Source: a virus
Strand: one strand, 5' to 3'
DNA length: 57,119 nucleotides
Virus record (IMG/VR): IMGVR_UViG_3300031840_000710
Coordinates: 1 to 57,119 of that record
Shown here: positions 1-57,119 of the stretch, one piece after another
Position numbering within the stretch: the stretch's first letter is position 1
Layout of the letters: each line of letters starts with the position of its first letter
Position numbers and translations under genes: made by a program
Notes under the pieces: generated by a model
Database searches by the model: none
Seen by the model: the letters and a program-made list of their open reading frames with translations, nothing else
Told to the model about the DNA's origin: nothing

Positions 1-113
1 TCTTGATACATGTAGAGAGAGATTTTTTTCTCTAATCTCTCATCGGTGTATGGTATGGATGGTGCACTTTCATTAAGAATAAATCTTCTCCATTCATTCA
101 ATATCTTTTTCAT
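1..113 (-). CDS. Partial gene, N-terminus with capsid-targeting-like leader
   Basis: Only the first 37 codons lie in the window; the gene runs off the left edge. Its ATG overlaps the TAA stop of the upstream gene (TAATG), as at many junctions here. The protein begins MKKILNEWRRFILNES. This resembles the short N-terminal leaders of T4 internal head proteins (MKTYQEFIAE followed by A), which are cut by the prohead protease after a (L/I)-x-E motif; here L-N-E precedes S16. Position just after terminase, portal and two small head genes is where scaffold, protease or internal head proteins are usually found. The leader is seen directly; the head-assembly role is inferred. The start is reliable, the function is not. 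Confidence 0.6.
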   Translation of the reverse strand, partial: MKKILNEWRRFILNESAPSIPYTDERLEKKISLYMYQ

Positions 114-718
114 TAATATGTATACCTGCCATAGAGATAAGGAGCAAACATGTTCTTTTGAAGGATTGAGCCTTTTTCTTCTTCATGTGGAACCTCACCA
201 AGTTCTGTTGCGTGTTCATCATCTGGGTTTAAGAGCGCATCATCCATTAATTCATCATGTGAATCTGCGTATTCCATCATTGGCTTTTCGCCTTTCATCC
301 ATTCTGCAATATTTACCAAAGAAGATTTCAAAGGGTCATATTTCTTAGATTCTAGAATACTAGCTTCCATGGAACCATATACATTGCCACCTTGAACCGA
401 GTCATAGGCAATTATGCCCTTCTTGCGGAGAAACTCAAACATACGAGATTCTGCGCCATAAACACTGTCAGTTAACATATCTTTGGCGAAAGCAACAATT
501 TTTTTCTTTTCTTGCATTAAAATGATATCAATATCTTTGTGATCAAAAATCATAATATCTCCATTCAATGCTTCTCTAGCATTTAGCTCAAAAACATATG
601 GCTTGACTCTAGAGTTTGTAATCTTGACACCAATAGTTGGCTTGATATCAACTCCGACATTAGTATCCACAAGTTCTTGTTGGCCATCTGGCTTTATTAT
701 GTTAACGCTAACGGACAT
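113..718 (-). CDS. Hypothetical protein of the head-assembly module
   Basis: A 201-residue protein of no family I recognise. The first half looks like a folded alpha/beta domain; the second half is acidic, with a run rich in D, E and H around residues 150-185 and then a hydrophobic, aromatic tail ending YLYGRYTY. It begins one base after the stop of the preceding gene, and a GGGGG stretch near that stop can serve as ribosome-binding site. Its stop overlaps the next start. Lying two genes after the portal, it is probably a head or neck component or an assembly factor. That is inferred from position only. Confidence 0.6.
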   Translation of the reverse strand: MSVSVNIIKPDGQQELVDTNVGVDIKPTIGVKITNSRVKPYVFELNAREALNGDIMIFDHKDIDIILMQEKKKIVAFAKDMLTDSVYGAESRMFEFLRKKGIIAYDSVQGGNVYGSMEASILESKKYDPLKSSLVNIAEWMKGEKPMMEYADSHDELMDDALLNPDDEHATELGEVPHEEEKGSILQKNMFAPYLYGRYTY

Positions 719-719
719 T

Positions 720-1532
720 CTATAATTCCCCCATCAAATCTTGAATAAAGAATAATTTTTTTACCATGTTCTCGTCAAGAGGACGCTTGGTAAAATCTTC
801 AAGAATAACGGAAACTTTAGAGAGTTTTTCGTGTCGTTCTTCTCCGAGGACACCCTTACCCTCGGAAAGTTTTTGAGAGAGTTGTAGCTTCAAATTTCCC
901 ACTTCCTCGTTAATAAATGACTTAAGTCCGAGGCCATTGTCGGAGAACGATGTGATATAATTTGTAAGAAGCGATTTTTGGTTCTCTTTAAGAGAATTTT
1001 TGTAAGTATCATTGAATTTGCCAACAAAAGTTTTGTAAGTAAGATTATCAATGTGCTTCATTTCTTTTTCTTCTTTAACAGAAGGAACCAAAAGAGATTT
1101 AACATTTGTCTCAATTATAAGGCGGCTTTTTGCATTTGACTTTGTGTCTTGGAACCAAGAGCCAACTGTTGCAATGTCTTTGTAGTTTGGAACGAAGTTA
1201 TTGAAAACACTAGCGCCGAGTTGTTGATTAATCTGAGAAATCAATTTTGTTTGCGCATTGAAGACCGATTTACGATCTATAGAGTTGTAATCCTTCTTTG
1301 TCTCAACGAGAAAACGATCTGTGAAGTCTTTCGTCATCTTATCCTTATTCTCTAGAATAGATTTGTATAGATCAAGGTCTTCATTCAAAGGAGATCCTTT
1401 TCTAAAGCTTTCCTTGATTAATGTTATAATTGTTTTCTTCTTTGCTTCTTCTTGACGGACAACTGCTTTCGTTAGTTCCTTCACAAGAGATTCGTAAAGA
1501 AAAGCGGTATTTCTTTTCTTATTGTGTTTCAT
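720..1532 (-). CDS. Hypothetical protein downstream of portal
   Basis: A 270-residue, Lys-rich and predominantly helical protein starting MKHNKKRNTAFLYESL. No catalytic motif, membrane segment or Cys cluster is visible. The ATG lies inside the end of the portal gene (14-base overlap), with AAGGTG six to seven bases upstream, so translation is probably coupled to portal synthesis. The position after the portal and the helical, charged composition suit a prohead core, scaffold or head-completion protein, but the sequence itself does not identify it. Confidence 0.6.
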   Translation of the reverse strand: MKHNKKRNTAFLYESLVKELTKAVVRQEEAKKKTIITLIKESFRKGSPLNEDLDLYKSILENKDKMTKDFTDRFLVETKKDYNSIDRKSVFNAQTKLISQINQQLGASVFNNFVPNYKDIATVGSWFQDTKSNAKSRLIIETNVKSLLVPSVKEEKEMKHIDNLTYKTFVGKFNDTYKNSLKENQKSLLTNYITSFSDNGLGLKSFINEEVGNLKLQLSQKLSEGKGVLGEERHEKLSKVSVILEDFTKRPLDENMVKKLFFIQDLMGEL

Positions 1533-3489
1533 CTGTTTTCACCTTTTTTAGTAGACTTTCAATCAAGTTATCAACTTGCTTTGATGTTTTAAATAGTTTT
1601 TCTTCTTCTATTTGGCTGTTTCTTTTACTCTCAGTAATTCCACGCGCTAAAGAGTCTAGGCCACCAAATCCGGATTTTCCTTGAAAGGTTGTTCGATAAG
1701 TATTTCCATATTCTCCGGTTGCTTGGTTTTTCATTTGCTTAGAGCGCCCGCCTTTTGAATAAGAGGTTTGATGTCGTTTGTACTTGCCTCTCTTATAAGT
1801 CGGCTCATCGTCGCGTTTAGCAGGGGGCTCAGCTAGGAGAACATCATCATTTTGATCACCCCCTTCGGCACCAGGGCTCTCGTCCCCAGCAGCCTGATCT
1901 CCAGCATCACCGCCCAAATCTAAACCGCCGCCAGCATCGTCTCCACCTAAATCAAGACCTCCACCGGCATCGTCTCCACCGCCAAGATCACCAAGGCCAC
2001 CGCCTCCACCATCTCCACCCCCAGCACCGGCTGTTGCTGCTGCTTCTAGGTTTGCGGCAAATTTCTTATCATAAAACATTTCGCGTTGCATTCGTACGAA
2101 CTCTTCGTCTGATAAACCAAAGAGGTTTTCAGCAACCCATCGTTTTGAGAAATATCCTTCCGTAGCATTTGCAGCAACAGAGAATTTCTTATCCCAATGT
2201 TCAAGTTCTTGCAATTCAGCAATCTTTGATGGGTTGTTTAATTGTAATTTAAATGATAAAAGATCATCGTTTCTAAATCCCATGGTGAATAAGTGAATAA
2301 TGCCTACTTTTTCTAGTTCAGAAATCACAACTCTCTGTAATCTTTGGATTGTTCTTGCGAAACGAATGTCTTTTTGAGCAAGTGTTGTTTTGTCCTCTGT
2401 GGCTCCTTCTCCCATTGTAAGATAGGATTGTGGAACCTTTAGAGCAGAGAACAACTTGTCTCGTAAATACTTAACATCTTCGATGGTAGCAGTCATTGCG
2501 CCACCAGGAAGATTTTCTATACTTGTGTTTGATGTTCCACGAATAGGAATATAATAATCTTCTTCAATTGACAAAGGATTGTAACGAAGGTCAAGTCGTC
2601 CAGTCGTTGGATCTGTTACTTGGTGTCGCTTCATTTGTGTCATAACTTTCTGCATGTATTGTTCTACATCTTGTGGTGGAATGTTACCAACATCAATTTT
2701 AAAAACTCGTCTCTCTGGAGCACGGACGATTCGGTAAGCCATCATTGCGTCTTCTAGAAGTGTAAGTTGTCTCCAAATTCTACGAGCAGGCTCCAAAACA
2801 GATGTTCCATAAGGAGCATGCTTGTCGTTACCAAGAATACGAAAATGAGCCATTTGCCAGTTTTCCAAAGTCATACCAGCAGAATTCCACTGATACTGAA
2901 CATAATTTGGATTTGTTTCGTCTTCACCTTCCAAACGCTCAATTTCTTGAGGAGGAAGACCGATGCATGCACGAATTCCCATTGATTCTTCAATATCTAG
3001 ATAGAGGAAAAGATCTCCGTATTTACACATAGTTCTAGACCAGCCAAACAGATTATGTTCAATGTTGAGAACGTTATGATAAAGATTATGAAGAATTGTT
3101 TTGATCTCGTCATTTGGACACTTAATTCTAAGCATAGGCTGAAGAGAGGAGTGTGTTGTCATCTCATCTGCATAAATATCCAACGAGGAAGCACACTCTG
3201 GTGTATATTCCATTTGATCAAAATCAACGTAACGCTCAGCACGATTTCTGTTTGAAATCATGTTAACCGTCATAATATTCATTGGGTTGTATTCTTGCTT
3301 CTTGAATTGCTTACCAGAAGCGCTTCTAAAGCGAGATGAATATACATCCAACTGGCGTCTTCTCAGCTGGCGCCCTTGCTGTGTTCTTCTCTGTGTTATA
3401 GGTCCTGAGAATAGTTTTGTTAAAGACTTAAAAAGTCCGTTCTCTTCATTATAGGGATTCTTCCCTAAATTTCTTTTTTTTCTAGCCAT
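1519..3489 (-). CDS. Portal protein (T4 gp20-like)
   Basis: Portal vertex protein, the dodecameric ring through which DNA is packaged and to which the tail attaches. The 656-residue protein has the gp20-family layout: a basic N-terminus, the core with YTPECASSLDIYADE near residue 95, a central region with ILGNDKHAPYGTSVLEPARR and the IVRAPERRVFKIDVGN segment near residue 255, followed by the stem/crown region with LPGGAMTATIEDVKYLRDKL. Residues about 483-545 form a Gly/Asp low-complexity segment with a repeated GGGLDLGGD unit, followed by a basic tail. T4 gp20 is 524 residues as I remember it, so this tail is an extension. It directly follows the terminase gene (3-base gap), with AAGGA upstream of the ATG. 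Confidence 0.93.
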   Translation of the reverse strand: MARKKRNLGKNPYNEENGLFKSLTKLFSGPITQRRTQQGRQLRRRQLDVYSSRFRSASGKQFKKQEYNPMNIMTVNMISNRNRAERYVDFDQMEYTPECASSLDIYADEMTTHSSLQPMLRIKCPNDEIKTILHNLYHNVLNIEHNLFGWSRTMCKYGDLFLYLDIEESMGIRACIGLPPQEIERLEGEDETNPNYVQYQWNSAGMTLENWQMAHFRILGNDKHAPYGTSVLEPARRIWRQLTLLEDAMMAYRIVRAPERRVFKIDVGNIPPQDVEQYMQKVMTQMKRHQVTDPTTGRLDLRYNPLSIEEDYYIPIRGTSNTSIENLPGGAMTATIEDVKYLRDKLFSALKVPQSYLTMGEGATEDKTTLAQKDIRFARTIQRLQRVVISELEKVGIIHLFTMGFRNDDLLSFKLQLNNPSKIAELQELEHWDKKFSVAANATEGYFSKRWVAENLFGLSDEEFVRMQREMFYDKKFAANLEAAATAGAGGGDGGGGGLGDLGGGDDAGGGLDLGGDDAGGGLDLGGDAGDQAAGDESPGAEGGDQNDDVLLAEPPAKRDDEPTYKRGKYKRHQTSYSKGGRSKQMKNQATGEYGNTYRTTFQGKSGFGGLDSLARGITESKRNSQIEEEKLFKTSKQVDNLIESLLKKVKTDETQ

Positions 3490-3492
3490 TTA

Positions 3493-5076
3493 TTATCCTT
3501 TGAATATCCAAGCAAATTCTTTTCTATTGTTTAATTGTTCTTTATATTTAGTTTCAAAGTCCTGATTATACCCATCTTGTCCTTTTATCGCTGTGTTCAT
3601 TATGTTCTTTTTCATGTACATTCCATCAATTAGGGCTTTATTGTATTCTTTATCTTTCTCGGAAACTTCCAAAGCAGTGTCTCTAACCCAACACATAATC
3701 GAAAGACACATAATAATATCGTCATGATAAGATCTCATTGCTTGTGGTTTTCCATTGTTCCAAACAAACGTTCTGAATTCGTCAAATGCGCGAGAAGATC
3801 TGATCTTTATTATTTTATTTCTAATAAACTCTTCAAGTTTTGCGACGATCAAAGGGCGAGTCTTTGTTGAGGTTGTGAACCCTCCAACAGCGTTGGTCAT
3901 AAATTGCCCTTGAGATGCATCTATAAATTCATGAGTGCCTTTAATTGAGTAATAAAGATTATCGTAACCGAGAGTAACTAGTTTTTCGAAAACCGAAATG
4001 CCAATTCCATTATTTTCTACAACTAGAAGACATTTGCCGTACTCCATTCCTGCCGAGTAAAGCATTTGCGAATACATATCTAAGGTTGGCTTTCCTTGAT
4101 ACTCAGCAACGATTTCCATTGTTGCTACATTAAGCACATGAAAAACAGAGTTATCAGCCCCATCGCCTCTAGCAACATCGGCAACGAGCAAATAAGAGCT
4201 GCCCTCTTGGTACTTTTCCCATATCCAAAAATTTCTATCATATCCTGTCCTATAAGTTGGTTCTACAATTTGTTCTTGTAACCATGCAATGTCATCAGGG
4301 TGAATAACAGTATCACCCGAAGTATTGAAGTTACACTCTAATTCTTGTGCGATTTGTCGGCGAGACATATTTTTTGTCTCTTTCTTAAACCACTCTTGAT
4401 CTCTTTCCGGATGAACATCCCATGGCAAGTTAACCGGCTTAAAGTCTGAGTCTCCGTTGTCTGCTGAGACGTATGTCTTGTGAAACCAGTTTCCTACGCC
4501 ATTTGGAGTAGATAGTGCGATACAGCGTCCACCCGTTGATAGTGTAGGATAAAGACCAGTCCACAAATCATCAAGTCCGTCAATGTGAGCAGCCTCGTCA
4601 ATAATAAGAAGAGACAATGCTTCCGAACGACCAGCATCTCCAGAGGTCGATGCGGCTTTAATCTGCGAGCCATTGGAGAGTTCAAATGACGTTCTGTTGT
4701 CAACTTTAATCTTGGAGACTCTCATCCAGTCTGGAAGGTACTGCATAATGTTTTTTACTTTCTTAACAAGGTTTGCTGCTGTCTGAAACTTGGTTGCGAT
4801 CACAAGAATGTTCTTGTCTCGGTGAAACAACATAAACCAAACAGCATAAGCAGCGGAGATCGTTGAAATCCCAAGCTGTCTTGCTTTTAAGATGACAGTA
4901 AAACGAAAATCATTGAAGTCGTTGATCAAATCATCTTGATAAGGATAAGTCTTAAAAGGAATAAGTCCGTGCATAGGATGCGAAATACGACAGTAATTAT
5001 TTATGAAGTATTGCGGATCTTTGCCGGACTTAACAATTTCTTTTATTATGTCTTTCTTTGAAAGAGAGAAGGCCAT
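3493..5076 (-). CDS. Terminase large subunit (T4 gp17-like)
   Basis: Packaging motor ATPase and headful nuclease, 527 residues. The ATPase domain has a deviant Walker A (K64-A-R-Q-L-G-I-S-T72, like SRQLGKT in T4), Walker B LLIIDEAAH with D160 and E161, and the coupling motif ALSTPNG near residue 190. The C-terminal RNase H-like nuclease domain shows the expected acidic residues: D300 (LLVADVARGDG), E354 (LVVENNGIG) and D452/D453 (SYHDDIIMCLS). The start overlaps the upstream stop (TAATG). With the portal directly downstream this is the packaging core. The gp17-type nuclease suggests headful packaging, which would give circularly permuted genomes; that last point is family knowledge. Confidence 0.96.
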   Translation of the reverse strand: MAFSLSKKDIIKEIVKSGKDPQYFINNYCRISHPMHGLIPFKTYPYQDDLINDFNDFRFTVILKARQLGISTISAAYAVWFMLFHRDKNILVIATKFQTAANLVKKVKNIMQYLPDWMRVSKIKVDNRTSFELSNGSQIKAASTSGDAGRSEALSLLIIDEAAHIDGLDDLWTGLYPTLSTGGRCIALSTPNGVGNWFHKTYVSADNGDSDFKPVNLPWDVHPERDQEWFKKETKNMSRRQIAQELECNFNTSGDTVIHPDDIAWLQEQIVEPTYRTGYDRNFWIWEKYQEGSSYLLVADVARGDGADNSVFHVLNVATMEIVAEYQGKPTLDMYSQMLYSAGMEYGKCLLVVENNGIGISVFEKLVTLGYDNLYYSIKGTHEFIDASQGQFMTNAVGGFTTSTKTRPLIVAKLEEFIRNKIIKIRSSRAFDEFRTFVWNNGKPQAMRSYHDDIIMCLSIMCWVRDTALEVSEKDKEYNKALIDGMYMKKNIMNTAIKGQDGYNQDFETKYKEQLNNRKEFAWIFKG

Positions 5077-5636
5077 TATTGCTTCTCGTTGTCACCTTTC
5101 TTGATGAACTCATTGTTTGGGCGCTTTGCGGCCTTGAAATTTTCAATAAACTTTCGTGTGATTGCTCTGCTGTCTTCAACTGCAGGATCAAGAATTGGTT
5201 CTTCTTTAACTCCACTGATTTTATAGTGCTGATAAGCTTGAACGAATGTGCGAACACGAGATGTTGATTGAACCATAACTTTAACCTCGCCATCTTTAGT
5301 AAGAGTGACTGAGTTACCTGTTATTGCTTTATATTCTTTTTGGAGAAACTTTTTAATCTCATTAAGTTGTCTCTCAATGTCTTGCTCAAATTTACCAGCA
5401 TAAACTTCTTTAAGACGAACATCGGATTGGTAGTTTATGCAAATTTTATTTCCGTAAAACTTAACAGAAAAACCATCGTTAACTCTTTTGTCTGTGATTG
5501 GGTGCCCTTCTTCTCGACGCAAACCGACTTGACGAGCTTGACCATCAAGAGAGTATCTTTCGTCGTGTGCTCCATCATAAGCATTTGCAGCGGCTTGTGA
5601 CAAGCCTTGAATAATTTCTAGTGTTGTTGAACTCAT
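5076..5636 (-). CDS. Hypothetical protein upstream of terminase
   Basis: A 186-residue protein beginning MSSTTLEIIQGLSQAAANAY. I chose the ATG at 5636, because it overlaps the preceding stop (ATGA) and has GGAG nine bases upstream. An in-frame ATG at 5651 has a poorer signal. No recognised domain: the N-terminal part has a conserved-looking RREEGHPITDKRVNDGF stretch, the middle is mixed alpha/beta with a helical, coiled-coil-like stretch (FEQDIERQLNEIKKFLQ), and the C-terminus is basic. A small terminase subunit or DNA-end protein is possible from its place just before the large terminase, but I see no helix-turn-helix to back that. Confidence 0.6.
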   Translation of the reverse strand: MSSTTLEIIQGLSQAAANAYDGAHDERYSLDGQARQVGLRREEGHPITDKRVNDGFSVKFYGNKICINYQSDVRLKEVYAGKFEQDIERQLNEIKKFLQKEYKAITGNSVTLTKDGEVKVMVQSTSRVRTFVQAYQHYKISGVKEEPILDPAVEDSRAITRKFIENFKAAKRPNNEFIKKGDNEKQ

Positions 5637-6007
5637 TTGTTTGGTCTCCATCCTGTTTTCCAGCGTTCTTCGCGTCCTTCAACCCATTGAATGTAACATT
5701 TTTCACAACAATCAAACTTGGACATATACACATCATCGTTAGATTTAAATGAATAAACATTACATACAGGACAAGAACGTTTAGAATTCTTTGTAATTAG
5801 TTTCTTTGGGATAAAAACCCCATTTATCTCATCTTCGTCATTCATCCCAGACTCTTCGTATTTATAAAAGTCTTTGAGTTCCGCGAGATATTCTTTTTCT
5901 TTTTCGTCATCCCATCCTTTCTTGGGATGTTGAACGGCTTCTTCACCGTATTTCTTCGCAATTGCTTTTTCTATTTTAATTGCGTAGTTTGGATCTTTAC
6001 TTTTCAT
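5633..6007 (-). CDS. Small protein with C-terminal zinc-binding cysteines
   Basis: A 124-residue protein. I place the start at 6007 (MKSKDPNYAI), which has AGGTGG upstream; an in-frame ATG at 6025 lies deeper in the previous gene. The N-terminal half is charged and helical. The C-terminal third contains CPVC and then a CCEKC cluster about 20 residues later, followed by a Trp/Arg-rich end (EERWKTGWRPNK). This is a plausible four-Cys zinc site. It overlaps both neighbours by a few bases and belongs to the lysis-to-packaging operon. Role unknown; a nucleic-acid-binding packaging accessory is one guess. Confidence 0.6.
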   Translation of the reverse strand: MKSKDPNYAIKIEKAIAKKYGEEAVQHPKKGWDDEKEKEYLAELKDFYKYEESGMNDEDEINGVFIPKKLITKNSKRSCPVCNVYSFKSNDDVYMSKFDCCEKCYIQWVEGREERWKTGWRPNK

Positions 6008-6638
6008 AATCCCACCTATCGACATTTCCTAAGTTTTCTCCATCGCCCTCATGTGTTATTCTTTCCGGTGAATCAGAATCTTTGTAAACTTTCATCCAAT
6101 ACGGAATCTCAAGATCTTTTGGACATAGAGAATTATCTAAAAATCTCATTTTGTTATTTGGTCCGCATATTAAAGCACCGGTATTGTCATCAAAAAAATA
6201 AGTTTTCGTTTTGTGTTCATGCCACACTTCAGATTGTCCATAATCGGTCATGGTTCTCGGTCTCTGTGGATCACACGTCCAAAGATATTTGCCTTCCCAT
6301 TTGTGCCCTGTTCTGCTAGACATCTCAACATCCATGCCACGAAGACCTTGAATTTGTGTAAGCTGCCAGTAATCTGAGAGACTATCCCACCATGCTACGT
6401 CATTCATTTTAATAATTTTGTCTGGTGTTTCTGATCTGTTAAATATAGCACATTGGTCAACCTTATCATAAAGAGCTCCCATAGAAGGAAGATACACTAC
6501 ATATAAAGGAGCTCTAGCTCTTATAAATCTAATAGCATATAGAACTCCAAATACAGTTTCATTTTTTCCATAGTTTGGGTTTCCTGATAAGAATGACTTT
6601 TTAACATAACATTCTGTGTAAGGGGTTGATACAATCAT
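5997..6638 (-). CDS. Hypothetical protein
   Basis: A 213-residue soluble protein with no family I recognise. It starts MIVSTPYTECYVKKSFL and is rich in aromatic residues (several WW, WD and YW pairs). It has a central GLRGMDVEMSSRTGHKWEGKY segment and a C-terminal acidic part. No signal peptide, membrane segment or known catalytic motif is visible. The start overlaps the previous stop as ATGA. It sits between the lysis-like genes and the terminase, so it is expressed with late genes. A DNA-packaging or virion role is possible but unsupported. Confidence 0.55.
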   Translation of the reverse strand: MIVSTPYTECYVKKSFLSGNPNYGKNETVFGVLYAIRFIRARAPLYVVYLPSMGALYDKVDQCAIFNRSETPDKIIKMNDVAWWDSLSDYWQLTQIQGLRGMDVEMSSRTGHKWEGKYLWTCDPQRPRTMTDYGQSEVWHEHKTKTYFFDDNTGALICGPNNKMRFLDNSLCPKDLEIPYWMKVYKDSDSPERITHEGDGENLGNVDRWDYEK

Positions 6639-7027
6639 TGTGTAATTCCGGGTTTAACTGCGTACATAATGGCAATTGACATTCCAGCTCCAATAACGAA
6701 GCCACCAACAACAGGCAAAACATTATTTGTTGGTTTCAATTGCTTTATATGTTCGTCTTGTAATATAATTAGTTCGTTAAGCTTCTTGATCTCTGCGTCT
6801 GTCTGAACTTTTAAAACATCGTAGCGATACTTCTCTTCTATTCTCAGATTGTTAAGTTGAAATTCTGTCTTGGCTTCGCACATCAAGTCTTTCGTGGCGG
6901 CATCTTCAACAAGAATTCTCATTGCAGATTCATTCAAAAGGCGACCATCCCATGGAACAGTCTCACCAGTTTTCATTTCTTTGTATTTTGGCTCTTCCGC
7001 AAAGAGAAGAGGTAACAGAAAAATCAT
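6635..7027 (-). CDS. Putative spanin-like or lysis accessory protein
   Basis: A 130-residue protein with a very short hydrophobic N-terminus (MIFLLPLLFAEEP) that could be a cleavable signal or a signal anchor. It then has a GETVPWDGRLLNESAM segment, a long charged coiled-coil-like region (about residues 50-95) and a C-terminal membrane span (VLPVVGGFVIGAGMSIAIMY). The G-x-x-x-P-(F/W)-D-G-x-L-L pattern followed by a coiled coil is, as I recall, common in small phage lysis-cassette proteins next to holins. It starts as ATGA over the previous stop and follows the holin-like and coiled-coil membrane proteins. A role at the envelope during lysis is inferred from topology and neighbours. Confidence 0.5.
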   Translation of the reverse strand: MIFLLPLLFAEEPKYKEMKTGETVPWDGRLLNESAMRILVEDAATKDLMCEAKTEFQLNNLRIEEKYRYDVLKVQTDAEIKKLNELIILQDEHIKQLKPTNNVLPVVGGFVIGAGMSIAIMYAVKPGITQ

Positions 7028-7353
7028 TCTTCTTTCTCAATACCTTTTGACTTTAAGAAGTCATCGGTGTTAACCTTCTTTGCGTCCTCTAAAATCTTTG
7101 CCTTTTTTTCTTCAAATTGTAGAATGTTTTCACTAGTAGAAGCGTCTTTGTCTTCCACAAGGTCTCCGAGGTCCTCCACCAACTCTTGGCGCTGTTCTTT
7201 CTCTAAATCTTTCCATTTCTCATAGAATTTTACTTGTTGTTGTTTAGCATCTTTTGACCGACCAAGAAGGTAAAAAGCAATGGCCGTGACAAGCATCACG
7301 ATCCATTGCCAATATTTGACGACAAAGTTCTTAGTTTTTGTCCACCAAAACAT
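7024..7353 (-). CDS. Single-span membrane protein with coiled coil (i-spanin-like)
   Basis: A 109-residue protein starting MFWWTKTKNFVV at the ATG at 7353, which overlaps the preceding TAA (TAATG) and has AAGG seven bases upstream. An upstream TTG at 7368 would add five residues but is less likely. One transmembrane helix (about residues 14-34, WQWIVMLVTAIAFYLLG) is followed by a long charged, heptad-like helix rich in K, E and Q. Inner-membrane spanins (Rz type) have this N-in topology. The partner outer spanin is not obvious; the next gene product may cooperate. Function inferred. Confidence 0.5.
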   Translation of the reverse strand: MFWWTKTKNFVVKYWQWIVMLVTAIAFYLLGRSKDAKQQQVKFYEKWKDLEKEQRQELVEDLGDLVEDKDASTSENILQFEEKKAKILEDAKKVNTDDFLKSKGIEKEE

Positions 7354-7625
7354 TACATACCTTTCCAAACTTTAGCTACATCTATAGCGGATTGGCCACC
7401 GATATACATAGAAGCAATCATTGCCCAAGTATCAGGGTCAAGTCCGGACCAGATAAGAAGTCCAGTTGCGCACATAAACACAAGAAGTTTACGGGAAACC
7501 GCTTTACTTAGAACAGCATCCAAAGCACCGCCTTTTACATGTGTACATTCTTGATCGCAGTCATGCTCATGACATTTACAATCACAATCCTCACAGCAAT
7601 CACACTTTTGTTTTTCGTTTTCCAT
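7353..7625 (-). CDS. Holin-like membrane protein with Cys/His-rich N-terminus
   Basis: A 90-residue protein. Residues 8-29 contain eight cysteines (C8, 10, 11, 14, 16, 18, 23, 27) and three histidines, a dense metal-binding-type cluster. The rest has one clear membrane span (about 46-62, KLLVFMCATGLLIWSGL) and a second weaker hydrophobic stretch (66-83) containing YIGGQSAIDVAKVW. A C-terminal YIGGQ-A-x-D pattern is, as I recall, typical of small phage holins. An excellent AAGGAG precedes the ATG. It is the first gene after the proposed late promoter at 7741-7748 and begins the lysis-to-packaging operon. Holin function is inferred; the Cys head is unusual for holins. Confidence 0.5.
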   Translation of the reverse strand: MENEKQKCDCCEDCDCKCHEHDCDQECTHVKGGALDAVLSKAVSRKLLVFMCATGLLIWSGLDPDTWAMIASMYIGGQSAIDVAKVWKGM

Positions 7626-7730
7626 CTTATTTCTCCTTAAGTAATAATCAATAGATTTTAATTAATTAGTTTACTGTTGATTAAACTTAGTAATTAGATT
7701 TCTTTTGCTTTATTCTTCCCACTGTTGATA

Positions 7731-7775
7731 ACGAGCCACCTATTTATAGTAAATGAACTTAAATAGGTGGCTCGT
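7731..7775 (-). other. Perfect 16-bp inverted repeat (RNA hairpin)
   Basis: Arms 7731-7746 and 7760-7775 are exact reverse complements, with a 13-base loop. The stem includes a GC-rich outer half (ACGAGCCACC). It lies just after the stop of the SbcCD gene (7790) and before the holin-like gene. Neither side has a strong U-run after the stem, so it is not a classical intrinsic terminator. It may stop or stabilise transcripts coming from the SbcCD operon. A transcript begun at the late promoter inside it would lack the first arm. Confidence 0.75.
7741..7748 (-). promoter_or_regulatory. Candidate T4-type late promoter of the lysis/packaging operon
   Basis: The minus strand reads TATAAATA here, an exact match to the T4 late-promoter octamer recognised by gp55-type sigma factors. 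The phage encodes such a factor (47403-48089). Transcription would start near 7735 and run into the holin, terminase and portal genes after a leader of about 110 bases. No sigma-70 type promoter is visible in this gap. The octamer overlaps the loop and 3' arm of the hairpin at 7731-7775. Confidence 0.5.
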
Positions 7776-7789
7776 CAAGAAAAAGAAGG

Positions 7790-10700
7790 TTAGATAGAAA
7801 CTTTTGCGTATCCGTCAACTTTGTCGATTTCTACGGTCATGTCAACTACATCCTTCAAAGCATCTAAGTGAGAGATAAGAATCACAGTTTTGAATTGATT
7901 CTTAACCATTTGGAGCAACCTTACAAACCCCTCCATATGCTCAGCGTCCAATGCTGTCGCGGGCTCATCCATCACAAAAATTTCCGATTTTGGCAAATTG
8001 GTTATTGCAATCATCGCTAGACGGATAGCCATTGAAGCAATTGTCTTTTCTGCTCCTGATCCCATAGATAATGGTCGCGGTGCATAGTTCGGATGTTTAA
8101 TTGAGATTTCAAGCTTATTGGCTGTGTTCTCAAAGAATACTTCAAACTCAACAATGTTAGCTAAGATCTTCGCAATCTCTTGATTGATAATCGGCAACTT
8201 CTGCTGAATGATCTCATATGAAATTCCATTGGGATGCATGCAAGTTGTGTAGATATCATAGGCACGATACTCGTTCATAACATCTTTATATTCGTTCTTC
8301 TCCTCATAGATGGAGCGAATCATTTCTTTTGTTGTTGCTTCTTCAATAAGATACTCTTTGGTAAGATCATCACACTTCTTAAGAAGAGATTTATTTTCTT
8401 TAATCTTATTCTCAACAGCTTTGCGTTCTCCGAACAATTGTTCTTTGTTCTCAATAGCTACACGATTATCTTCATAATCTTTTGCTTTTGCTTCCAACGC
8501 ATCAATTTCATTTGATAACAAAGAGATTGTTGCTTCGTTCTTACCAATTGACATCTTGCTTCTCTCAATGTTCAGACAAGCGGCGTCATATTCTTCGTTA
8601 AGTTCCTTAAACTTCTCAATGTTTCTTTCTATAGAATCAATTCCATAATCTTCAAACTTAAGCTTCGCAGCATCCAATGAGTCACCAAGATCAGCTAAAA
8701 GACTCATATTATGGGGCAATTCTTCTTTTGCTTTTTCTGCTTGTTTAACAAACTCATTATCACAACAAAAGCTACAGTTTGGATCATATTCGTGATCATG
8801 AAGCATTGAGGCTGTTTTGTCTAAATTCATGACAAGGGTTTTCTGTGCACGAAGCTGTCGGGCAAAGTCTTTCATAATTTCTTCTTGGGCTTTTGCTTCC
8901 TTTTTAAGCTGCTGAAGACGTTCTAAGTTATCATAGTCAAGCTCTTTCACGTGAATATCTAAATATTTGTCAAGCTTTTCTATGTTATCTTGAGAAGCAA
9001 GATTTTGAGAAAGCAGTTTGGTTTTTTTAACTCTCTTGAAGGCAATCTCCTTCTGAACGGCAAGGATGTCGATAATCTCCGCAGGAATTGCACTGATTGT
9101 TTCGTTAATGTCCGCAAGCTCAGCTTGATGCTTTTCAATTGAACATGTGTAAAGATTACATTTGTCTATTTGTTCATCAATGTCGCGCTGAATATCTTGA
9201 AGAAGATCATTCTTTTTCATTATTTGCTCTTCAAACTTCTTGCTTTCCATTCGCTTAATAACTCCACGAAGGTCAGCAGCGTCTTTACGAGCCAACTTAT
9301 ACTTCTGGTCGAAGATTTGTAAGTCCAAAAATTTCGCTATAATCTCTTTTCTCTTGGTAGAGCCTTCTCTGAGGAAAGACATGGAGTCCATTTGAGAAGC
9401 CATAGAAGTTAAAAGGAAGTCGTCAATCGTTCCAAAGTGCTTACGAATGTTTGCATCAGTCTCATTACGAGTTGTGCCGTTTTTACTCTCTAAAACTCCG
9501 CCTGTTGTTTTAGTAAAGTCAAGGTCCACCTTCGCTTCATAAGTCTCTTTACCTTTCAATTTCTTAGTGTATTTGTTAAGATTTCGGGTAATCTCAAAAG
9601 AGTCATGTCCAGCTTCTAATTTTATCTTGCATTTTGCGAAGTCTTTGTTTTGGTTGATGATGTGGACGTTTTTTCGCTCTCCTTTAGAAGTCGTGTTAAA
9701 AAGATTATATAACACACTGTCGATAATAGAAGACTTTCCTGAATAATTCTTACCGAAGATTCCGACAAGTCCGGATAGCTTTTCAAAATTAACTTTATTC
9801 TTTTCACCGTAGTTGAAGAGGTTATCCCACTGAATCTCTTTAATTTTCCAAATAACATTTCGTGATATCTCCTCTGTCTCTTCGACTGTTTGATTATATT
9901 TTTTATTTAACTCAAGAATCTTAGCCATAACCTCGTCGGTCATGTCAAGGTCTTTGCAGTATTCTCGGATATACTTCTCTTGGATTGTTATATCTCGCAG
10001 GTTTTCTGCACCAACAGCTTTACCCAAGAGAGAAGTTGTGGAAGAATTTGTCGTGCCGTTGTTAACAAAAGACACAGAATATGGACTCCACTTCTTTTGA
10101 CAGTAGTCACACGCAGCTTTCAATTTCATTGGAGAAATATTAGCAGACGCACGAATCCTAAGACGGCACCCTTTGGGCACAATAGTGTTGGGAACTTGTC
10201 CAGTTGATGTAAGGTCAATCGTAATGAATGGTCGTGGATTTGCAATTGAAATGTGCTGACAATCCCAATCAAACTTGTCACGAATGTTCCACATAAGGAA
10301 GCCTTTGTTGATAGATTCTCCGAAGTTTTGTTGAACTGTGGAGCCTGCGTATCTCACTCTTCCTTTGAGATCCATCTTTTGTTGCTTGTGAATATCACCA
10401 AGCAAAGCAAAGTCAAAATCTTTAAAAATATCCAAAGAGTCTTCGCCCTCTTGAATAACGAACCCTTGTGAAGTTTGACATCCATGAATAGAGCCATGAT
10501 AAAGAGCGATGTTAATAGAGTCTCCATCAGTCGGCTTAATCCAATTTTCTCTATCAAAGACCGATAGAACGTTGAGAGTGATTTCATCATTTACTTTTGT
10601 CTCTCCGGAGTTTTTAAGTAGAATTATATTATTGTGTTCAAGAGCATCTATAATAGGTGTGATTGCATCTTGTCTTGTATCATTCTTTAGGTTACCGTCG

Positions 10701-10939
10701 TGGTTTCCTAATATAATATAAGTAGGAGCGATGTCGCCAAGATTCTGCAAAAAACTTGCGCACATTTGGAAAAACTCGGGTGATAATTGAGTTTTAGTGT
10801 GAGCTATGTCTCCTGTGTGTACAATAATGTCCGGAGACATTTGTCGTAATTTTCTGTAAAGATCATCAAATGCGATCTTATACTCGTAGTGATATTTCAA
10901 GTTACGAATATGCGTGTCTGATATATGTGCTATTTTCAT
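7790..10939 (-). CDS. Fused SbcD-SbcC (gp47-gp46) recombination nuclease
   Basis: A single 1049-residue protein joining both halves of the Mre11-Rad50 type DNA-end processing complex. The N-terminal phosphoesterase has D8-x-H10, G43-D44, GNHD 78-81, H148 (YHGS) and G181-D-I-H184; a capping region follows to about residue 350. From about residue 362 the SbcC ATPase begins, with Walker A G396-KNYSGK-S403, long coiled coils, a zinc hook CSFC near residue 721, the ABC signature SMGSGAEKT near 960, Walker B FVMDEPATALD near 990 and an H-loop histidine (LISHLD). Separate in T4, they are one chain here without a stop or frameshift. GAGGAGG precedes the ATG, and a sigma-70-like promoter lies upstream. 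Role: end resection for recombination-dependent replication and host-DNA breakdown. Confidence 0.95.
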   Translation of the reverse strand: MKIAHISDTHIRNLKYHYEYKIAFDDLYRKLRQMSPDIIVHTGDIAHTKTQLSPEFFQMCASFLQNLGDIAPTYIILGNHDGNLKNDTRQDAITPIIDALEHNNIILLKNSGETKVNDEITLNVLSVFDRENWIKPTDGDSINIALYHGSIHGCQTSQGFVIQEGEDSLDIFKDFDFALLGDIHKQQKMDLKGRVRYAGSTVQQNFGESINKGFLMWNIRDKFDWDCQHISIANPRPFITIDLTSTGQVPNTIVPKGCRLRIRASANISPMKLKAACDYCQKKWSPYSVSFVNNGTTNSSTTSLLGKAVGAENLRDITIQEKYIREYCKDLDMTDEVMAKILELNKKYNQTVEETEEISRNVIWKIKEIQWDNLFNYGEKNKVNFEKLSGLVGIFGKNYSGKSSIIDSVLYNLFNTTSKGERKNVHIINQNKDFAKCKIKLEAGHDSFEITRNLNKYTKKLKGKETYEAKVDLDFTKTTGGVLESKNGTTRNETDANIRKHFGTIDDFLLTSMASQMDSMSFLREGSTKRKEIIAKFLDLQIFDQKYKLARKDAADLRGVIKRMESKKFEEQIMKKNDLLQDIQRDIDEQIDKCNLYTCSIEKHQAELADINETISAIPAEIIDILAVQKEIAFKRVKKTKLLSQNLASQDNIEKLDKYLDIHVKELDYDNLERLQQLKKEAKAQEEIMKDFARQLRAQKTLVMNLDKTASMLHDHEYDPNCSFCCDNEFVKQAEKAKEELPHNMSLLADLGDSLDAAKLKFEDYGIDSIERNIEKFKELNEEYDAACLNIERSKMSIGKNEATISLLSNEIDALEAKAKDYEDNRVAIENKEQLFGERKAVENKIKENKSLLKKCDDLTKEYLIEEATTKEMIRSIYEEKNEYKDVMNEYRAYDIYTTCMHPNGISYEIIQQKLPIINQEIAKILANIVEFEVFFENTANKLEISIKHPNYAPRPLSMGSGAEKTIASMAIRLAMIAITNLPKSEIFVMDEPATALDAEHMEGFVRLLQMVKNQFKTVILISHLDALKDVVDMTVEIDKVDGYAKVSI

Positions 10940-10967
10940 ATTTCCTCCTCATGATTAGCATATTATT

Positions 10968-10995
10968 AATATAACATATCCTCCGGGTTTGTCAA
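10968..10995 (-). promoter_or_regulatory. Sigma-70-like promoter of the SbcCD gene
   Basis: On the minus strand: -35 TTGACA at 10990-10995, a 16-base spacer, and -10 TATATT at 10968-10973 preceded by ATGT (extended -10 type TG-N). Transcription would start near 10961, giving a short leader that contains GAGGAGG before the ATG at 10939. It belongs to a family of five near-identical promoters in this window. Confidence 0.75.
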
Positions 10996-11041
10996 GTATT
11001 TTCTTCTATTTATTAAGATACAGGACTTGGGAGGGTTTAAT

Positions 11042-11212
11042 GTGGAATTTATTATTATTGGTATGTGTATTGTTGTAGTCTTTACTGGCTATGAGCTGTT
11101 TGAGGGCATCTTTGCCAGTGGCGCTTTTAACGGAGATGATGAAGAGATTTTTGCTCCAATTGCGGTCTTTTCTCTTCTTGCTTTTGTTGCCGGTCTTTCA
11201 TATTTTGGATAA
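11042..11212 (+). CDS. Small two-span membrane protein, only plus-strand gene
   Basis: A 56-residue protein read from a GTG at 11042 with GGGAGGG about six bases upstream. It has two hydrophobic segments, residues 2-18 (EFIIIGMCIVVVFTGY) and about 39-55 (IFAPIAVFSLLAFVAGL), separated by an acidic loop (NGDDEE). It occupies a gap between the SbcCD and primase genes where no minus-strand gene competes, and its last 15 bases overlap the convergent primase gene end. A weak -35-like TTGTCA at 10989-10994 shares bases with the divergent SbcCD promoter, but no good -10 is obvious. Function unknown; a host-membrane or superinfection-exclusion role is only a guess. Confidence 0.6.
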   Translation: MEFIIIGMCIVVVFTGYELFEGIFASGAFNGDDEEIFAPIAVFSLLAFVAGLSYFG

Positions 11213-12133
11213 TTGGTTATAAAAGTTTATTTCATCAAGATCTGGTTCGGTGGCCTGAGACATTCTAGAAAGAAACTGTTCTCTGGTCATTGAACCTACG
11301 TCTTCTACATTTGCTGTATCAATGACTTTGATATCAACATCATATCTGAAAAGAGTCTTAATCATAAAGTCTTGTTTCTTTTTGGCGTCCTCATCTAATG
11401 CTAGATAGACCGGCGAGTCGTTGAGGACGATGCCTTGAAACAGTTTGCTTTCTTCTCGCAATGTTGATCCAAGGATTGGAATGGCGTTCTGTCCGGCTAT
11501 TATTGCATCAAACAAGCCCTCAACTAAAATAATTGGCTCATCCCAATCAACAAACAGCTCATTGAACACAACATTTTTACTGATTGGTGGATTGAGATAC
11601 TTCATTCTGTGGCCTACGAAAGATCTTGCGATGAAGTAATTGAGATTGCCGGCATTGTTAAACGATGGAACAATAATTCTTCCGCTATACCTTCCTTCCG
11701 TGCAGTAGCCGATCTTCCACATCAAAATCTCTTTCTTGGTTATTCCTCTATCATATAAATAATCTAAAGGTCTCTGGGAAGAAATCGGAAGGTGTTTGTT
11801 GCACAGCGACACAAAACTCGGTGGAAGCTCGGTGACTTGTTCAATCTCCTCATCATTCATCTCCATAAACATCTTATCGAATTCTGATAGATCCAAACGA
11901 CCATCAAGCTCAAGCCATTTCTGCTTCTGTTGGTAGGTTCCAAACTTGCGAACAAGTCTGTAGATGTTCTTGCCTCTTGTGTCACAAACCCAACACTTAA
12001 ATGCATTGATGCCGAAATTCACCGACATCTTCTTTTTATGATGGCCGCAAAATGGACAAGCAAACAAAAACTCACTTGATGATTGGCGATAGCCTCCGAG
12101 AATATCTCTTATAATTCTTAATTTTTCTTCCAT
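11198..12133 (-). CDS. DnaG-type DNA primase
   Basis: A 311-residue primase making RNA primers for the lagging strand. The N-terminal zinc domain has C26-PF-C29 and C47-WV-C50, as in the CHC2 family. A middle region includes GYCTEGRYSGRIIVPSF, typical of the catalytic core, and the Toprim part has LVEGLFDAI (Glu near residue 200) and LALDEDA (near 246). I set the start at 12133 (MEEKLRI) because the upstream promoter would start transcription near 12146, so an in-frame ATG at 12148 would be outside or at the extreme end of the message; GAGGGGAG precedes 12133. It forms its own one-gene unit. It is shorter than full bacterial DnaG and lacks a helicase-binding tail. Confidence 0.9.
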   Translation of the reverse strand: MEEKLRIIRDILGGYRQSSSEFLFACPFCGHHKKKMSVNFGINAFKCWVCDTRGKNIYRLVRKFGTYQQKQKWLELDGRLDLSEFDKMFMEMNDEEIEQVTELPPSFVSLCNKHLPISSQRPLDYLYDRGITKKEILMWKIGYCTEGRYSGRIIVPSFNNAGNLNYFIARSFVGHRMKYLNPPISKNVVFNELFVDWDEPIILVEGLFDAIIAGQNAIPILGSTLREESKLFQGIVLNDSPVYLALDEDAKKKQDFMIKTLFRYDVDIKVIDTANVEDVGSMTREQFLSRMSQATEPDLDEINFYNQLSKI

Positions 12134-12152
12134 GTTTTCTCCCCTCATTTAC

Positions 12153-12180
12153 AATATAACATGCGAGGAGATTTTGTCAA
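12153..12180 (-). promoter_or_regulatory. Sigma-70-like promoter of the primase gene
   Basis: Minus strand: -35 TTGACA at 12175-12180, a 16-base spacer, and -10 TATATT at 12153-12158 preceded by ATGT. The TGA stop codon of the upstream gene (12177-12179) is part of the -35 hexamer. The predicted start point near 12146 supports translation from the ATG at 12133. Confidence 0.75.
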
Positions 12181-13010
12181 GTTTTTTCTTTATAACTTTT
12201 AAACACTTGAAGCGTCTTCTTTGCATATTCAAAGCGTTTGATGGTACTGATTAGGGATTCTGCTACCCAACTTGCTGCTTGGAAAATTTTATATGCAATC
12301 GCCATCCACCCTAAAGCGCCAGATGAAGCAGCAAAAGCGGCTTTTCCGTAAAGTTGTGCTGCTAAATTTGGAAATGTATTGGTAAAATAATTTTGTATCT
12401 TATTAAAGATTTCAGGCTTTACGTTTTCTATAAATTTACTGATGGGATTAGCAGCATCAATTTTTTTACCAACTATTTCTCCTATGGCGCCCTCTGCATA
12501 ACTCCATAATAGAGTTATGCCTATATAAGAAACTGCCGCCTTCCAACCAGATAAAGAAATGGCTTCTTCAATTTTCGTTTGTATATCTTCTATTTTTGTC
12601 GCAAACTTATCCATGTTTAAATCTTTTAGTTTTTTTATAAAAGATTTAAGCGTTTTCTTAATTGGTCTGATTCCCTTTTTCTTGATAGCCTGTATAAATA
12701 CGCCGATTTCTTTTGGATTTGTGACAACGCTCCAAATAGTTTTAAACAGATCTCCAAGATCTCCAAATTTCTTAAAAGCTTCTTCTTTAAAAGATTCTAT
12801 TTTATCGCCAACAAAATTTGCTATTTTACTAAAAAAGTTCTCCAACAATAATTGTTCTTGCAAGATATCTTTTCTTAAACTTTCTGATATGAAGTATTTA
12901 CCCTCTACTAAGGGAATTTTTATACCTAAAACATTTTGAGCATATAATGGATCTAGAGGATCTGTAGATCTTCTCCAGTTTTCCATTATTAACTTCATGT
13001 CATTTTTCAT
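12177..13010 (-). CDS. Hypothetical protein with capsid-targeting-like leader and membrane segments
   Basis: A 277-residue protein beginning MKNDMKLIMENWRRS. The MKLIMENWRR part closely matches the start of the partial gene at the left edge (MKKILNEWRR). Several (L/I)-x-E sites follow (L34-V-E36 before G, I41-S-E43 before S, L50-Q-E52), resembling T4 prohead protease cut sites. The body is Lys-rich and helical, with two hydrophobic stretches: near residues 155-175 (AAVSYIGITLLWSYAEGAIG) and a longer one near 220-255 (Ala-rich). It starts within the last codons of the RuvC gene. A packaged, ejected protein acting at the host membrane would fit, but this is inference. Being placed in an early-type operon argues for caution. 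Confidence 0.55.
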   Translation of the reverse strand: MKNDMKLIMENWRRSTDPLDPLYAQNVLGIKIPLVEGKYFISESLRKDILQEQLLLENFFSKIANFVGDKIESFKEEAFKKFGDLGDLFKTIWSVVTNPKEIGVFIQAIKKKGIRPIKKTLKSFIKKLKDLNMDKFATKIEDIQTKIEEAISLSGWKAAVSYIGITLLWSYAEGAIGEIVGKKIDAANPISKFIENVKPEIFNKIQNYFTNTFPNLAAQLYGKAAFAASSGALGWMAIAYKIFQAASWVAESLISTIKRFEYAKKTLQVFKSYKEKT

Positions 13011-13518
13011 TTAGTAATTCCATTCCTGCTAATGCAATGACAACTGCATCCGCTTTGTCATCTGTTCCCGGACGAGGATTACCATAATTAGTGTATTCAA
13101 CAATAAAATCTTTTGGATAATTCTTCTCTACCCATTCAATAACTCTTTTCTTTGTGTTCTCGCCACGTTTGATTTTGAGACCAACTGACTTTCTTGCTTT
13201 GTTTGCTGGAATAAGAACTGGGTTTTGTTTGAAGACTCTCTTAACAGCAAAAGAGCACATACCATTGAACCTCTGAAGTTTAGCCATTGTACCAGCAGTA
13301 GTTCTACCACCACCGAACATTGAAAAAGGCTCTTCAATGAATATCTCTTTAATTTCATATTTATTCTTTAATGTAATCATAAACAAATAGAATATCTCTG
13401 CTCTATCTTCTAAAGCTAAAGGTTTTAACTTCATTACATCACATTCAATTAATTTCTTATTATTATCTATAATTGAATAACCTATTTTGCTTGTACTTAA
13501 ATCTAAACCTAATATCAT
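13000..13518 (-). CDS. RuvC-like Holliday junction resolvase
   Basis: A 172-residue RNase H-fold nuclease that resolves branched DNA. Visible catalytic residues: D6 (MILGLDLSTSKIGYSI), E62/E63 (FIEEPF), and D154 and D157 (GTDDKADAVVIA), the order expected for RuvC. I set the start at 13518, not the ORF-opening ATG at 13545, because the promoter -10 box covers 13536-13541 and AGGAG lies five bases before 13518. It is the first gene of a two-gene unit with the leader-bearing protein at 12177-13010. In T4 this task belongs to the unrelated gp49. RuvC-like enzymes in this genome probably clear branches before packaging. Confidence 0.88.
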   Translation of the reverse strand: MILGLDLSTSKIGYSIIDNNKKLIECDVMKLKPLALEDRAEIFYLFMITLKNKYEIKEIFIEEPFSMFGGGRTTAGTMAKLQRFNGMCSFAVKRVFKQNPVLIPANKARKSVGLKIKRGENTKKRVIEWVEKNYPKDFIVEYTNYGNPRPGTDDKADAVVIALAGMELLNEK

Positions 13519-13535
13519 ATAAACTCCTATTATAT

Positions 13536-13564
13536 AATATAACATGTTCTCAGCAAGTTGTCAA
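13536..13564 (-). promoter_or_regulatory. Sigma-70-like promoter of the RuvC operon
   Basis: Minus strand: -35 TTGACA at 13559-13564, a 17-base spacer, and -10 TATATT at 13536-13541 preceded by ATGT. The predicted start near 13529 gives a leader of about ten bases carrying AGGAG before the ATG at 13518. Confidence 0.78.
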
Positions 13565-13586
13565 GTAAATATTACTATTTTTTACT

Positions 13587-14147
13587 TTATCTTGCAAGAC
13601 CAGCAGTGGTTTTAACCATTTCCTGCTGTGCTTTGTCTAGACTCATAAACAGTGGATTTTCCAGAACAGTTTTGGCCATTTGTATAGCACTATCAGGATT
13701 CTGTGTGTCAAGCGCTGTTTGCATTTGGGCTAATTGCATTTTTATGTTTCCACCTTTCATTGTTTTAGAACCAGCTTTTGGGCTTTTAGTCTTGGATTTT
13801 GCTCCGGATGCTACTGCGGCTATTTGCTGAGTGCCTAATCTAAAATCAGATGAACTATACTTATTGTCCGCATCAACTATTCCGGACTCTATGTCTGCTT
13901 TCATAACTTTCAGCATACTTTGTGGGAACTCTCCGTCTAAATTTCCATCTCTATCATAATCAAGGGTTTGTTCTAAAGAATTTGGCGTAAATGTGCTACC
14001 ATCAATTGTAATAGTTTCAGCACCACCGGCAAATAAAAAGGCTAAGGCTGCAGCCATTGCACCTTCGTCAAGTTGTTCTTTTTCATTCATAACATTTTGT
14101 AATTCTTCTTTAATAAGTCGTCTTATTTGTTGTGTTGTGATTTTCAT
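13587..14147 (-). CDS. Putative internal or virion protein with leader peptide and Ca-binding-like loop
   Basis: A 186-residue protein. It starts MKITTQQIRRLIKEELQNVM, an amphipathic charged leader; L26-D-E28 before G29 is a candidate prohead-protease cut site of the (L/I)-x-E type. A hydrophobic Ala-rich patch follows (residues 29-42). D63-Y-D-R-D-G-N-L-D71 resembles the DxDxDG start of an EF-hand or dockerin loop. The middle has a basic GAKSKTKSPKAGSKT linker and the rest is helical. GAGGAATTAAA precedes the ATG. It is the last gene of the long virion operon. A structural or packaged role is inferred. Confidence 0.55.
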   Translation of the reverse strand: MKITTQQIRRLIKEELQNVMNEKEQLDEGAMAAALAFLFAGGAETITIDGSTFTPNSLEQTLDYDRDGNLDGEFPQSMLKVMKADIESGIVDADNKYSSSDFRLGTQQIAAVASGAKSKTKSPKAGSKTMKGGNIKMQLAQMQTALDTQNPDSAIQMAKTVLENPLFMSLDKAQQEMVKTTAGLAR

Positions 14148-14174
14148 TTTAATTCCTCTTTTGTTTTAAATAGT

Positions 14175-15320
14175 TTATATATCAAGCTTCAACTTAAATG
14201 TATATTGTTTCTCTTCAGTCTTGCGAACAGGAGTTGCAACTTTTGCTATTCCAATTAAATTCTTGTCTTCATCATAAAGAGCAATCTTGGATATATAAGT
14301 TGTTTTAACAAAGTCAGGCTCAACATCTAGGAACTGCGAATGAACAACATTCTTTATTTTCTTTGGTTGTTCCATATATTGAATTGAGCCGGTTGAAACC
14401 CCTTGGGTCTCAGAAGCATCTAGGTAAGTTGGATTGTTAGAGTGATTAAGTTCTCCATAAGGAGCTGTTGCAAACATCGTCATTGTTTGTGTATGTGTGG
14501 TGCCCTGATAGTCTATCGCAAATGAAGCAGAGAGAGTTGTGAGTGTCGGAGAATTACCATCGTTTGCTCCATAGTTAAAATGAATCCACTTGGATGGACC
14601 GTTTGCGTCTGTCTGTATGGTTTCTGCGTTGAGATTCCAAGATCCTGTGAGAAGAAGAAATCCTTCTCTATATAAAGCTACACCAGCAACAGAACCAGAA
14701 CCAGTAGAACCTTCCGGTCCAACTTGAACCAATTCACCGTTATAGTTCTTATCTTGTAGTTCTCCGACCAATGTCCCTGTGACATAATATTTTAATGAGA
14801 TTGTGCCTTTCTTTATCTTTGATCCATAAAAGATTGATGGTATAGAGATCAAATTTATTGTTTGAGAAGACTTGTCTCCAAAAGAAGATGAATATTGATA
14901 ATGTGGAGACAAATAATTGTAATGATTTAAAGTATTCTGCAGTGCATTAATTCTAGTTCTTGTTGCTGTGCTATAATAATCTCGTGATATACTTGCCGAA
15001 AGGCTGTATGATCCAGTGGATGTTTCACCAAACAACAACGTTGCATTATACAATTGCTTTGATATAGTTTTGAGTGTATCTCTATGTCCATCTTTAATTA
15101 TAAAGGGATATATAAGATTACCCGCTGGGCGATCTATATTGTATTCATAGAGTGAAACGAACCCTTTAGGTACGCCAAGATTGTTAACTGTATTTGCACC
15201 GGATAAATGAGGCATATCGTTTATATAGATAGATCCACTTTGCGTATAAAACCTATATTGTGGATATGCTTCTATTGTATTGGTGAAGAGATCGTCTTCG
15301 TCAAACTTGTAAAATGACAT
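14175..15320 (-). CDS. Putative tail fibre or adhesin protein, paralogue A
   Basis: A 381-residue, Ser/Thr/Tyr/Gly-rich beta-type protein. It aligns by eye with the next gene upstream (15330-16433): both have an internal segment of the kind KIKKGTISL / EIKKGTFEL, an NPTYL motif (NNPTYLDAS / TNPTYLSGS), and a similar C-terminal end with ISKIALYDEDKNLIGIAKV / ITSVGLYNDNNELLATAKL closing in a (K/R)LD(I/Y) terminus. This marks a tandem duplication followed by divergence. AGGAGGAAG precedes the ATG. It lies at the end of the virion module, where receptor-binding and fibre genes are often placed. Fibre or decoration function is inferred. Confidence 0.6.
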   Translation of the reverse strand: MSFYKFDEDDLFTNTIEAYPQYRFYTQSGSIYINDMPHLSGANTVNNLGVPKGFVSLYEYNIDRPAGNLIYPFIIKDGHRDTLKTISKQLYNATLLFGETSTGSYSLSASISRDYYSTATRTRINALQNTLNHYNYLSPHYQYSSSFGDKSSQTINLISIPSIFYGSKIKKGTISLKYYVTGTLVGELQDKNYNGELVQVGPEGSTGSGSVAGVALYREGFLLLTGSWNLNAETIQTDANGPSKWIHFNYGANDGNSPTLTTLSASFAIDYQGTTHTQTMTMFATAPYGELNHSNNPTYLDASETQGVSTGSIQYMEQPKKIKNVVHSQFLDVEPDFVKTTYISKIALYDEDKNLIGIAKVATPVRKTEEKQYTFKLKLDI

Positions 15321-15329
15321 GACTTCCTC

Positions 15330-16433
15330 CTAGTAGTCTAGGCGGACTCTGATAGTGAACTCTGTATCTGAGGATTTCTTAAGTGGCTCACTAAGCTTTG
15401 CAGTTGCTAATAGCTCATTATTATCATTATAAAGTCCAACAGAAGTAATATAAGAAACAGGAAGATCAGAAGATTGAGTTTTCACTCGGATCTTACTTCC
15501 GGAAAGGTAAGTTGGGTTTGTTGAATAATTGTATTCGTTGTGATTGATACGACAGAAGTATACAGAAGAATTAAGCTCAACTGTGTTGTTGAATTGTACA
15601 TTGTAAATTCTATTTCTCAATGAATCAGCTATAACTTCGTTTGTGGAACCGGTTACAATGTCAAGTCCGCTGTATCCACCGGCTGATAGAAGTCTGGTGG
15701 AGTCGGTGTTTGTAGTATTTAAGATACCACCCTTCGCAGCATCATGAAAAACTGATCCTGAAATTACAGCAACTCCGGCTTGATAAAATAAAAGCCCTAC
15801 AGCATAATATTGATTAGCAGCTAAAACAGCATTGCTACCAAAACTTTGAGTGGCATATAGAACCCCATATTCCCCAACTGGTGAATTAACCAAATAACCA
15901 TTAGATCCACTAAGATCTGTTAATTTGATTCGTCTAGTGAAAACTACACCAGCCTGATCATAGTCACTGTTCACTCCTAGTTCCAGTTCAAAAGTGCCTT
16001 TTTTGATTTCGTCTTTAATCAATAGACGAGAAAAATTCATAAAGAACACATTGTCCAGTTTTGCACCACCGGCAAGAATGTTTCCGTCTTGGTCAAAGCG
16101 TTGTATAGAGCCGGTGTGATCATATCCAGCGAGAACCTGTGCCATTTGATTATAAATATTTAATTTTTTGGATTTTTGACTTGTAACGCTAGAGTAGAGA
16201 CCAGATTGAGCACTAACACCAACTGTTAAATCAAAAATATGATTTGCAGAGGAACTTAGATAAGGATAATCATATACCGATTGAAACATGCCGTGAGCAT
16301 AATTCTTGATATTGTTATCTGAATATGTTCCGGATACAATTGTACCGGTCAAAGGAATCGCTTCATGAAGAAGTGTCCTTGTGTTTGCGACATCCTTTCC
16401 GATGTCTAGTGATTTGTAAAAACTTTCAGCCAT
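15330..16433 (-). CDS. Putative tail fibre or adhesin protein, paralogue B
   Basis: A 367-residue beta-rich protein starting MAESFYKSLDIGKDV at 16433, with GAGAG upstream; an in-frame ATG at 16481 lies well inside the previous gene and lacks support. It is the paralogue of the product of 14175-15320, sharing the central KKGT, NPTYL and C-terminal (Y/K)-I-(T/S) segments described there, while the N-termini differ. The different N-termini with shared bodies suggest two fibres, or two forms of one, with separate attachment points. Exact role is unknown. Confidence 0.6.
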   Translation of the reverse strand: MAESFYKSLDIGKDVANTRTLLHEAIPLTGTIVSGTYSDNNIKNYAHGMFQSVYDYPYLSSSANHIFDLTVGVSAQSGLYSSVTSQKSKKLNIYNQMAQVLAGYDHTGSIQRFDQDGNILAGGAKLDNVFFMNFSRLLIKDEIKKGTFELELGVNSDYDQAGVVFTRRIKLTDLSGSNGYLVNSPVGEYGVLYATQSFGSNAVLAANQYYAVGLLFYQAGVAVISGSVFHDAAKGGILNTTNTDSTRLLSAGGYSGLDIVTGSTNEVIADSLRNRIYNVQFNNTVELNSSVYFCRINHNEYNYSTNPTYLSGSKIRVKTQSSDLPVSYITSVGLYNDNNELLATAKLSEPLKKSSDTEFTIRVRLDY

Positions 16434-16443
16434 TATTTTCTCT

Positions 16444-17361
16444 CTATGAAATTGTTGATTTTGCGAAACGAACTGGGACATCTACAGAGTATCCTGTTTT
16501 CATTCCTGTGACTCGTACGATTGAGTCGATATGTTTAACTGCTTTCCCTTCAAGTGTAGAAGTTCCACCCAACTGTGAAAAAAGGAAGGTGCTAGTATTC
16601 AGATCAATTGAAGCAGCAATTTTAAACTCCAAGCGGGTTCCTCTAGGTCCAGCAATCGCTTCAGAAAGTCCAGCGCTCTCATCTGTGATTTGACTCACAA
16701 GCCCAACGTCTACTGTGTAGTATGCTATGTTGTCATCGTCAATATAATCTTCTGGGACCATATCTCCGTTAATTGTTGCAATCTTACCTAGGCGGTTATC
16801 AATCTGAATGATATAAGAATCCTCAATCAAATCCGGATCTAGACTCTCTTTTGGAGAAATTTCAGAAGAATCAACTCCTTGATCCAGACGAATTCTATTG
16901 TCTCCTGCAAGGGAAGATCCAAATATAACACCAGGAACCGGTTGTCCGGCATTATAACCTACAGAATATGCTGTAACATTGTCTGCAGTTCCTTCAGTCT
17001 CAGCATCAACTGCGACTATAAAGGCACCTGAAGTGTGCATTTTGGTAGAACTGTTAAGTTGGTTGATTTTAACAACCGGTAGATAAAGAAGATTCATAGA
17101 ACCATAAGAAATCAATTTAGACTTAACAGACCCTGCGTTGTCTGTAAAAGCTTCAAGCACAGGAGTTTGTAGAATTTCTACATCATAATAAGCAGACCCA
17201 CTAGCGTGAGTTGCATTGTAAAGTGTATAATTGATCTCATCATCTGCAAGAGCAAATTTTGAAATTTGAAATGACCCATCGCCCTTTGCGAGAAGTTTTC
17301 TTCCGTGATCTGTTAAAACAGCATCTAAAATAATATCGCCGCTATTGTCTAGAAAGCCCAT
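16444..17361 (-). CDS. Virion protein with LTxHGRxLL N-terminal domain
   Basis: A 305-residue protein starting MGFLDNSGDIILDAVLTDHG. Its N-terminus (LTDHGRKLLAKGDGSFQ-x-SKFALADDEINY) matches that of the product of 22123-23082 (LTPHGRRLLSQGKL-x-x-KYYSFLDDDVLYD), so both share a small N-terminal module, perhaps a docking domain. The C-terminal half is beta-rich (PRGTRLEFKIAASIDLNT). AGGAG stands before the ATG. The module recurs, as I recall, in structural proteins of similar marine phages. A baseplate-fibre connector role is inferred. Confidence 0.6.
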   Translation of the reverse strand: MGFLDNSGDIILDAVLTDHGRKLLAKGDGSFQISKFALADDEINYTLYNATHASGSAYYDVEILQTPVLEAFTDNAGSVKSKLISYGSMNLLYLPVVKINQLNSSTKMHTSGAFIVAVDAETEGTADNVTAYSVGYNAGQPVPGVIFGSSLAGDNRIRLDQGVDSSEISPKESLDPDLIEDSYIIQIDNRLGKIATINGDMVPEDYIDDDNIAYYTVDVGLVSQITDESAGLSEAIAGPRGTRLEFKIAASIDLNTSTFLFSQLGGTSTLEGKAVKHIDSIVRVTGMKTGYSVDVPVRFAKSTIS

Positions 17362-17399
17362 ATGTTTCTCCTAATAATATTCATAATAAATAGTTTGTC

Positions 17400-19295
17400 C
17401 TAAATATTGTCCTTGTTTAAATTGAATTTTACATTTAAATCCACAATTTTTCCTGTATCTTTTGACTTTACTCTGATTTTAAATTTTTTACCCCACACTT
17501 TATCTGTGGCGGTACCTAGAGGTATATCGTTGATTTTTTTCTTAAAAGTACTTAAGCCCTGTATGAAATCTGTCTGATCGTCTAAAACCTTTTGTTGAAA
17601 TGCAGGTTTTATTTGCAGAAGATTTTTAAGCGTTTTATCTAGGAAAACCTCTTCTTTTTCCAATGTCACTACTCGGGACATGATTTTAGATCTTGAGGAA
17701 TCTTTGATGAGTTCTACCTCGTACACTGGTGTGGGATTGGATGGTGTCCCTATTACATTAATCGCTCTGAACATGTAATAATATTTTTTATTCGGCAACA
17801 AGTTTTCTTTGAACACAATTGATGTAGAGCTTCGTTTGTTTCTCACATCTAATGTTTTTGCGTTTTCAAAGTCTCTATAAGACATCGGCATCTCGTCTAG
17901 ACGAAATACTTCAAACTTTCCATCTTCTATAGAATATTCAAAATCTATTTTACCATCTACATCGGTTGGTATGTTTTCCATCGCAGGACTGTCTTGTTCT
18001 GTGACTTGTACAAAAGTCTCTTTTCTAGAATCATTGTTTAAATCTAAATATATTTTTATATAGTTTCCGGCGTTTGATTCATTTAAAAACTGAACGTGGG
18101 GTGGTAATGGAATCTTTGGCGATACTTTAATTGAAACTGTTTCAAAGTCAACTATGGCCATCTTGTAGGACGGAGAAGAAATAAAATCCACTTTAATACT
18201 ATCTTGTTCTTCTCGTATGTTGTCGACACGTGTTAGTGAACCATAAATTATACTATAAACTTGGAGTTCATATCTATATGTTTTATCAAGTTTAATTTGG
18301 TAGTCCATATATTCTTTCCATTCTTCCTCAAACATCCAAAAAGTTTGGATGGGTAGGGTGTCGGTATCAACGAACTTCTGTATTTTATATATAATAAATT
18401 CCTTTGCACACTCTTCACTATTATAAATTTGTGTAAAGGTTTTAACCAATTCTGCTCTCTTTTCATTGAGATAATTTATAAGCAAGAACTTTTTAAAATT
18501 GTTAGTAACATAATTTGATGTTTTCTTATCAGTTCCCATGATGAGCTTATCAGATGTATCCAAGGTCAGTGGATTGTTGTTTACAATATCTAAAATATCT
18601 TGAACAGCGATCGTTGTTACACTTGTGGAATTGTTAACATTAAAACCGACGTTAACAGTTTGATTGTTTGATATCAAGCCGCCAAACATTTCTTCTTGAA
18701 ACTTTATTTGCCTTAATAAACTCCCAATTACTTCATGTGTACCTTGGGAGTTTATTTGAATTCTATTATAATAACAAAACTCATTGAGAAACTTCTTGGC
18801 GCGTACCTTTTGAAACTCATTGCCAAATAAAATATTTCTCATTTTCACCACATCGGATTGTGGTCTGACTATGAGAGATTGTTGGTTATTTGCTATGTTT
18901 TGTATATAGCTCTTGGATATCGTATCCACAGCAATACTTTTTAGATTTTGAAATCTTTTGTTTTGTGCCTTAACATTCTCAATATAATAAAGGGGCAATT
19001 CTAGCTCTGATGCTTTTCTCGTTATGTTTTCATATTCATTTGAAGAGTAATTGAAAAAATTGTCCACATTCATATCTACGTTTAATGTTGTATTGTGATA
19101 AAGCTGCGTTCTATAATTTTCTAAAACAGAACGTAATTGTTGCTTCTGTTCTTCATTCTGTGGGCGCATTTCTAATTCGCTAACTATGCTCCCCTGGTTT
19201 GCTTGTCTTCTAGAAGAATAGTGTGATATTCCAAGGCTCTTAAGAAGACTCACAAGAGTGTTGGAATTAGAGTTTTTTAAATTAATTTTAGGCAT
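17400..19295 (-). CDS. Large virion structural protein with FnIII-like C-terminal domain
   Basis: A 631-residue protein. The N-terminal two-thirds is helical and rich in Asn, Gln and Lys, with no known domain. From about residue 385 a region with alternating strands (PPHVQFLNESNAGNYIKIYL, then FEVFRLDEMP and YYYMFRAINVIGTPSNPTPV) resembles a fibronectin type III fold. These folds occur often in phage tail and baseplate proteins, where they are thought to bind surface sugars. The gene lies between two other virion genes with its start at the end of the upstream gene. A tail-periphery role is inferred. Confidence 0.6.
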   Translation of the reverse strand: MPKINLKNSNSNTLVSLLKSLGISHYSSRRQANQGSIVSELEMRPQNEEQKQQLRSVLENYRTQLYHNTTLNVDMNVDNFFNYSSNEYENITRKASELELPLYYIENVKAQNKRFQNLKSIAVDTISKSYIQNIANNQQSLIVRPQSDVVKMRNILFGNEFQKVRAKKFLNEFCYYNRIQINSQGTHEVIGSLLRQIKFQEEMFGGLISNNQTVNVGFNVNNSTSVTTIAVQDILDIVNNNPLTLDTSDKLIMGTDKKTSNYVTNNFKKFLLINYLNEKRAELVKTFTQIYNSEECAKEFIIYKIQKFVDTDTLPIQTFWMFEEEWKEYMDYQIKLDKTYRYELQVYSIIYGSLTRVDNIREEQDSIKVDFISSPSYKMAIVDFETVSIKVSPKIPLPPHVQFLNESNAGNYIKIYLDLNNDSRKETFVQVTEQDSPAMENIPTDVDGKIDFEYSIEDGKFEVFRLDEMPMSYRDFENAKTLDVRNKRSSTSIVFKENLLPNKKYYYMFRAINVIGTPSNPTPVYEVELIKDSSRSKIMSRVVTLEKEEVFLDKTLKNLLQIKPAFQQKVLDDQTDFIQGLSTFKKKINDIPLGTATDKVWGKKFKIRVKSKDTGKIVDLNVKFNLNKDNI

Positions 19296-22123
19296 TAGTA
19301 AGATCCGAATGAATTTGTATCAACACTGATTGGAACACCACTAGTATTTTGAGGTGCTGTGGGTGTTTGAGCGGCATCTGTTGTCTGCTGTATTTCTACA
19401 GTCATAGGTTGGTTTGTTTGTGTGACAATGTTAGAATTCATAAATTCATATGAGATATCTAGTGTATTATAATTAGGCTGATTATCAATTGTTTGAGCCG
19501 ATGGCTTCACAGTCAAATTTATATCAGACATAATAAAAGAGGAATCTACAACAGAAACTTGGTTTTCACCTGTGATGTTAAACTTGTTGTTCGTATAGGA
19601 CTGCAAAAAACAGATTACAGGTTTTGATGTTAATTGAAAGTTATTCAAAAGCATAGATTTATAGACCGGCCTATTCAAAAGAATATTATTGTTTTTGTCT
19701 TGCTCAAAGCCGTCTACATATACTAATTGCTGCACAGAGAAATTATTAAGTTCATAGTAGTTTTTTGTCTTTGGATTCGCCAATAAATCTGTTCCGGAAG
19801 TAACATAATCTGTTCTTGTTGCTGATGACTGTCCATTGATTACCGCTTTAAGTTGATTTGGTAGGTTTACTGCCTCGTCTCCCGATAGGAGTTTTGTGGC
19901 CGCTAAGGTTGCAGAAAATGTTCTATTGTTTTGATATCCCGTAAGTGCATTGTTCACTTTTTGACTTGATCCTGTTTTACTCTCAATAACATTGTAAGAA
20001 TCAACAACATCTGTATAAGACACAAAGGATTGACCAGAGCCGATAATCTTAGAAGAATCCACAAATGCTTCACCAGTATCTTCTGCATCTTGCTGCGGAA
20101 TTTTTGGCTCCTCTACAGCGATGGCGGGGGCTGTATTGCTGGGTGGGTTATCGAAGGGACTCACCTGTGGAGCAATGGCGCCCAAACCTGTGTTTAATGG
20201 ATCAAAGGGATCATATGCTGTTCCACCCATCAATAATCTTGTCTGTCCTGTATGCATCAATGTTGGACCAAAAAAAGTAGTCTTGGTTGTTGATATATCG
20301 CTTAGGCCAACATTGGTATCCGTATCTAGATCTGGGCTATTTATTGTTGGGGTTCCAAGAAAATTATTCTCTGTTTCTTCGTTAGCTCTATTTTCTATAT
20401 CAAATTTTGTAAAAATCTTCATAGAGGGACTGTTTGATTGGTCCATATACGCAAAACCAACAGCATTAGAAGCTGGTTCAACAATCTTGTCAAAAGTCTT
20501 ATCAATTAAAATTCTGCTGGTTGTTTGATTCTTTGACATTATGCTTACTCTTTCTTTTTTAGAATAAGTTTTCTCTGCATCAAAGTCCAAGAATACCAAA
20601 AACTCACCATATAAATCCTCGTATTGCTTTTGAAAGTTCTTTATAGACCTTTGATTTGCTGTTTGAGTGTTCAATAAAGTAAACATTTTAAGAGATAATT
20701 TGCTTCTCTCGTTGTCCGTTAACTGATAAATATAAGAATAATAAGACACATAAGAGTTTACTAAAGATTGCACATCCACACCAGCAATAGTCAAGTCTCT
20801 ACCTCTAGAGGCAAAAGAAGCATATCTTTTAATATCTGATAAATCTTGTTTCATTAACCTAGATATATTTGAGAGAAAAACATAAACAGGATCAGAAAAC
20901 TGCAGATCTATTTTATATTTGTATTTGCCGGGGGTTTTCTCGGTCAATTCGTAATCATTAAATTGAAAGGTTCTTATTTCTTCACCATATTGAAAGAACA
21001 GTTCTTGAATCATAGCGATTTTTTTATAATCACTAAGCTGTTCTTTAAATATTTCATTTTTCTTTCTGTTGGGCTCGTTCGCGTCCGAGCGAAGCTCTGA
21101 TTCAACAATGTCAAATGATCCATTACGCTCTAGTCTTGTGGAATTTCTAATCACCCCATTAATATCGTATGTTTTGATGATGTTTTTCTTTGAAAAAATA
21201 TTCTGCGTAACTTGTTTTTTGCTCCTTAGGCGAGTAGATTGATTGTAGACTCTAATTCTTTGACGCTGTATTGTCATCAAATTTATTTTAAAGTTGCCAA
21301 GTATCTGTGAGACAACACCGGAAGATGCTCTATTAAGAAAAGAGCCGTATTTTGTGTGGTTTTTTAGAAGTGTTTTCAAATTAAGCATAAACATAGCATT
21401 AATATCTGTATTTGAGCTGTAAGATACAATTAAATCGCTTAAAAAATTTGCAGATGAGTCTGTTGTTTGGCTGTTTGTTTTTTTAGTTCCACGAAAATCT
21501 TTAATTTTTGCATTTGGAATCGTTAATCTGCTTAGGTTCGCGTGTGGAGTTTGTGTATGATAAGAGCCAATCATATATCTACCATTGTGTTGATGCACAG
21601 GACCTGGCCAGTATTGCCCATTATCTTGTGTAAAAACGTTGGTATTTGCTACAATATTTGAATTATTAAGCACGCTCTCGGACTTTATGGGGCCATAGTA
21701 GTCTTGCGACATTGAGAAGCCATATTCTTCCAAAACTTGCACTTTATCAATAAAACAGAATGAATATATATTTAAGTGTCTTGTGTTGATTGGGATAGAT
21801 TTTCGGAAAGTAACTTCAAAGACTAAATTACTTCCGGATTCTCTAGCTGAGGGGACCGTTCTAGTTTCTGATACCATAGACACAGGCGAAATCTCTCCGC
21901 GTGTTAATTGATTACTTTGATCAACATTTGTGGACATAATCAAACCAATTCTCAATAGCTGGGTAAGAGCTTCAGAGGTATCAAACCATATAGAACCGTT
22001 TTCTAGATCGTGTACCCTAACTGTGACCTCCACTTCTATGTGTCCAGAATCATGATCAAATATTGATACTTCTTTAATATATGCGTTTGGTAGATTCTCA
22101 AACCCAACAAGTTCTATAGACAT
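19295..22123 (-). CDS. Large virion structural protein (about 940 residues)
   Basis: A 942-residue protein read from the ATG at 22123 (MSIELVGFENLPNAYIKEV), which overlaps the upstream stop (TAATG) and has GGAGG eight bases upstream. The N-terminus is beta-rich (HIEVEVTVRVHDLENGSIWF). The middle, near residues 370-500, is helical and contains KYKIDLQFSDPVYVFLSNIS. The last third is low-complexity, rich in T, S, N, Q and P (QTTDAAQTPTAPQNT near the end). No enzyme motif is visible. Place in the operon suggests a baseplate-periphery or tail protein. Confidence 0.6.
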   Translation of the reverse strand: MSIELVGFENLPNAYIKEVSIFDHDSGHIEVEVTVRVHDLENGSIWFDTSEALTQLLRIGLIMSTNVDQSNQLTRGEISPVSMVSETRTVPSARESGSNLVFEVTFRKSIPINTRHLNIYSFCFIDKVQVLEEYGFSMSQDYYGPIKSESVLNNSNIVANTNVFTQDNGQYWPGPVHQHNGRYMIGSYHTQTPHANLSRLTIPNAKIKDFRGTKKTNSQTTDSSANFLSDLIVSYSSNTDINAMFMLNLKTLLKNHTKYGSFLNRASSGVVSQILGNFKINLMTIQRQRIRVYNQSTRLRSKKQVTQNIFSKKNIIKTYDINGVIRNSTRLERNGSFDIVESELRSDANEPNRKKNEIFKEQLSDYKKIAMIQELFFQYGEEIRTFQFNDYELTEKTPGKYKYKIDLQFSDPVYVFLSNISRLMKQDLSDIKRYASFASRGRDLTIAGVDVQSLVNSYVSYYSYIYQLTDNERSKLSLKMFTLLNTQTANQRSIKNFQKQYEDLYGEFLVFLDFDAEKTYSKKERVSIMSKNQTTSRILIDKTFDKIVEPASNAVGFAYMDQSNSPSMKIFTKFDIENRANEETENNFLGTPTINSPDLDTDTNVGLSDISTTKTTFFGPTLMHTGQTRLLMGGTAYDPFDPLNTGLGAIAPQVSPFDNPPSNTAPAIAVEEPKIPQQDAEDTGEAFVDSSKIIGSGQSFVSYTDVVDSYNVIESKTGSSQKVNNALTGYQNNRTFSATLAATKLLSGDEAVNLPNQLKAVINGQSSATRTDYVTSGTDLLANPKTKNYYELNNFSVQQLVYVDGFEQDKNNNILLNRPVYKSMLLNNFQLTSKPVICFLQSYTNNKFNITGENQVSVVDSSFIMSDINLTVKPSAQTIDNQPNYNTLDISYEFMNSNIVTQTNQPMTVEIQQTTDAAQTPTAPQNTSGVPISVDTNSFGSY

Positions 22124-23082
22124 TAGCAATCCTCCAAGTCTTCGGGTCTCACGCGAGAGCCATATATATTAACATCAATATTTTCGCGATCTGGGCATTC
22201 AACTTCTAGATCTAAGAAAATGTCTTTCGCTTTTAATCTGCGAACGCCGGCGCAGATGTCCTCTTCCGGTATCTCTTTGTCAACAGAAATATCCATATAA
22301 TACTCAACGTAATCTGTTGTTAAGTCATCAGGTGCATCAATTGATTGGTTGATATCCGGCGAAAAATCTGGTTGATCAACAAGCATATTATTCTGTATCT
22401 GTCTATCTTGTTGATAAAATTTAAGCTTTCTATCAATTTCAATCTCGTCTGATTCATATAGATAGACCTCAACCTCGTATGAGTCTTTATGAAAAAACCC
22501 GTTTCTTTCAAATATATTTAGCAAAACTTGTTCCTCTATGATATCCACAAAGCTTCCGTCAGGTTTAACAGTAGCCGGCAGATCTCTATTAAATAGCAAT
22601 CCACTGTTGGATAGTTCAAATTTATTCTGATTTCCTACAGACATTGTATACTCTAAAGTCATTTCCAATTGTGGAATCGGCTGTGTTGCGGTTGTTGAGC
22701 CTGTGAGGGTTAACGAAGTTGTATCAATTTCGCCCAAGAGAGCGGTTATATTCCAACCTGCGGCTCTAGTCTCTGCTGTATTGTTTGTTCCGATCTTCTG
22801 CTGAAGATATGTAACTTGCTCAACTTTATTGTCAGCGTTATACAAGCTTGTGTCAACGCCCTTATAATTTGTTTGAGGCTTCATATATGGTGTCTCGGAG
22901 AGAATTCTATTCTTTGTTTGGGAATTGTTCTCTGTGCCTCCACCTTGTGTAATATCATAAAGCACATCGTCATCCAAGAACGAATAATACTTAGGCATTA
23001 ATTTTCCTTGTGATAGAAGCCTTCTACCGTGGGGCGTCAGCTCAATCTTCAATACGTCTTCTTTTTTATTAAAAAATGTCAT
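22123..23082 (-). CDS. Virion protein with LTxHGRxLL N-terminal domain, second copy
   Basis: A 319-residue protein starting MTFFNKKEDVLKIELTPHG. The LTPHGRRLLSQGKL segment and following KYYSFLDDD correspond to the N-terminus of the product of 16444-17361, so the two genes carry the same docking-like module. The C-terminus is strongly acidic (PEEDICAGVRRLKAKDIFL and an EDLEDC end) and has three cysteines. Start and stop overlap neighbours. Likely a tail/baseplate component; the exact position in the virion cannot be told. Confidence 0.6.
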   Translation of the reverse strand: MTFFNKKEDVLKIELTPHGRRLLSQGKLMPKYYSFLDDDVLYDITQGGGTENNSQTKNRILSETPYMKPQTNYKGVDTSLYNADNKVEQVTYLQQKIGTNNTAETRAAGWNITALLGEIDTTSLTLTGSTTATQPIPQLEMTLEYTMSVGNQNKFELSNSGLLFNRDLPATVKPDGSFVDIIEEQVLLNIFERNGFFHKDSYEVEVYLYESDEIEIDRKLKFYQQDRQIQNNMLVDQPDFSPDINQSIDAPDDLTTDYVEYYMDISVDKEIPEEDICAGVRRLKAKDIFLDLEVECPDRENIDVNIYGSRVRPEDLEDC

Positions 23083-26000
23083 TAGTTATCCTCCGGTTTT
23101 GGACCCGCATCATATCCGCCATCTTCCGGATCTCTGCGGCCATCACCATCATAATCAGAATTCTTTTGAGTTGCTGTGATTAGTTCGTATGGCGAATTTG
23201 GGTTGTTGAGGTTCTGTCTTTGCCACATTTGATATTCTCCATCTCCGAGGGCACCAGCTGCTTTGAGTTTCGCTCTATCCTCTGCTACCCTTTGTTGATA
23301 GGCTTCTTCTTCCTTCAAGATTTTATACGCAGCACCTTTCGCTCGTCGTTCTGCTTGAGCCGCTGCAGCAGTATTAAATCTAACTTCTTTAAGACTAGCA
23401 TCTAGAGAAGTACCTCCGGCGCCAACTTTATTGCCCAAAACAGGAACAATTGTATCACGAGGCTCTTGACCTGACTTAACGGCTCTTTCAGCAAATTTAA
23501 CTTCTGTTTCAATCTTCGCTAGCTCTACTAGGGAAAAGAAATCATAAGGCCAGTTGTAAGATATTTCTGCTTGATCTTCTTGGAAAAGATTAGTGTCTCC
23601 TCTCCCTATGATCTTCAAATTATAATCTATATTCGCTCTTTGCTTAACCTTGAATACCATCCAACGGACACGATCGGGTATTTCATTCCCAATAGCATTC
23701 ACGTCAAGTGTTCCTTCGGGATTTAATTTTGCTCCACCGCCAAGTAGTTCGTGAGCTAACAATTCATGACTTATAGAGGATTCTGCTGTATCAAAAGTTC
23801 TTCCAATTTCCGGATATAGATTCTGCCAAATATTTGCGAGATCTTGTTTCTTAAGAGTGTGAGAGAATTGGAAAATATACATTGCAAACGGATCAATTGC
23901 ATCGTTCCTTAAAAAGTCCATTGATGGCGGAAACACATATCCTTGCATTTTTACAATCATTTTAAGAACAGAGTCTCCGACCAGTGCTCGTTCTGTTTCA
24001 GTTCCGAACGCTCTTGTTATATCTATTCTGGGTATACGGAAGAATTTTCTATTTCCCTCTTCTTCAATGAATGGAACAGCAACAACCGCTTCCCTAATTT
24101 CTTTTGTATCTGCTATTTCACCAAGTTTTTTTGTTTCTGTTGTGAACCCGCACAAATCAGCCAAAGATTCAACTGTTGATGAGTCTCCTCCCAACGATTC
24201 GTCTATCCAAGCATTGGGCACATTATCAACTTGTAAAAATATTCCTTTTGTTGGATCTGTTTCAATATTTCCATATTGATGCCACATACCTCGTGGAACA
24301 GACTGAGAAGCATTTAGTGGAAGTGTTATACTGTTGCTAGCAGAAAGGTGATTGAAATTAAGCATTGGAGTTTCAAATTTTGTTTGAATAACCCAACGAG
24401 AAGGAGGGTCGCTTGGATCAGCGCCTGCTGCGCCTGCTGAGGTTTGTGAGAATAAGTTCACACTAGCGTTTAAATCCATGGCATGAGCATTGATGCTGAT
24501 TTTTTTAATGTATTCATTATCACTTGTATCGATGGGTGCATATCTATGAAAAGCAACAGTAGAACCAGAAATTATTTCTTGAATGGAGTGTTTTCCACTT
24601 CTAGTTGGAGTAAAAGTGATATCCGCCCAAGACTGTCCATAATAATATGGTGGAGTAAAAGCATAATTTTCTCCTTGGTCTGCTAGTGGTATATCGTAAT
24701 CAACGGATGCCAGAGTTCCTGTTAAGTACAGAGGAGGACCAAAAGCGGATGGGCGTGAATACATGGTGAATGTCTCGCGAGTGTCGCTGCTGTATTGTGG
24801 TGGAGTATAGAATCCACCAGAAGAAGAAACATTTGGGAGACTTGCTTGATCTGTACTCTTATACATCTTTACTCTCATCATATACGTTTTTCCAACTTCC
24901 GCATTTCCAACATTTGTATCGTTTGATGGAAGCGAAGATATTTGGGTCATATTTTTTTCACGCATAAAGAATTCTGTTGTCTCAGCTAAAAAGTTGTTAG
25001 CCATAAGTTTATAGCGATTGTTTCCATTTCCATCCCAAGATACAGAGCCAGAGTTGTTTGCATAAATATGAGGCTCATTGCAGTAGACGGGAGAACCAGC
25101 AAGATGTTTTTCCGGCTCAACAAGGGCCTCAAAGGGAATTCTACGGTTAAAAGTATCACCGGTTGTGGTTTTTATATAATAATTATCATTGCTTGTTGTT
25201 ACATTTGTCGCTATTGAGAGATTTGCATCAATCAGAGGATAGTCAACGGCAACACCAGACTTTATTGTATTAAAGAAAATACCCGGAGCGAACGTTGGAA
25301 CCATCAGATTTTGAAAAAGTGGCTCATCGTTTGTATTGACACCGAAAGTACTTGCAGCACCAGATACTGCGACAAAATCTCTATACGAATCATAAAACTG
25401 CTTTGCTAAGTCAACAGATCTTTGCGCGGGATAGAATCCTTCGTATGGGAGAAACTTTTTGATTGCTTTACATTTAAGAGAAATTGAATTAGGTGTAACA
25501 AATTCCTTATGGTCTTTCTTCACAACCTCAAAGTGCTTCATAAACTCTGATGTTGAATAAATCTTGTAAAAATTATCTTTGGAAGAATCGGTTGTATCCG
25601 ATAAAGCGCCGGTTAAAGAGAATATATTTGATACTTCCTCGGTTAGTCCCGTTGATTCGTAGGTCTCAATGTGCTCGCTTATTCTGAATTCCGGAATGAT
25701 TGAATAATCTTTTCCGTGTTGACGGACATCTTGAATGTAGTTGTCGTATGTGTCGTAGAATGGATTAAGACCAGATTGGGTACCAGCTTCCCATTTGGCT
25801 TCACCGGATGGTATTTGCTTACTGCTAATATCTCCAAATGTTGTTCCAAAATTTATTCCCTCTATTTTCATGCCGTTTGGAGAAACAACGGAAGAAGACA
25901 GCAACGTAACGTGTGGTCTATTGTACCTTGGGGCAACACCCAGGGTATTTTTTAGAGAACCGACTGAAACGAAAACATTAAGATTAAGTTCTCCGAAACT

Positions 26001-27011
26001 ATATCTATTTTGTAGTATACCGCCGTCGTTACCTTTGGTGTGTCTGGTGCCGCTCCAATTCTGCCAAGTTCCATTGGTGGCTGTTTCAACTGCCAATGAG
26101 GAAAAATCAGAGTAACTATCCAACGACCAAACACTCTGTGTTACAATGCTAGTGAAGATGTTTTGAAAAAAGAAGCCATTATCGGCAAATTCTTCTGTTC
26201 TATTTGTCCTATCGTCTCTCCATGGGAAAGAAAATGTTGTTCTTTGTCTCGTATAATTCTTATATTGATAAACACGAGGAGGATAAACACATTCGCGATA
26301 ACTAAAGAACTCAAATGTATCCATTGGAGAACCGTCTTTATCAAGCCCTCCGTTAAGATAAAAGTCTTTGACGGTATTGTATTGCGTGGATCGTTGAACT
26401 CTCAATCCATTATACTTATTGATTTCTTCATTCTTAAAGAAGTTTGTTTCGTTTCCATATGAAGAAACCAATTCAAATCTCTCAAGCGTTCCGTCATTAA
26501 TTATAGAGGCTCCACCAACAACAAAAGGTTTGTAGCGAGAAGATACGGGGTTTTCATCAAATTTCTTAATGGCTCCGTATTTCCCTCTTACCGTATTAAG
26601 CTTGCCGTTATTGTCCATAACGATCTCGGGACCGGGTTCTTCAACAAATGTAAAGACGTTCTCTTTGTTTTGTCTTCTTGTTAAAGGGTTTTGCCCTATT
26701 CTTATCTGCTTCCAAGTTGGAAATCCGTACGGACCATTTCTTTTAAGCATAAGAGCAGGAAAGAACGAAGCGGTTGTTGGAAGGTTATGAGGGAAAAGGT
26801 AGTTTTTGGCATTTTTTAGGTCATATGTAAATATGGATGGTAATCCTAAACCCATAGTATTCTGTGTGATTGGAAAATTTGTGCTATTACCATCCCAGTT
26901 TATTTTTTCATAATTATTTCCAACACCGACAATAGTTTGATTCTCTGGGCTCCAGCCCACAGGTTCATAAATAAATGTGTTTAATCCAACAAAGTCTACA
27001 TAATACGCCAT
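23082..27011 (-). CDS. Very large virion structural protein with Ca-loop C-terminus
   Basis: A 1309-residue protein starting MAYYVDFVGLNTFIYEPVGW at 27011, with GGAG six bases upstream. Long stretches are Ser/Thr/Asn/Tyr-rich and beta-like, as in tail surface proteins. The C-terminal 130 residues are different: a charged Ala/Glu/Lys helix (KAAGALGDGEYQMWQRQ) and then S-D-Y-D-G-D-G-R-R-D-P-E-D, a DxDGDGxxDxxD calcium-loop pattern as in dockerin or thrombospondin type 3 repeats. The gene follows the 2302-residue protein gene with a one-base gap. A fibre or baseplate-surface role is inferred. Confidence 0.6.
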   Translation of the reverse strand: MAYYVDFVGLNTFIYEPVGWSPENQTIVGVGNNYEKINWDGNSTNFPITQNTMGLGLPSIFTYDLKNAKNYLFPHNLPTTASFFPALMLKRNGPYGFPTWKQIRIGQNPLTRRQNKENVFTFVEEPGPEIVMDNNGKLNTVRGKYGAIKKFDENPVSSRYKPFVVGGASIINDGTLERFELVSSYGNETNFFKNEEINKYNGLRVQRSTQYNTVKDFYLNGGLDKDGSPMDTFEFFSYRECVYPPRVYQYKNYTRQRTTFSFPWRDDRTNRTEEFADNGFFFQNIFTSIVTQSVWSLDSYSDFSSLAVETATNGTWQNWSGTRHTKGNDGGILQNRYSFGELNLNVFVSVGSLKNTLGVAPRYNRPHVTLLSSSVVSPNGMKIEGINFGTTFGDISSKQIPSGEAKWEAGTQSGLNPFYDTYDNYIQDVRQHGKDYSIIPEFRISEHIETYESTGLTEEVSNIFSLTGALSDTTDSSKDNFYKIYSTSEFMKHFEVVKKDHKEFVTPNSISLKCKAIKKFLPYEGFYPAQRSVDLAKQFYDSYRDFVAVSGAASTFGVNTNDEPLFQNLMVPTFAPGIFFNTIKSGVAVDYPLIDANLSIATNVTTSNDNYYIKTTTGDTFNRRIPFEALVEPEKHLAGSPVYCNEPHIYANNSGSVSWDGNGNNRYKLMANNFLAETTEFFMREKNMTQISSLPSNDTNVGNAEVGKTYMMRVKMYKSTDQASLPNVSSSGGFYTPPQYSSDTRETFTMYSRPSAFGPPLYLTGTLASVDYDIPLADQGENYAFTPPYYYGQSWADITFTPTRSGKHSIQEIISGSTVAFHRYAPIDTSDNEYIKKISINAHAMDLNASVNLFSQTSAGAAGADPSDPPSRWVIQTKFETPMLNFNHLSASNSITLPLNASQSVPRGMWHQYGNIETDPTKGIFLQVDNVPNAWIDESLGGDSSTVESLADLCGFTTETKKLGEIADTKEIREAVVAVPFIEEEGNRKFFRIPRIDITRAFGTETERALVGDSVLKMIVKMQGYVFPPSMDFLRNDAIDPFAMYIFQFSHTLKKQDLANIWQNLYPEIGRTFDTAESSISHELLAHELLGGGAKLNPEGTLDVNAIGNEIPDRVRWMVFKVKQRANIDYNLKIIGRGDTNLFQEDQAEISYNWPYDFFSLVELAKIETEVKFAERAVKSGQEPRDTIVPVLGNKVGAGGTSLDASLKEVRFNTAAAAQAERRAKGAAYKILKEEEAYQQRVAEDRAKLKAAGALGDGEYQMWQRQNLNNPNSPYELITATQKNSDYDGDGRRDPEDGGYDAGPKPEDN

Positions 27012-27012
27012 T

Positions 27013-30000
27013 CTAATCTCCATATATTTCTGATGCGGTCGGGAAAGTTATTGCCGGAACAAATCCACTATCCCCATCTATAACTACCGAGGAACTCAGT
27101 ATTCCTGTTGGGTGTGCGTATCCATACATTCTTTGCTTTCCACTTGTGATACTATAATTACTTCCTAATGAAGAAGTTACCCAAGTGTATTGAAAGTCTG
27201 ATCTTGGAATTGGAGTGCTAATATACATATTGTCGTGTCTCTTCACAAGAACGGGCGCTAAAACGGTTGATGTATCGCTTGGTCTTCTATTCTCATTTCT
27301 TTGTTGTTTATGAGAAGAAGGCTTGTTAACTGCTGTTTGAAAGTTTGTTTCTGATAGAGATCTGTTTGTTATTGTAGCATATGAAGTATTTCTTGTATCT
27401 ACGCCATATTTTCCACAATGTCTAGACAATAAAGCCTTGTGAGAATCCCTTTGATTGAGTTGATTGTTCACTCTTATCGTTGTTGCTTCGCCCGATCCAC
27501 CGAAAGCATAGAACTCAGCTCCATCAGCGGAAGCAGATACGCGAACATCAATACCACGAACTGAAAGGTTGCGATAGTTGACGTTGTTGTAAACTGAGTA
27601 TTCCTGTGAGTAAGCATCTAAATATCCATAACTCAAAGTGTCAATTGAGCCGGGAGCAGAAAAGCGAGAAGTAATAACGGTTCTTGTGACAGATCCAGTT
27701 ATACGATCAATCGTAATGTCTTTTGAAAGAGAGGCTGAGACAAAATTTATTCCACCCGCAAAGCCAACTTCTGTACCAGGAAAAGTCAAATTTGCGTTTG
27801 TCCCTGAAGTTGTAATTGTTATATTGTGAGCTGAGCCAGTTTGACTAGCAGTTAAATGAAACACCGCTTGATGACCTGCGCTGGAATCAATTGTTATATT
27901 ATCATAGACAGTGTTGTCTTTAACGGACTGCGATAATGCATTCCAGAAAGCAGCATTTGTTCCACCAGTGAATTGCGGAATTGCTATAGCAGGACTTGTA
28001 GCCGTACTATTCATTACAAAAGTTTTATTCAGCACAATTGATCCGCCCGGATAGGCTCCTCTGTAGTTTGTTCCACCTGCGCCGTTTGACAAATTAGTAA
28101 CCGTTCCACAAGTTGCAACGGATCCAAAACCAGAAGTAGTCAAGGTTGTATTATAATCTGAGCCAGTTGCGGGTGCGGTTAAAGTAAAATTAGCATAAGG
28201 CAATGCCGGAGGTCCTGCGTTTGTATTAATAAAATTGTTTCTATCGTCTTGAACAGAAAAATTGCTACCAGATATGATATCGGTTCCTCCGGAGGATTCT
28301 TTCTCCAACGGAAACCACGCTATAATATTATTTCCTATAGAGACATCACAATATAGAGCAGTTGAGAAGTTGACGTAATGTCCTTTGTTATATATATAAT
28401 CAACGTGTGTTGAGGATAAATCAATATTCCAAAACACAAAATTTGAACCTGTTCCGTGAAACTGTTTGTTTTGAGCATTGTTGTTCAATATTGACCCGGT
28501 ACCGTCTGGTGTTACTAAAGCCATCGTTGCGCCACAGACTCCGGCACCTCCTACAGAAATATTATTACTAGTTGAACTGATTGCAGCATTATCAATATAG
28601 AAATCAACAGACCCTGGTCCGCTGCCATAATCATGTGAAACAACTAAGTGCATAAGCCCTCTGGTTTGGTAGGTTGATTCAAAGTTTGTTATAAACTGTG
28701 TTTTTATACATTGTGTACCCACAGAAGCACCATTGGATATAGCCTTATAATATAAGTCTCCGCTGGAAGATATAAAAAGTTCGCGAGACACTCCACCGGA
28801 TGAAGATGCAAATTGAAAAATAACCTTGTCTCTTGATTGAGCTGAAGATCCCGTGATGTCAATCCACCCTGAAAAAGAAAATTGATTTGTTGTATATTGC
28901 GAAGGGAGAGAACCAGTATTTATCACAGATTGCGGGGTCGCAGCAGAAGAAGTAAGAGAAAGTGATTCAACATTTCCCGGAGTAACCTCAGAAAAACTAA
29001 CTGCAAACGGCGTCTGTGCCTGTATTTTTGAGTCTAGATTATTCCAAAAAACAGTGTTACTGGAGCCGGTAGCAATATAAAAATTTGGATCACTGTCAGA
29101 AGGTGGTGTGCTAGTGCGAAAGAAAAACCTCTTATCGTTACCAGCGCCGTCAACAATTCTAATTCCTTCATTGTCTTTAAGTTGAGATCCGGTTGCGTGT
29201 ACTCTAAAAGTTGCATTACCGGCAGTTGTGCCGGCAACATAGGCGCCAGTTACCACAAAGCTTCCGGAAGCAAAAGCACTAGCAACAGCAGGGACGATAA
29301 CTTGCCCATCTGGTTGTCGGTTATTTTCGTATGTACCAAACACATTACCGGCACTAGCGGCCTGCTGTCCAATAAGCGTCATTGGATTAGTGGTTTGAGG
29401 AAGTTCGTTTGTAATTGAAACAGGAAGATAATTGGATTGAGCACTATTCTTTCTGAAATATAAATTATTCTGTTGTTTCCCAGTTCCAGCACTTATAAGT
29501 TCATAATTGTTGTAATAGTTTCCATGATTAATGCTTGAAGTGGTAGTCTGTATATTTGCAATATTAAACGATCGTTTTGCTCGTCCATCTCTGTAAAATG
29601 TGGCTGCTTTTTTTGCTGTGTCTGGGTAGGTGTTGGTTGCCAATGTCAAACCATATTGAGGATCAACCATACCAATGGCACCGTCCGATCCAGCAACACC
29701 TTGTTCTACCACCAAAATTCGCCAAGCTTCCGCTCTTGTGTAGAGGTTATGCAGGTTGTTAGGCGGAGCAGTGCCGGTTTCGTCATCACGCAAGGTCGCG
29801 TCATAGCGATTGAGATCAATGTGCCTAGCCTGGTGACCGCCAACCCACTGTTGGGAGAAAGGCCCTTGAAGTGGAACATCATTTGAAATACTAGTCGTAT
29901 CTGAATGTAGATTGGTTATCACAGCATTACTTTTATAGCCTTGTGAAACTGCTTTGTTGTACCCAGTTGCTATTGAACCGGAGAATATATCAAAGGGAAG

Positions 30001-33000
30001 GCGTAATCCACCCTTAACAGATATGTCATATGACGCACTATCATTAATCGGTACAAACGTTGAACTAGGAGAGCCAACAGCAAATTTACCGCTAAAAACA
30101 GTTGTATTAAACTTTTTCTTTTCATTTGGGATCTCAACATCATCACAGGTATTCACAGGCAGTTCTATACCTTGTCCAGTACCGGCACCTACAATAAGAA
30201 CATTTTTCGGAATTCCAATAGGAGTCAGATCAGAATGGCGATGCAAAGCAGACCAGACAAAATCTCTATCTTTCTGTAGGTTATAATTGATACCAGAATG
30301 GATGGTCTGGCTGATTTGGGAACCAACACGGTATGTGTTCGTGAATCTTCTTATCGCATAGGTTGAACCAGAATATGAAGTTCTATCTTTATTGGCTACA
30401 TTTGAAGCTTGAGCATTATTGTTATTAACAATTACCTTGCGAATATCTTCTCGGTTTGCAATATCTGTTCTTTCTGCTCTTTCTTTTTGCCAAAGACAAT
30501 TGTTGTTATCTCCACCCTCTAGTGGTGCGTGACCAAATTGCCATTGGTATTTTAATTCACCAACGCCTTTTACAGAACCTTCTGTTGCTGTATGGATGGA
30601 TGTTAGCGGAAACTTATTTTGGTATTTGTTTCTCTCAAATAAATGAGATTCAACAACATCCGATATTCCTTTAGAGAAACGGACGCTCGCTGGGAACATT
30701 TGAGAAACCATATACGATACAGAAGAATCAATCCACTTAAAGTAATCAGAAAATCTATCAAAATCTGGATCTGCCTCTACATCTTCAAAGAATAGTCTAC
30801 GAACTTGATCTAATTTTTTGTATTGTATTCTGTATCTTTCAACAGCTTCGCCCATTAAATTAGACATTTCTTGAGCAGTTGATAGATTTCTCATCATTTC
30901 TTCTGAAATTACTTGGTACATACTCTTCTCTAGAGAGTAAAAGTTATCAGAAACATCTTCATCTCTAATGAAATATTCTTGTTGTTCTCCTTTAATCGTC
31001 ACACGGTCAGAGGAATAAGAGATTTCCGGAAGTTCTTTCTTTGAAGAGTAGATAATTTCATTGGAAACAACATTTGTGGTTGATACAGGGAACCCAAAAC
31101 CTTTTGCTCGGTGCTCTCTGCGTATAATATTATCCATCCAACCGTATCTGCTGTCTGTTGAGCCACTAGAAACATCGACTACGATAAATTCACCAGATGT
31201 ATCCGACGTGGATACTGTTTCAAAATCCCAATCAGCGGTCAATAGTTCATACGAGGGAACTTCAATTTGTGATAAATCTTTACCAAATATAGTTGAAGGG
31301 CGACTTGACCTTCTATTTCCTCGTGAAGTGATATCTGTATTGTGTAGTTTAACTGAATCATCGGAAATATAGTCATACCATAGGTCAAAACGTCCAATTT
31401 TTATGTCTGTTTGCTCTAAAACACTTCCTGTGAAGTTGATTCTGTGGGCTCCTGCGTAGAATCTCTTCGGGTTTGAGAGGTATGCAGAGCCAGTGTCATA
31501 GTTTAAGCTTTGTGTTAATGTGAATTCATTCTTAATTGTATCAAAAGCATAGTTTACACCATAAAATTCTAGTTGGTAATTTCTGTTGGAAGACGTAACA
31601 ACATTACCTGCTATCGGATAATCAACAGGCTTCACTCTAACAGCCAAATTCCACTGTTCATTTGAGTAAATTTGCTTATATGCCGGTGTTTCTAGAGTGA
31701 AATTACCCGCATAATCTTTCAAAACAAACTTAGCAGTTGGGGATTCCAATTCGTCTCTGACCAAATACACTTGAAAGTTAGCCAAATCCTGGGTTGCCCA
31801 AGTGTAATCTGCACTCGCTGGACGGGCTTGATGAAGTCCAAACACAGAAGCAGATTGAAACGGAGTAGCAAAATGCCCACTATCAAAAATTCCAAGCTTT
31901 TTTGGAACTATAATTGAAATTTCACTGCTCAATGCGTTATATTGTTCTAGTTTTCCAGTGCCAGAGCCAGAAATATATGTTAAAGAATGGTTTGCAGACG
32001 ATGTTTGGAACAAAGTAGCACTTAAGTGCGATAATTTGTTAAAATCTACATACTTTTTATTCTCAGAAGTGTGTTTGAAGGCGTCCGAAAAGTAGTGAGT
32101 ACCTTCATCTGTATAGATATTTAGTTTTACTATCTCATCATCAATCCCAAAACAGCGCAACATATTACGAATTGCACCTTCGGTACCTTTATGTTTGTAT
32201 ATATTCTCTAAATTGTTGTAGATATTTGTATAGACTTGGTTTTTTATATCAGTTAGTTTCTTTTCAAACTGGATTTTGTTTAAGTCTCGTGAACCAAACG
32301 CCTCTAAAACGTTAGCATCTGCGAATAAATTAGGCACAACGAGACCTTTTTCTTCTAGAAGACGATCGGCGAAAGGTAAAGCCTTATAACTTGAACTAGG
32401 ATAGACCTTATTTTTGAGAGATGGCAACGCTGTAATTTGAGCATGCAGTGTATCAAAATAACTTGAAATTATTTGATATAGATATTTTGTTGAAAATCCA
32501 TTTGAAGGGTCTTCGTCTCTAATCCATTGCGGGATTTTGTTATAAAGCAATCCAGTGTTTTGATTGTCATGCGTTGCTCCGGAAGCCATTAAACTTGTCT
32601 TAAGAGAGGATACTTCTGGATGTGTACTATAAATTATTGGATCTTTTTCCTCAGATGCAACTAAGCCAGACTCCACAAAAGCAGAGCTTGTAGATCTTGC
32701 ACCGGCGGTATAACCATTCCACGAACCATTGACCAATCGGCCAGAATAATCTAAAACAACCGAATCTGTTGCTGTTTTTCCAACGACACCTTCGTTAAAC
32801 TTATAGTATACGCCAAGATATGTGTTAGCGTCATCTGTGTTTGTACCGCCACCGATTGTTCTATACCAGTTATTATAAATCTCTTCTGAGGTTCTGCGGG
32901 TCTTCCAATAACGGAAATCGTCTAAACTTGCACTTAATTTACCGGAAAAAGGCAATGCTGTTGCAGCTCCTTGGCTTGAGGAAGGGCTTGTTTGTAGTGC

Positions 33001-33921
33001 TCCGATATAGCCGTTTATTAAGCCACCAATTTCGTTAACACCGACTGAACCGAGTGATTTGCTCTCATTTAAATCTCCGTCAACATAAAGTCTAGATGTT
33101 ACTCCAGTAGAAGCAGAAACAAAAGATAAGGCGTAATGATGCCAATCTGATAGGGAAGAAGTGGTTACTGTTGATGTTCCAATTGATTGCTCAAAGAAAC
33201 CTACTGTGCCTGACTGCATGGTTACAATAAAAGTATCTGTTCCACTGGTAGTGCCAGAGAGGGCCAGTGTAAAACGTCCGTAATTTACCGATGAAGATAT
33301 CTCTCCATTCCAAAGGTCCAAAATAACTTCTTTGTTCGTTTTAGTTAGGTCAAACGCATCTTTTTTAAGCCAGAACTCGGTCGTCAATCCTTGTGGGATG
33401 TTCATACGAAGACTGCTTACTCTTTTCTTTGCAGCATCATAAATTACTGATTTATCAAAAGTTTTCTGAAGTGGTTTTGTAGCCATATCATCTGCTACGT
33501 GAATACCACCTCGGAGATAGATATATTCTGTACTGGTAGGTAAACCGTAACCATCTGCTGTTGAGGTTTGTACGCCCCATCCGCCATAAGAAAGATTAAC
33601 ATATCCGTTTGTTTTTGGATATTTTTGCTCTAGAATATACTTGTCTAAATAAGAAGAAGATAGTTCAAATACAAGCTTTTCATTCTCTGAGCCGTCGTAT
33701 GGATAATTGTTATGTATTCTTTCAATTGAGTTTTTATAATACTCTTCGGCTGAGCCAAACTTTGCAAAGTTAGAGGCACTAGCAAAATTAATAAAGGGAT
33801 AAAAGGTCTCATCTCTTTCCGTCGTGGTTAGCACTAAATCTTTTGATTCTACTAATTTACTGCCGGATGCAGCGTTTTCAACTGTTGTTGTCTTGTTGTT
33901 AAATAAACTTTTAATACTCAT
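27013..33921 (-). CDS. Giant tail protein with LamG-like and repeated beta domains
   Basis: A 2302-residue protein. Residues about 170-370 form a LamG/concanavalin-like domain (GLTTEFWLKKD, WHHYALSFVSAS, RLYVDGDLNES, LDDFRYW), and a second, similar one lies near 1670-1880 (FSFSGWIDITGSS, MHLVVSHDYGS, VDFYIDN). Near residue 580 is YKHKGTEGAIRNMLRCFGID, a KGT pattern I associate with tail protein I-like baseplate proteins. Residues 990-1090 are helical. Two copies of a short beta unit occur near 1910 (LTAPATGSDYNTTLTTSG) and 2024 (LTASQTGSAHNITITTSG). LamG folds often bind glycans, so host recognition is likely. Start overlaps the previous gene by 11 bases. Confidence 0.75.
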   Translation of the reverse strand: MSIKSLFNNKTTTVENAASGSKLVESKDLVLTTTERDETFYPFINFASASNFAKFGSAEEYYKNSIERIHNNYPYDGSENEKLVFELSSSYLDKYILEQKYPKTNGYVNLSYGGWGVQTSTADGYGLPTSTEYIYLRGGIHVADDMATKPLQKTFDKSVIYDAAKKRVSSLRMNIPQGLTTEFWLKKDAFDLTKTNKEVILDLWNGEISSSVNYGRFTLALSGTTSGTDTFIVTMQSGTVGFFEQSIGTSTVTTSSLSDWHHYALSFVSASTGVTSRLYVDGDLNESKSLGSVGVNEIGGLINGYIGALQTSPSSSQGAATALPFSGKLSASLDDFRYWKTRRTSEEIYNNWYRTIGGGTNTDDANTYLGVYYKFNEGVVGKTATDSVVLDYSGRLVNGSWNGYTAGARSTSSAFVESGLVASEEKDPIIYSTHPEVSSLKTSLMASGATHDNQNTGLLYNKIPQWIRDEDPSNGFSTKYLYQIISSYFDTLHAQITALPSLKNKVYPSSSYKALPFADRLLEEKGLVVPNLFADANVLEAFGSRDLNKIQFEKKLTDIKNQVYTNIYNNLENIYKHKGTEGAIRNMLRCFGIDDEIVKLNIYTDEGTHYFSDAFKHTSENKKYVDFNKLSHLSATLFQTSSANHSLTYISGSGTGKLEQYNALSSEISIIVPKKLGIFDSGHFATPFQSASVFGLHQARPASADYTWATQDLANFQVYLVRDELESPTAKFVLKDYAGNFTLETPAYKQIYSNEQWNLAVRVKPVDYPIAGNVVTSSNRNYQLEFYGVNYAFDTIKNEFTLTQSLNYDTGSAYLSNPKRFYAGAHRINFTGSVLEQTDIKIGRFDLWYDYISDDSVKLHNTDITSRGNRRSSRPSTIFGKDLSQIEVPSYELLTADWDFETVSTSDTSGEFIVVDVSSGSTDSRYGWMDNIIRREHRAKGFGFPVSTTNVVSNEIIYSSKKELPEISYSSDRVTIKGEQQEYFIRDEDVSDNFYSLEKSMYQVISEEMMRNLSTAQEMSNLMGEAVERYRIQYKKLDQVRRLFFEDVEADPDFDRFSDYFKWIDSSVSYMVSQMFPASVRFSKGISDVVESHLFERNKYQNKFPLTSIHTATEGSVKGVGELKYQWQFGHAPLEGGDNNNCLWQKERAERTDIANREDIRKVIVNNNNAQASNVANKDRTSYSGSTYAIRRFTNTYRVGSQISQTIHSGINYNLQKDRDFVWSALHRHSDLTPIGIPKNVLIVGAGTGQGIELPVNTCDDVEIPNEKKKFNTTVFSGKFAVGSPSSTFVPINDSASYDISVKGGLRLPFDIFSGSIATGYNKAVSQGYKSNAVITNLHSDTTSISNDVPLQGPFSQQWVGGHQARHIDLNRYDATLRDDETGTAPPNNLHNLYTRAEAWRILVVEQGVAGSDGAIGMVDPQYGLTLATNTYPDTAKKAATFYRDGRAKRSFNIANIQTTTSSINHGNYYNNYELISAGTGKQQNNLYFRKNSAQSNYLPVSITNELPQTTNPMTLIGQQAASAGNVFGTYENNRQPDGQVIVPAVASAFASGSFVVTGAYVAGTTAGNATFRVHATGSQLKDNEGIRIVDGAGNDKRFFFRTSTPPSDSDPNFYIATGSSNTVFWNNLDSKIQAQTPFAVSFSEVTPGNVESLSLTSSAATPQSVINTGSLPSQYTTNQFSFSGWIDITGSSAQSRDKVIFQFASSSGGVSRELFISSSGDLYYKAISNGASVGTQCIKTQFITNFESTYQTRGLMHLVVSHDYGSGPGSVDFYIDNAAISSTSNNISVGGAGVCGATMALVTPDGTGSILNNNAQNKQFHGTGSNFVFWNIDLSSTHVDYIYNKGHYVNFSTALYCDVSIGNNIIAWFPLEKESSGGTDIISGSNFSVQDDRNNFINTNAGPPALPYANFTLTAPATGSDYNTTLTTSGFGSVATCGTVTNLSNGAGGTNYRGAYPGGSIVLNKTFVMNSTATSPAIAIPQFTGGTNAAFWNALSQSVKDNTVYDNITIDSSAGHQAVFHLTASQTGSAHNITITTSGTNANLTFPGTEVGFAGGINFVSASLSKDITIDRITGSVTRTVITSRFSAPGSIDTLSYGYLDAYSQEYSVYNNVNYRNLSVRGIDVRVSASADGAEFYAFGGSGEATTIRVNNQLNQRDSHKALLSRHCGKYGVDTRNTSYATITNRSLSETNFQTAVNKPSSHKQQRNENRRPSDTSTVLAPVLVKRHDNMYISTPIPRSDFQYTWVTSSLGSNYSITSGKQRMYGYAHPTGILSSSVVIDGDSGFVPAITFPTASEIYGD

Positions 33922-35830
33922 CTTGTTCTACTCTGATTTTGAATGTATAGGGTTGCTCTCTGTAAGAAGAAAGAGAATCTTCATAGAAGGAAAGCTTCAA
34001 TTCATATGTATAGCCCTCTTCTAATAAGTCCATATCCAAATCAAAGTAGTTTCCATCGGAATCATACGAAAGCATTGTTTCTGCTGTGGAGCCTGTTCCA
34101 TATGGTATTACTATCTTTTTATCTGATGCTCTTGTGATTTGATAGGATGCGCTTTCTATCAATAAGTTTTCTGGTGTTGATTTTGCGGTTGTATATATAT
34201 TTGGAGACCAGTTCTTCTCTCTGACATATAGTCTAAATCTTTCAGTTTGCCCTCTCGTATATTTGGGCTTAAGGTTTTTAACCTTCATAACATATTTTGA
34301 ATTTGGATTATAATTTGAGAAAGAATGTTCCTTTGGGACAATAACTGATCCAGTGTGTAATTCACTTCCGCTCATTGTCCAGACATCAACCAAATAAGGA
34401 TATGTTGAGGTTACTGCGCTTGCTGTTGCAGAAAATGTCGCCTTGTAAACACCTTTTGATACTCGCGATGCTGATAGGAAATTTACAGCTGCATTAGAAG
34501 AGTTTCTAAAATAACGTGCCGTTCCTTCAGGTACTGAACCGGAAGAATAATACAGATTTAAGACTGGTATTGCAGTGGAGCTACCAGCGATGTCGCGAAG
34601 GTTTCCACGGATGTAGTTGTACATAAAAAGACTGTTTAAGTTCTCAGCTGCTGGAGCAAGAGAAGAACTAAGATAAAAGTTTCCTCTATTATCTTTTCTA
34701 GTGGAATCCCAACGAGCCTCAAGGACAGGACGATCAAAGTAGAATTCAGAAGATCTTGCAAAGAATTTCTTTGTGTAATAAGAAATCACAGCACCGGCTG
34801 GGTTAGAAGAAGCGTCATATGCTTCGTACGAAGAAGACAGTCTGATGCCAAACCCATGGTTTTCTTTGGAGCCCAATACGTTTCCACCGCTATTAATCCA
34901 CTGTTCAACAAGGGTCGTAACATCTACTTCCAAATCTTCATCACCTTTAGGAAAAGAAGCAACAAAAGAGGAGCTAGAATCTGTATAATAGTCTCCACCG
35001 GCTGTTGACCAAGTTCCACTTCCACCGGTAAAACCGTTTGCAGAATTAGAAAGTGATAAACCTGTGACTCCGGATAGATCTATCGCAGTGTTTCCTGCGC
35101 GTCCAGTTGTTTTTTGCTTTATTAATAAAGTATGCTCTGATGTAGCGTCGCCAGCCGCTGTAATAGTGCTAGCTTCTATGTCTAGAGCCGAAATGTTATT
35201 GATTGCTGTTTTGATTGCAGTCATTGCGTTATCATTTTGGTCTGTTCCCGGAGCGCCAAAGCCAATTGTTCCGCCAGTTAAAGTACTGCTGTTGTAGTCT
35301 ATTGTAAAAGTCTGTGCGGTACCATCTGAATCTGTTAGGACAAACGTTTGATTGTGCATAGAGGCCAGGTTCGTACCGCCAGCCAATTTAATTGTGGCTG
35401 ATGCACTGACAAAACTACCATTTGCATTTATCCAATTTGATCCAATTTTATCATAAGTAATATCTGAATATCCTTCCATATCCAGCCCGTTACCTTCTTG
35501 CCAAGATCCGGATACGCCTTGAACTGTTAATTTAAAATCTTTTGGCAAAGTGTGTGGATGTTTAGCATTAAACATACGGAGATAAAAAGATACACTACCG
35601 GAAGCTGGAATATTTTCTGCGGTTCTATCTGACGATATATCCGTCACTGGGAATTGTAGTAGAATTCTAGCTAGCTCTGTTGAGGTTGCGCTTTCTTGTG
35701 CATATATTGAAAATGTTTCTAAAACGTCGGCTTGGCCCATATTGGAGCCGGTTCCGCGAGTTGTTAAGTTTTCTTGAAAAGCATTTGTGATAGTATTATC
35801 AGCATCTGCAAAGTATCTTTTAATGGCCAT
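33911..35830 (-). CDS. Virion structural protein, baseplate/fibre module
   Basis: A 639-residue protein starting MAIKRYFADADNTITNAFQE. Near residues 145-275 lies an inserted beta domain (FVLTDSDGTAQTFTIDY, then TAIKTAINNI and KTTGRAGNTAIDLSG, ending NGFTGGSGTW), which is of the same type as units in the 2302-residue neighbour (FW-N-A-L-S and TGSAHNITI). The rest contains DxT-L-V-E-Q-W (DVTTLVEQWINSGG) and a C-terminal beta domain closing YTFKIRVEQDEY. It begins at the TAATG overlap with the gp6/J-like gene and so belongs to the baseplate part of the operon. Similar N-termini are familiar to me from marine phage structural proteins of unknown position. Confidence 0.65.
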   Translation of the reverse strand: MAIKRYFADADNTITNAFQENLTTRGTGSNMGQADVLETFSIYAQESATSTELARILLQFPVTDISSDRTAENIPASGSVSFYLRMFNAKHPHTLPKDFKLTVQGVSGSWQEGNGLDMEGYSDITYDKIGSNWINANGSFVSASATIKLAGGTNLASMHNQTFVLTDSDGTAQTFTIDYNSSTLTGGTIGFGAPGTDQNDNAMTAIKTAINNISALDIEASTITAAGDATSEHTLLIKQKTTGRAGNTAIDLSGVTGLSLSNSANGFTGGSGTWSTAGGDYYTDSSSSFVASFPKGDEDLEVDVTTLVEQWINSGGNVLGSKENHGFGIRLSSSYEAYDASSNPAGAVISYYTKKFFARSSEFYFDRPVLEARWDSTRKDNRGNFYLSSSLAPAAENLNSLFMYNYIRGNLRDIAGSSTAIPVLNLYYSSGSVPEGTARYFRNSSNAAVNFLSASRVSKGVYKATFSATASAVTSTYPYLVDVWTMSGSELHTGSVIVPKEHSFSNYNPNSKYVMKVKNLKPKYTRGQTERFRLYVREKNWSPNIYTTAKSTPENLLIESASYQITRASDKKIVIPYGTGSTAETMLSYDSDGNYFDLDMDLLEEGYTYELKLSFYEDSLSSYREQPYTFKIRVEQDEY

Positions 35831-37629
35831 TATTTTGCTATCCCTTTAATATCTTCGTCTGGAAATTTTAGCTCCAGAATTGAATTGTTTGGTGTTTGAT
35901 AAAACGTTCCGTCTTTTGAAATTATTTTATCCATATCTAGAGTGATTGGAGAATATGCTCCACTGTTTTGGTTGTTGATTTTGACTTTTCTCACATCAAC
36001 AACGCCGTCAACACGATTGAGTATCTCATAAGCTCTTGTTATATATAGAGGCTCCCCAATGTAGAATTTGTCTGCGTAAAGACTTTTGATTTCATTGATA
36101 CAGCGCCTAAGAACTGTGTCTTGTGAAAACTTCTTGTCAACCATAACTGTAAATTCAATTCTAAAATTAATAATCTTGGGATTATAAATCTCAACTTGAT
36201 CATTCAATGAGCGATATTGGTTAAGCCAATTCTTAATATTGTTTTTGGTTATTGAGTTGGTCTCAGATAAATGACCATTATTGTCTTGTGACACCAAATA
36301 GAGAGAAAGTCTTCTATTTGATGAAGAGGGGTCATTAATGATGTTTGCTCTAGTAACTGCTCCAAATTGCGGTGGCATATTGTATATTAGAGACTCATAA
36401 TCTTGCTTTGTTACAGCGCGATTTTGTGTTGCAAAATAAGATTTTGCTCTTTGTTTCAATTCATCAACAGATATATCAACATTTATTGAAGTAATTGGAT
36501 TGTCATTGTTCACTTCCAAAGAATTTTCAACAAAAGCTCTTTGTGAATTGGTCAATACTGTTATATCCTGAAAAACATAAGTCTTAGAATTTACTGATGT
36601 GATAGAGTTTGCAGCTACATTTGTAGTCTGCGGAGAATTTGAGCGATAAATAATAGACAGCTGAGTATTTGAGGGAGCAACACCGAGCTTGTTTGTGGTA
36701 ATCAGCTTGGTTGGATCAAAAGATTTAGAGGAAATATAATCTTTTCCCAGCATCTTAAGAGCCACTCGTGAAGGATCAGTTATACCTCCATCGTCTGTAT
36801 TCTCAGATCCAAAACCAAATTGCAAGAAAGTCCCTGTGTCATCTTGTTCTAGGGTAAATCTTCTTGCTGTTGCAAAGGGCTTAAGAATTGATCTCACGCC
36901 ATCGGTTGCTGCATTTTGGTTTGTTGTTTCAACAAAAACAACTTCTTGTGAAAGATGGTCTACTTCATAATAACGGTTGCCCGAGGCATCATATACAGAT
37001 ATAATTTCACTTATATTTGAACCCCCAACACGAACCTTTTTAAATCTTTCAAAAGCATCATTGCTCAAATCAACTGTGGCTATGTTTAACACACCAGATT
37101 GAACTTGTCCGAAGTTTCTAACAGCGAAATATGTTGTTGCGCCTGTCGTAGAGTTGAATCTAGCCGCAACAATGTCAGAAGATTCATCCGCAAAGTCAAT
37201 GTCTTCTGTTAAAATGAAATTTCCGCCTTCTGATGTAGAGAAAGAGGTCCCTGCTTTTAAAACTGGTAAGTAAGTCGTATCAGGTGCGGTTCCATCAGTA
37301 TTCGCAGGACACAAGATAAATAGCGATACGGTTCCAAAGGAGGATGGTGCACCGGCAAATTTGTATCCAAATGCCCTAGCGTGCTTTCTTATATTATCAA
37401 ATTCCAATGAAGTATCTAAAAAACTCTCATTAACGTGATAATCTAGGTAGTAAGATAAAATATCACCCGTGTAAGCAACGGTATCCAATACCAAAGAACC
37501 AAATGATGCAACAGAAAAGTCTCTATATCCATCTGGGTAGTATCTTTTCGCGTATTGTACCAGATCCTCTTTGATGCTTTCAAAATCTCTACTAGTGTAT
37601 TTCACGGCAACATTTTTATTTTTTGGCAT
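35830..37629 (-). CDS. Baseplate wedge protein (T4 gp6 / J-like)
   Basis: A 599-residue baseplate wedge protein that helps form the inner ring around the hub in contractile tails. The N-terminus KYTSRDFESIKEDLVQYAK with YPD, then a DTVAYTGDILSYYLDYHVNE stretch, is typical of the gp6/Baseplate_J group. The middle has the J-like LKAGTSFSTSEGGNFILTED segment, and a later NRAVTKQDYESL motif is a hallmark of the family; the C-terminus has INFRIEFTVMVD and a YEILNRVDGVVDV segment. I take the ATG at 37629 with GAGAGGA upstream rather than an upstream TTG. It follows gp25, the normal order in T4-like and P2-like modules. Confidence 0.88.
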   Translation of the reverse strand: MPKNKNVAVKYTSRDFESIKEDLVQYAKRYYPDGYRDFSVASFGSLVLDTVAYTGDILSYYLDYHVNESFLDTSLEFDNIRKHARAFGYKFAGAPSSFGTVSLFILCPANTDGTAPDTTYLPVLKAGTSFSTSEGGNFILTEDIDFADESSDIVAARFNSTTGATTYFAVRNFGQVQSGVLNIATVDLSNDAFERFKKVRVGGSNISEIISVYDASGNRYYEVDHLSQEVVFVETTNQNAATDGVRSILKPFATARRFTLEQDDTGTFLQFGFGSENTDDGGITDPSRVALKMLGKDYISSKSFDPTKLITTNKLGVAPSNTQLSIIYRSNSPQTTNVAANSITSVNSKTYVFQDITVLTNSQRAFVENSLEVNNDNPITSINVDISVDELKQRAKSYFATQNRAVTKQDYESLIYNMPPQFGAVTRANIINDPSSSNRRLSLYLVSQDNNGHLSETNSITKNNIKNWLNQYRSLNDQVEIYNPKIINFRIEFTVMVDKKFSQDTVLRRCINEIKSLYADKFYIGEPLYITRAYEILNRVDGVVDVRKVKINNQNSGAYSPITLDMDKIISKDGTFYQTPNNSILELKFPDEDIKGIAK

Positions 37630-37671
37630 TTGTAATCCTCTCAACTAAAATAAGTAGTTTTTGCTAGGATT

Positions 37672-38091
37672 TTAAAGTACGTTATCGTTAACTTCATTGA
37701 TTGTTAAATCAAATGTTGAAGAAGTGGGACTATCAGTTACCGAATACTTTATTTTTATATTCATTCTATTGGAATCTGGAGATATACTGATCTGTAAGTC
37801 TAGAACTGCTATGTAAGGTACAAATATTGATAATTGTGACAATATGTTCTCGCGCAATGGCGGTAGTCCGTTGGATCCTCTAGTAATTGTTGTATTGTTT
37901 TCAAAAAGATATTGTCTAAGTCCCACACCAAAAGCAGGGCTCATCATACGTTCTCCCGGAGAAGTCAACAGAGTCATTTTAATATTTTGATCTACTACTT
38001 TGGTGAGATCTGTTACGCCGTAAACTTCATATCTTCCGGTCTCGTCGTTTATCTGTAGTGGTATTTTTGGTGCTATTGTTTGTGTTGGCAT
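37672..38091 (-). CDS. Baseplate wedge protein gp25/W-like
   Basis: A 139-residue member of the GPW/gp25 family, which sits at the baseplate wedge-sheath interface. Diagnostic segments are VVDQNIKMTLLTSPGERMM, PAFGVGLRQYLFE and LQISISPDSNRMNIKIKYSV. The start is the ATG at 38091 (MPTQTIAPKI), preceded by GAGAGGATT; upstream in-frame ATGs lie inside the giant gene and extend the protein beyond the family norm. It lies between the 2232-residue protein and the gp6/J-like protein, confirming a contractile-tail baseplate cluster. Confidence 0.92.
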   Translation of the reverse strand: MPTQTIAPKIPLQINDETGRYEVYGVTDLTKVVDQNIKMTLLTSPGERMMSPAFGVGLRQYLFENNTTITRGSNGLPPLRENILSQLSIFVPYIAVLDLQISISPDSNRMNIKIKYSVTDSPTSSTFDLTINEVNDNVL

Positions 38092-38104
38092 ATTACAATC
38101 CTCT

Positions 38105-41100
38105 CTAGTTAAATAACTTACCAAAATTATTTTCACATAAATTTCCGTCTTTATCAAGCGGAGATTCTCGTTTTATTCTTCTTTTAATGTCCCAAGAATA
38201 TTCTCCAGTATTTAAAAACCTAAGTGAATTGCGAATCGATCTCTGTGCGTGCTTGACTACACCTCCATTGTCTTGTTCTTCGTTTGGAGGATCTCTGTCG
38301 TCATTTTTATAAAACGCGGCGAATAATTTTCTTGCCTCTCTTTTTGAGTCGTTGAACAGCATTCCGATTCTATCAGGTGCTATGATATTTTCATCATCTC
38401 CGGGATCTCTTTCGCTTTCAGATCCCAATGAAGGGAGAAAATTCAAGTACGAATATATTAGATAAGTTGATGGTATCTTTGTTATTTGAAGCACATTGTC
38501 GACTAGATGTTTGTAGTTTTCTGTCTTGACTAGTTTGTCAATATAACACTTAAGATCTTGATCTAGATTATCATTTGATGCTAGTAATTCCTCTATTTTT
38601 ACATCTAAAATGTCTTGTTCATATGAGCATATAGGAAAGGAGTAGCGGGAAGACTGCAAACGCTTGGTGCCCGAATCTGTTTCAAAAGAAGCAGGGTTTA
38701 GAACATAACTGCGGCGCTCTCTAGCCATCGGTACTGCGTTTAAGCCGGCTATTAAGGAATCAAACGGATCATATCCAGCCGGAGGAATGTAACACAGGCG
38801 AACACCATATTTAATACCAATACTTCCCTCATATTCCCTCTCGTCTTCAGACAGAACAGCGTCTCCAAAGTAATCGGACACATTATAGGTTGGATCAAAC
38901 ACAAGGCGATTTTGATTGAGAAATTGCTTAAATTCAGTAAGATTTTGTATACCTGAGATTGGATTAACAATTCCCAATCTAGAATCGGTTTTTGGCTGAG
39001 ATATAACATACTTCTCTAAGTAAAAACCGCCACGTTCTTTTATTTCTTCAAAGCGGTCGTCTGTTATGGTTGCTCCGTTTAGTGGGTGAATCATATTTGA
39101 TTTTGCGCAATCATTTATATCACCATAAGGAAAGTTTCCGACACCACCGCCAATAGGCACTTCGCTATCATACGTTCCAGCTTCAATCTGTTTTCCAAGA
39201 AGCATGTGAGATCCGCCAATGAAGAATTTTTTGATGTCGTAAATGTATGGTCTTGGCTCAATTGATTCTCGGAGGATCTTCGTATAAAGATCCATCTCTT
39301 CTTTGACCACATATTTTAATAATTTCTTTATGTCTGCTGCAACCGAGTCTATTGAATAAATTTTTGAAGCAAATCTTGCTTGCTCTAAACTAATAAGTGC
39401 TATATTAAAAGTAGCACTTTCAAAAAAAGAAAGCAGATCAAAACCTTTCCCTTTTCCGGAAAGTATTGCTGCGCCAGCTTTGACTACCTCAATCTTTCTC
39501 TCAACTTCTTCTGTATAAATTTCTACTTCGGAAATAAAACTCCCATCCACCATTCTGCCTTGTCCGGTGAATATGCCTGCATAGGCTTCTGCTATATTAA
39601 CAACATCATTTGTTTTCATTTTTAAAAGATCATTTGTTGTAATCGCCTCATAATCCTTCTGTGCTTGGTCGCAAATTTCCAAAATTTCTTCAATCTCTTC
39701 ATTACTCTCCATTTGTTCGTTACGGACTTTTCGGTGGACGATTTGTACCACTTGTTCTAGGAACAATAAAGCATAAGTATACCCTTCGTAAGTTGAAGCA
39801 AAAAGACTAGTCTCATTTATTAAGCCATCGTAAATTTTCTCTGTGATATAATTGAGAGTGATGTTGTCGTAATTTCTTTCAATCTCTAAGTGTACATTAG
39901 AGAATATTGGGAAAGAGCGAATCAAGAAGTCACTTAAGTGAACTCTTATTGTTGCCCTAATAATGCCCTCAATCGTTGCAAGAGTATCTGAGCTCGCTAT
40001 TTTATCAAAAGGAAGCTCAGTTGTACACTCTGGAGAATACGGAAGAAGTTCATGATTTTGTATCTTCTGCTTGATTTTATCAATATCTTTCACAAGTGTG
40101 TCTAGCATTAAAAAGTTAGAGTTCTTTGGATCACAACCGGTTGGATTGGGCACAATAATCTCTGAAAAATTAAGCCAACCTGTGTGTTGAGCCTCTGCAA
40201 TATAAATTTTAGGCTTTCTATAAGTTCCTCCGTATCTTTGCGGATCTAAAAAATAAACTCTTGGATTTTCTGTTTTGCTCTTACCAAGAACTTTGTCGTC
40301 GTTTGTAAAAAAGTCCTCATATGGCTCTTCACCATTTGGACCAACATAAACCAAATCAGTTTCTTCATCAATGTCGCCATCTCCGTTTCCATATAAAAAA
40401 CCTTCAGAAGATGCACCGTTCCGTCTAACAGTAAAAGTCTTTGGAAGCTTATCATATAGGTCCGCATTCATTCCTTCAAATATTGTGTTACTCTCTATTG
40501 TTATACCGCTAAATTCTGACCATATATCTTCAATCATTTTCCCCAATGTTAAAGAGCCAAATGGATTTTGAAAAGAAACCTCTCCCTGGTTTGGCTCATA
40601 TTTCTCTGGTATTTCTAGAAAATTATCGCTAAGAATTTGTATATCACTTTCTTCATCTGCTACTAGTATTTTTCCGGCTGGATCAAAAGTATCATTGATA
40701 CTGATACTACTAGTGTAATTTGCGTTATCCTCTTTGTTATTATCATAATAAAGGATTGTGTCTTTGCCCAGTTTATAATCTATAACTTGTGATTCAATAT
40801 AATCTTTCAATTGAATCCCTATGGTTTCCGGAAGAACATTGTCTCCGCCAAAAAGGAAATTTAAAACAGGATTGTTTTTGATAAGCATGTGCCAGTTTAT
40901 TTCTTTGTTCGTTCTGTTTGCTAGGATCATGGAAAGAATCCCGGGTGTGTTAAATCCAAATAAAGAAGAAAAAGCATTCCACTCAATTGTATCGTCAATA
41001 AAAGCCCTTTCTAATCTTGTGAAGATTCCCGCTATAGCACTTGATATTGCTGCCTGTCGGTTTTGGGGATAATCAGAAAAACTGGGAACGATGCCTTTAT

Positions 41101-44100
41101 TGGTTTTACAGTCTGGATCTTTTGGATTGAATGCTTCGTCTATCGCATCCTGCAGCAGTTGATCTGGGCCATTAATTAAAAGATTTGCGGCATCTGCAAG
41201 GTCACTTTTGGTTTTTTCATCTTGTTTTCTAACAAATTCTTCTCCCAACTCTGGATCAGAGAATGCAGCGATGCGTTCTTGGTCCCACAAGTCTTTTTGT
41301 TCTTTAGTTAAACAGATGCTTGTTTCAACCGGATAATCAGCTAATGGAGAATCAAGTTCGTCTATTATATTTTGTCTTTGTTCTGCTGTTAATATATTAC
41401 CCATTGTCTCAAAATATTGAGCAGCAGAAGCTGGATCAGCAAACATATCAGAAAACTGCGGAAGAACATTTTTAACCAATGAAGAAATATTAACTAAAAA
41501 ATTTGGATCTCCCTGACCGGTCATAGCTTGTTTAATTTCTTTTTGAGTAGCAGAAACTGATAGCAGTTGGACCAAATCTGCTACTGCTGCTGATCCTTTC
41601 TTTGCAGCACCGCCGGCTCCAGCAACTTGCTTGTTTATCTTATCTTTTTGATCGTTTGTTTTGGGATCTGGGCATAGAGTATCTGTTATGAAACCTTCTA
41701 AACCACCATCGTTCAGAAGGTTTCTGGTGAGATTTCCAGTTAACTTACACAAATCTGTATTTAATAATTGTGTGGTCTTCACCATCATTGCAATTAATAC
41801 ACGAGATAATACTTCTCTTAAGGCAACATAAAATGCATCGCCAAGTTGTTCCATCCAATTAAAACTTGTAGGTATTTCTTGTATTGTTGGAAGAGAAATG
41901 CGCGACTTTCCTCCCCTGCAGGGATCAAAAGTCAATGTAGATAGAAAAGACTCAATCGGTGGATATACCAGAGGATCAGATCCACATTTAAAACGAGACA
42001 CCAATTTACCTAATAAATCTGCTCCGGGAATATTTTCAATTGCTCTTTGAAGTTCTCCGATGGAAGCAGTCTTCATAATCTCGTCAATATATGCTTGAGT
42101 CAATGCCTTTTGAACATTACCGAGAGCTTTTCCAAGTGTTCCTTGTTGAATCTTATCACTTGGCGTTGTTGCGACTATTGTTGTTTTCTCTTTTTGTTTA
42201 TCAATCACTGCTTGTTGATCTTCTTCTGAAAGGTCTTTAAAATTTAGATATGCTTGAATATCTTCAGCTGTAGTATCATCTTCAAATTTTTGCTTTTTTA
42301 GAATTTCTAGTTCTTCGTTAAGAGCTTTCTTTTCTGGTTCTATAACAGCATCAAAATCTTCATCGCTTTCAACAATTTTACCGGCTTGGTCTAAAATTTG
42401 CGTTCTCATTAATTCAATTTTTTCAGTTAATCGTTCAATTTCTGCTCTAAGTTGAAATTCTAGATACCGCTCTAGCTCTTTTATTTTTAAATCTAAAGAA
42501 GAAATCTTTTGTGATTCTTCCCTAGCTAGCTCGTCTAAATTAACATTCTCATCAGATATAGTATCTGTTGCGATATTTATCAATTGATCAAGAGAATTTT
42601 CAAGAGACTGTAGTCTCTCTTTATCTTTACGAATAGAAATTATAGTTTCTGATTCTTCCTGTCGGACCCGATTTATGCTCTCTATTGCTTTTTGCCTATC
42701 ATCTTGTAGTTTATCAAGTACTTGTTGAAGACCTTCCAAGTAATTTGAATAAAAGTTAGGGTCATTTAATTCACTAAGTCTTTTTTCTATTTCTTCTATC
42801 TTTTTTCCAATAGACAAGGAACTGTATTCTGCACTAATTTGATTTCCTAAATTCTTAGATTTGTCTTTCTTTTCTTGAATATTTTTTGCTGTTTGTCTAT
42901 CAACTGCTTTACCTAGAGAACCGCCTTGCCAGCTCGGATCCCATGGGTAGGGCATATCTTTAAATTGCTTTTCTATTTCTTTTCGGATCTCTGCTTGTTT
43001 GTTGGCCGGCAAAGTTTGCATTATGATTTCCAGTGCTTGTTCTCCAGCAGAAGAAATTATTTGTTTTATCAAGGTATAGTAAACTTCGTCTAGCGTCAAA
43101 GAAGCGGCTAGGCATTTAATCGCTATACCCAATTTACCTTTAAAGTCACACGTATCTAAATTCTCAATCATTTCTGATATGGCTAGCTTGGCCGATATCG
43201 CACCAGTTGCAACTGCTTGACCCATTGCCTTAAAATCAGGACCTTTTGTAAAAAGTTTTTTTGCTCCTTTAACTCCGGTATTCCAACCAGCTTGAACTCC
43301 AGTTTTTACTTTGTTAACTTGAGATTTTCTATAACTCCAAGCCTTCTGGAGTTCCTTTGTTTTCTCAACAGACTCTGGGTCACCAGAAAAATAATCCTGT
43401 ATCTTAGCGTTTTCAGCTAGCATTTCTTCTTTTGTTTTACACTTGTTCTGACTGAAGCTGTATTCAATGGATTTAAATAAATCCATAGTTTCTTCTAGAA
43501 TGAAATCGCTTAAATCATCCAAGTTGACCGAGAGGCAACTATTATCTTCAAAATTATCGGAACTTCCATAATTTATAGCGAGTTGAGGGAAAGTATTATC
43601 AACTATAAAGTCAAGCCATGGAGGGGTCTTGTTAGCCTGTAAGGTTGTGGCTATATTTTTTATATTAGAAAAATACCCCATCATTGTCTGGTCTGTTTTA
43701 GAATACTCTATGAAAGAATCAAGTCCTTTTTTACACTCTATATACGGACAATTTATCTTTCTTGCACGGACATTCTTTACGACAAATGGGTTTGCTTCGT
43801 CTGTTTTATCAAAAGACACTTCTATTTCGTATGCAATATCAAAAGAGTCCTTACCGGAATCCAAAAACCCTCGGAGATCAAAGCCATTGTTGTCTAATAG
43901 TTTGTCTAGCTTATTAACGAATTTACTTATTCTTTCTTCTGCATAGAATTTAACATAGAAGGGACCTCCACTTTCTTGAAAGTATATCTTTGCATTTTCT
44001 TCTTTATAAAAGTATGCTTGAAATGTTTTGAATGACGTCATTGATGCTATCAATAAACCAATCGCCGGCATAAACTCCGGTGGCTTAATAACCACTTGAT

Positions 44101-44803
44101 CAGTTGAGGTGTTAAGCGATCCCAAATCTGGAGCATTGGGGACTGCATCAAAGCGGTAAGCCGGCACTCCTACCAGAACAATTAACACATTTTGATTGGT
44201 TATGAAGGTATAATCCTGCACCCTTGCAACTAATTCTAAGGCTTCCAAGTTAGTAATATCTGGATTATCAATTAGGATTTGCTCATTAATGTCAATAGTC
44301 TCAAATCTTTGAGGGATTATTTCATCTGTCAATCTTTGAGTACGAATTACATATTCTTCATAGCTAGATCCAAATATTCCTTTGCAAATCTGTCCTTGAG
44401 ATTGTGGTGGGGCGGCACAGACTATCTGATCTGTTTCTAGCTTTCCATAGAAACGAAGCATCTTCCGAACTCCCGGTCGGATGTATGACTTAAGTAAGGT
44501 GTTAAAGTCATAAGGAGAATCTGATAGTTTCGTGAACACTCTACTACCAACATCGTTTGCCTTAAATGGTTGGCCGTCATGATAGACCTCAGCATCAATA
44601 TTTATAACAACCTTGACTTGATATTCACACTTTAACTCATTGAGATATGGCTCTTCTAGTTTAGTCCAATCTGGTTCAATATAGCTTTGGTTTGGAATAC
44701 AAGTCGGACATATCTTATCTGGTTCTAAGATTTCCTCTTCTTCTTCCTCTGGGCTCTTGAAGCACACGTCTTCTTGTATATTTTTAAATTTTGATTCTGC
44801 CAT
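38105..44803 (-). CDS. Giant virion protein of the baseplate module
   Basis: A 2232-residue protein starting MAESKFKNIQEDV at 44803, with GAGGAAATA directly before the ATG; an in-frame ATG at 44833 lacks such a signal. Residues about 1-450 are mixed alpha/beta. Residues roughly 660-870 are a long Glu/Lys/Leu coiled coil, and the region around 500-640 is Ala-rich helical. A NGDGDIDEETD loop near residue 1470 could bind calcium. No enzyme motif seen. Length and coiled coil recall tape-measure proteins, but it sits between the hub genes and gp25, far from any visible tube gene, so a hub or baseplate-scaffold role is as likely. I do not recognise a named family. Confidence 0.65.
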   Translation of the reverse strand: MAESKFKNIQEDVCFKSPEEEEEEILEPDKICPTCIPNQSYIEPDWTKLEEPYLNELKCEYQVKVVINIDAEVYHDGQPFKANDVGSRVFTKLSDSPYDFNTLLKSYIRPGVRKMLRFYGKLETDQIVCAAPPQSQGQICKGIFGSSYEEYVIRTQRLTDEIIPQRFETIDINEQILIDNPDITNLEALELVARVQDYTFITNQNVLIVLVGVPAYRFDAVPNAPDLGSLNTSTDQVVIKPPEFMPAIGLLIASMTSFKTFQAYFYKEENAKIYFQESGGPFYVKFYAEERISKFVNKLDKLLDNNGFDLRGFLDSGKDSFDIAYEIEVSFDKTDEANPFVVKNVRARKINCPYIECKKGLDSFIEYSKTDQTMMGYFSNIKNIATTLQANKTPPWLDFIVDNTFPQLAINYGSSDNFEDNSCLSVNLDDLSDFILEETMDLFKSIEYSFSQNKCKTKEEMLAENAKIQDYFSGDPESVEKTKELQKAWSYRKSQVNKVKTGVQAGWNTGVKGAKKLFTKGPDFKAMGQAVATGAISAKLAISEMIENLDTCDFKGKLGIAIKCLAASLTLDEVYYTLIKQIISSAGEQALEIIMQTLPANKQAEIRKEIEKQFKDMPYPWDPSWQGGSLGKAVDRQTAKNIQEKKDKSKNLGNQISAEYSSLSIGKKIEEIEKRLSELNDPNFYSNYLEGLQQVLDKLQDDRQKAIESINRVRQEESETIISIRKDKERLQSLENSLDQLINIATDTISDENVNLDELAREESQKISSLDLKIKELERYLEFQLRAEIERLTEKIELMRTQILDQAGKIVESDEDFDAVIEPEKKALNEELEILKKQKFEDDTTAEDIQAYLNFKDLSEEDQQAVIDKQKEKTTIVATTPSDKIQQGTLGKALGNVQKALTQAYIDEIMKTASIGELQRAIENIPGADLLGKLVSRFKCGSDPLVYPPIESFLSTLTFDPCRGGKSRISLPTIQEIPTSFNWMEQLGDAFYVALREVLSRVLIAMMVKTTQLLNTDLCKLTGNLTRNLLNDGGLEGFITDTLCPDPKTNDQKDKINKQVAGAGGAAKKGSAAVADLVQLLSVSATQKEIKQAMTGQGDPNFLVNISSLVKNVLPQFSDMFADPASAAQYFETMGNILTAEQRQNIIDELDSPLADYPVETSICLTKEQKDLWDQERIAAFSDPELGEEFVRKQDEKTKSDLADAANLLINGPDQLLQDAIDEAFNPKDPDCKTNKGIVPSFSDYPQNRQAAISSAIAGIFTRLERAFIDDTIEWNAFSSLFGFNTPGILSMILANRTNKEINWHMLIKNNPVLNFLFGGDNVLPETIGIQLKDYIESQVIDYKLGKDTILYYDNNKEDNANYTSSISINDTFDPAGKILVADEESDIQILSDNFLEIPEKYEPNQGEVSFQNPFGSLTLGKMIEDIWSEFSGITIESNTIFEGMNADLYDKLPKTFTVRRNGASSEGFLYGNGDGDIDEETDLVYVGPNGEEPYEDFFTNDDKVLGKSKTENPRVYFLDPQRYGGTYRKPKIYIAEAQHTGWLNFSEIIVPNPTGCDPKNSNFLMLDTLVKDIDKIKQKIQNHELLPYSPECTTELPFDKIASSDTLATIEGIIRATIRVHLSDFLIRSFPIFSNVHLEIERNYDNITLNYITEKIYDGLINETSLFASTYEGYTYALLFLEQVVQIVHRKVRNEQMESNEEIEEILEICDQAQKDYEAITTNDLLKMKTNDVVNIAEAYAGIFTGQGRMVDGSFISEVEIYTEEVERKIEVVKAGAAILSGKGKGFDLLSFFESATFNIALISLEQARFASKIYSIDSVAADIKKLLKYVVKEEMDLYTKILRESIEPRPYIYDIKKFFIGGSHMLLGKQIEAGTYDSEVPIGGGVGNFPYGDINDCAKSNMIHPLNGATITDDRFEEIKERGGFYLEKYVISQPKTDSRLGIVNPISGIQNLTEFKQFLNQNRLVFDPTYNVSDYFGDAVLSEDEREYEGSIGIKYGVRLCYIPPAGYDPFDSLIAGLNAVPMARERRSYVLNPASFETDSGTKRLQSSRYSFPICSYEQDILDVKIEELLASNDNLDQDLKCYIDKLVKTENYKHLVDNVLQITKIPSTYLIYSYLNFLPSLGSESERDPGDDENIIAPDRIGMLFNDSKREARKLFAAFYKNDDRDPPNEEQDNGGVVKHAQRSIRNSLRFLNTGEYSWDIKRRIKRESPLDKDGNLCENNFGKLFN

Positions 44804-44810
44804 TATTTCC

Positions 44811-45743
44811 TCACGTTGTAAATACCGAGTCACTCTGGATATTACCTTCTCCCATTATTAGATCGGAGTCCAAAGCGTGAATTTGCCTAATATATTCGTT
44901 AAAAGTTTTTGTTACAGCCTCGGAAGTGGCCGTAATATTCCCCTGCATAAATGGTATCAGCAAAGCAGCAGCACCAGGTATTCCTGTGGAACAAGCACTG
45001 TTTACAGCTGCGAGGTTCAAGTTGATATCAAATATTGCCTTGTGTAGTTTTCTCATTTCACCACTTATTTTTAATAAATGTACCTGCAGCTGTACTGATC
45101 GAACCACCGGCTGTAGCTCTCCATCGCCAACCTGCAATTCAATCATTCCCCCTTGGAGTCTTTCACCTAAAGAGTTTGTCTCGCCAACACCAGACTCAAA
45201 ACCATCCCAATTTCCTCTTCCGCAATATATCCTTACTTTCTCTCGGCCAATAATTCTTATTTGATCTGCTTTTGCTGCGACAGCCGATTTCATCTTGCTG
45301 GTTGGACCACCGGATGGCATGAGACTAAAGTATTGATCGATATCTTCCGCTTTTTGAGTTATATAGATTCTTGCTGCATCGGAGTGAAACATGGGGCCAA
45401 CGTAGTTGACTCCCTGTAGGATGTCTTTTTTATTCTTTTTATTGTCTGCTATGATCAACTGCCCTCTACCGGCGACCAAATCAATCATGCCGCATTGAAG
45501 CATTCCTTTGCCTCCATTTCCAGAGCCCCAAGTTGAATTTCTATCTCTGCCTAGTACGACAAAAGAATTGTATTCTCCGGAAACCACTGTTTCACAGGGA
45601 GCCGCGTTGAACTCTGGTGTACATTCTGGGAAGGAAGAACAGAACATCAATCCGACTCCTTTTTCAACCATTGTTTTAGTTTTTTCGTCGGTTATGCTTG
45701 CTAGGTTTATTCCTAATTTATTACAGTTATCTTCTATTGGCAT
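44811..45743 (-). CDS. Putative baseplate hub/spike-associated protein
   Basis: A 310-residue protein. Two beta-type segments resemble each other: NSFVVLGRDRNSTWGSGNGG leading to CGMIDLVAGRGQL, and IRIIGREKVRIYCGRGNW leading to GGMIELQVGDGEL. This repeat of G-M-I-(D/E)-L after a Gly-rich loop suggests a repetitive, spike-like beta fold. The C-terminal part is helical and ends in a Thr/Phe tail. It follows the DUF2272-like protein and precedes the giant protein and gp25, where hub and puncturing proteins are expected. No enzyme motif. Role inferred. Confidence 0.55.
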   Translation of the reverse strand: MPIEDNCNKLGINLASITDEKTKTMVEKGVGLMFCSSFPECTPEFNAAPCETVVSGEYNSFVVLGRDRNSTWGSGNGGKGMLQCGMIDLVAGRGQLIIADNKKNKKDILQGVNYVGPMFHSDAARIYITQKAEDIDQYFSLMPSGGPTSKMKSAVAAKADQIRIIGREKVRIYCGRGNWDGFESGVGETNSLGERLQGGMIELQVGDGELQPVVRSVQLQVHLLKISGEMRKLHKAIFDINLNLAAVNSACSTGIPGAAALLIPFMQGNITATSEAVTKTFNEYIRQIHALDSDLIMGEGNIQSDSVFTT

Positions 45744-45760
45744 TGTCTATTTCTCTTTTG

Positions 45761-47098
45761 TTATTTCATTTTTTTAAGGATTATTAGATAGGGTTGTGGA
45801 CTTAATATTGTTCCGTCTGATGCTAATTTCATTTTCCTTGTTTCCTTGAATACACCCCTTTTATCTATATTTCCACCAGCAGTATATGCAAAATCTGCGT
45901 CTATTCTCACAATAATATCTCCATGTGATGCAGTAAATACGGTATCTTCCGCTCCATGACCTGCTGTTTTCACCACAACATCCCCTAGTTGCGGTTTAAT
46001 TTTTCCTCTAATTAACGAGTGGGCTTCCCAAAGTTTGGATCTTCCGGATGCAATATTCCCGGCATAACCACTGTGTCCTTCATAGGCGGGGAACCCTGTG
46101 CCTCGCATTGCCCAAGAAACCGATGTTGCACTCCAGTGCATAATACCTGTGACTGAATCTCCTTTACCACCAGTTGCTGCACCAAAGATATATGTTCTTT
46201 GAACTTCTTTATCATCTGCATATTTTGGCCAATATTCTTTTACTTTTCTGTGTGATTTTCCTTTTGCCCGTTTTCTATCTTCTAGACCATAATAATGATA
46301 TAATTGAATTCTTTTATATGCGGCATTTGATTTATCTGTACTTCCTTTTTCTCCTGCGTCTCGCTCGTTTTTACCAACCCAAAAAGCAATTTCTGCGTTT
46401 GCTTGAGCGGCAGCAAGAGGTGAGCCAACACCAACAATAACAGAATCAGAAGCTTTTAATTTCTTTTCCATTTTTTCAATAATATGCTCGCCGTTAAAAT
46501 CAGTAGTAACAGGTTCCCCATCAGGGAAGTTTTCACCTGTTGGTACATTCTTACGATACCCACCAGCATCAAATGCTGCAGCAAGATCGCCCATTGCTTT
46601 CATTTCTTTCTCTAAGCAAGACAGGTTAATTCCTCTTCCGCCACTGGTTGTTTTTTTTGTACGGTATGTTAATCCCCTTAGTTTGCCATTTTCCTGTGGG
46701 CCGGTGCGATAAAAACACTCAACAACTCTTGCGCTAAATGGAGGACTCTCTGGTGTCTGGAGTCCACCTCCGTTACTTGAAGAATCAGAATCTGGGTAAG
46801 CGATGGGGTGTAAGGCTAAAATTCTTTTAATTGTTGCAGGATCTTTGAAGATACAAGGCTCGGGGATTATCATATCATATATCCCAATTGGTCTAACCCT
46901 AACGGCCTTGGTACCGTCAAAAGTTTTGACCGAGCCGATATCTTCTGGGAGAACAACGGCGTCAAACGTTGTTTTACCTGCTAAAGAATTAAAGAAAGTT
47001 TGAGCAACGGCTCTAAGATTCATTTCTTTCTGTAACGCATAATAAGATTTTGGATCTGATAGAGCATTAAACAGAGACGTAAAGAGATTAGAGGCCAT
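45761..47098 (-). CDS. Putative hub protein with DUF2272-like cell-wall hydrolase domain
   Basis: A 445-residue protein. The C-terminal half contains TGIMHWSATSVSWAMRGTG, then EGHSGY, KPQLGDVVV and ASHGDIIVRID. This order (W-S-A-x-x-(I/V)-S-W-x-M-R, a GD-V-V step, H-x-D-I-V-V) matches DUF2272, a family I associate with CHAP/NlpC-like fold proteins that act on or bind cell wall. The N-terminus has a gp5/VgrG-like feel (FDAVVLPEDIGSVKTFDG then VRVRPIGIYD), as an OB-fold hub would. It is the second gene after the proposed late promoter. A virion-associated lysin used at DNA entry is likely, but the catalytic residues are not certain. Confidence 0.6.
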   Translation of the reverse strand: MASNLFTSLFNALSDPKSYYALQKEMNLRAVAQTFFNSLAGKTTFDAVVLPEDIGSVKTFDGTKAVRVRPIGIYDMIIPEPCIFKDPATIKRILALHPIAYPDSDSSSNGGGLQTPESPPFSARVVECFYRTGPQENGKLRGLTYRTKKTTSGGRGINLSCLEKEMKAMGDLAAAFDAGGYRKNVPTGENFPDGEPVTTDFNGEHIIEKMEKKLKASDSVIVGVGSPLAAAQANAEIAFWVGKNERDAGEKGSTDKSNAAYKRIQLYHYYGLEDRKRAKGKSHRKVKEYWPKYADDKEVQRTYIFGAATGGKGDSVTGIMHWSATSVSWAMRGTGFPAYEGHSGYAGNIASGRSKLWEAHSLIRGKIKPQLGDVVVKTAGHGAEDTVFTASHGDIIVRIDADFAYTAGGNIDKRGVFKETRKMKLASDGTILSPQPYLIILKKMK

Positions 47099-47385
47099 CA
47101 GTCGTCCTCTTTTTTGATCATTGAATAGATATCATCCATATCATCATCAGTTAAGCCTTCGGATTTTTCATTCTTTGACATAAGAGCAGCAATTTTTACA
47201 ATCTGTTCATTTGATCTTTGCAGGGTCTCAACGTATTTGGCCAAAGTTATGCCAATCTGCTGGTGTCTTGCTTCGTCTTTCGCAACAAATTTGATAGCAT
47301 CGTCAAGAAGCTCCCGCGTTATTTTGCGGTCTTCTCGGATGTTATCAATTGCTTCTTTTAGGTGTTCGTCTACTTTTTTACTCAT
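47098..47385 (-). CDS. Small helical protein at the head of the virion operon
   Basis: A 95-residue, strongly charged, all-helical protein (MSKKVDEHLKEAIDNIREDR at the start, acidic DDDMDDIYSMIKKEDD end). It has no Cys, no membrane span and no known motif. It is the first gene after the candidate late promoter at 47408-47415 and overlaps the start of the next gene. A tail or baseplate assembly chaperone is one possibility; nothing in the sequence proves it. Confidence 0.6.
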   Translation of the reverse strand: MSKKVDEHLKEAIDNIREDRKITRELLDDAIKFVAKDEARHQQIGITLAKYVETLQRSNEQIVKIAALMSKNEKSEGLTDDDMDDIYSMIKKEDD

Positions 47386-47402
47386 ATATTAAATAGATCC
47401 AA

Positions 47403-48089
47403 TCAAATATTTATATTGTCCCAATCTTGCTTAAATAACCTATATTTCTTGCGAAACTTGTTTAATTGAGTTACAATTTGCTTAGTATTCATTCCGGTAA
47501 TCTCACGAAGATAAAGATAGATTGCTTTCTTATTGAATATCTCAATCTCTTCAACAGAGTTAAGAACAACACGAATTGCTTCATAAACTTTTTTCTCATT
47601 ATCATTCATGTCATTTGTGCCCCAACCATCCATTTCAACTTCCAAGTGCTTCCAGAATTCTTCTTTTTCTTTATCTTCATGATAGGGATTATAGTATACA
47701 ATCTGCTCAAAAGATAATTCTTTCAAAGCATCTTCATAGTCAACTTCTCGTTTGGCTCTCTTTGCTCTCTGCTTGACTTTATGGATAAACCAGTTCTTAG
47801 TTATCACACTAAAATAGGAAAATGCCTTAGATCCCTTGTTTGGATCGTATTTTGCTAGTATAGTAGTAAGCCAGATCTTGCAATCTTCTCTTAATTCATT
47901 GATATTCGGTAATGTTGTAAATTTGTATGTGAATACAATCTTGTCAACCAATTCGCTAAATGCGGGTTGAATAAGCTTAACATAAAGTTCAGTCTTCTCT
48001 TTTCTGCAGTCGGATGATGCGTACTTAACTATCGCGTCTTCGTGAACCTGCGTAAAATACATTCTCTTCGTTTTGGGTCGTCTGGCCAT
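47403..48089 (-). CDS. Late-transcription sigma factor (T4 gp55-like)
   Basis: A 228-residue sigma factor that would redirect host RNA polymerase to late promoters. I use the ATG at 48089 (MARRPKTKRMYFTQ), with AGAGGA upstream; the longer reading from 48167 lies deep in the preceding gene. The hallmark sigma region 2-like stretch runs from YFTQVHEDAIVKYAS through ELYVKLIQPAFSELVDKIV to the core FDP-like segment YDPNKGSKAFSYFSVITKNW. A C-terminal helical region (MNTKQIVTQLNKFRKKYRLF) may be the DNA- or clamp-contacting part. The reading frame overlaps the upstream gene by 65 bases. It stands directly before the virion operon, and TATAAATA boxes occur in this genome, which supports the call. 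Confidence 0.85.
   Translation of the reverse strand: MARRPKTKRMYFTQVHEDAIVKYASSDCRKEKTELYVKLIQPAFSELVDKIVFTYKFTTLPNINELREDCKIWLTTILAKYDPNKGSKAFSYFSVITKNWFIHKVKQRAKRAKREVDYEDALKELSFEQIVYYNPYHEDKEKEEFWKHLEVEMDGWGTNDMNDNEKKVYEAIRVVLNSVEEIEIFNKKAIYLYLREITGMNTKQIVTQLNKFRKKYRLFKQDWDNINI
47408..47415 (-). promoter_or_regulatory. Candidate T4-type late promoter of the virion operon
   Basis: The minus strand reads TATAAATA, an exact T4 late octamer, 23 bases before the ATG of the first virion-module gene (47385). Transcription would start about 16 bases before that ATG. The octamer lies in the last codons of the gene for the gp55-like sigma factor that would be needed to read it. The start of the downstream gene has only a weak ribosome-binding site. 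Confidence 0.5.
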
Positions 48090-48420
48090 TGATTTGTTCC
48101 TCTTGTTGTGGCTGCGCATCTTCAGGCTCATCTTCAAACTGCTCCAGGAAAAATTCCGGATCTTCAAAGTCTTCTAACATAAGGCCAAGAGACTTTGTGT
48201 GGTTCAAAAGATGTTGCAATGTTTCATCCCCATAAAACATTTCCATTTCGTATATGGACTTCAGATGCGCTTCGTAATTAGCAATGATATCGGACACTTC
48301 ATTAATATTGTCGTAAATAAACGTTAATTTGGAAGTTATCCGCCTAGAATACCAAAACATAAGAATGTTGAATAGCAATGAGAGCGCTAAAACTATTGCT
48401 AAAATTATCGTACTACTCAT
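48025..48420 (-). CDS. Membrane-anchored acidic protein next to the sigma gene
   Basis: A 131-residue protein with one N-terminal membrane span (about residues 4-23, TIILAIVLALSLLFNILMFW), then a basic stop (SRR), a helical part with YEMEMFYGDETLQHLL, and an acidic, Gln-rich C-terminus (DEPEDAQPQQEEQ). The last 65 bases overlap the sigma gene in another frame. Proteins with this layout are, as I recall, common beside gp55 genes in marine T4-like phages, but their function is unknown. Membrane tethering could link it to lysis timing or to the host polymerase; both are guesses. Confidence 0.65.
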   Translation of the reverse strand: MSSTIILAIVLALSLLFNILMFWYSRRITSKLTFIYDNINEVSDIIANYEAHLKSIYEMEMFYGDETLQHLLNHTKSLGLMLEDFEDPEFFLEQFEDEPEDAQPQQEEQINGQTTQNEENVFYAGSRRRDS

Positions 48421-48667
48421 TGTATTCTATCCTTGTTGTTTTTTCGTCTTTTAAGATTCTTTTATTTTCTTCAATATATTCCTTAACTAAATCACCAGTT
48501 TGTTGTGAGTCTTTGCTTTCTTTTCTCACAAAGTTGGTGAGTTGTGGGATTCGGGTTAAAACTTGCTTATTATCGCAAACTTCACAGTCTTCAAGGCGTT
48601 CCGTTATCCCGTGCCTTACCTCTACCTCACTATCACAAATGGAACATTTATAACAGTATTTAGGCAT
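48413..48667 (-). CDS. FmdB-type zinc ribbon protein
   Basis: An 84-residue protein. Its N-terminal domain PKYCYKCSICDSEVEVRHG with CEVC about 20 residues later is the FmdB/CxxC-CxxC zinc ribbon of putative regulatory proteins (the Y-C-Y-K-C-x-x-C start, H-x-I-x-E middle and C-E-x-C pair all fit). After LTRIPQL the remainder is a charged helical tail. It overlaps its neighbours (TAATG at the start). Place two genes before the late sigma factor suggests a role in transcription or host takeover, but FmdB-like ribbons have no settled function. Confidence 0.75.
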   Translation of the reverse strand: MPKYCYKCSICDSEVEVRHGITERLEDCEVCDNKQVLTRIPQLTNFVRKESKDSQQTGDLVKEYIEENKRILKDEKTTRIEYNE

Positions 48668-48885
48668 TATAGGGGACCTTTCATATCTACATCAGTTATA
48701 ACCGTTGATTTTTGCTTCTCGGCTTTAACCATTGGTGGGTTCATTACAACCAACTCTCCTGAATCGTCCACTTGAATTTGAAACTCTTGGAGAACAGGGA
48801 CGATATCTGTTTGCTCCATTAGTGATTTTTGTAAAGCCATCATGATTGCTCCGACGGCTTGATTTGATAATTTATGATCTTTCAT
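48667..48885 (-). CDS. Small conserved-looking hypothetical protein
   Basis: A 72-residue protein beginning MKDHKLSNQAVGAIMMALQK, followed by SLMEQTDIVPVLQEFQIQVD, a beta-like GELVVMNPP and a charged end. No known motif. GGAGCAATTAA precedes the ATG. It starts the group of three small genes that lead into the late sigma factor, which makes a late-transcription accessory role (as gp33 in T4) an attractive but unproven idea. Confidence 0.6.
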   Translation of the reverse strand: MKDHKLSNQAVGAIMMALQKSLMEQTDIVPVLQEFQIQVDDSGELVVMNPPMVKAEKQKSTVITDVDMKGPL

Positions 48886-48907
48886 TTAATTGCTCCATAT
48901 TTTAATT

Positions 48908-49804
48908 TTATTCATTTATTCTCAACATCTTCTCTACCTGAATTCTGATGTTTAAGTTTTGCAACGCATAATCTCTATTGCTGTCACCGAAAGAATGAGA
49001 ATATTTTTTAATTTCTTTTGTGATACTGTCTTCATTTACTTCTTTCTTATATTTTCTTCCAGAGCAATTAGTTGTTATTATTTCATCTATATTGTCTGGT
49101 GTTATCAATCCTTCCATCATGGGTTTTTGATATGGCCTCCAGTCTGCAACTAAAACATTTTTACCACAACTCATCGATTCATATGCTCCTCTACCTAAAG
49201 AAACAACCAAATCAGCTTCTGAAATGAAGTTCTCAATATCAAAAACAGGATTAGTAAACTTGTTATGTGCTTTGAAATTCCAGCCATTTTTCTTGCAAAT
49301 CTTTTGCAAAAATTGATTGAAACGTGAAGATTGTGACAACGATAAGATGTTCTTGAGTTCTTTGTTTGTTCTTGTTGGTTTAAATCTATCTGTATTTATG
49401 CCATTTCTTATCATGTGCGATGGTAAATTCTTTTGATTCAAATGCTCTTTCACTTCTTCAGAAATAGAAATATAATTTCTTATTGGTTCTCCAAAGGGCT
49501 GCTCTAGACTTGGTATGGTACCATGACAAACTTGATAGATTTTCTGATGATCTAAATTTAGTTTTAAAGCTTTAGCAATTGTTGTAGTATGGTTTATAAG
49601 GCAAATCTCAACGTCTCCTTCAAAAACGTTTGGAATTATATTGAAATCTTGATAAATTTTCTTAGACATAATTCCATATCTATCAGATCCAGACAACAAA
49701 AACGTTTTAATTTTTCGTCTTTTCAACTCTTCTATTACAGTATAGACATAAGTTTCAGAACCACCTATCGTATCTAAATGATTTTGTCCTATTAAGATTT
49801 TCAT
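48908..49804 (-). CDS. Glycosyltransferase, GT-B fold (GT4-like)
   Basis: A 298-residue GT-B type glycosyltransferase. The N-terminus has the typical HLDTIGGSETYVYTVIEELK acceptor-side loop, the hinge region carries IRNGINTDRFKP, and the C-terminal nucleotide-sugar part has EADLVVSLGRGAYESMSCGK with the E-S-M-S-C-G-K pattern used to hold the donor. It is shorter than most GT4 enzymes (about 350-400 residues), mainly through a reduced C-terminal domain. It is the last of five chained glycosyltransferases (ATGA overlap upstream). Targets could be phage DNA bases, virion proteins or host surface sugars; the sequence does not decide. Confidence 0.82.
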   Translation of the reverse strand: MKILIGQNHLDTIGGSETYVYTVIEELKRRKIKTFLLSGSDRYGIMSKKIYQDFNIIPNVFEGDVEICLINHTTTIAKALKLNLDHQKIYQVCHGTIPSLEQPFGEPIRNYISISEEVKEHLNQKNLPSHMIRNGINTDRFKPTRTNKELKNILSLSQSSRFNQFLQKICKKNGWNFKAHNKFTNPVFDIENFISEADLVVSLGRGAYESMSCGKNVLVADWRPYQKPMMEGLITPDNIDEIITTNCSGRKYKKEVNEDSITKEIKKYSHSFGDSNRDYALQNLNIRIQVEKMLRINE

Positions 49805-50556
49805 TCTGCTTGTCCTTTTGAATTGTTTATTATTTTTGCAGTATCAAACCTGTCTTTCCATTCAATAAGACTTCGGCCAAAATCCGATTGAGTGTGAATT
49901 GCTTTGCCCTTTCTCTTTTTCCATTTTTCAGAAATCGTAGAGTTTCCGGGTTGCCTTTCGTACAAGAAGTTTATATAGTAATCACAAGTTTGTTCCCATT
50001 GTTCTATCGAAATTGCCTTTCCGTAATGTTTTATAAATCCTTTATGGCCAACTTTCGAAAAGCTTGCAAATGGAACCCTAGTGTAAAAATGAAGATCCGG
50101 CTTAGGTCTAAATAAGGTTAAAATATCTCTAAACTCTGGGCCCATAAACTTTCTGTTAAGATATTGTTCTTCTACATCTTGTGGTGTTATATAGAAATCG
50201 AACAATCTCATTGAATATGCATCATACGAAGTGTCGAAGAGATCTATATTATCAAAGTCTGTGTATTCGTCTGCATCGAAATAATAAATCCAATCTGGCT
50301 GTGATTCTTTGGCTACTTTGTAAATAGCTTGCCTTTGGGTTCCTTCTAGAATTTGTCTTTTATGAGGATTTGTTTCCCATGTTTTGGCTTGTATTATTCT
50401 TTTTACTTTAGGAAATTTTAAACATATTTGGGTTGTGCTGTCTGTAGAGTAGTCATCAAAAATATAAATTTCATCTACTAAGTTAGAAACATGCTCTAAA
50501 GTATTAAAAATAATGTCTTCTTCATTTCTTATTCTTGTTACTCCCACTATTTTCAT
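49801..50556 (-). CDS. Glycosyltransferase, GT-A fold (GT2-like)
   Basis: A 251-residue GT2-type enzyme. It begins MKIVGVTRIRNEEDIIFNTL, has the nucleotide-binding IYIFDDYSTDSTTQI strand, and a metal-binding D-x-D in YYFDADEYTDF near residue 95. An HT-rich C-terminus (GKAIHTQSDFGRSL) follows. Proteins starting R-N-E-E-D with D-D-x-S-x-D form a large family that moves sugars with simple GT-A cores. It overlaps both neighbours by ATGA junctions, so the five enzymes are probably made together. Confidence 0.85.
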   Translation of the reverse strand: MKIVGVTRIRNEEDIIFNTLEHVSNLVDEIYIFDDYSTDSTTQICLKFPKVKRIIQAKTWETNPHKRQILEGTQRQAIYKVAKESQPDWIYYFDADEYTDFDNIDLFDTSYDAYSMRLFDFYITPQDVEEQYLNRKFMGPEFRDILTLFRPKPDLHFYTRVPFASFSKVGHKGFIKHYGKAISIEQWEQTCDYYINFLYERQPGNSTISEKWKKRKGKAIHTQSDFGRSLIEWKDRFDTAKIINNSKGQAE

Positions 50557-51566
50557 AAAACAATACTCGCTATTTCTTCATTCCATATTTTACCAAACAA
50601 CACTTCGTCACTTCTTAATTGTTTATCGCCTATTTTTTTTCCACTCAAACTCACAGACTCATCATGATAAAAAAATAAATCTTTGCCAAAATAATAACAA
50701 TGTTTGCCTTGTGTTATTATTTTTAAACAAAGATCTGTATCCTGGAAGTTCTTGGACAGAGAGGGATTGAAACCACCAACTTCTACAAAATCTTTTAAAT
50801 TGACTATCATCAAAGCACCTGTGAGACAGCTTACTCCTTTATTACAATTGACTCTAGGATCTTCTGGGCACACAAAGCGCTTGTAATGAAAAGGTGTTAA
50901 GGTCTGGATATTTTTCATTAAAGGAAGAAACAACGAGCCTCCGTATTGGGTTGTGTTTCTCCATTTACCGGCTACATGTTTATAAAACTCTTTTATATTT
51001 TGACTGTCTTCTTCTTTTATAAAAGATATTTCCTTTGGAGGATACAGTAATTTCGTTCCGGACACTGATGATTTATTGGATCGGTGTCTTTGCAAAAAGT
51101 CTAATAATGACTCTTTGTTTTTTGTGTACAAGTCATTATTCCAAAAAATAACTTCATTATTTCCTTTTTTATAGCATATCAAGCATGCGATATTATTCAG
51201 CATAGAAAAATTAAATCCTTTATCATTTTCAATCCTCAAATAACAGCATTCAGATGCAATAGTAAATATATCTTCATCCGAGTTGTCATCTACAATTATT
51301 ACATTACAAACAGATAGCACATCATTGTTTTTAAGGTTTGCAACTGTTTTAGCCAAAAGCTCAGACATGTTTTTTGTTGGAATTATAATTGTTGGTTTTT
51401 CTTCATCAAAGTCTTTTTCTTTCCACACACAAGAGTAATTTATTTCTAAAACCTCAAACAAACTCTTTCCGCCAAGTGCTTCTTTTTTTAGTTTGATTTC
51501 TTTTTGAATTATTTCAAATTTATCTGATATATTATTCCGGAAGTCAAACTCATAAAAGGATTTCAT
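50553..51566 (-). CDS. Glycosyltransferase, GT-A fold (GT2), rhamnosyl/chondroitin-type
   Basis: A 337-residue GT2 enzyme from the ATG at 51566 (MKSFYEFDF), which has AGAGGAAG upstream; the ATG at 51644 lies inside the previous gene. Visible parts: KPTIIIPTKNMSELLAKT, VIIVDDNSDEDIF, the W-N-N-D-L site standing for DxD, GALMIVNLKDFVEVGGFNP, and the acceptor-base region FQDTDLCLKI followed by YHDESVSLSG. That order is typical of GT2 enzymes that transfer rhamnose or related sugars. About 75 N-terminal residues before the GT-A core have no recognised role. Confidence 0.85.
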   Translation of the reverse strand: MKSFYEFDFRNNISDKFEIIQKEIKLKKEALGGKSLFEVLEINYSCVWKEKDFDEEKPTIIIPTKNMSELLAKTVANLKNNDVLSVCNVIIVDDNSDEDIFTIASECCYLRIENDKGFNFSMLNNIACLICYKKGNNEVIFWNNDLYTKNKESLLDFLQRHRSNKSSVSGTKLLYPPKEISFIKEEDSQNIKEFYKHVAGKWRNTTQYGGSLFLPLMKNIQTLTPFHYKRFVCPEDPRVNCNKGVSCLTGALMIVNLKDFVEVGGFNPSLSKNFQDTDLCLKIITQGKHCYYFGKDLFFYHDESVSLSGKKIGDKQLRSDEVLFGKIWNEEIASIVL

Positions 51567-52767
51567 ATTCGTCTTCCTCTTGTTTGCCGTTGATCTGCTC
51601 GCAAAAACCTTGAAACAACTTCTCATCAGAGAATTTATCTCCAATAATCGTTTTCAATTCCTCTGCTTGAGCTTTCATCTTATCGCTATTTTTAACAGCC
51701 TTTCTCAATGCCATCTTATAAGATCCTTGATCTGCAAAAGCCCACATTTGTTCTTTGTCAATAACTCCGGGCCAAACAGCTTGTGACTGGACTGGTCGCA
51801 TAGAATAATCCACTTCATTAAAGTAGTTGTTTCCATCATGATGAAGGAAATCAAGCTGCCCAGACCAGCCAATCGTTGTAATTGGTAATCCTTCACGAGC
51901 TGCTTCAAACATAGGAAGACCAAAACCTTCACCGTGAGCGATGTTAATCATTCCTTTAATCTTTTCATGTTGATATAAACCGGTCATTTGACCAGCAGTA
52001 AGGTCTCCATGGAGAAGATAGACAGAACACTTGCGATCTTTATATTCACCAACCAATTGTGACATTCTTTTTTGAAGATGATCCCAATCAATTATTGAGT
52101 TTGAAGCGATATTTGTTTTAATAAGCAAACCTACTTCTTGATCTATAAACTCTTCAATAAACCATTTTACCATATTATCAAAGTTTTTACGAGGAGATAT
52201 TTGAGATACAGCAAGAAAATTAAAATCGTGCTTCAACTCTATCTCTTCAATTGGCTCTGGGTCTGCTCTTGGGGTATTCTCCCATACAACTTCAACGGGT
52301 GTTTCTATCTTATATGGATGACTTTCGCCTGTTTGTTGATTTTGTGCTTGAGCCACTGTATCTACCAAAGAAGTTTTTGCATGGTTTGACACAACGAGGA
52401 CTTTATCCATTTCATTACATTTAGGAAGCCACTGTGGTGAACACATATTGGTCTCAATACCAGCAGTATAGCCTATATTTATTGGTGCTAATTTTTGGAA
52501 TTCATTGGGGATTGTTACTTGCAGAGAAATATCTGCTTGTATTTGTTTTCTCTGAATGAGAACTTGTGTTAAAGTAATCTTCTCATCCATCCATTGGCGA
52601 AACTCAGAGTCTTGCCATACCCAACCAGTGCGTCCCCAAGGGATAGCCATAATAAAGATATCAAATAAATCTTCTCGGGATCTCAATGCTCTCAGAGCAA
52701 ATCGTGCTTGCTCTCCATATCCTGATTGTGACAGAACAGGTGCTCTTACTAAAATTTTCTTTTTCAC
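51550..52767 (-). CDS. Glycosyltransferase, GT-B fold (GT4-like)
   Basis: A 405-residue GT-B enzyme. It starts from GTG at 52767 with GGAGG four to five bases upstream; the GTGA overlaps the stop of the previous gene. N-terminal SQSGYGEQARFALRALRS is the acceptor loop, the hinge region carries FLAVSQISPRKNFDNMV, and the donor site has IAHGEGFGLPMFEAAREGLP, the E-G-F-G-x-P-x-x-E-A pattern of GT4. The C-terminal region is helical and acidic. As the second gene after the sigma-70-like promoter at 54060-54088 it should be expressed early or in mid-infection. Confidence 0.88.
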   Translation of the reverse strand: MKKKILVRAPVLSQSGYGEQARFALRALRSREDLFDIFIMAIPWGRTGWVWQDSEFRQWMDEKITLTQVLIQRKQIQADISLQVTIPNEFQKLAPINIGYTAGIETNMCSPQWLPKCNEMDKVLVVSNHAKTSLVDTVAQAQNQQTGESHPYKIETPVEVVWENTPRADPEPIEEIELKHDFNFLAVSQISPRKNFDNMVKWFIEEFIDQEVGLLIKTNIASNSIIDWDHLQKRMSQLVGEYKDRKCSVYLLHGDLTAGQMTGLYQHEKIKGMINIAHGEGFGLPMFEAAREGLPITTIGWSGQLDFLHHDGNNYFNEVDYSMRPVQSQAVWPGVIDKEQMWAFADQGSYKMALRKAVKNSDKMKAQAEELKTIIGDKFSDEKLFQGFCEQINGKQEEDEYEILL

Positions 52768-54029
52768 GCTACCTCCATAAAACGAATTCCTTTATAGTTT
52801 GACCTTGTTTCCCAAGATCCACCTTCTTCAACAACTTGATCAATAAATTCAACCCACGTAGAATTGAAGTTTTCAAAGTTATAATTGTCTTCAACGTGCT
52901 TGCGCCCTAACATACCCATCTTACGTCTTTCAGAAGCAGGAATGTTGTAAATCTTTGACAATGCCGAATGGAATTGAGCTTTGTCAACACGGTCTTCATA
53001 AATATAAGGAACATCTTGAGACCCGATAACAGACTTTGAGGAGGGGAGGAGGGGGATGCCAAACCAATCTTTTCCGTTGGTCACTTGCTCCTGCAATCCA
53101 CCGGTCATAGTAACTACAATAGGTGTTCCGCAGGACAGTGATTCCAAAGTTGCAAGGCCGAAACCTTCCGCATCTGAAATATTAATAGTACAGTCAGCCA
53201 TGTTGTACATAGCCGCTAAATGTTCTGGGGGGATCTTATTGATTGACAAAAGTACTTGTCTGTTATCGAGCCCAAGATGTTCGATAATGTGATTGAGGTC
53301 TTGACCGTGAGGATCTTTTGGATCTGTATGCATAATAAGTTGTGCCTTATCGTGAAGGTTGTTCTTATCAAGCCATTCTTTGAACCAGTAAATTAAAGTT
53401 CCAGATTGTTTTCTTCTAGCGTTTCTGTTATTCCAGAAGAAAATAACCTTGTCTTGGTCAGACTCAGGGAGCGAATCTTTTCTAAGTTTTTCAATACTTT
53501 CTGGAGTTAATGGCTTAAAAACCTCTCCATCTACAGCGTGTGGAATATATTTTCTTTTCACTTCCGGTGCTGCTTTGGCTACAATGTCATCAGTTACCTT
53601 AGAGATTGTTGCAATTGCGTCGTTAGAAATATAATACTTTCTATTAAACATTGGTACAGGATAATTGTCCCATACATGATAATATACCATTGAGCAAAGA
53701 GGACGCACTTCGTTCTCAATTTGCCATAACCAACCCCAAAAACGGGGATCAGTCATAAACCACAAAACGTCCGGCTTCTCTGTACGGAGAACCGAACGAA
53801 TCATTTCAGGTGTTCCGTAACCATCTACGGGAATAATTTTCCAATCTTGACCCCATGGATCAACTGCTATAGGGTTGTAGTCATTGTGCTTCATCGCCCC
53901 ACCAAAGGAGATGATAGAATACCGTCCGGTGTTCAGAAGTGCTTCGCAAACATATTTTGTTTGAGTTCCGACACCGGACGGGGACAGGGGATGGTCCGAT
54001 AATGTTAAAATTTTTATTTTCTTAGTCAA
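52764..54029 (-). CDS. Glycosyltransferase, GT-B fold (GT4-like), first of five
   Basis: A 421-residue GT4-type enzyme. N-terminal LSDHPLSPSGVGTQTKYVCE is the usual P-x-G-V-G-x-x loop; KYIPHAVDGEVFKPL is the hinge N-terminal; FFWNNRNARRKQSGTL is the R-K site for the donor phosphate; and ISDAEGFGLATLESLSCGTP is the E-G-F-G-L-x-x-L-E motif. It lies 24 bases downstream of the predicted transcript start and heads a chain of five overlapping glycosyltransferase genes. Candidate substrates are modified DNA bases or virion proteins; no base-modifying enzyme is in this window to decide. Confidence 0.9.
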   Translation of the reverse strand: MTKKIKILTLSDHPLSPSGVGTQTKYVCEALLNTGRYSIISFGGAMKHNDYNPIAVDPWGQDWKIIPVDGYGTPEMIRSVLRTEKPDVLWFMTDPRFWGWLWQIENEVRPLCSMVYYHVWDNYPVPMFNRKYYISNDAIATISKVTDDIVAKAAPEVKRKYIPHAVDGEVFKPLTPESIEKLRKDSLPESDQDKVIFFWNNRNARRKQSGTLIYWFKEWLDKNNLHDKAQLIMHTDPKDPHGQDLNHIIEHLGLDNRQVLLSINKIPPEHLAAMYNMADCTINISDAEGFGLATLESLSCGTPIVVTMTGGLQEQVTNGKDWFGIPLLPSSKSVIGSQDVPYIYEDRVDKAQFHSALSKIYNIPASERRKMGMLGRKHVEDNYNFENFNSTWVEFIDQVVEEGGSWETRSNYKGIRFMEVA

Positions 54030-54059
54030 GTTTTACCTCTTTGTTTTTCTTATGTATGT

Positions 54060-54088
54060 AATATAACACACTCAAGTTAACTTGTCAA
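54060..54088 (-). promoter_or_regulatory. Sigma-70-like promoter of the glycosyltransferase operon
   Basis: Minus strand: -35 TTGACA at 54083-54088, a 17-base spacer, and -10 TATATT at 54060-54065 preceded by GTGT. Start point near 54053, giving a leader of about 24 bases before the ATG at 54029. Member of the five-promoter family. Confidence 0.78.
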
Positions 54089-54114
54089 GTAAAAAAGCAA
54101 ACTTTTTTTTATTT

Positions 54115-54873
54115 TTATTTACAATGCTCTGTTTTGTAGAATTCACACTTTGAACAAGATCTTCTATCTTTAACGTGATGTTGCTTAGAAATGTGGATTA
54201 AAGCATTTGTAAGGAGCTTTGTTGCGTTCTCTGTTTTACGAGGGCCAGAGGTTACACGAAAAATTTCAACATTATTCTTTTTTGCTGTTCTCTTAAGGAG
54301 AGCAAAGTGTGTTTCAACCAAACTTGGATCAACTTCATATTTCTCACACCAGAATTTCTTATATAGAGTGAGTTGATAAGTAATGAACTTGTCTGCTTTC
54401 TTTTTAGCATCCCAACCCCATGAACAGGTCTTCCAATCAATGATGTGAAACTTCCCGTCATTTGTCCTAATTACGAGATCTATGAAGCCTTTAAACTTGT
54501 AGGGCACCTCTCCTTCCTTAATGTCTTCGTAAAGCTGTTCTTCAACAGAAAACACCTCATAATCGCCAAAGACTTTAGTAAGCTGAGGCATGATCTGAGG
54601 AGTGATAAGTTGTGCTTGATCTCGCATCTCGGTTATGAGCTTATCCTCTTCCATTCCGATGGAAGCCAATTCTTTCTCAAAGGAAAGATTAAAGAAATCT
54701 TCCGGGTCATCAACTTTGTCAAAAACAAGGTTCTCGCATAAAAAATGAAGCGCTTTTCCAAACGCTGTAAATTGATTTCCTACGAATTTTTTAACTCTGT
54801 CTTGATAAGAGAGTTTTCTTTTAAAAGGGCATTCGGCCCAAGTCTTAAGTTCTGAGTATGATATATGCTTCAT
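54115..54873 (-). CDS. Cas4/RecB-like PD-(D/E)XK nuclease with Fe-S cysteines
   Basis: A 252-residue exonuclease of the RecB/Cas4/AddB clade. The nuclease residues appear in order: H43 (KALHFLCE), D132 (FKGFIDLVI), D146-W-K148 (HIIDWKT) and Q167 (TYQLTLYKK). Four cysteines, C15 near the N-terminus and C240, C243 and C251 at the C-terminus, are spaced like the iron-sulphur ligands of Cas4 and AddB, although the last gap (C-x7-C) is longer than in typical Cas4. GGAGG precedes the TAATG start, so it is coupled to the metallopeptidase gene. No CRISPR array is present here, so DNA-end processing in replication or host-DNA degradation is more likely than adaptation. Confidence 0.88.
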   Translation of the reverse strand: MKHISYSELKTWAECPFKRKLSYQDRVKKFVGNQFTAFGKALHFLCENLVFDKVDDPEDFFNLSFEKELASIGMEEDKLITEMRDQAQLITPQIMPQLTKVFGDYEVFSVEEQLYEDIKEGEVPYKFKGFIDLVIRTNDGKFHIIDWKTCSWGWDAKKKADKFITYQLTLYKKFWCEKYEVDPSLVETHFALLKRTAKKNNVEIFRVTSGPRKTENATKLLTNALIHISKQHHVKDRRSCSKCEFYKTEHCK

Positions 54874-55544
54874 TATTCCTCCAGTTTGTGTAAAGCTTCT
54901 AATTTATTGTAAAGAACAGGACAAGTTTGCTTAAGTTCTTTTTTATTGTCCATTGCATACTCTTCAAATCCACGAGCAAAGTACTCACGGACAGAAGTTG
55001 CAGCATAAGGCGATGGGAATAGTCCTCCAACAAAGTGCCACATCGCGTCATAGGTTACGTCCTTATAAAGATAGTCATCAATTTTTTGGACGTATTCTGT
55101 TTTGTATTGCATTTCTTCAGGTGGCTCATAATCATTTGCTAGCAAATCAGCATAAAGTCTTTTTCTTTTTCCTAGGAATTCTCTGACAACTGCTCCGTCA
55201 TCATAAATGCCGTGACCATAAAGGTCTTCAACCGAATGTGCGATCTCGTGAATGATATCATCTATGAGATCTTTATCGTTGTCTTGATCATTAGTCAAGT
55301 AGATTGCTCCATCTGAATATATGGCGTTTGCTTCTTTATCTTCTAGGTGTTTAAATTTTCCAACATAGATCATATCAACGCCACGTAACAGATTAACAGG
55401 AACCCTGCTCTTAATATATTTAAGAACAAAATCCATGTTGATATGCTCGGGCATCTGATCTTTGATGAAAATTTCTATATCGTGCAAACTATATGTATCC
55501 TTTAAACTTTTTGATTTATTCATTGATTCATTTAACCATTTCAT
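54873..55544 (-). CDS. Zinc metallopeptidase with HExxH motif (anthrax-LF-like)
   Basis: A 223-residue soluble protein. H99-E-I-A-H103 is the zinc and catalytic motif, and R186-E-Y-F-A-R-G-F-E-E-Y196 supplies the third ligand, probably E187, in the E-x-F-A-x-(A/G)-F arrangement of the lethal-factor-like peptidases. I set the start at 55544 (MKWLNES) because GGAG lies six bases upstream, while the ATG at 55556 would leave almost no leader after the promoter start near 55560. No signal peptide, so it should act inside the host cell. First of two genes with the Cas4-like nuclease. The target protein is unknown; a host factor or an anti-phage defence protein would suit its early promoter. Confidence 0.8.
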   Translation of the reverse strand: MKWLNESMNKSKSLKDTYSLHDIEIFIKDQMPEHINMDFVLKYIKSRVPVNLLRGVDMIYVGKFKHLEDKEANAIYSDGAIYLTNDQDNDKDLIDDIIHEIAHSVEDLYGHGIYDDGAVVREFLGKRKRLYADLLANDYEPPEEMQYKTEYVQKIDDYLYKDVTYDAMWHFVGGLFPSPYAATSVREYFARGFEEYAMDNKKELKQTCPVLYNKLEALHKLEE

Positions 55545-55566
55545 TGTTATCTCCATTTATACTTAT

Positions 55567-55595
55567 AATATAACAGATAACATCTCAAATGTCAA
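55567..55595 (-). promoter_or_regulatory. Sigma-70-like promoter of the metallopeptidase operon
   Basis: Minus strand: -35 TTGACA at 55590-55595, a 17-base spacer, and -10 TATATT at 55567-55572 preceded by CTGT. Start near 55560. The -10 box sits only 11 bases from the upstream in-frame ATG at 55556, which is why the ATG at 55544 is preferred. Confidence 0.78.
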
Positions 55596-55614
55596 ATAAA
55601 AAGAAGTAATTAGT

Positions 55615-56934
55615 TTATAAAACGTTTGCCGCCAGAGTCGCTATTTTAGACCTTTCACCTTTCTTAAACGTGATATGACCAGCTAGTTCAGCATGCTTAA
55701 ATTTTTCAATTGCATATGTCAATCCGTTAGAGGTTTCGTTTGTGTAAATATTGTCAATCTGCTCAATGTCTCCGGTCAAAATAATTTTTGTTCCGTCTCC
55801 AACTCTTGTTAGAATTGTCTTAACTTCGTGAGCAGTAAGGTTCTGTGCTTCATCAATAATAATGAAAGCATTTGAAATTGAGCGACCTCTAATATAAGTG
55901 AGAGCTTCAATCTCAATCTGTCCTTTCTCAAAGTAAGATTTAATTTGTGCTTTGTTTCCAAGAATGAATTCAAGGTTGTCTTGAATCGGCATAAGCCAAG
56001 GGCCCATCTTCTCTTCCATTGTTCCCGGAAGGAATCCGATGTCTTTTCCCATTGGTTGAACAGGACGAGACACAACAATTTTTTTATATTTTCTCTCGGC
56101 GAATCCAAGAGTTTGTTCAAGACCTGCGGCAATTGCCATCAAAGTTTTACCTGATCCTGCTTTTCCGATAAGAGACACAAGCGGGATGTCATCGTCAAAC
56201 AGTAAATCATAGGCAAATGTCTGTTCTTTGTTACGAGGAACGACGCCCCAAGACTTTGAGTAGTCCTTAACGTTGATTCGTTTTAGGGGACGCTTAAACT
56301 CTGAGAATCTGCAAATAGCGGACTTCTTTGGGTTACTGGATGAGATGAGAAGAAGAAACTGATGTGGATAAAGTCTTTGCTTTATCAAAGATTCTTCAAG
56401 GAACATATCCTCGCCTTCATAGAATCTCTCAATGAATTCATCATCAACAAGAATCTCGGCATAACCTTCATAAACTTTGTCTTTGTTCTCAATAACAGAA
56501 TTGGTTTCATAATCTTCTGCTGTTAGTCCAAGAGAATCGGCGATAACTCGCATGTTGATGTCACGAGACACAACGATAACTTTTCTTTTTTCGTTTATTT
56601 TGTTCTCATAAAGAGCAACGGAAAGAATTTGATGATCGGGAATACGAGGATCAAGATCCATTGGAAGCTCGGAAGATGCTTTCGCAACCCTGAGAAGCCC
56701 CATGCCTTTGCCTAAACGGATGCCTTTTGCAAGAGATCCTTTCACGCGGAGTCCGTCAAGATGTTTGATAATGAGACGAGCATTGAATCCAACGGAATCT
56801 TGTCTCTTCTTGTGTCCATCAACTTCTTCTAGAACTTTCATTGGAATAAGAATATCATTATTCTTAAAACGATACAATGCATTTGCGTCGCTAAGGAACA
56901 CGCTTGTATCAATCACATATGTTTTTTTGGCCAT
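55615..56934 (-). CDS. PhoH-family protein with N-terminal PIN domain (PhoH2 type)
   Basis: A 439-residue two-domain protein. The N-terminal PIN ribonuclease domain has D9 (YVIDTSVFL), the E36-E37-V-D39 site (KVLEEVDGH) and D125 (VVSRDINMR). The C-terminal PhoH ATPase/helicase has Walker A G257-KAGSGK-T264, Walker B I358-I-I-D361-E362-A-Q and a sensor-like LTGDIEQID. Bacterial PhoH2 proteins with this layout unwind and cut RNA. Many phages carry only the short PhoH ATPase, so a full PIN-PhoH is less usual. AAGGAT precedes the ATG. Likely acts on host or phage RNA during take-over; the link to phosphate suggested by the name is weak. Confidence 0.92.
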   Translation of the reverse strand: MAKKTYVIDTSVFLSDANALYRFKNNDILIPMKVLEEVDGHKKRQDSVGFNARLIIKHLDGLRVKGSLAKGIRLGKGMGLLRVAKASSELPMDLDPRIPDHQILSVALYENKINEKRKVIVVSRDINMRVIADSLGLTAEDYETNSVIENKDKVYEGYAEILVDDEFIERFYEGEDMFLEESLIKQRLYPHQFLLLISSSNPKKSAICRFSEFKRPLKRINVKDYSKSWGVVPRNKEQTFAYDLLFDDDIPLVSLIGKAGSGKTLMAIAAGLEQTLGFAERKYKKIVVSRPVQPMGKDIGFLPGTMEEKMGPWLMPIQDNLEFILGNKAQIKSYFEKGQIEIEALTYIRGRSISNAFIIIDEAQNLTAHEVKTILTRVGDGTKIILTGDIEQIDNIYTNETSNGLTYAIEKFKHAELAGHITFKKGERSKIATLAANVL

Positions 56935-56936
56935 TT

Positions 56937-57119
56937 TTAATCCTTTTTAAAATGTCGTCTTGCAATTTCTTGTAGTCCATAAGCATCTGGATCTATCTCT
57001 TCTTCCTCTTCTGGAGCATCTACTAGAAATTCTTCTTCTGGGAACATACCGGGTTGGTCGGGAGCTAGCTTTGCTGCTGTTACCTTACCAATGAGTTCGC
57101 CGAACTTTTTATTTTGAGC
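56937..57119 (-). CDS. C-terminal end of an unknown acidic protein (partial)
   Basis: An open frame enters at the right edge and ends with TAA at 56937-56939, leaving the last 60 residues. The visible part has FGELIGKVTAAKLAPDQP, an acidic stretch EEEFLVDAPEEEEEIDPD and a basic end (ARRHFKKD). Its stop lies three bases before the PhoH start, so both are in one operon. Nothing can be said about the function of the full protein. Confidence 0.65.
   Translation of the reverse strand, partial: AQNKKFGELIGKVTAAKLAPDQPGMFPEEEFLVDAPEEEEEIDPDAYGLQEIARRHFKKD

What the first reader, a model, noticed from the sequence alone, without database searches (positions are those of the whole stretch)
1..113. 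Shared N-terminal leader resembling capsid-targeting peptides
The partial gene at the left edge starts MKKILNEWRRFILNES and the protein at 12177-13010 has MKLIMENWRRS near its start. A third protein (13587-14147) starts with another amphipathic charged leader, MKITTQQIRRLIKEEL. All three are followed by (L/I)-x-E before a small residue (L-N-E/S, L-V-E/G, L-D-E/G), the cleavage rule of T4 prohead protease. T4 internal proteins use MKTYQEFIAE/A in the same way. The phage may have its own set of packaged, ejected proteins marked by an MKxIxxxWRR tag.
Basis: partly seen in the sequence, partly recalled or inferred. Interest (0 to 1): 0.62.

Follow-up and report, generated by a model that had tools for sequence, protein, structure and literature searches.

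The report
Marine phage capsid-cargo address tags
Short start sequences on three proteins of this ocean phage belong to two tag families found at the front of hundreds of unrelated proteins in uncultured T4-related phages; the tags end in the cut site of the phage's head protease, so they most likely label proteins to be packed in the virus head and delivered into the host cell.

Summary
A K leader (MKITKxQLKQIIKEELxxxLxE|G), the class of the 13587-14147 protein, starts at least 137. Columns outside both search patterns converge on L/I/V-x-E, the T4 gp21 rule. The left-edge gene, completed in an identical contig, is a GNAT acetyltransferase whose gene starts about 1.1 kb upstream of the phage's S77 prohead protease gene. 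Homologous bodies carry either leader, and in the clearest pairs homology starts at or a few residues after the LxE site. Cargo includes SAM lyase, NMNAT-like, Nudix, DnaJ and kinase domains. In cultured T4-like cyanophages with published virion proteomes, virion-detected SAM hydrolase, kinase and NMNATs carry T4-type leaders (arom-x-x-F-[LI]-x-E), which align residue for residue with the W leader. Most likely these are capsid-targeting sequences marking injected proteins. Packaging and cleavage are inferred for this lineage, not shown; the K class has no virion evidence. New variant of a known kind, with an unusually wide cargo range.

The parts
69..113 (-). W-class leader MKKILNEWRRFILNE with predicted cut LNE|S
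   Evidence: read directly; conserved in 10 orthologues
1..113 (-). 5' end of a GNAT acetyltransferase gene (236 aa, completed in identical contig L002:5887-6597)
   Evidence: PF00583 above cut-off
12903..12998 (-). W-class leader region MKLIMENWRR...IPLVE|G, with invariant W8 and E32
   Evidence: 12 homologues
12177..13010 (-). helical protein carrying the W leader; annotated start 13010, leader Met at 12998
14064..14147 (-). K-class leader MKITTQQIRRLIKEELQNVMNEKEQLDE|G
13587..14147 (-). unknown protein carrying the K leader; no relatives found
1519..3489 (-). T4-type portal protein (gp20-like), context
   Evidence: phrog_213, 3e-74
3493..5076 (-). terminase large subunit, context
   Evidence: phrog_2, 3e-49

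Best explanation
The W and K leaders are capsid-targeting sequences of a T4-type internal-protein system. During head assembly the amphipathic leader docks the newly made protein onto the prohead core. The phage's S77 (gp21-like) protease then cuts after the L/I/V-x-E that ends the leader, freeing the cargo inside the head. The head is filled with DNA, and the cargo is ejected with the DNA to act at once on host defence and metabolism. In this phage the cargo includes a GNAT acetyltransferase, an all-helical protein and one unknown protein. Shown by sequence: the leader modules, the LxE boundary, leader exchange between homologous bodies, the protease gene and the diverse cargo. Inferred: docking, cutting, packaging and ejection.
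For: Shared leader on 66 (W) and 137 (K) unrelated bodies; reversed-pattern control 1 hit against at least 119; unselected columns converge on LxE; homology of swapped pairs starts near the LxE; S77 protease in L002 and in 24 of 25 leader contigs of 100 kb or more; capsid and scaffold proteins of the lineage carry the same L-x-E sites; W leader aligns with the IPIII CTS at the four residues known to matter (PMC9026906); virion-detected SAM hydrolase, kinase and NMNATs of cultured cyanophages carry T4-type leaders.
Against: No virion data for this lineage. S77 base rate in leader-free large contigs not measured, and one chance-hit contig also has it. K leader lacks the T4 aromatic frame. Some cargo (thioredoxin, guanylate kinase) could be ordinary metabolic enzymes. 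In S-CREM2 most virion-detected hypothetical proteins lack the leader, and its authors note possible carry-over.
Confidence: 0.8

Rival explanations
1. The leaders target proteins to another place in the virion, such as the tail tube or baseplate, as N-terminal signals do for contractile-injection-system effectors, not into the head core.
For: Some leader genes sit among tail genes (L477, next to a tail sheath).
Against: The LxE ends match the head protease rule and the lineage's own capsid and scaffold sites; the window GNAT gene lies next to head genes; the W leader matches the T4 head CTS.
Confidence: 0.08
2. The leaders are intracellular signals, for example to a replication compartment or membrane, or for regulated turnover, on proteins that never enter the virion.
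For: Cargo includes enzymes useful inside an infected cell (thioredoxin, guanylate kinase); no virion data for the lineage.
Against: Does not explain the LxE ends, nor why homologous SAM hydrolase, kinase and NMNAT are found in virions of relatives with T4-type leaders.
Confidence: 0.08
3. The leader is only a mobile gene-start cassette (translation or recombination hot spot) with no role for the peptide.
For: Genes occur in tandem arrays; W codons 2, 4 and 6 are less varied than in bodies.
Against: Most leader codons vary almost as much as body codons while residues stay fixed, including L12 and E14; different leader classes swap on homologous bodies.
Confidence: 0.04

Closest known systems
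T4 capsid-targeting sequence and internal proteins IPI-III, Alt
   Same: Short N-terminal leader shared by otherwise unrelated proteins; aromatic-x-x-F-[IL]-x-E frame (W class); cut site L/I-x-E; S77 protease; cargo that meets host defence or host machinery.
   Different: W leader is 4 residues longer with W in place of Y; K leader has no T4 sequence match; hundreds of cargo families including many enzymes; leader classes swap on homologous cargo; packaging not yet shown.
Virion-associated enzymes of T4-like cyanophages (S-CREM2, S-SCSM1, S-SZBM1)
   Same: SAM hydrolase, kinase and NMNAT-type proteins, with T4-type leaders ending in L/I-x-E.
   Different: Detected in virions there but no targeting signal was described in the passages read; leaders are of the T4 type rather than W or K.
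phiKZ / SPN3US head-protein propeptides
   Same: N-terminal propeptides cut after E by a gp21 homologue; many ejected proteins (PMC5694885, PMC9026906).
   Different: Mostly longer propeptides and an S/A-x-E motif, without a leader shared across many unrelated cargo bodies.

Membership tests
T4-type CTS / internal-protein system | short N-terminal leader shared by otherwise unrelated proteins | tested here: met
   66 W and 137 K body clusters; reversed control 1
T4-type CTS / internal-protein system | CTS residues for targeting (aromatic 4 and 7) and processing (8 and 10) | tested here: inconclusive
   W class matches all four in register (W8, F/Y11, L12, E14); K class does not match
T4-type CTS / internal-protein system | L/I-x-E prohead protease site ending the leader | tested here: met
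T4-type CTS / internal-protein system | S77 prohead protease in the same genome | tested here: met
   L002 PF03420 8e-32; 24 of 25 contigs of 100 kb or more
T4-type CTS / internal-protein system | protein found in the virion, trimmed at the site | not testable with these tools
   no virion data for this lineage; virion-detected homologues in S-CREM2 and NMNATs in S-SCSM1 and S-SZBM1 carry T4-type leaders
T4-type CTS / internal-protein system | cargo ejected into the host | not testable with these tools
   needs infection experiments
Peptidase S77 (gp21 prohead protease) | PF03420 domain above cut-off | tested here: met
   L002:6995-7603, 110.8 bits against cut-off 27; gene lies outside the window
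GNAT acetyltransferase (left-edge cargo) | GNAT domain | tested here: met
   PF00583 26.8 bits against cut-off 20.7; Foldseek top hits are acetyltransferases but all at E > 0.001 with low TM

The most novel reading that the evidence does not exclude
Uncultured marine T4-related phages use at least two interchangeable head-address codes, one of them (K) unrelated to the T4 CTS, to arm virions with hundreds of families of injected proteins. The codes swap between cargo near the protease site, so a sequence scan alone can list most injected effectors of ocean phages.
Probability: 0.5. Interest if true: 0.86.

Novelty: new variant of a known kind. Interest (0 to 1): 0.76.

Why it matters
Injected phage proteins are the first phage molecules to meet host defences, but very few are known outside T4 and P1. 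If the leaders are head-address tags, a simple N-terminal pattern names hundreds of candidate injected proteins in ocean phages: SAM lyases, 2H phosphoesterase-like, Nudix, ADP-ribosyltransferase-like, kinase, DnaJ and many unknown folds. It would also explain why SAM hydrolase, kinase and NMNAT keep turning up in cyanophage virions.

Tried and rejected
Strict regex for a K-like start gave little signal because the pattern was too crude. tblastn of bare leaders against cultured phages found nothing for W and one weak hit in an uncultured huge phage for K. No relatives of the 13587-14147 protein were found. The T4 late-promoter motif TATAAATA is not enriched upstream of leader genes, but it is also absent at the major capsid gene, so uninformative. 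K leader as a copy of the conserved post-protease core protein: only weak similarity, about the 97th percentile. K and W genes next to each other more than chance: no. Fold search of the 12177 protein: no match. W-pattern hits with QDWKKYIEG are internal to an unrelated 228-aa protein; those I could recognise were left out of the leader profile.

Full report
OBSERVATION. The window is a 57-kb IMG/VR virus record with a T4-type portal and terminase. The left-edge gene is cut by the contig end; an identical contig, L002, continues it. It encodes 236 aa with a GNAT domain above the Pfam cut-off. It is followed by a small 103-aa protein, then a 203-aa protein that is Peptidase_S77, the prohead core protease (PF03420, 8e-32), then a 236-aa protein starting MKITNKKIKEIIKEEL and a conserved 137-aa protein. 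The finding therefore lies in the head-gene block.

TWO LEADER CLASSES. The same pattern read backwards gave one hit. In 257 Gb of bacterial and archaeal genomes it gave 40 stretches, nearly all not gene starts; the two convincing ones are L459 and L477, and L477 is a phage contig with a tail sheath gene. Consensus: MKLIMENWKRFLKE|S/G/A. The pattern stopped at residue 11, yet residue 12 is L, V or I in 49/66 and residue 14 is E in 44/66. A second pattern, for starts like the 13587 protein, gave 165 ORFs in 137 clusters: MKITKxQLKQIIKEELxxxLxE|G. Beyond that pattern, [LIV]xE occurs at residues 17-24 in 52% (160 of 308) of K cluster representatives, against 8-11% in windows further on and 66 +/- 7 of 308 after shuffling. 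A profile search of all 5 Mb held gave 743 leader proteins; after filtering, 698 in 467 body clusters; these totals still include a few chance matches from cellular contigs.

MODULES THAT END NEAR THE PROTEASE SITE. Twelve body clusters contain both leader classes; a few of these rest on short or repeat-like matches. In the clearest pairs homology begins at or a few residues after the LxE: MKNLMENWEKF|LNEDGHDDV against MKFTKTQLRQIIKEELET|LQEDGHEDV; MKLLLENWREF|LTEQNIAYSG against MKITNEQLKQIIKEELSAV|LGEGGVAYSG (bars mark where alignment starts). In other pairs homology starts further into the body. Across 12 homologues of the 12177 protein the bodies are only 21-29% identical to it, yet W8, E32 (PLxE|S/G/A) and E53 are invariant. 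Synonymous codons in the leaders vary nearly as much as in the bodies at most positions, so the peptide rather than the DNA is held.

PROTEASE. Of 25 leader-bearing contigs of at least 100 kb, 24 have an S77 protease. I could not measure the base rate, and one chance-hit contig also has it, so this is consistent rather than discriminating. The lineage's own substrates fit the same rule: all 17 major capsid proteins found have a conserved L-[RK]-E followed by A, S or V at about residue 58, and scaffolds have a conserved L-x-E-type site at about residue 44.

LINK TO T4. In T4 the first ten residues of IPIII suffice for packaging; residues 4 and 7 govern targeting, 8 and 10 processing (PMC9026906). 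Right-aligned, MKTYQEFIAE (the IPIII sequence as recalled and as quoted in the finding) and (MKLI)MENWKRFLKE match at all four: Y4/W8, F7/F11, I8/L12, E10/E14. T-even internal proteins share only this leader, and IPI-III are injected inhibitors of type IV restriction enzymes (PMC3012670; PMC12373910). Discovery of IP genes by their leader is thus established in T-even phages.

CARGO. Behind W leaders (alignments A1, A2, which include some mixed clusters) Pfam finds GNAT, S-AdoMet lyase, Nudix, DnaJ, cytidylyltransferase-like, C5 DNA methylase, exonuclease, kinase, ADP-ribosyltransferase, guanylate kinase, thioredoxin, M23 and LysM, pentapeptide and tRNA-ligase-CPD (2H) domains. Most K cargo is unknown. 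In genomes where they occur, leader genes form arrays: 42 of 55 lie within 2 kb of another, against 12 +/- 4 expected.

EXPERIMENTAL ANCHOR IN CULTURED RELATIVES. The W-tagged SAM-lyase-like family has homologues in cultured T4-like phages whose shared SSL-S/A-R start follows an x-x-E, usually L-x-E, behind other leaders: S-CREM2 ...SLEE|SSLSR, Mel-JY01 MQFKQYILGE|SSLSR, Alishewanella ...ALSE|SSLSR, Campylobacter CP220 ...KFNE|SSLAR. In S-CREM2 mass spectrometry found SAM hydrolase, an APH/ChoK-like kinase, a cytidylyltransferase and a Cas9-like protein in virions (PMC10665884). Their starts are MKDFDSFLEE, MKRFDAFLTE, MKNFSSFLTE and, for the last...RFASFMAE|A further in. The strict T4 motif occurs in 3 of 15 virion non-structural proteins and in 0 of 75 other CDS examined (P = 0.004; the CDS are from two stretches of the genome). 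A whole-genome search with the T4-type DNA pattern hits only two places in S-CREM2, both of these enzymes. The virion-detected NMNATs of S-SCSM1 and S-SZBM1 start MKSFLQFLKE|A and MRFRQFIIE|A. Not every virion-detected protein has the leader, and one S-SZBM1 gene with the motif is not in its published virion list. The S-CREM2 authors caution that carry-over is possible.

CONCLUSION. The best reading is a T4-type capsid-targeting system with two leader codes and a very large cargo repertoire. Sequence shows the modules, their boundaries, the protease and leader exchange; docking, cutting, packaging and injection in this lineage are inferred. The W class is close to the T4 CTS by motif; the K class works like one but fails the T4 sequence frame and has no virion evidence.

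Noticed in passing
L481:1510-2796 (Microcystis phage Mel-JY01 WWT39336): The SAM-lyase-like homologue ends in a K-leader-like motif at its C-terminus (EGMKITREQLKEKIRIIVKRVLNEAMK), ending in LNE|A.
   Followed up: partly
L117:2410-4602, L423:406-1611, L394:3522-4709: Single ORFs with a second leader inside, as if two tagged cargos were fused; some such cases may be mis-set starts.
   Followed up: partly
L002:8733-8948 and other loci of the lineage: A small basic protein resembling ribosomal protein bS21 follows the conserved 137-aa post-protease protein; the Mel-JY01 counterpart is annotated RpsU.
   Followed up: no
L084 (G010:160952-161470): A 2414-aa ORF starts with the same VLGIxLPLNES region as the 12177 family but without the W leader.
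   Followed up: no
L488:18312-19126 (S-SZBM1 SSZBM1_191 and 192): Two neighbouring small genes near terL start with T4-type leaders (MKSFKSFLSE, MKTFKQYITEA) but are not in the published virion list.
   Followed up: partly
window 48908-54029: A run of genes that look like glycosyltransferases by eye; not tested.
   Followed up: no
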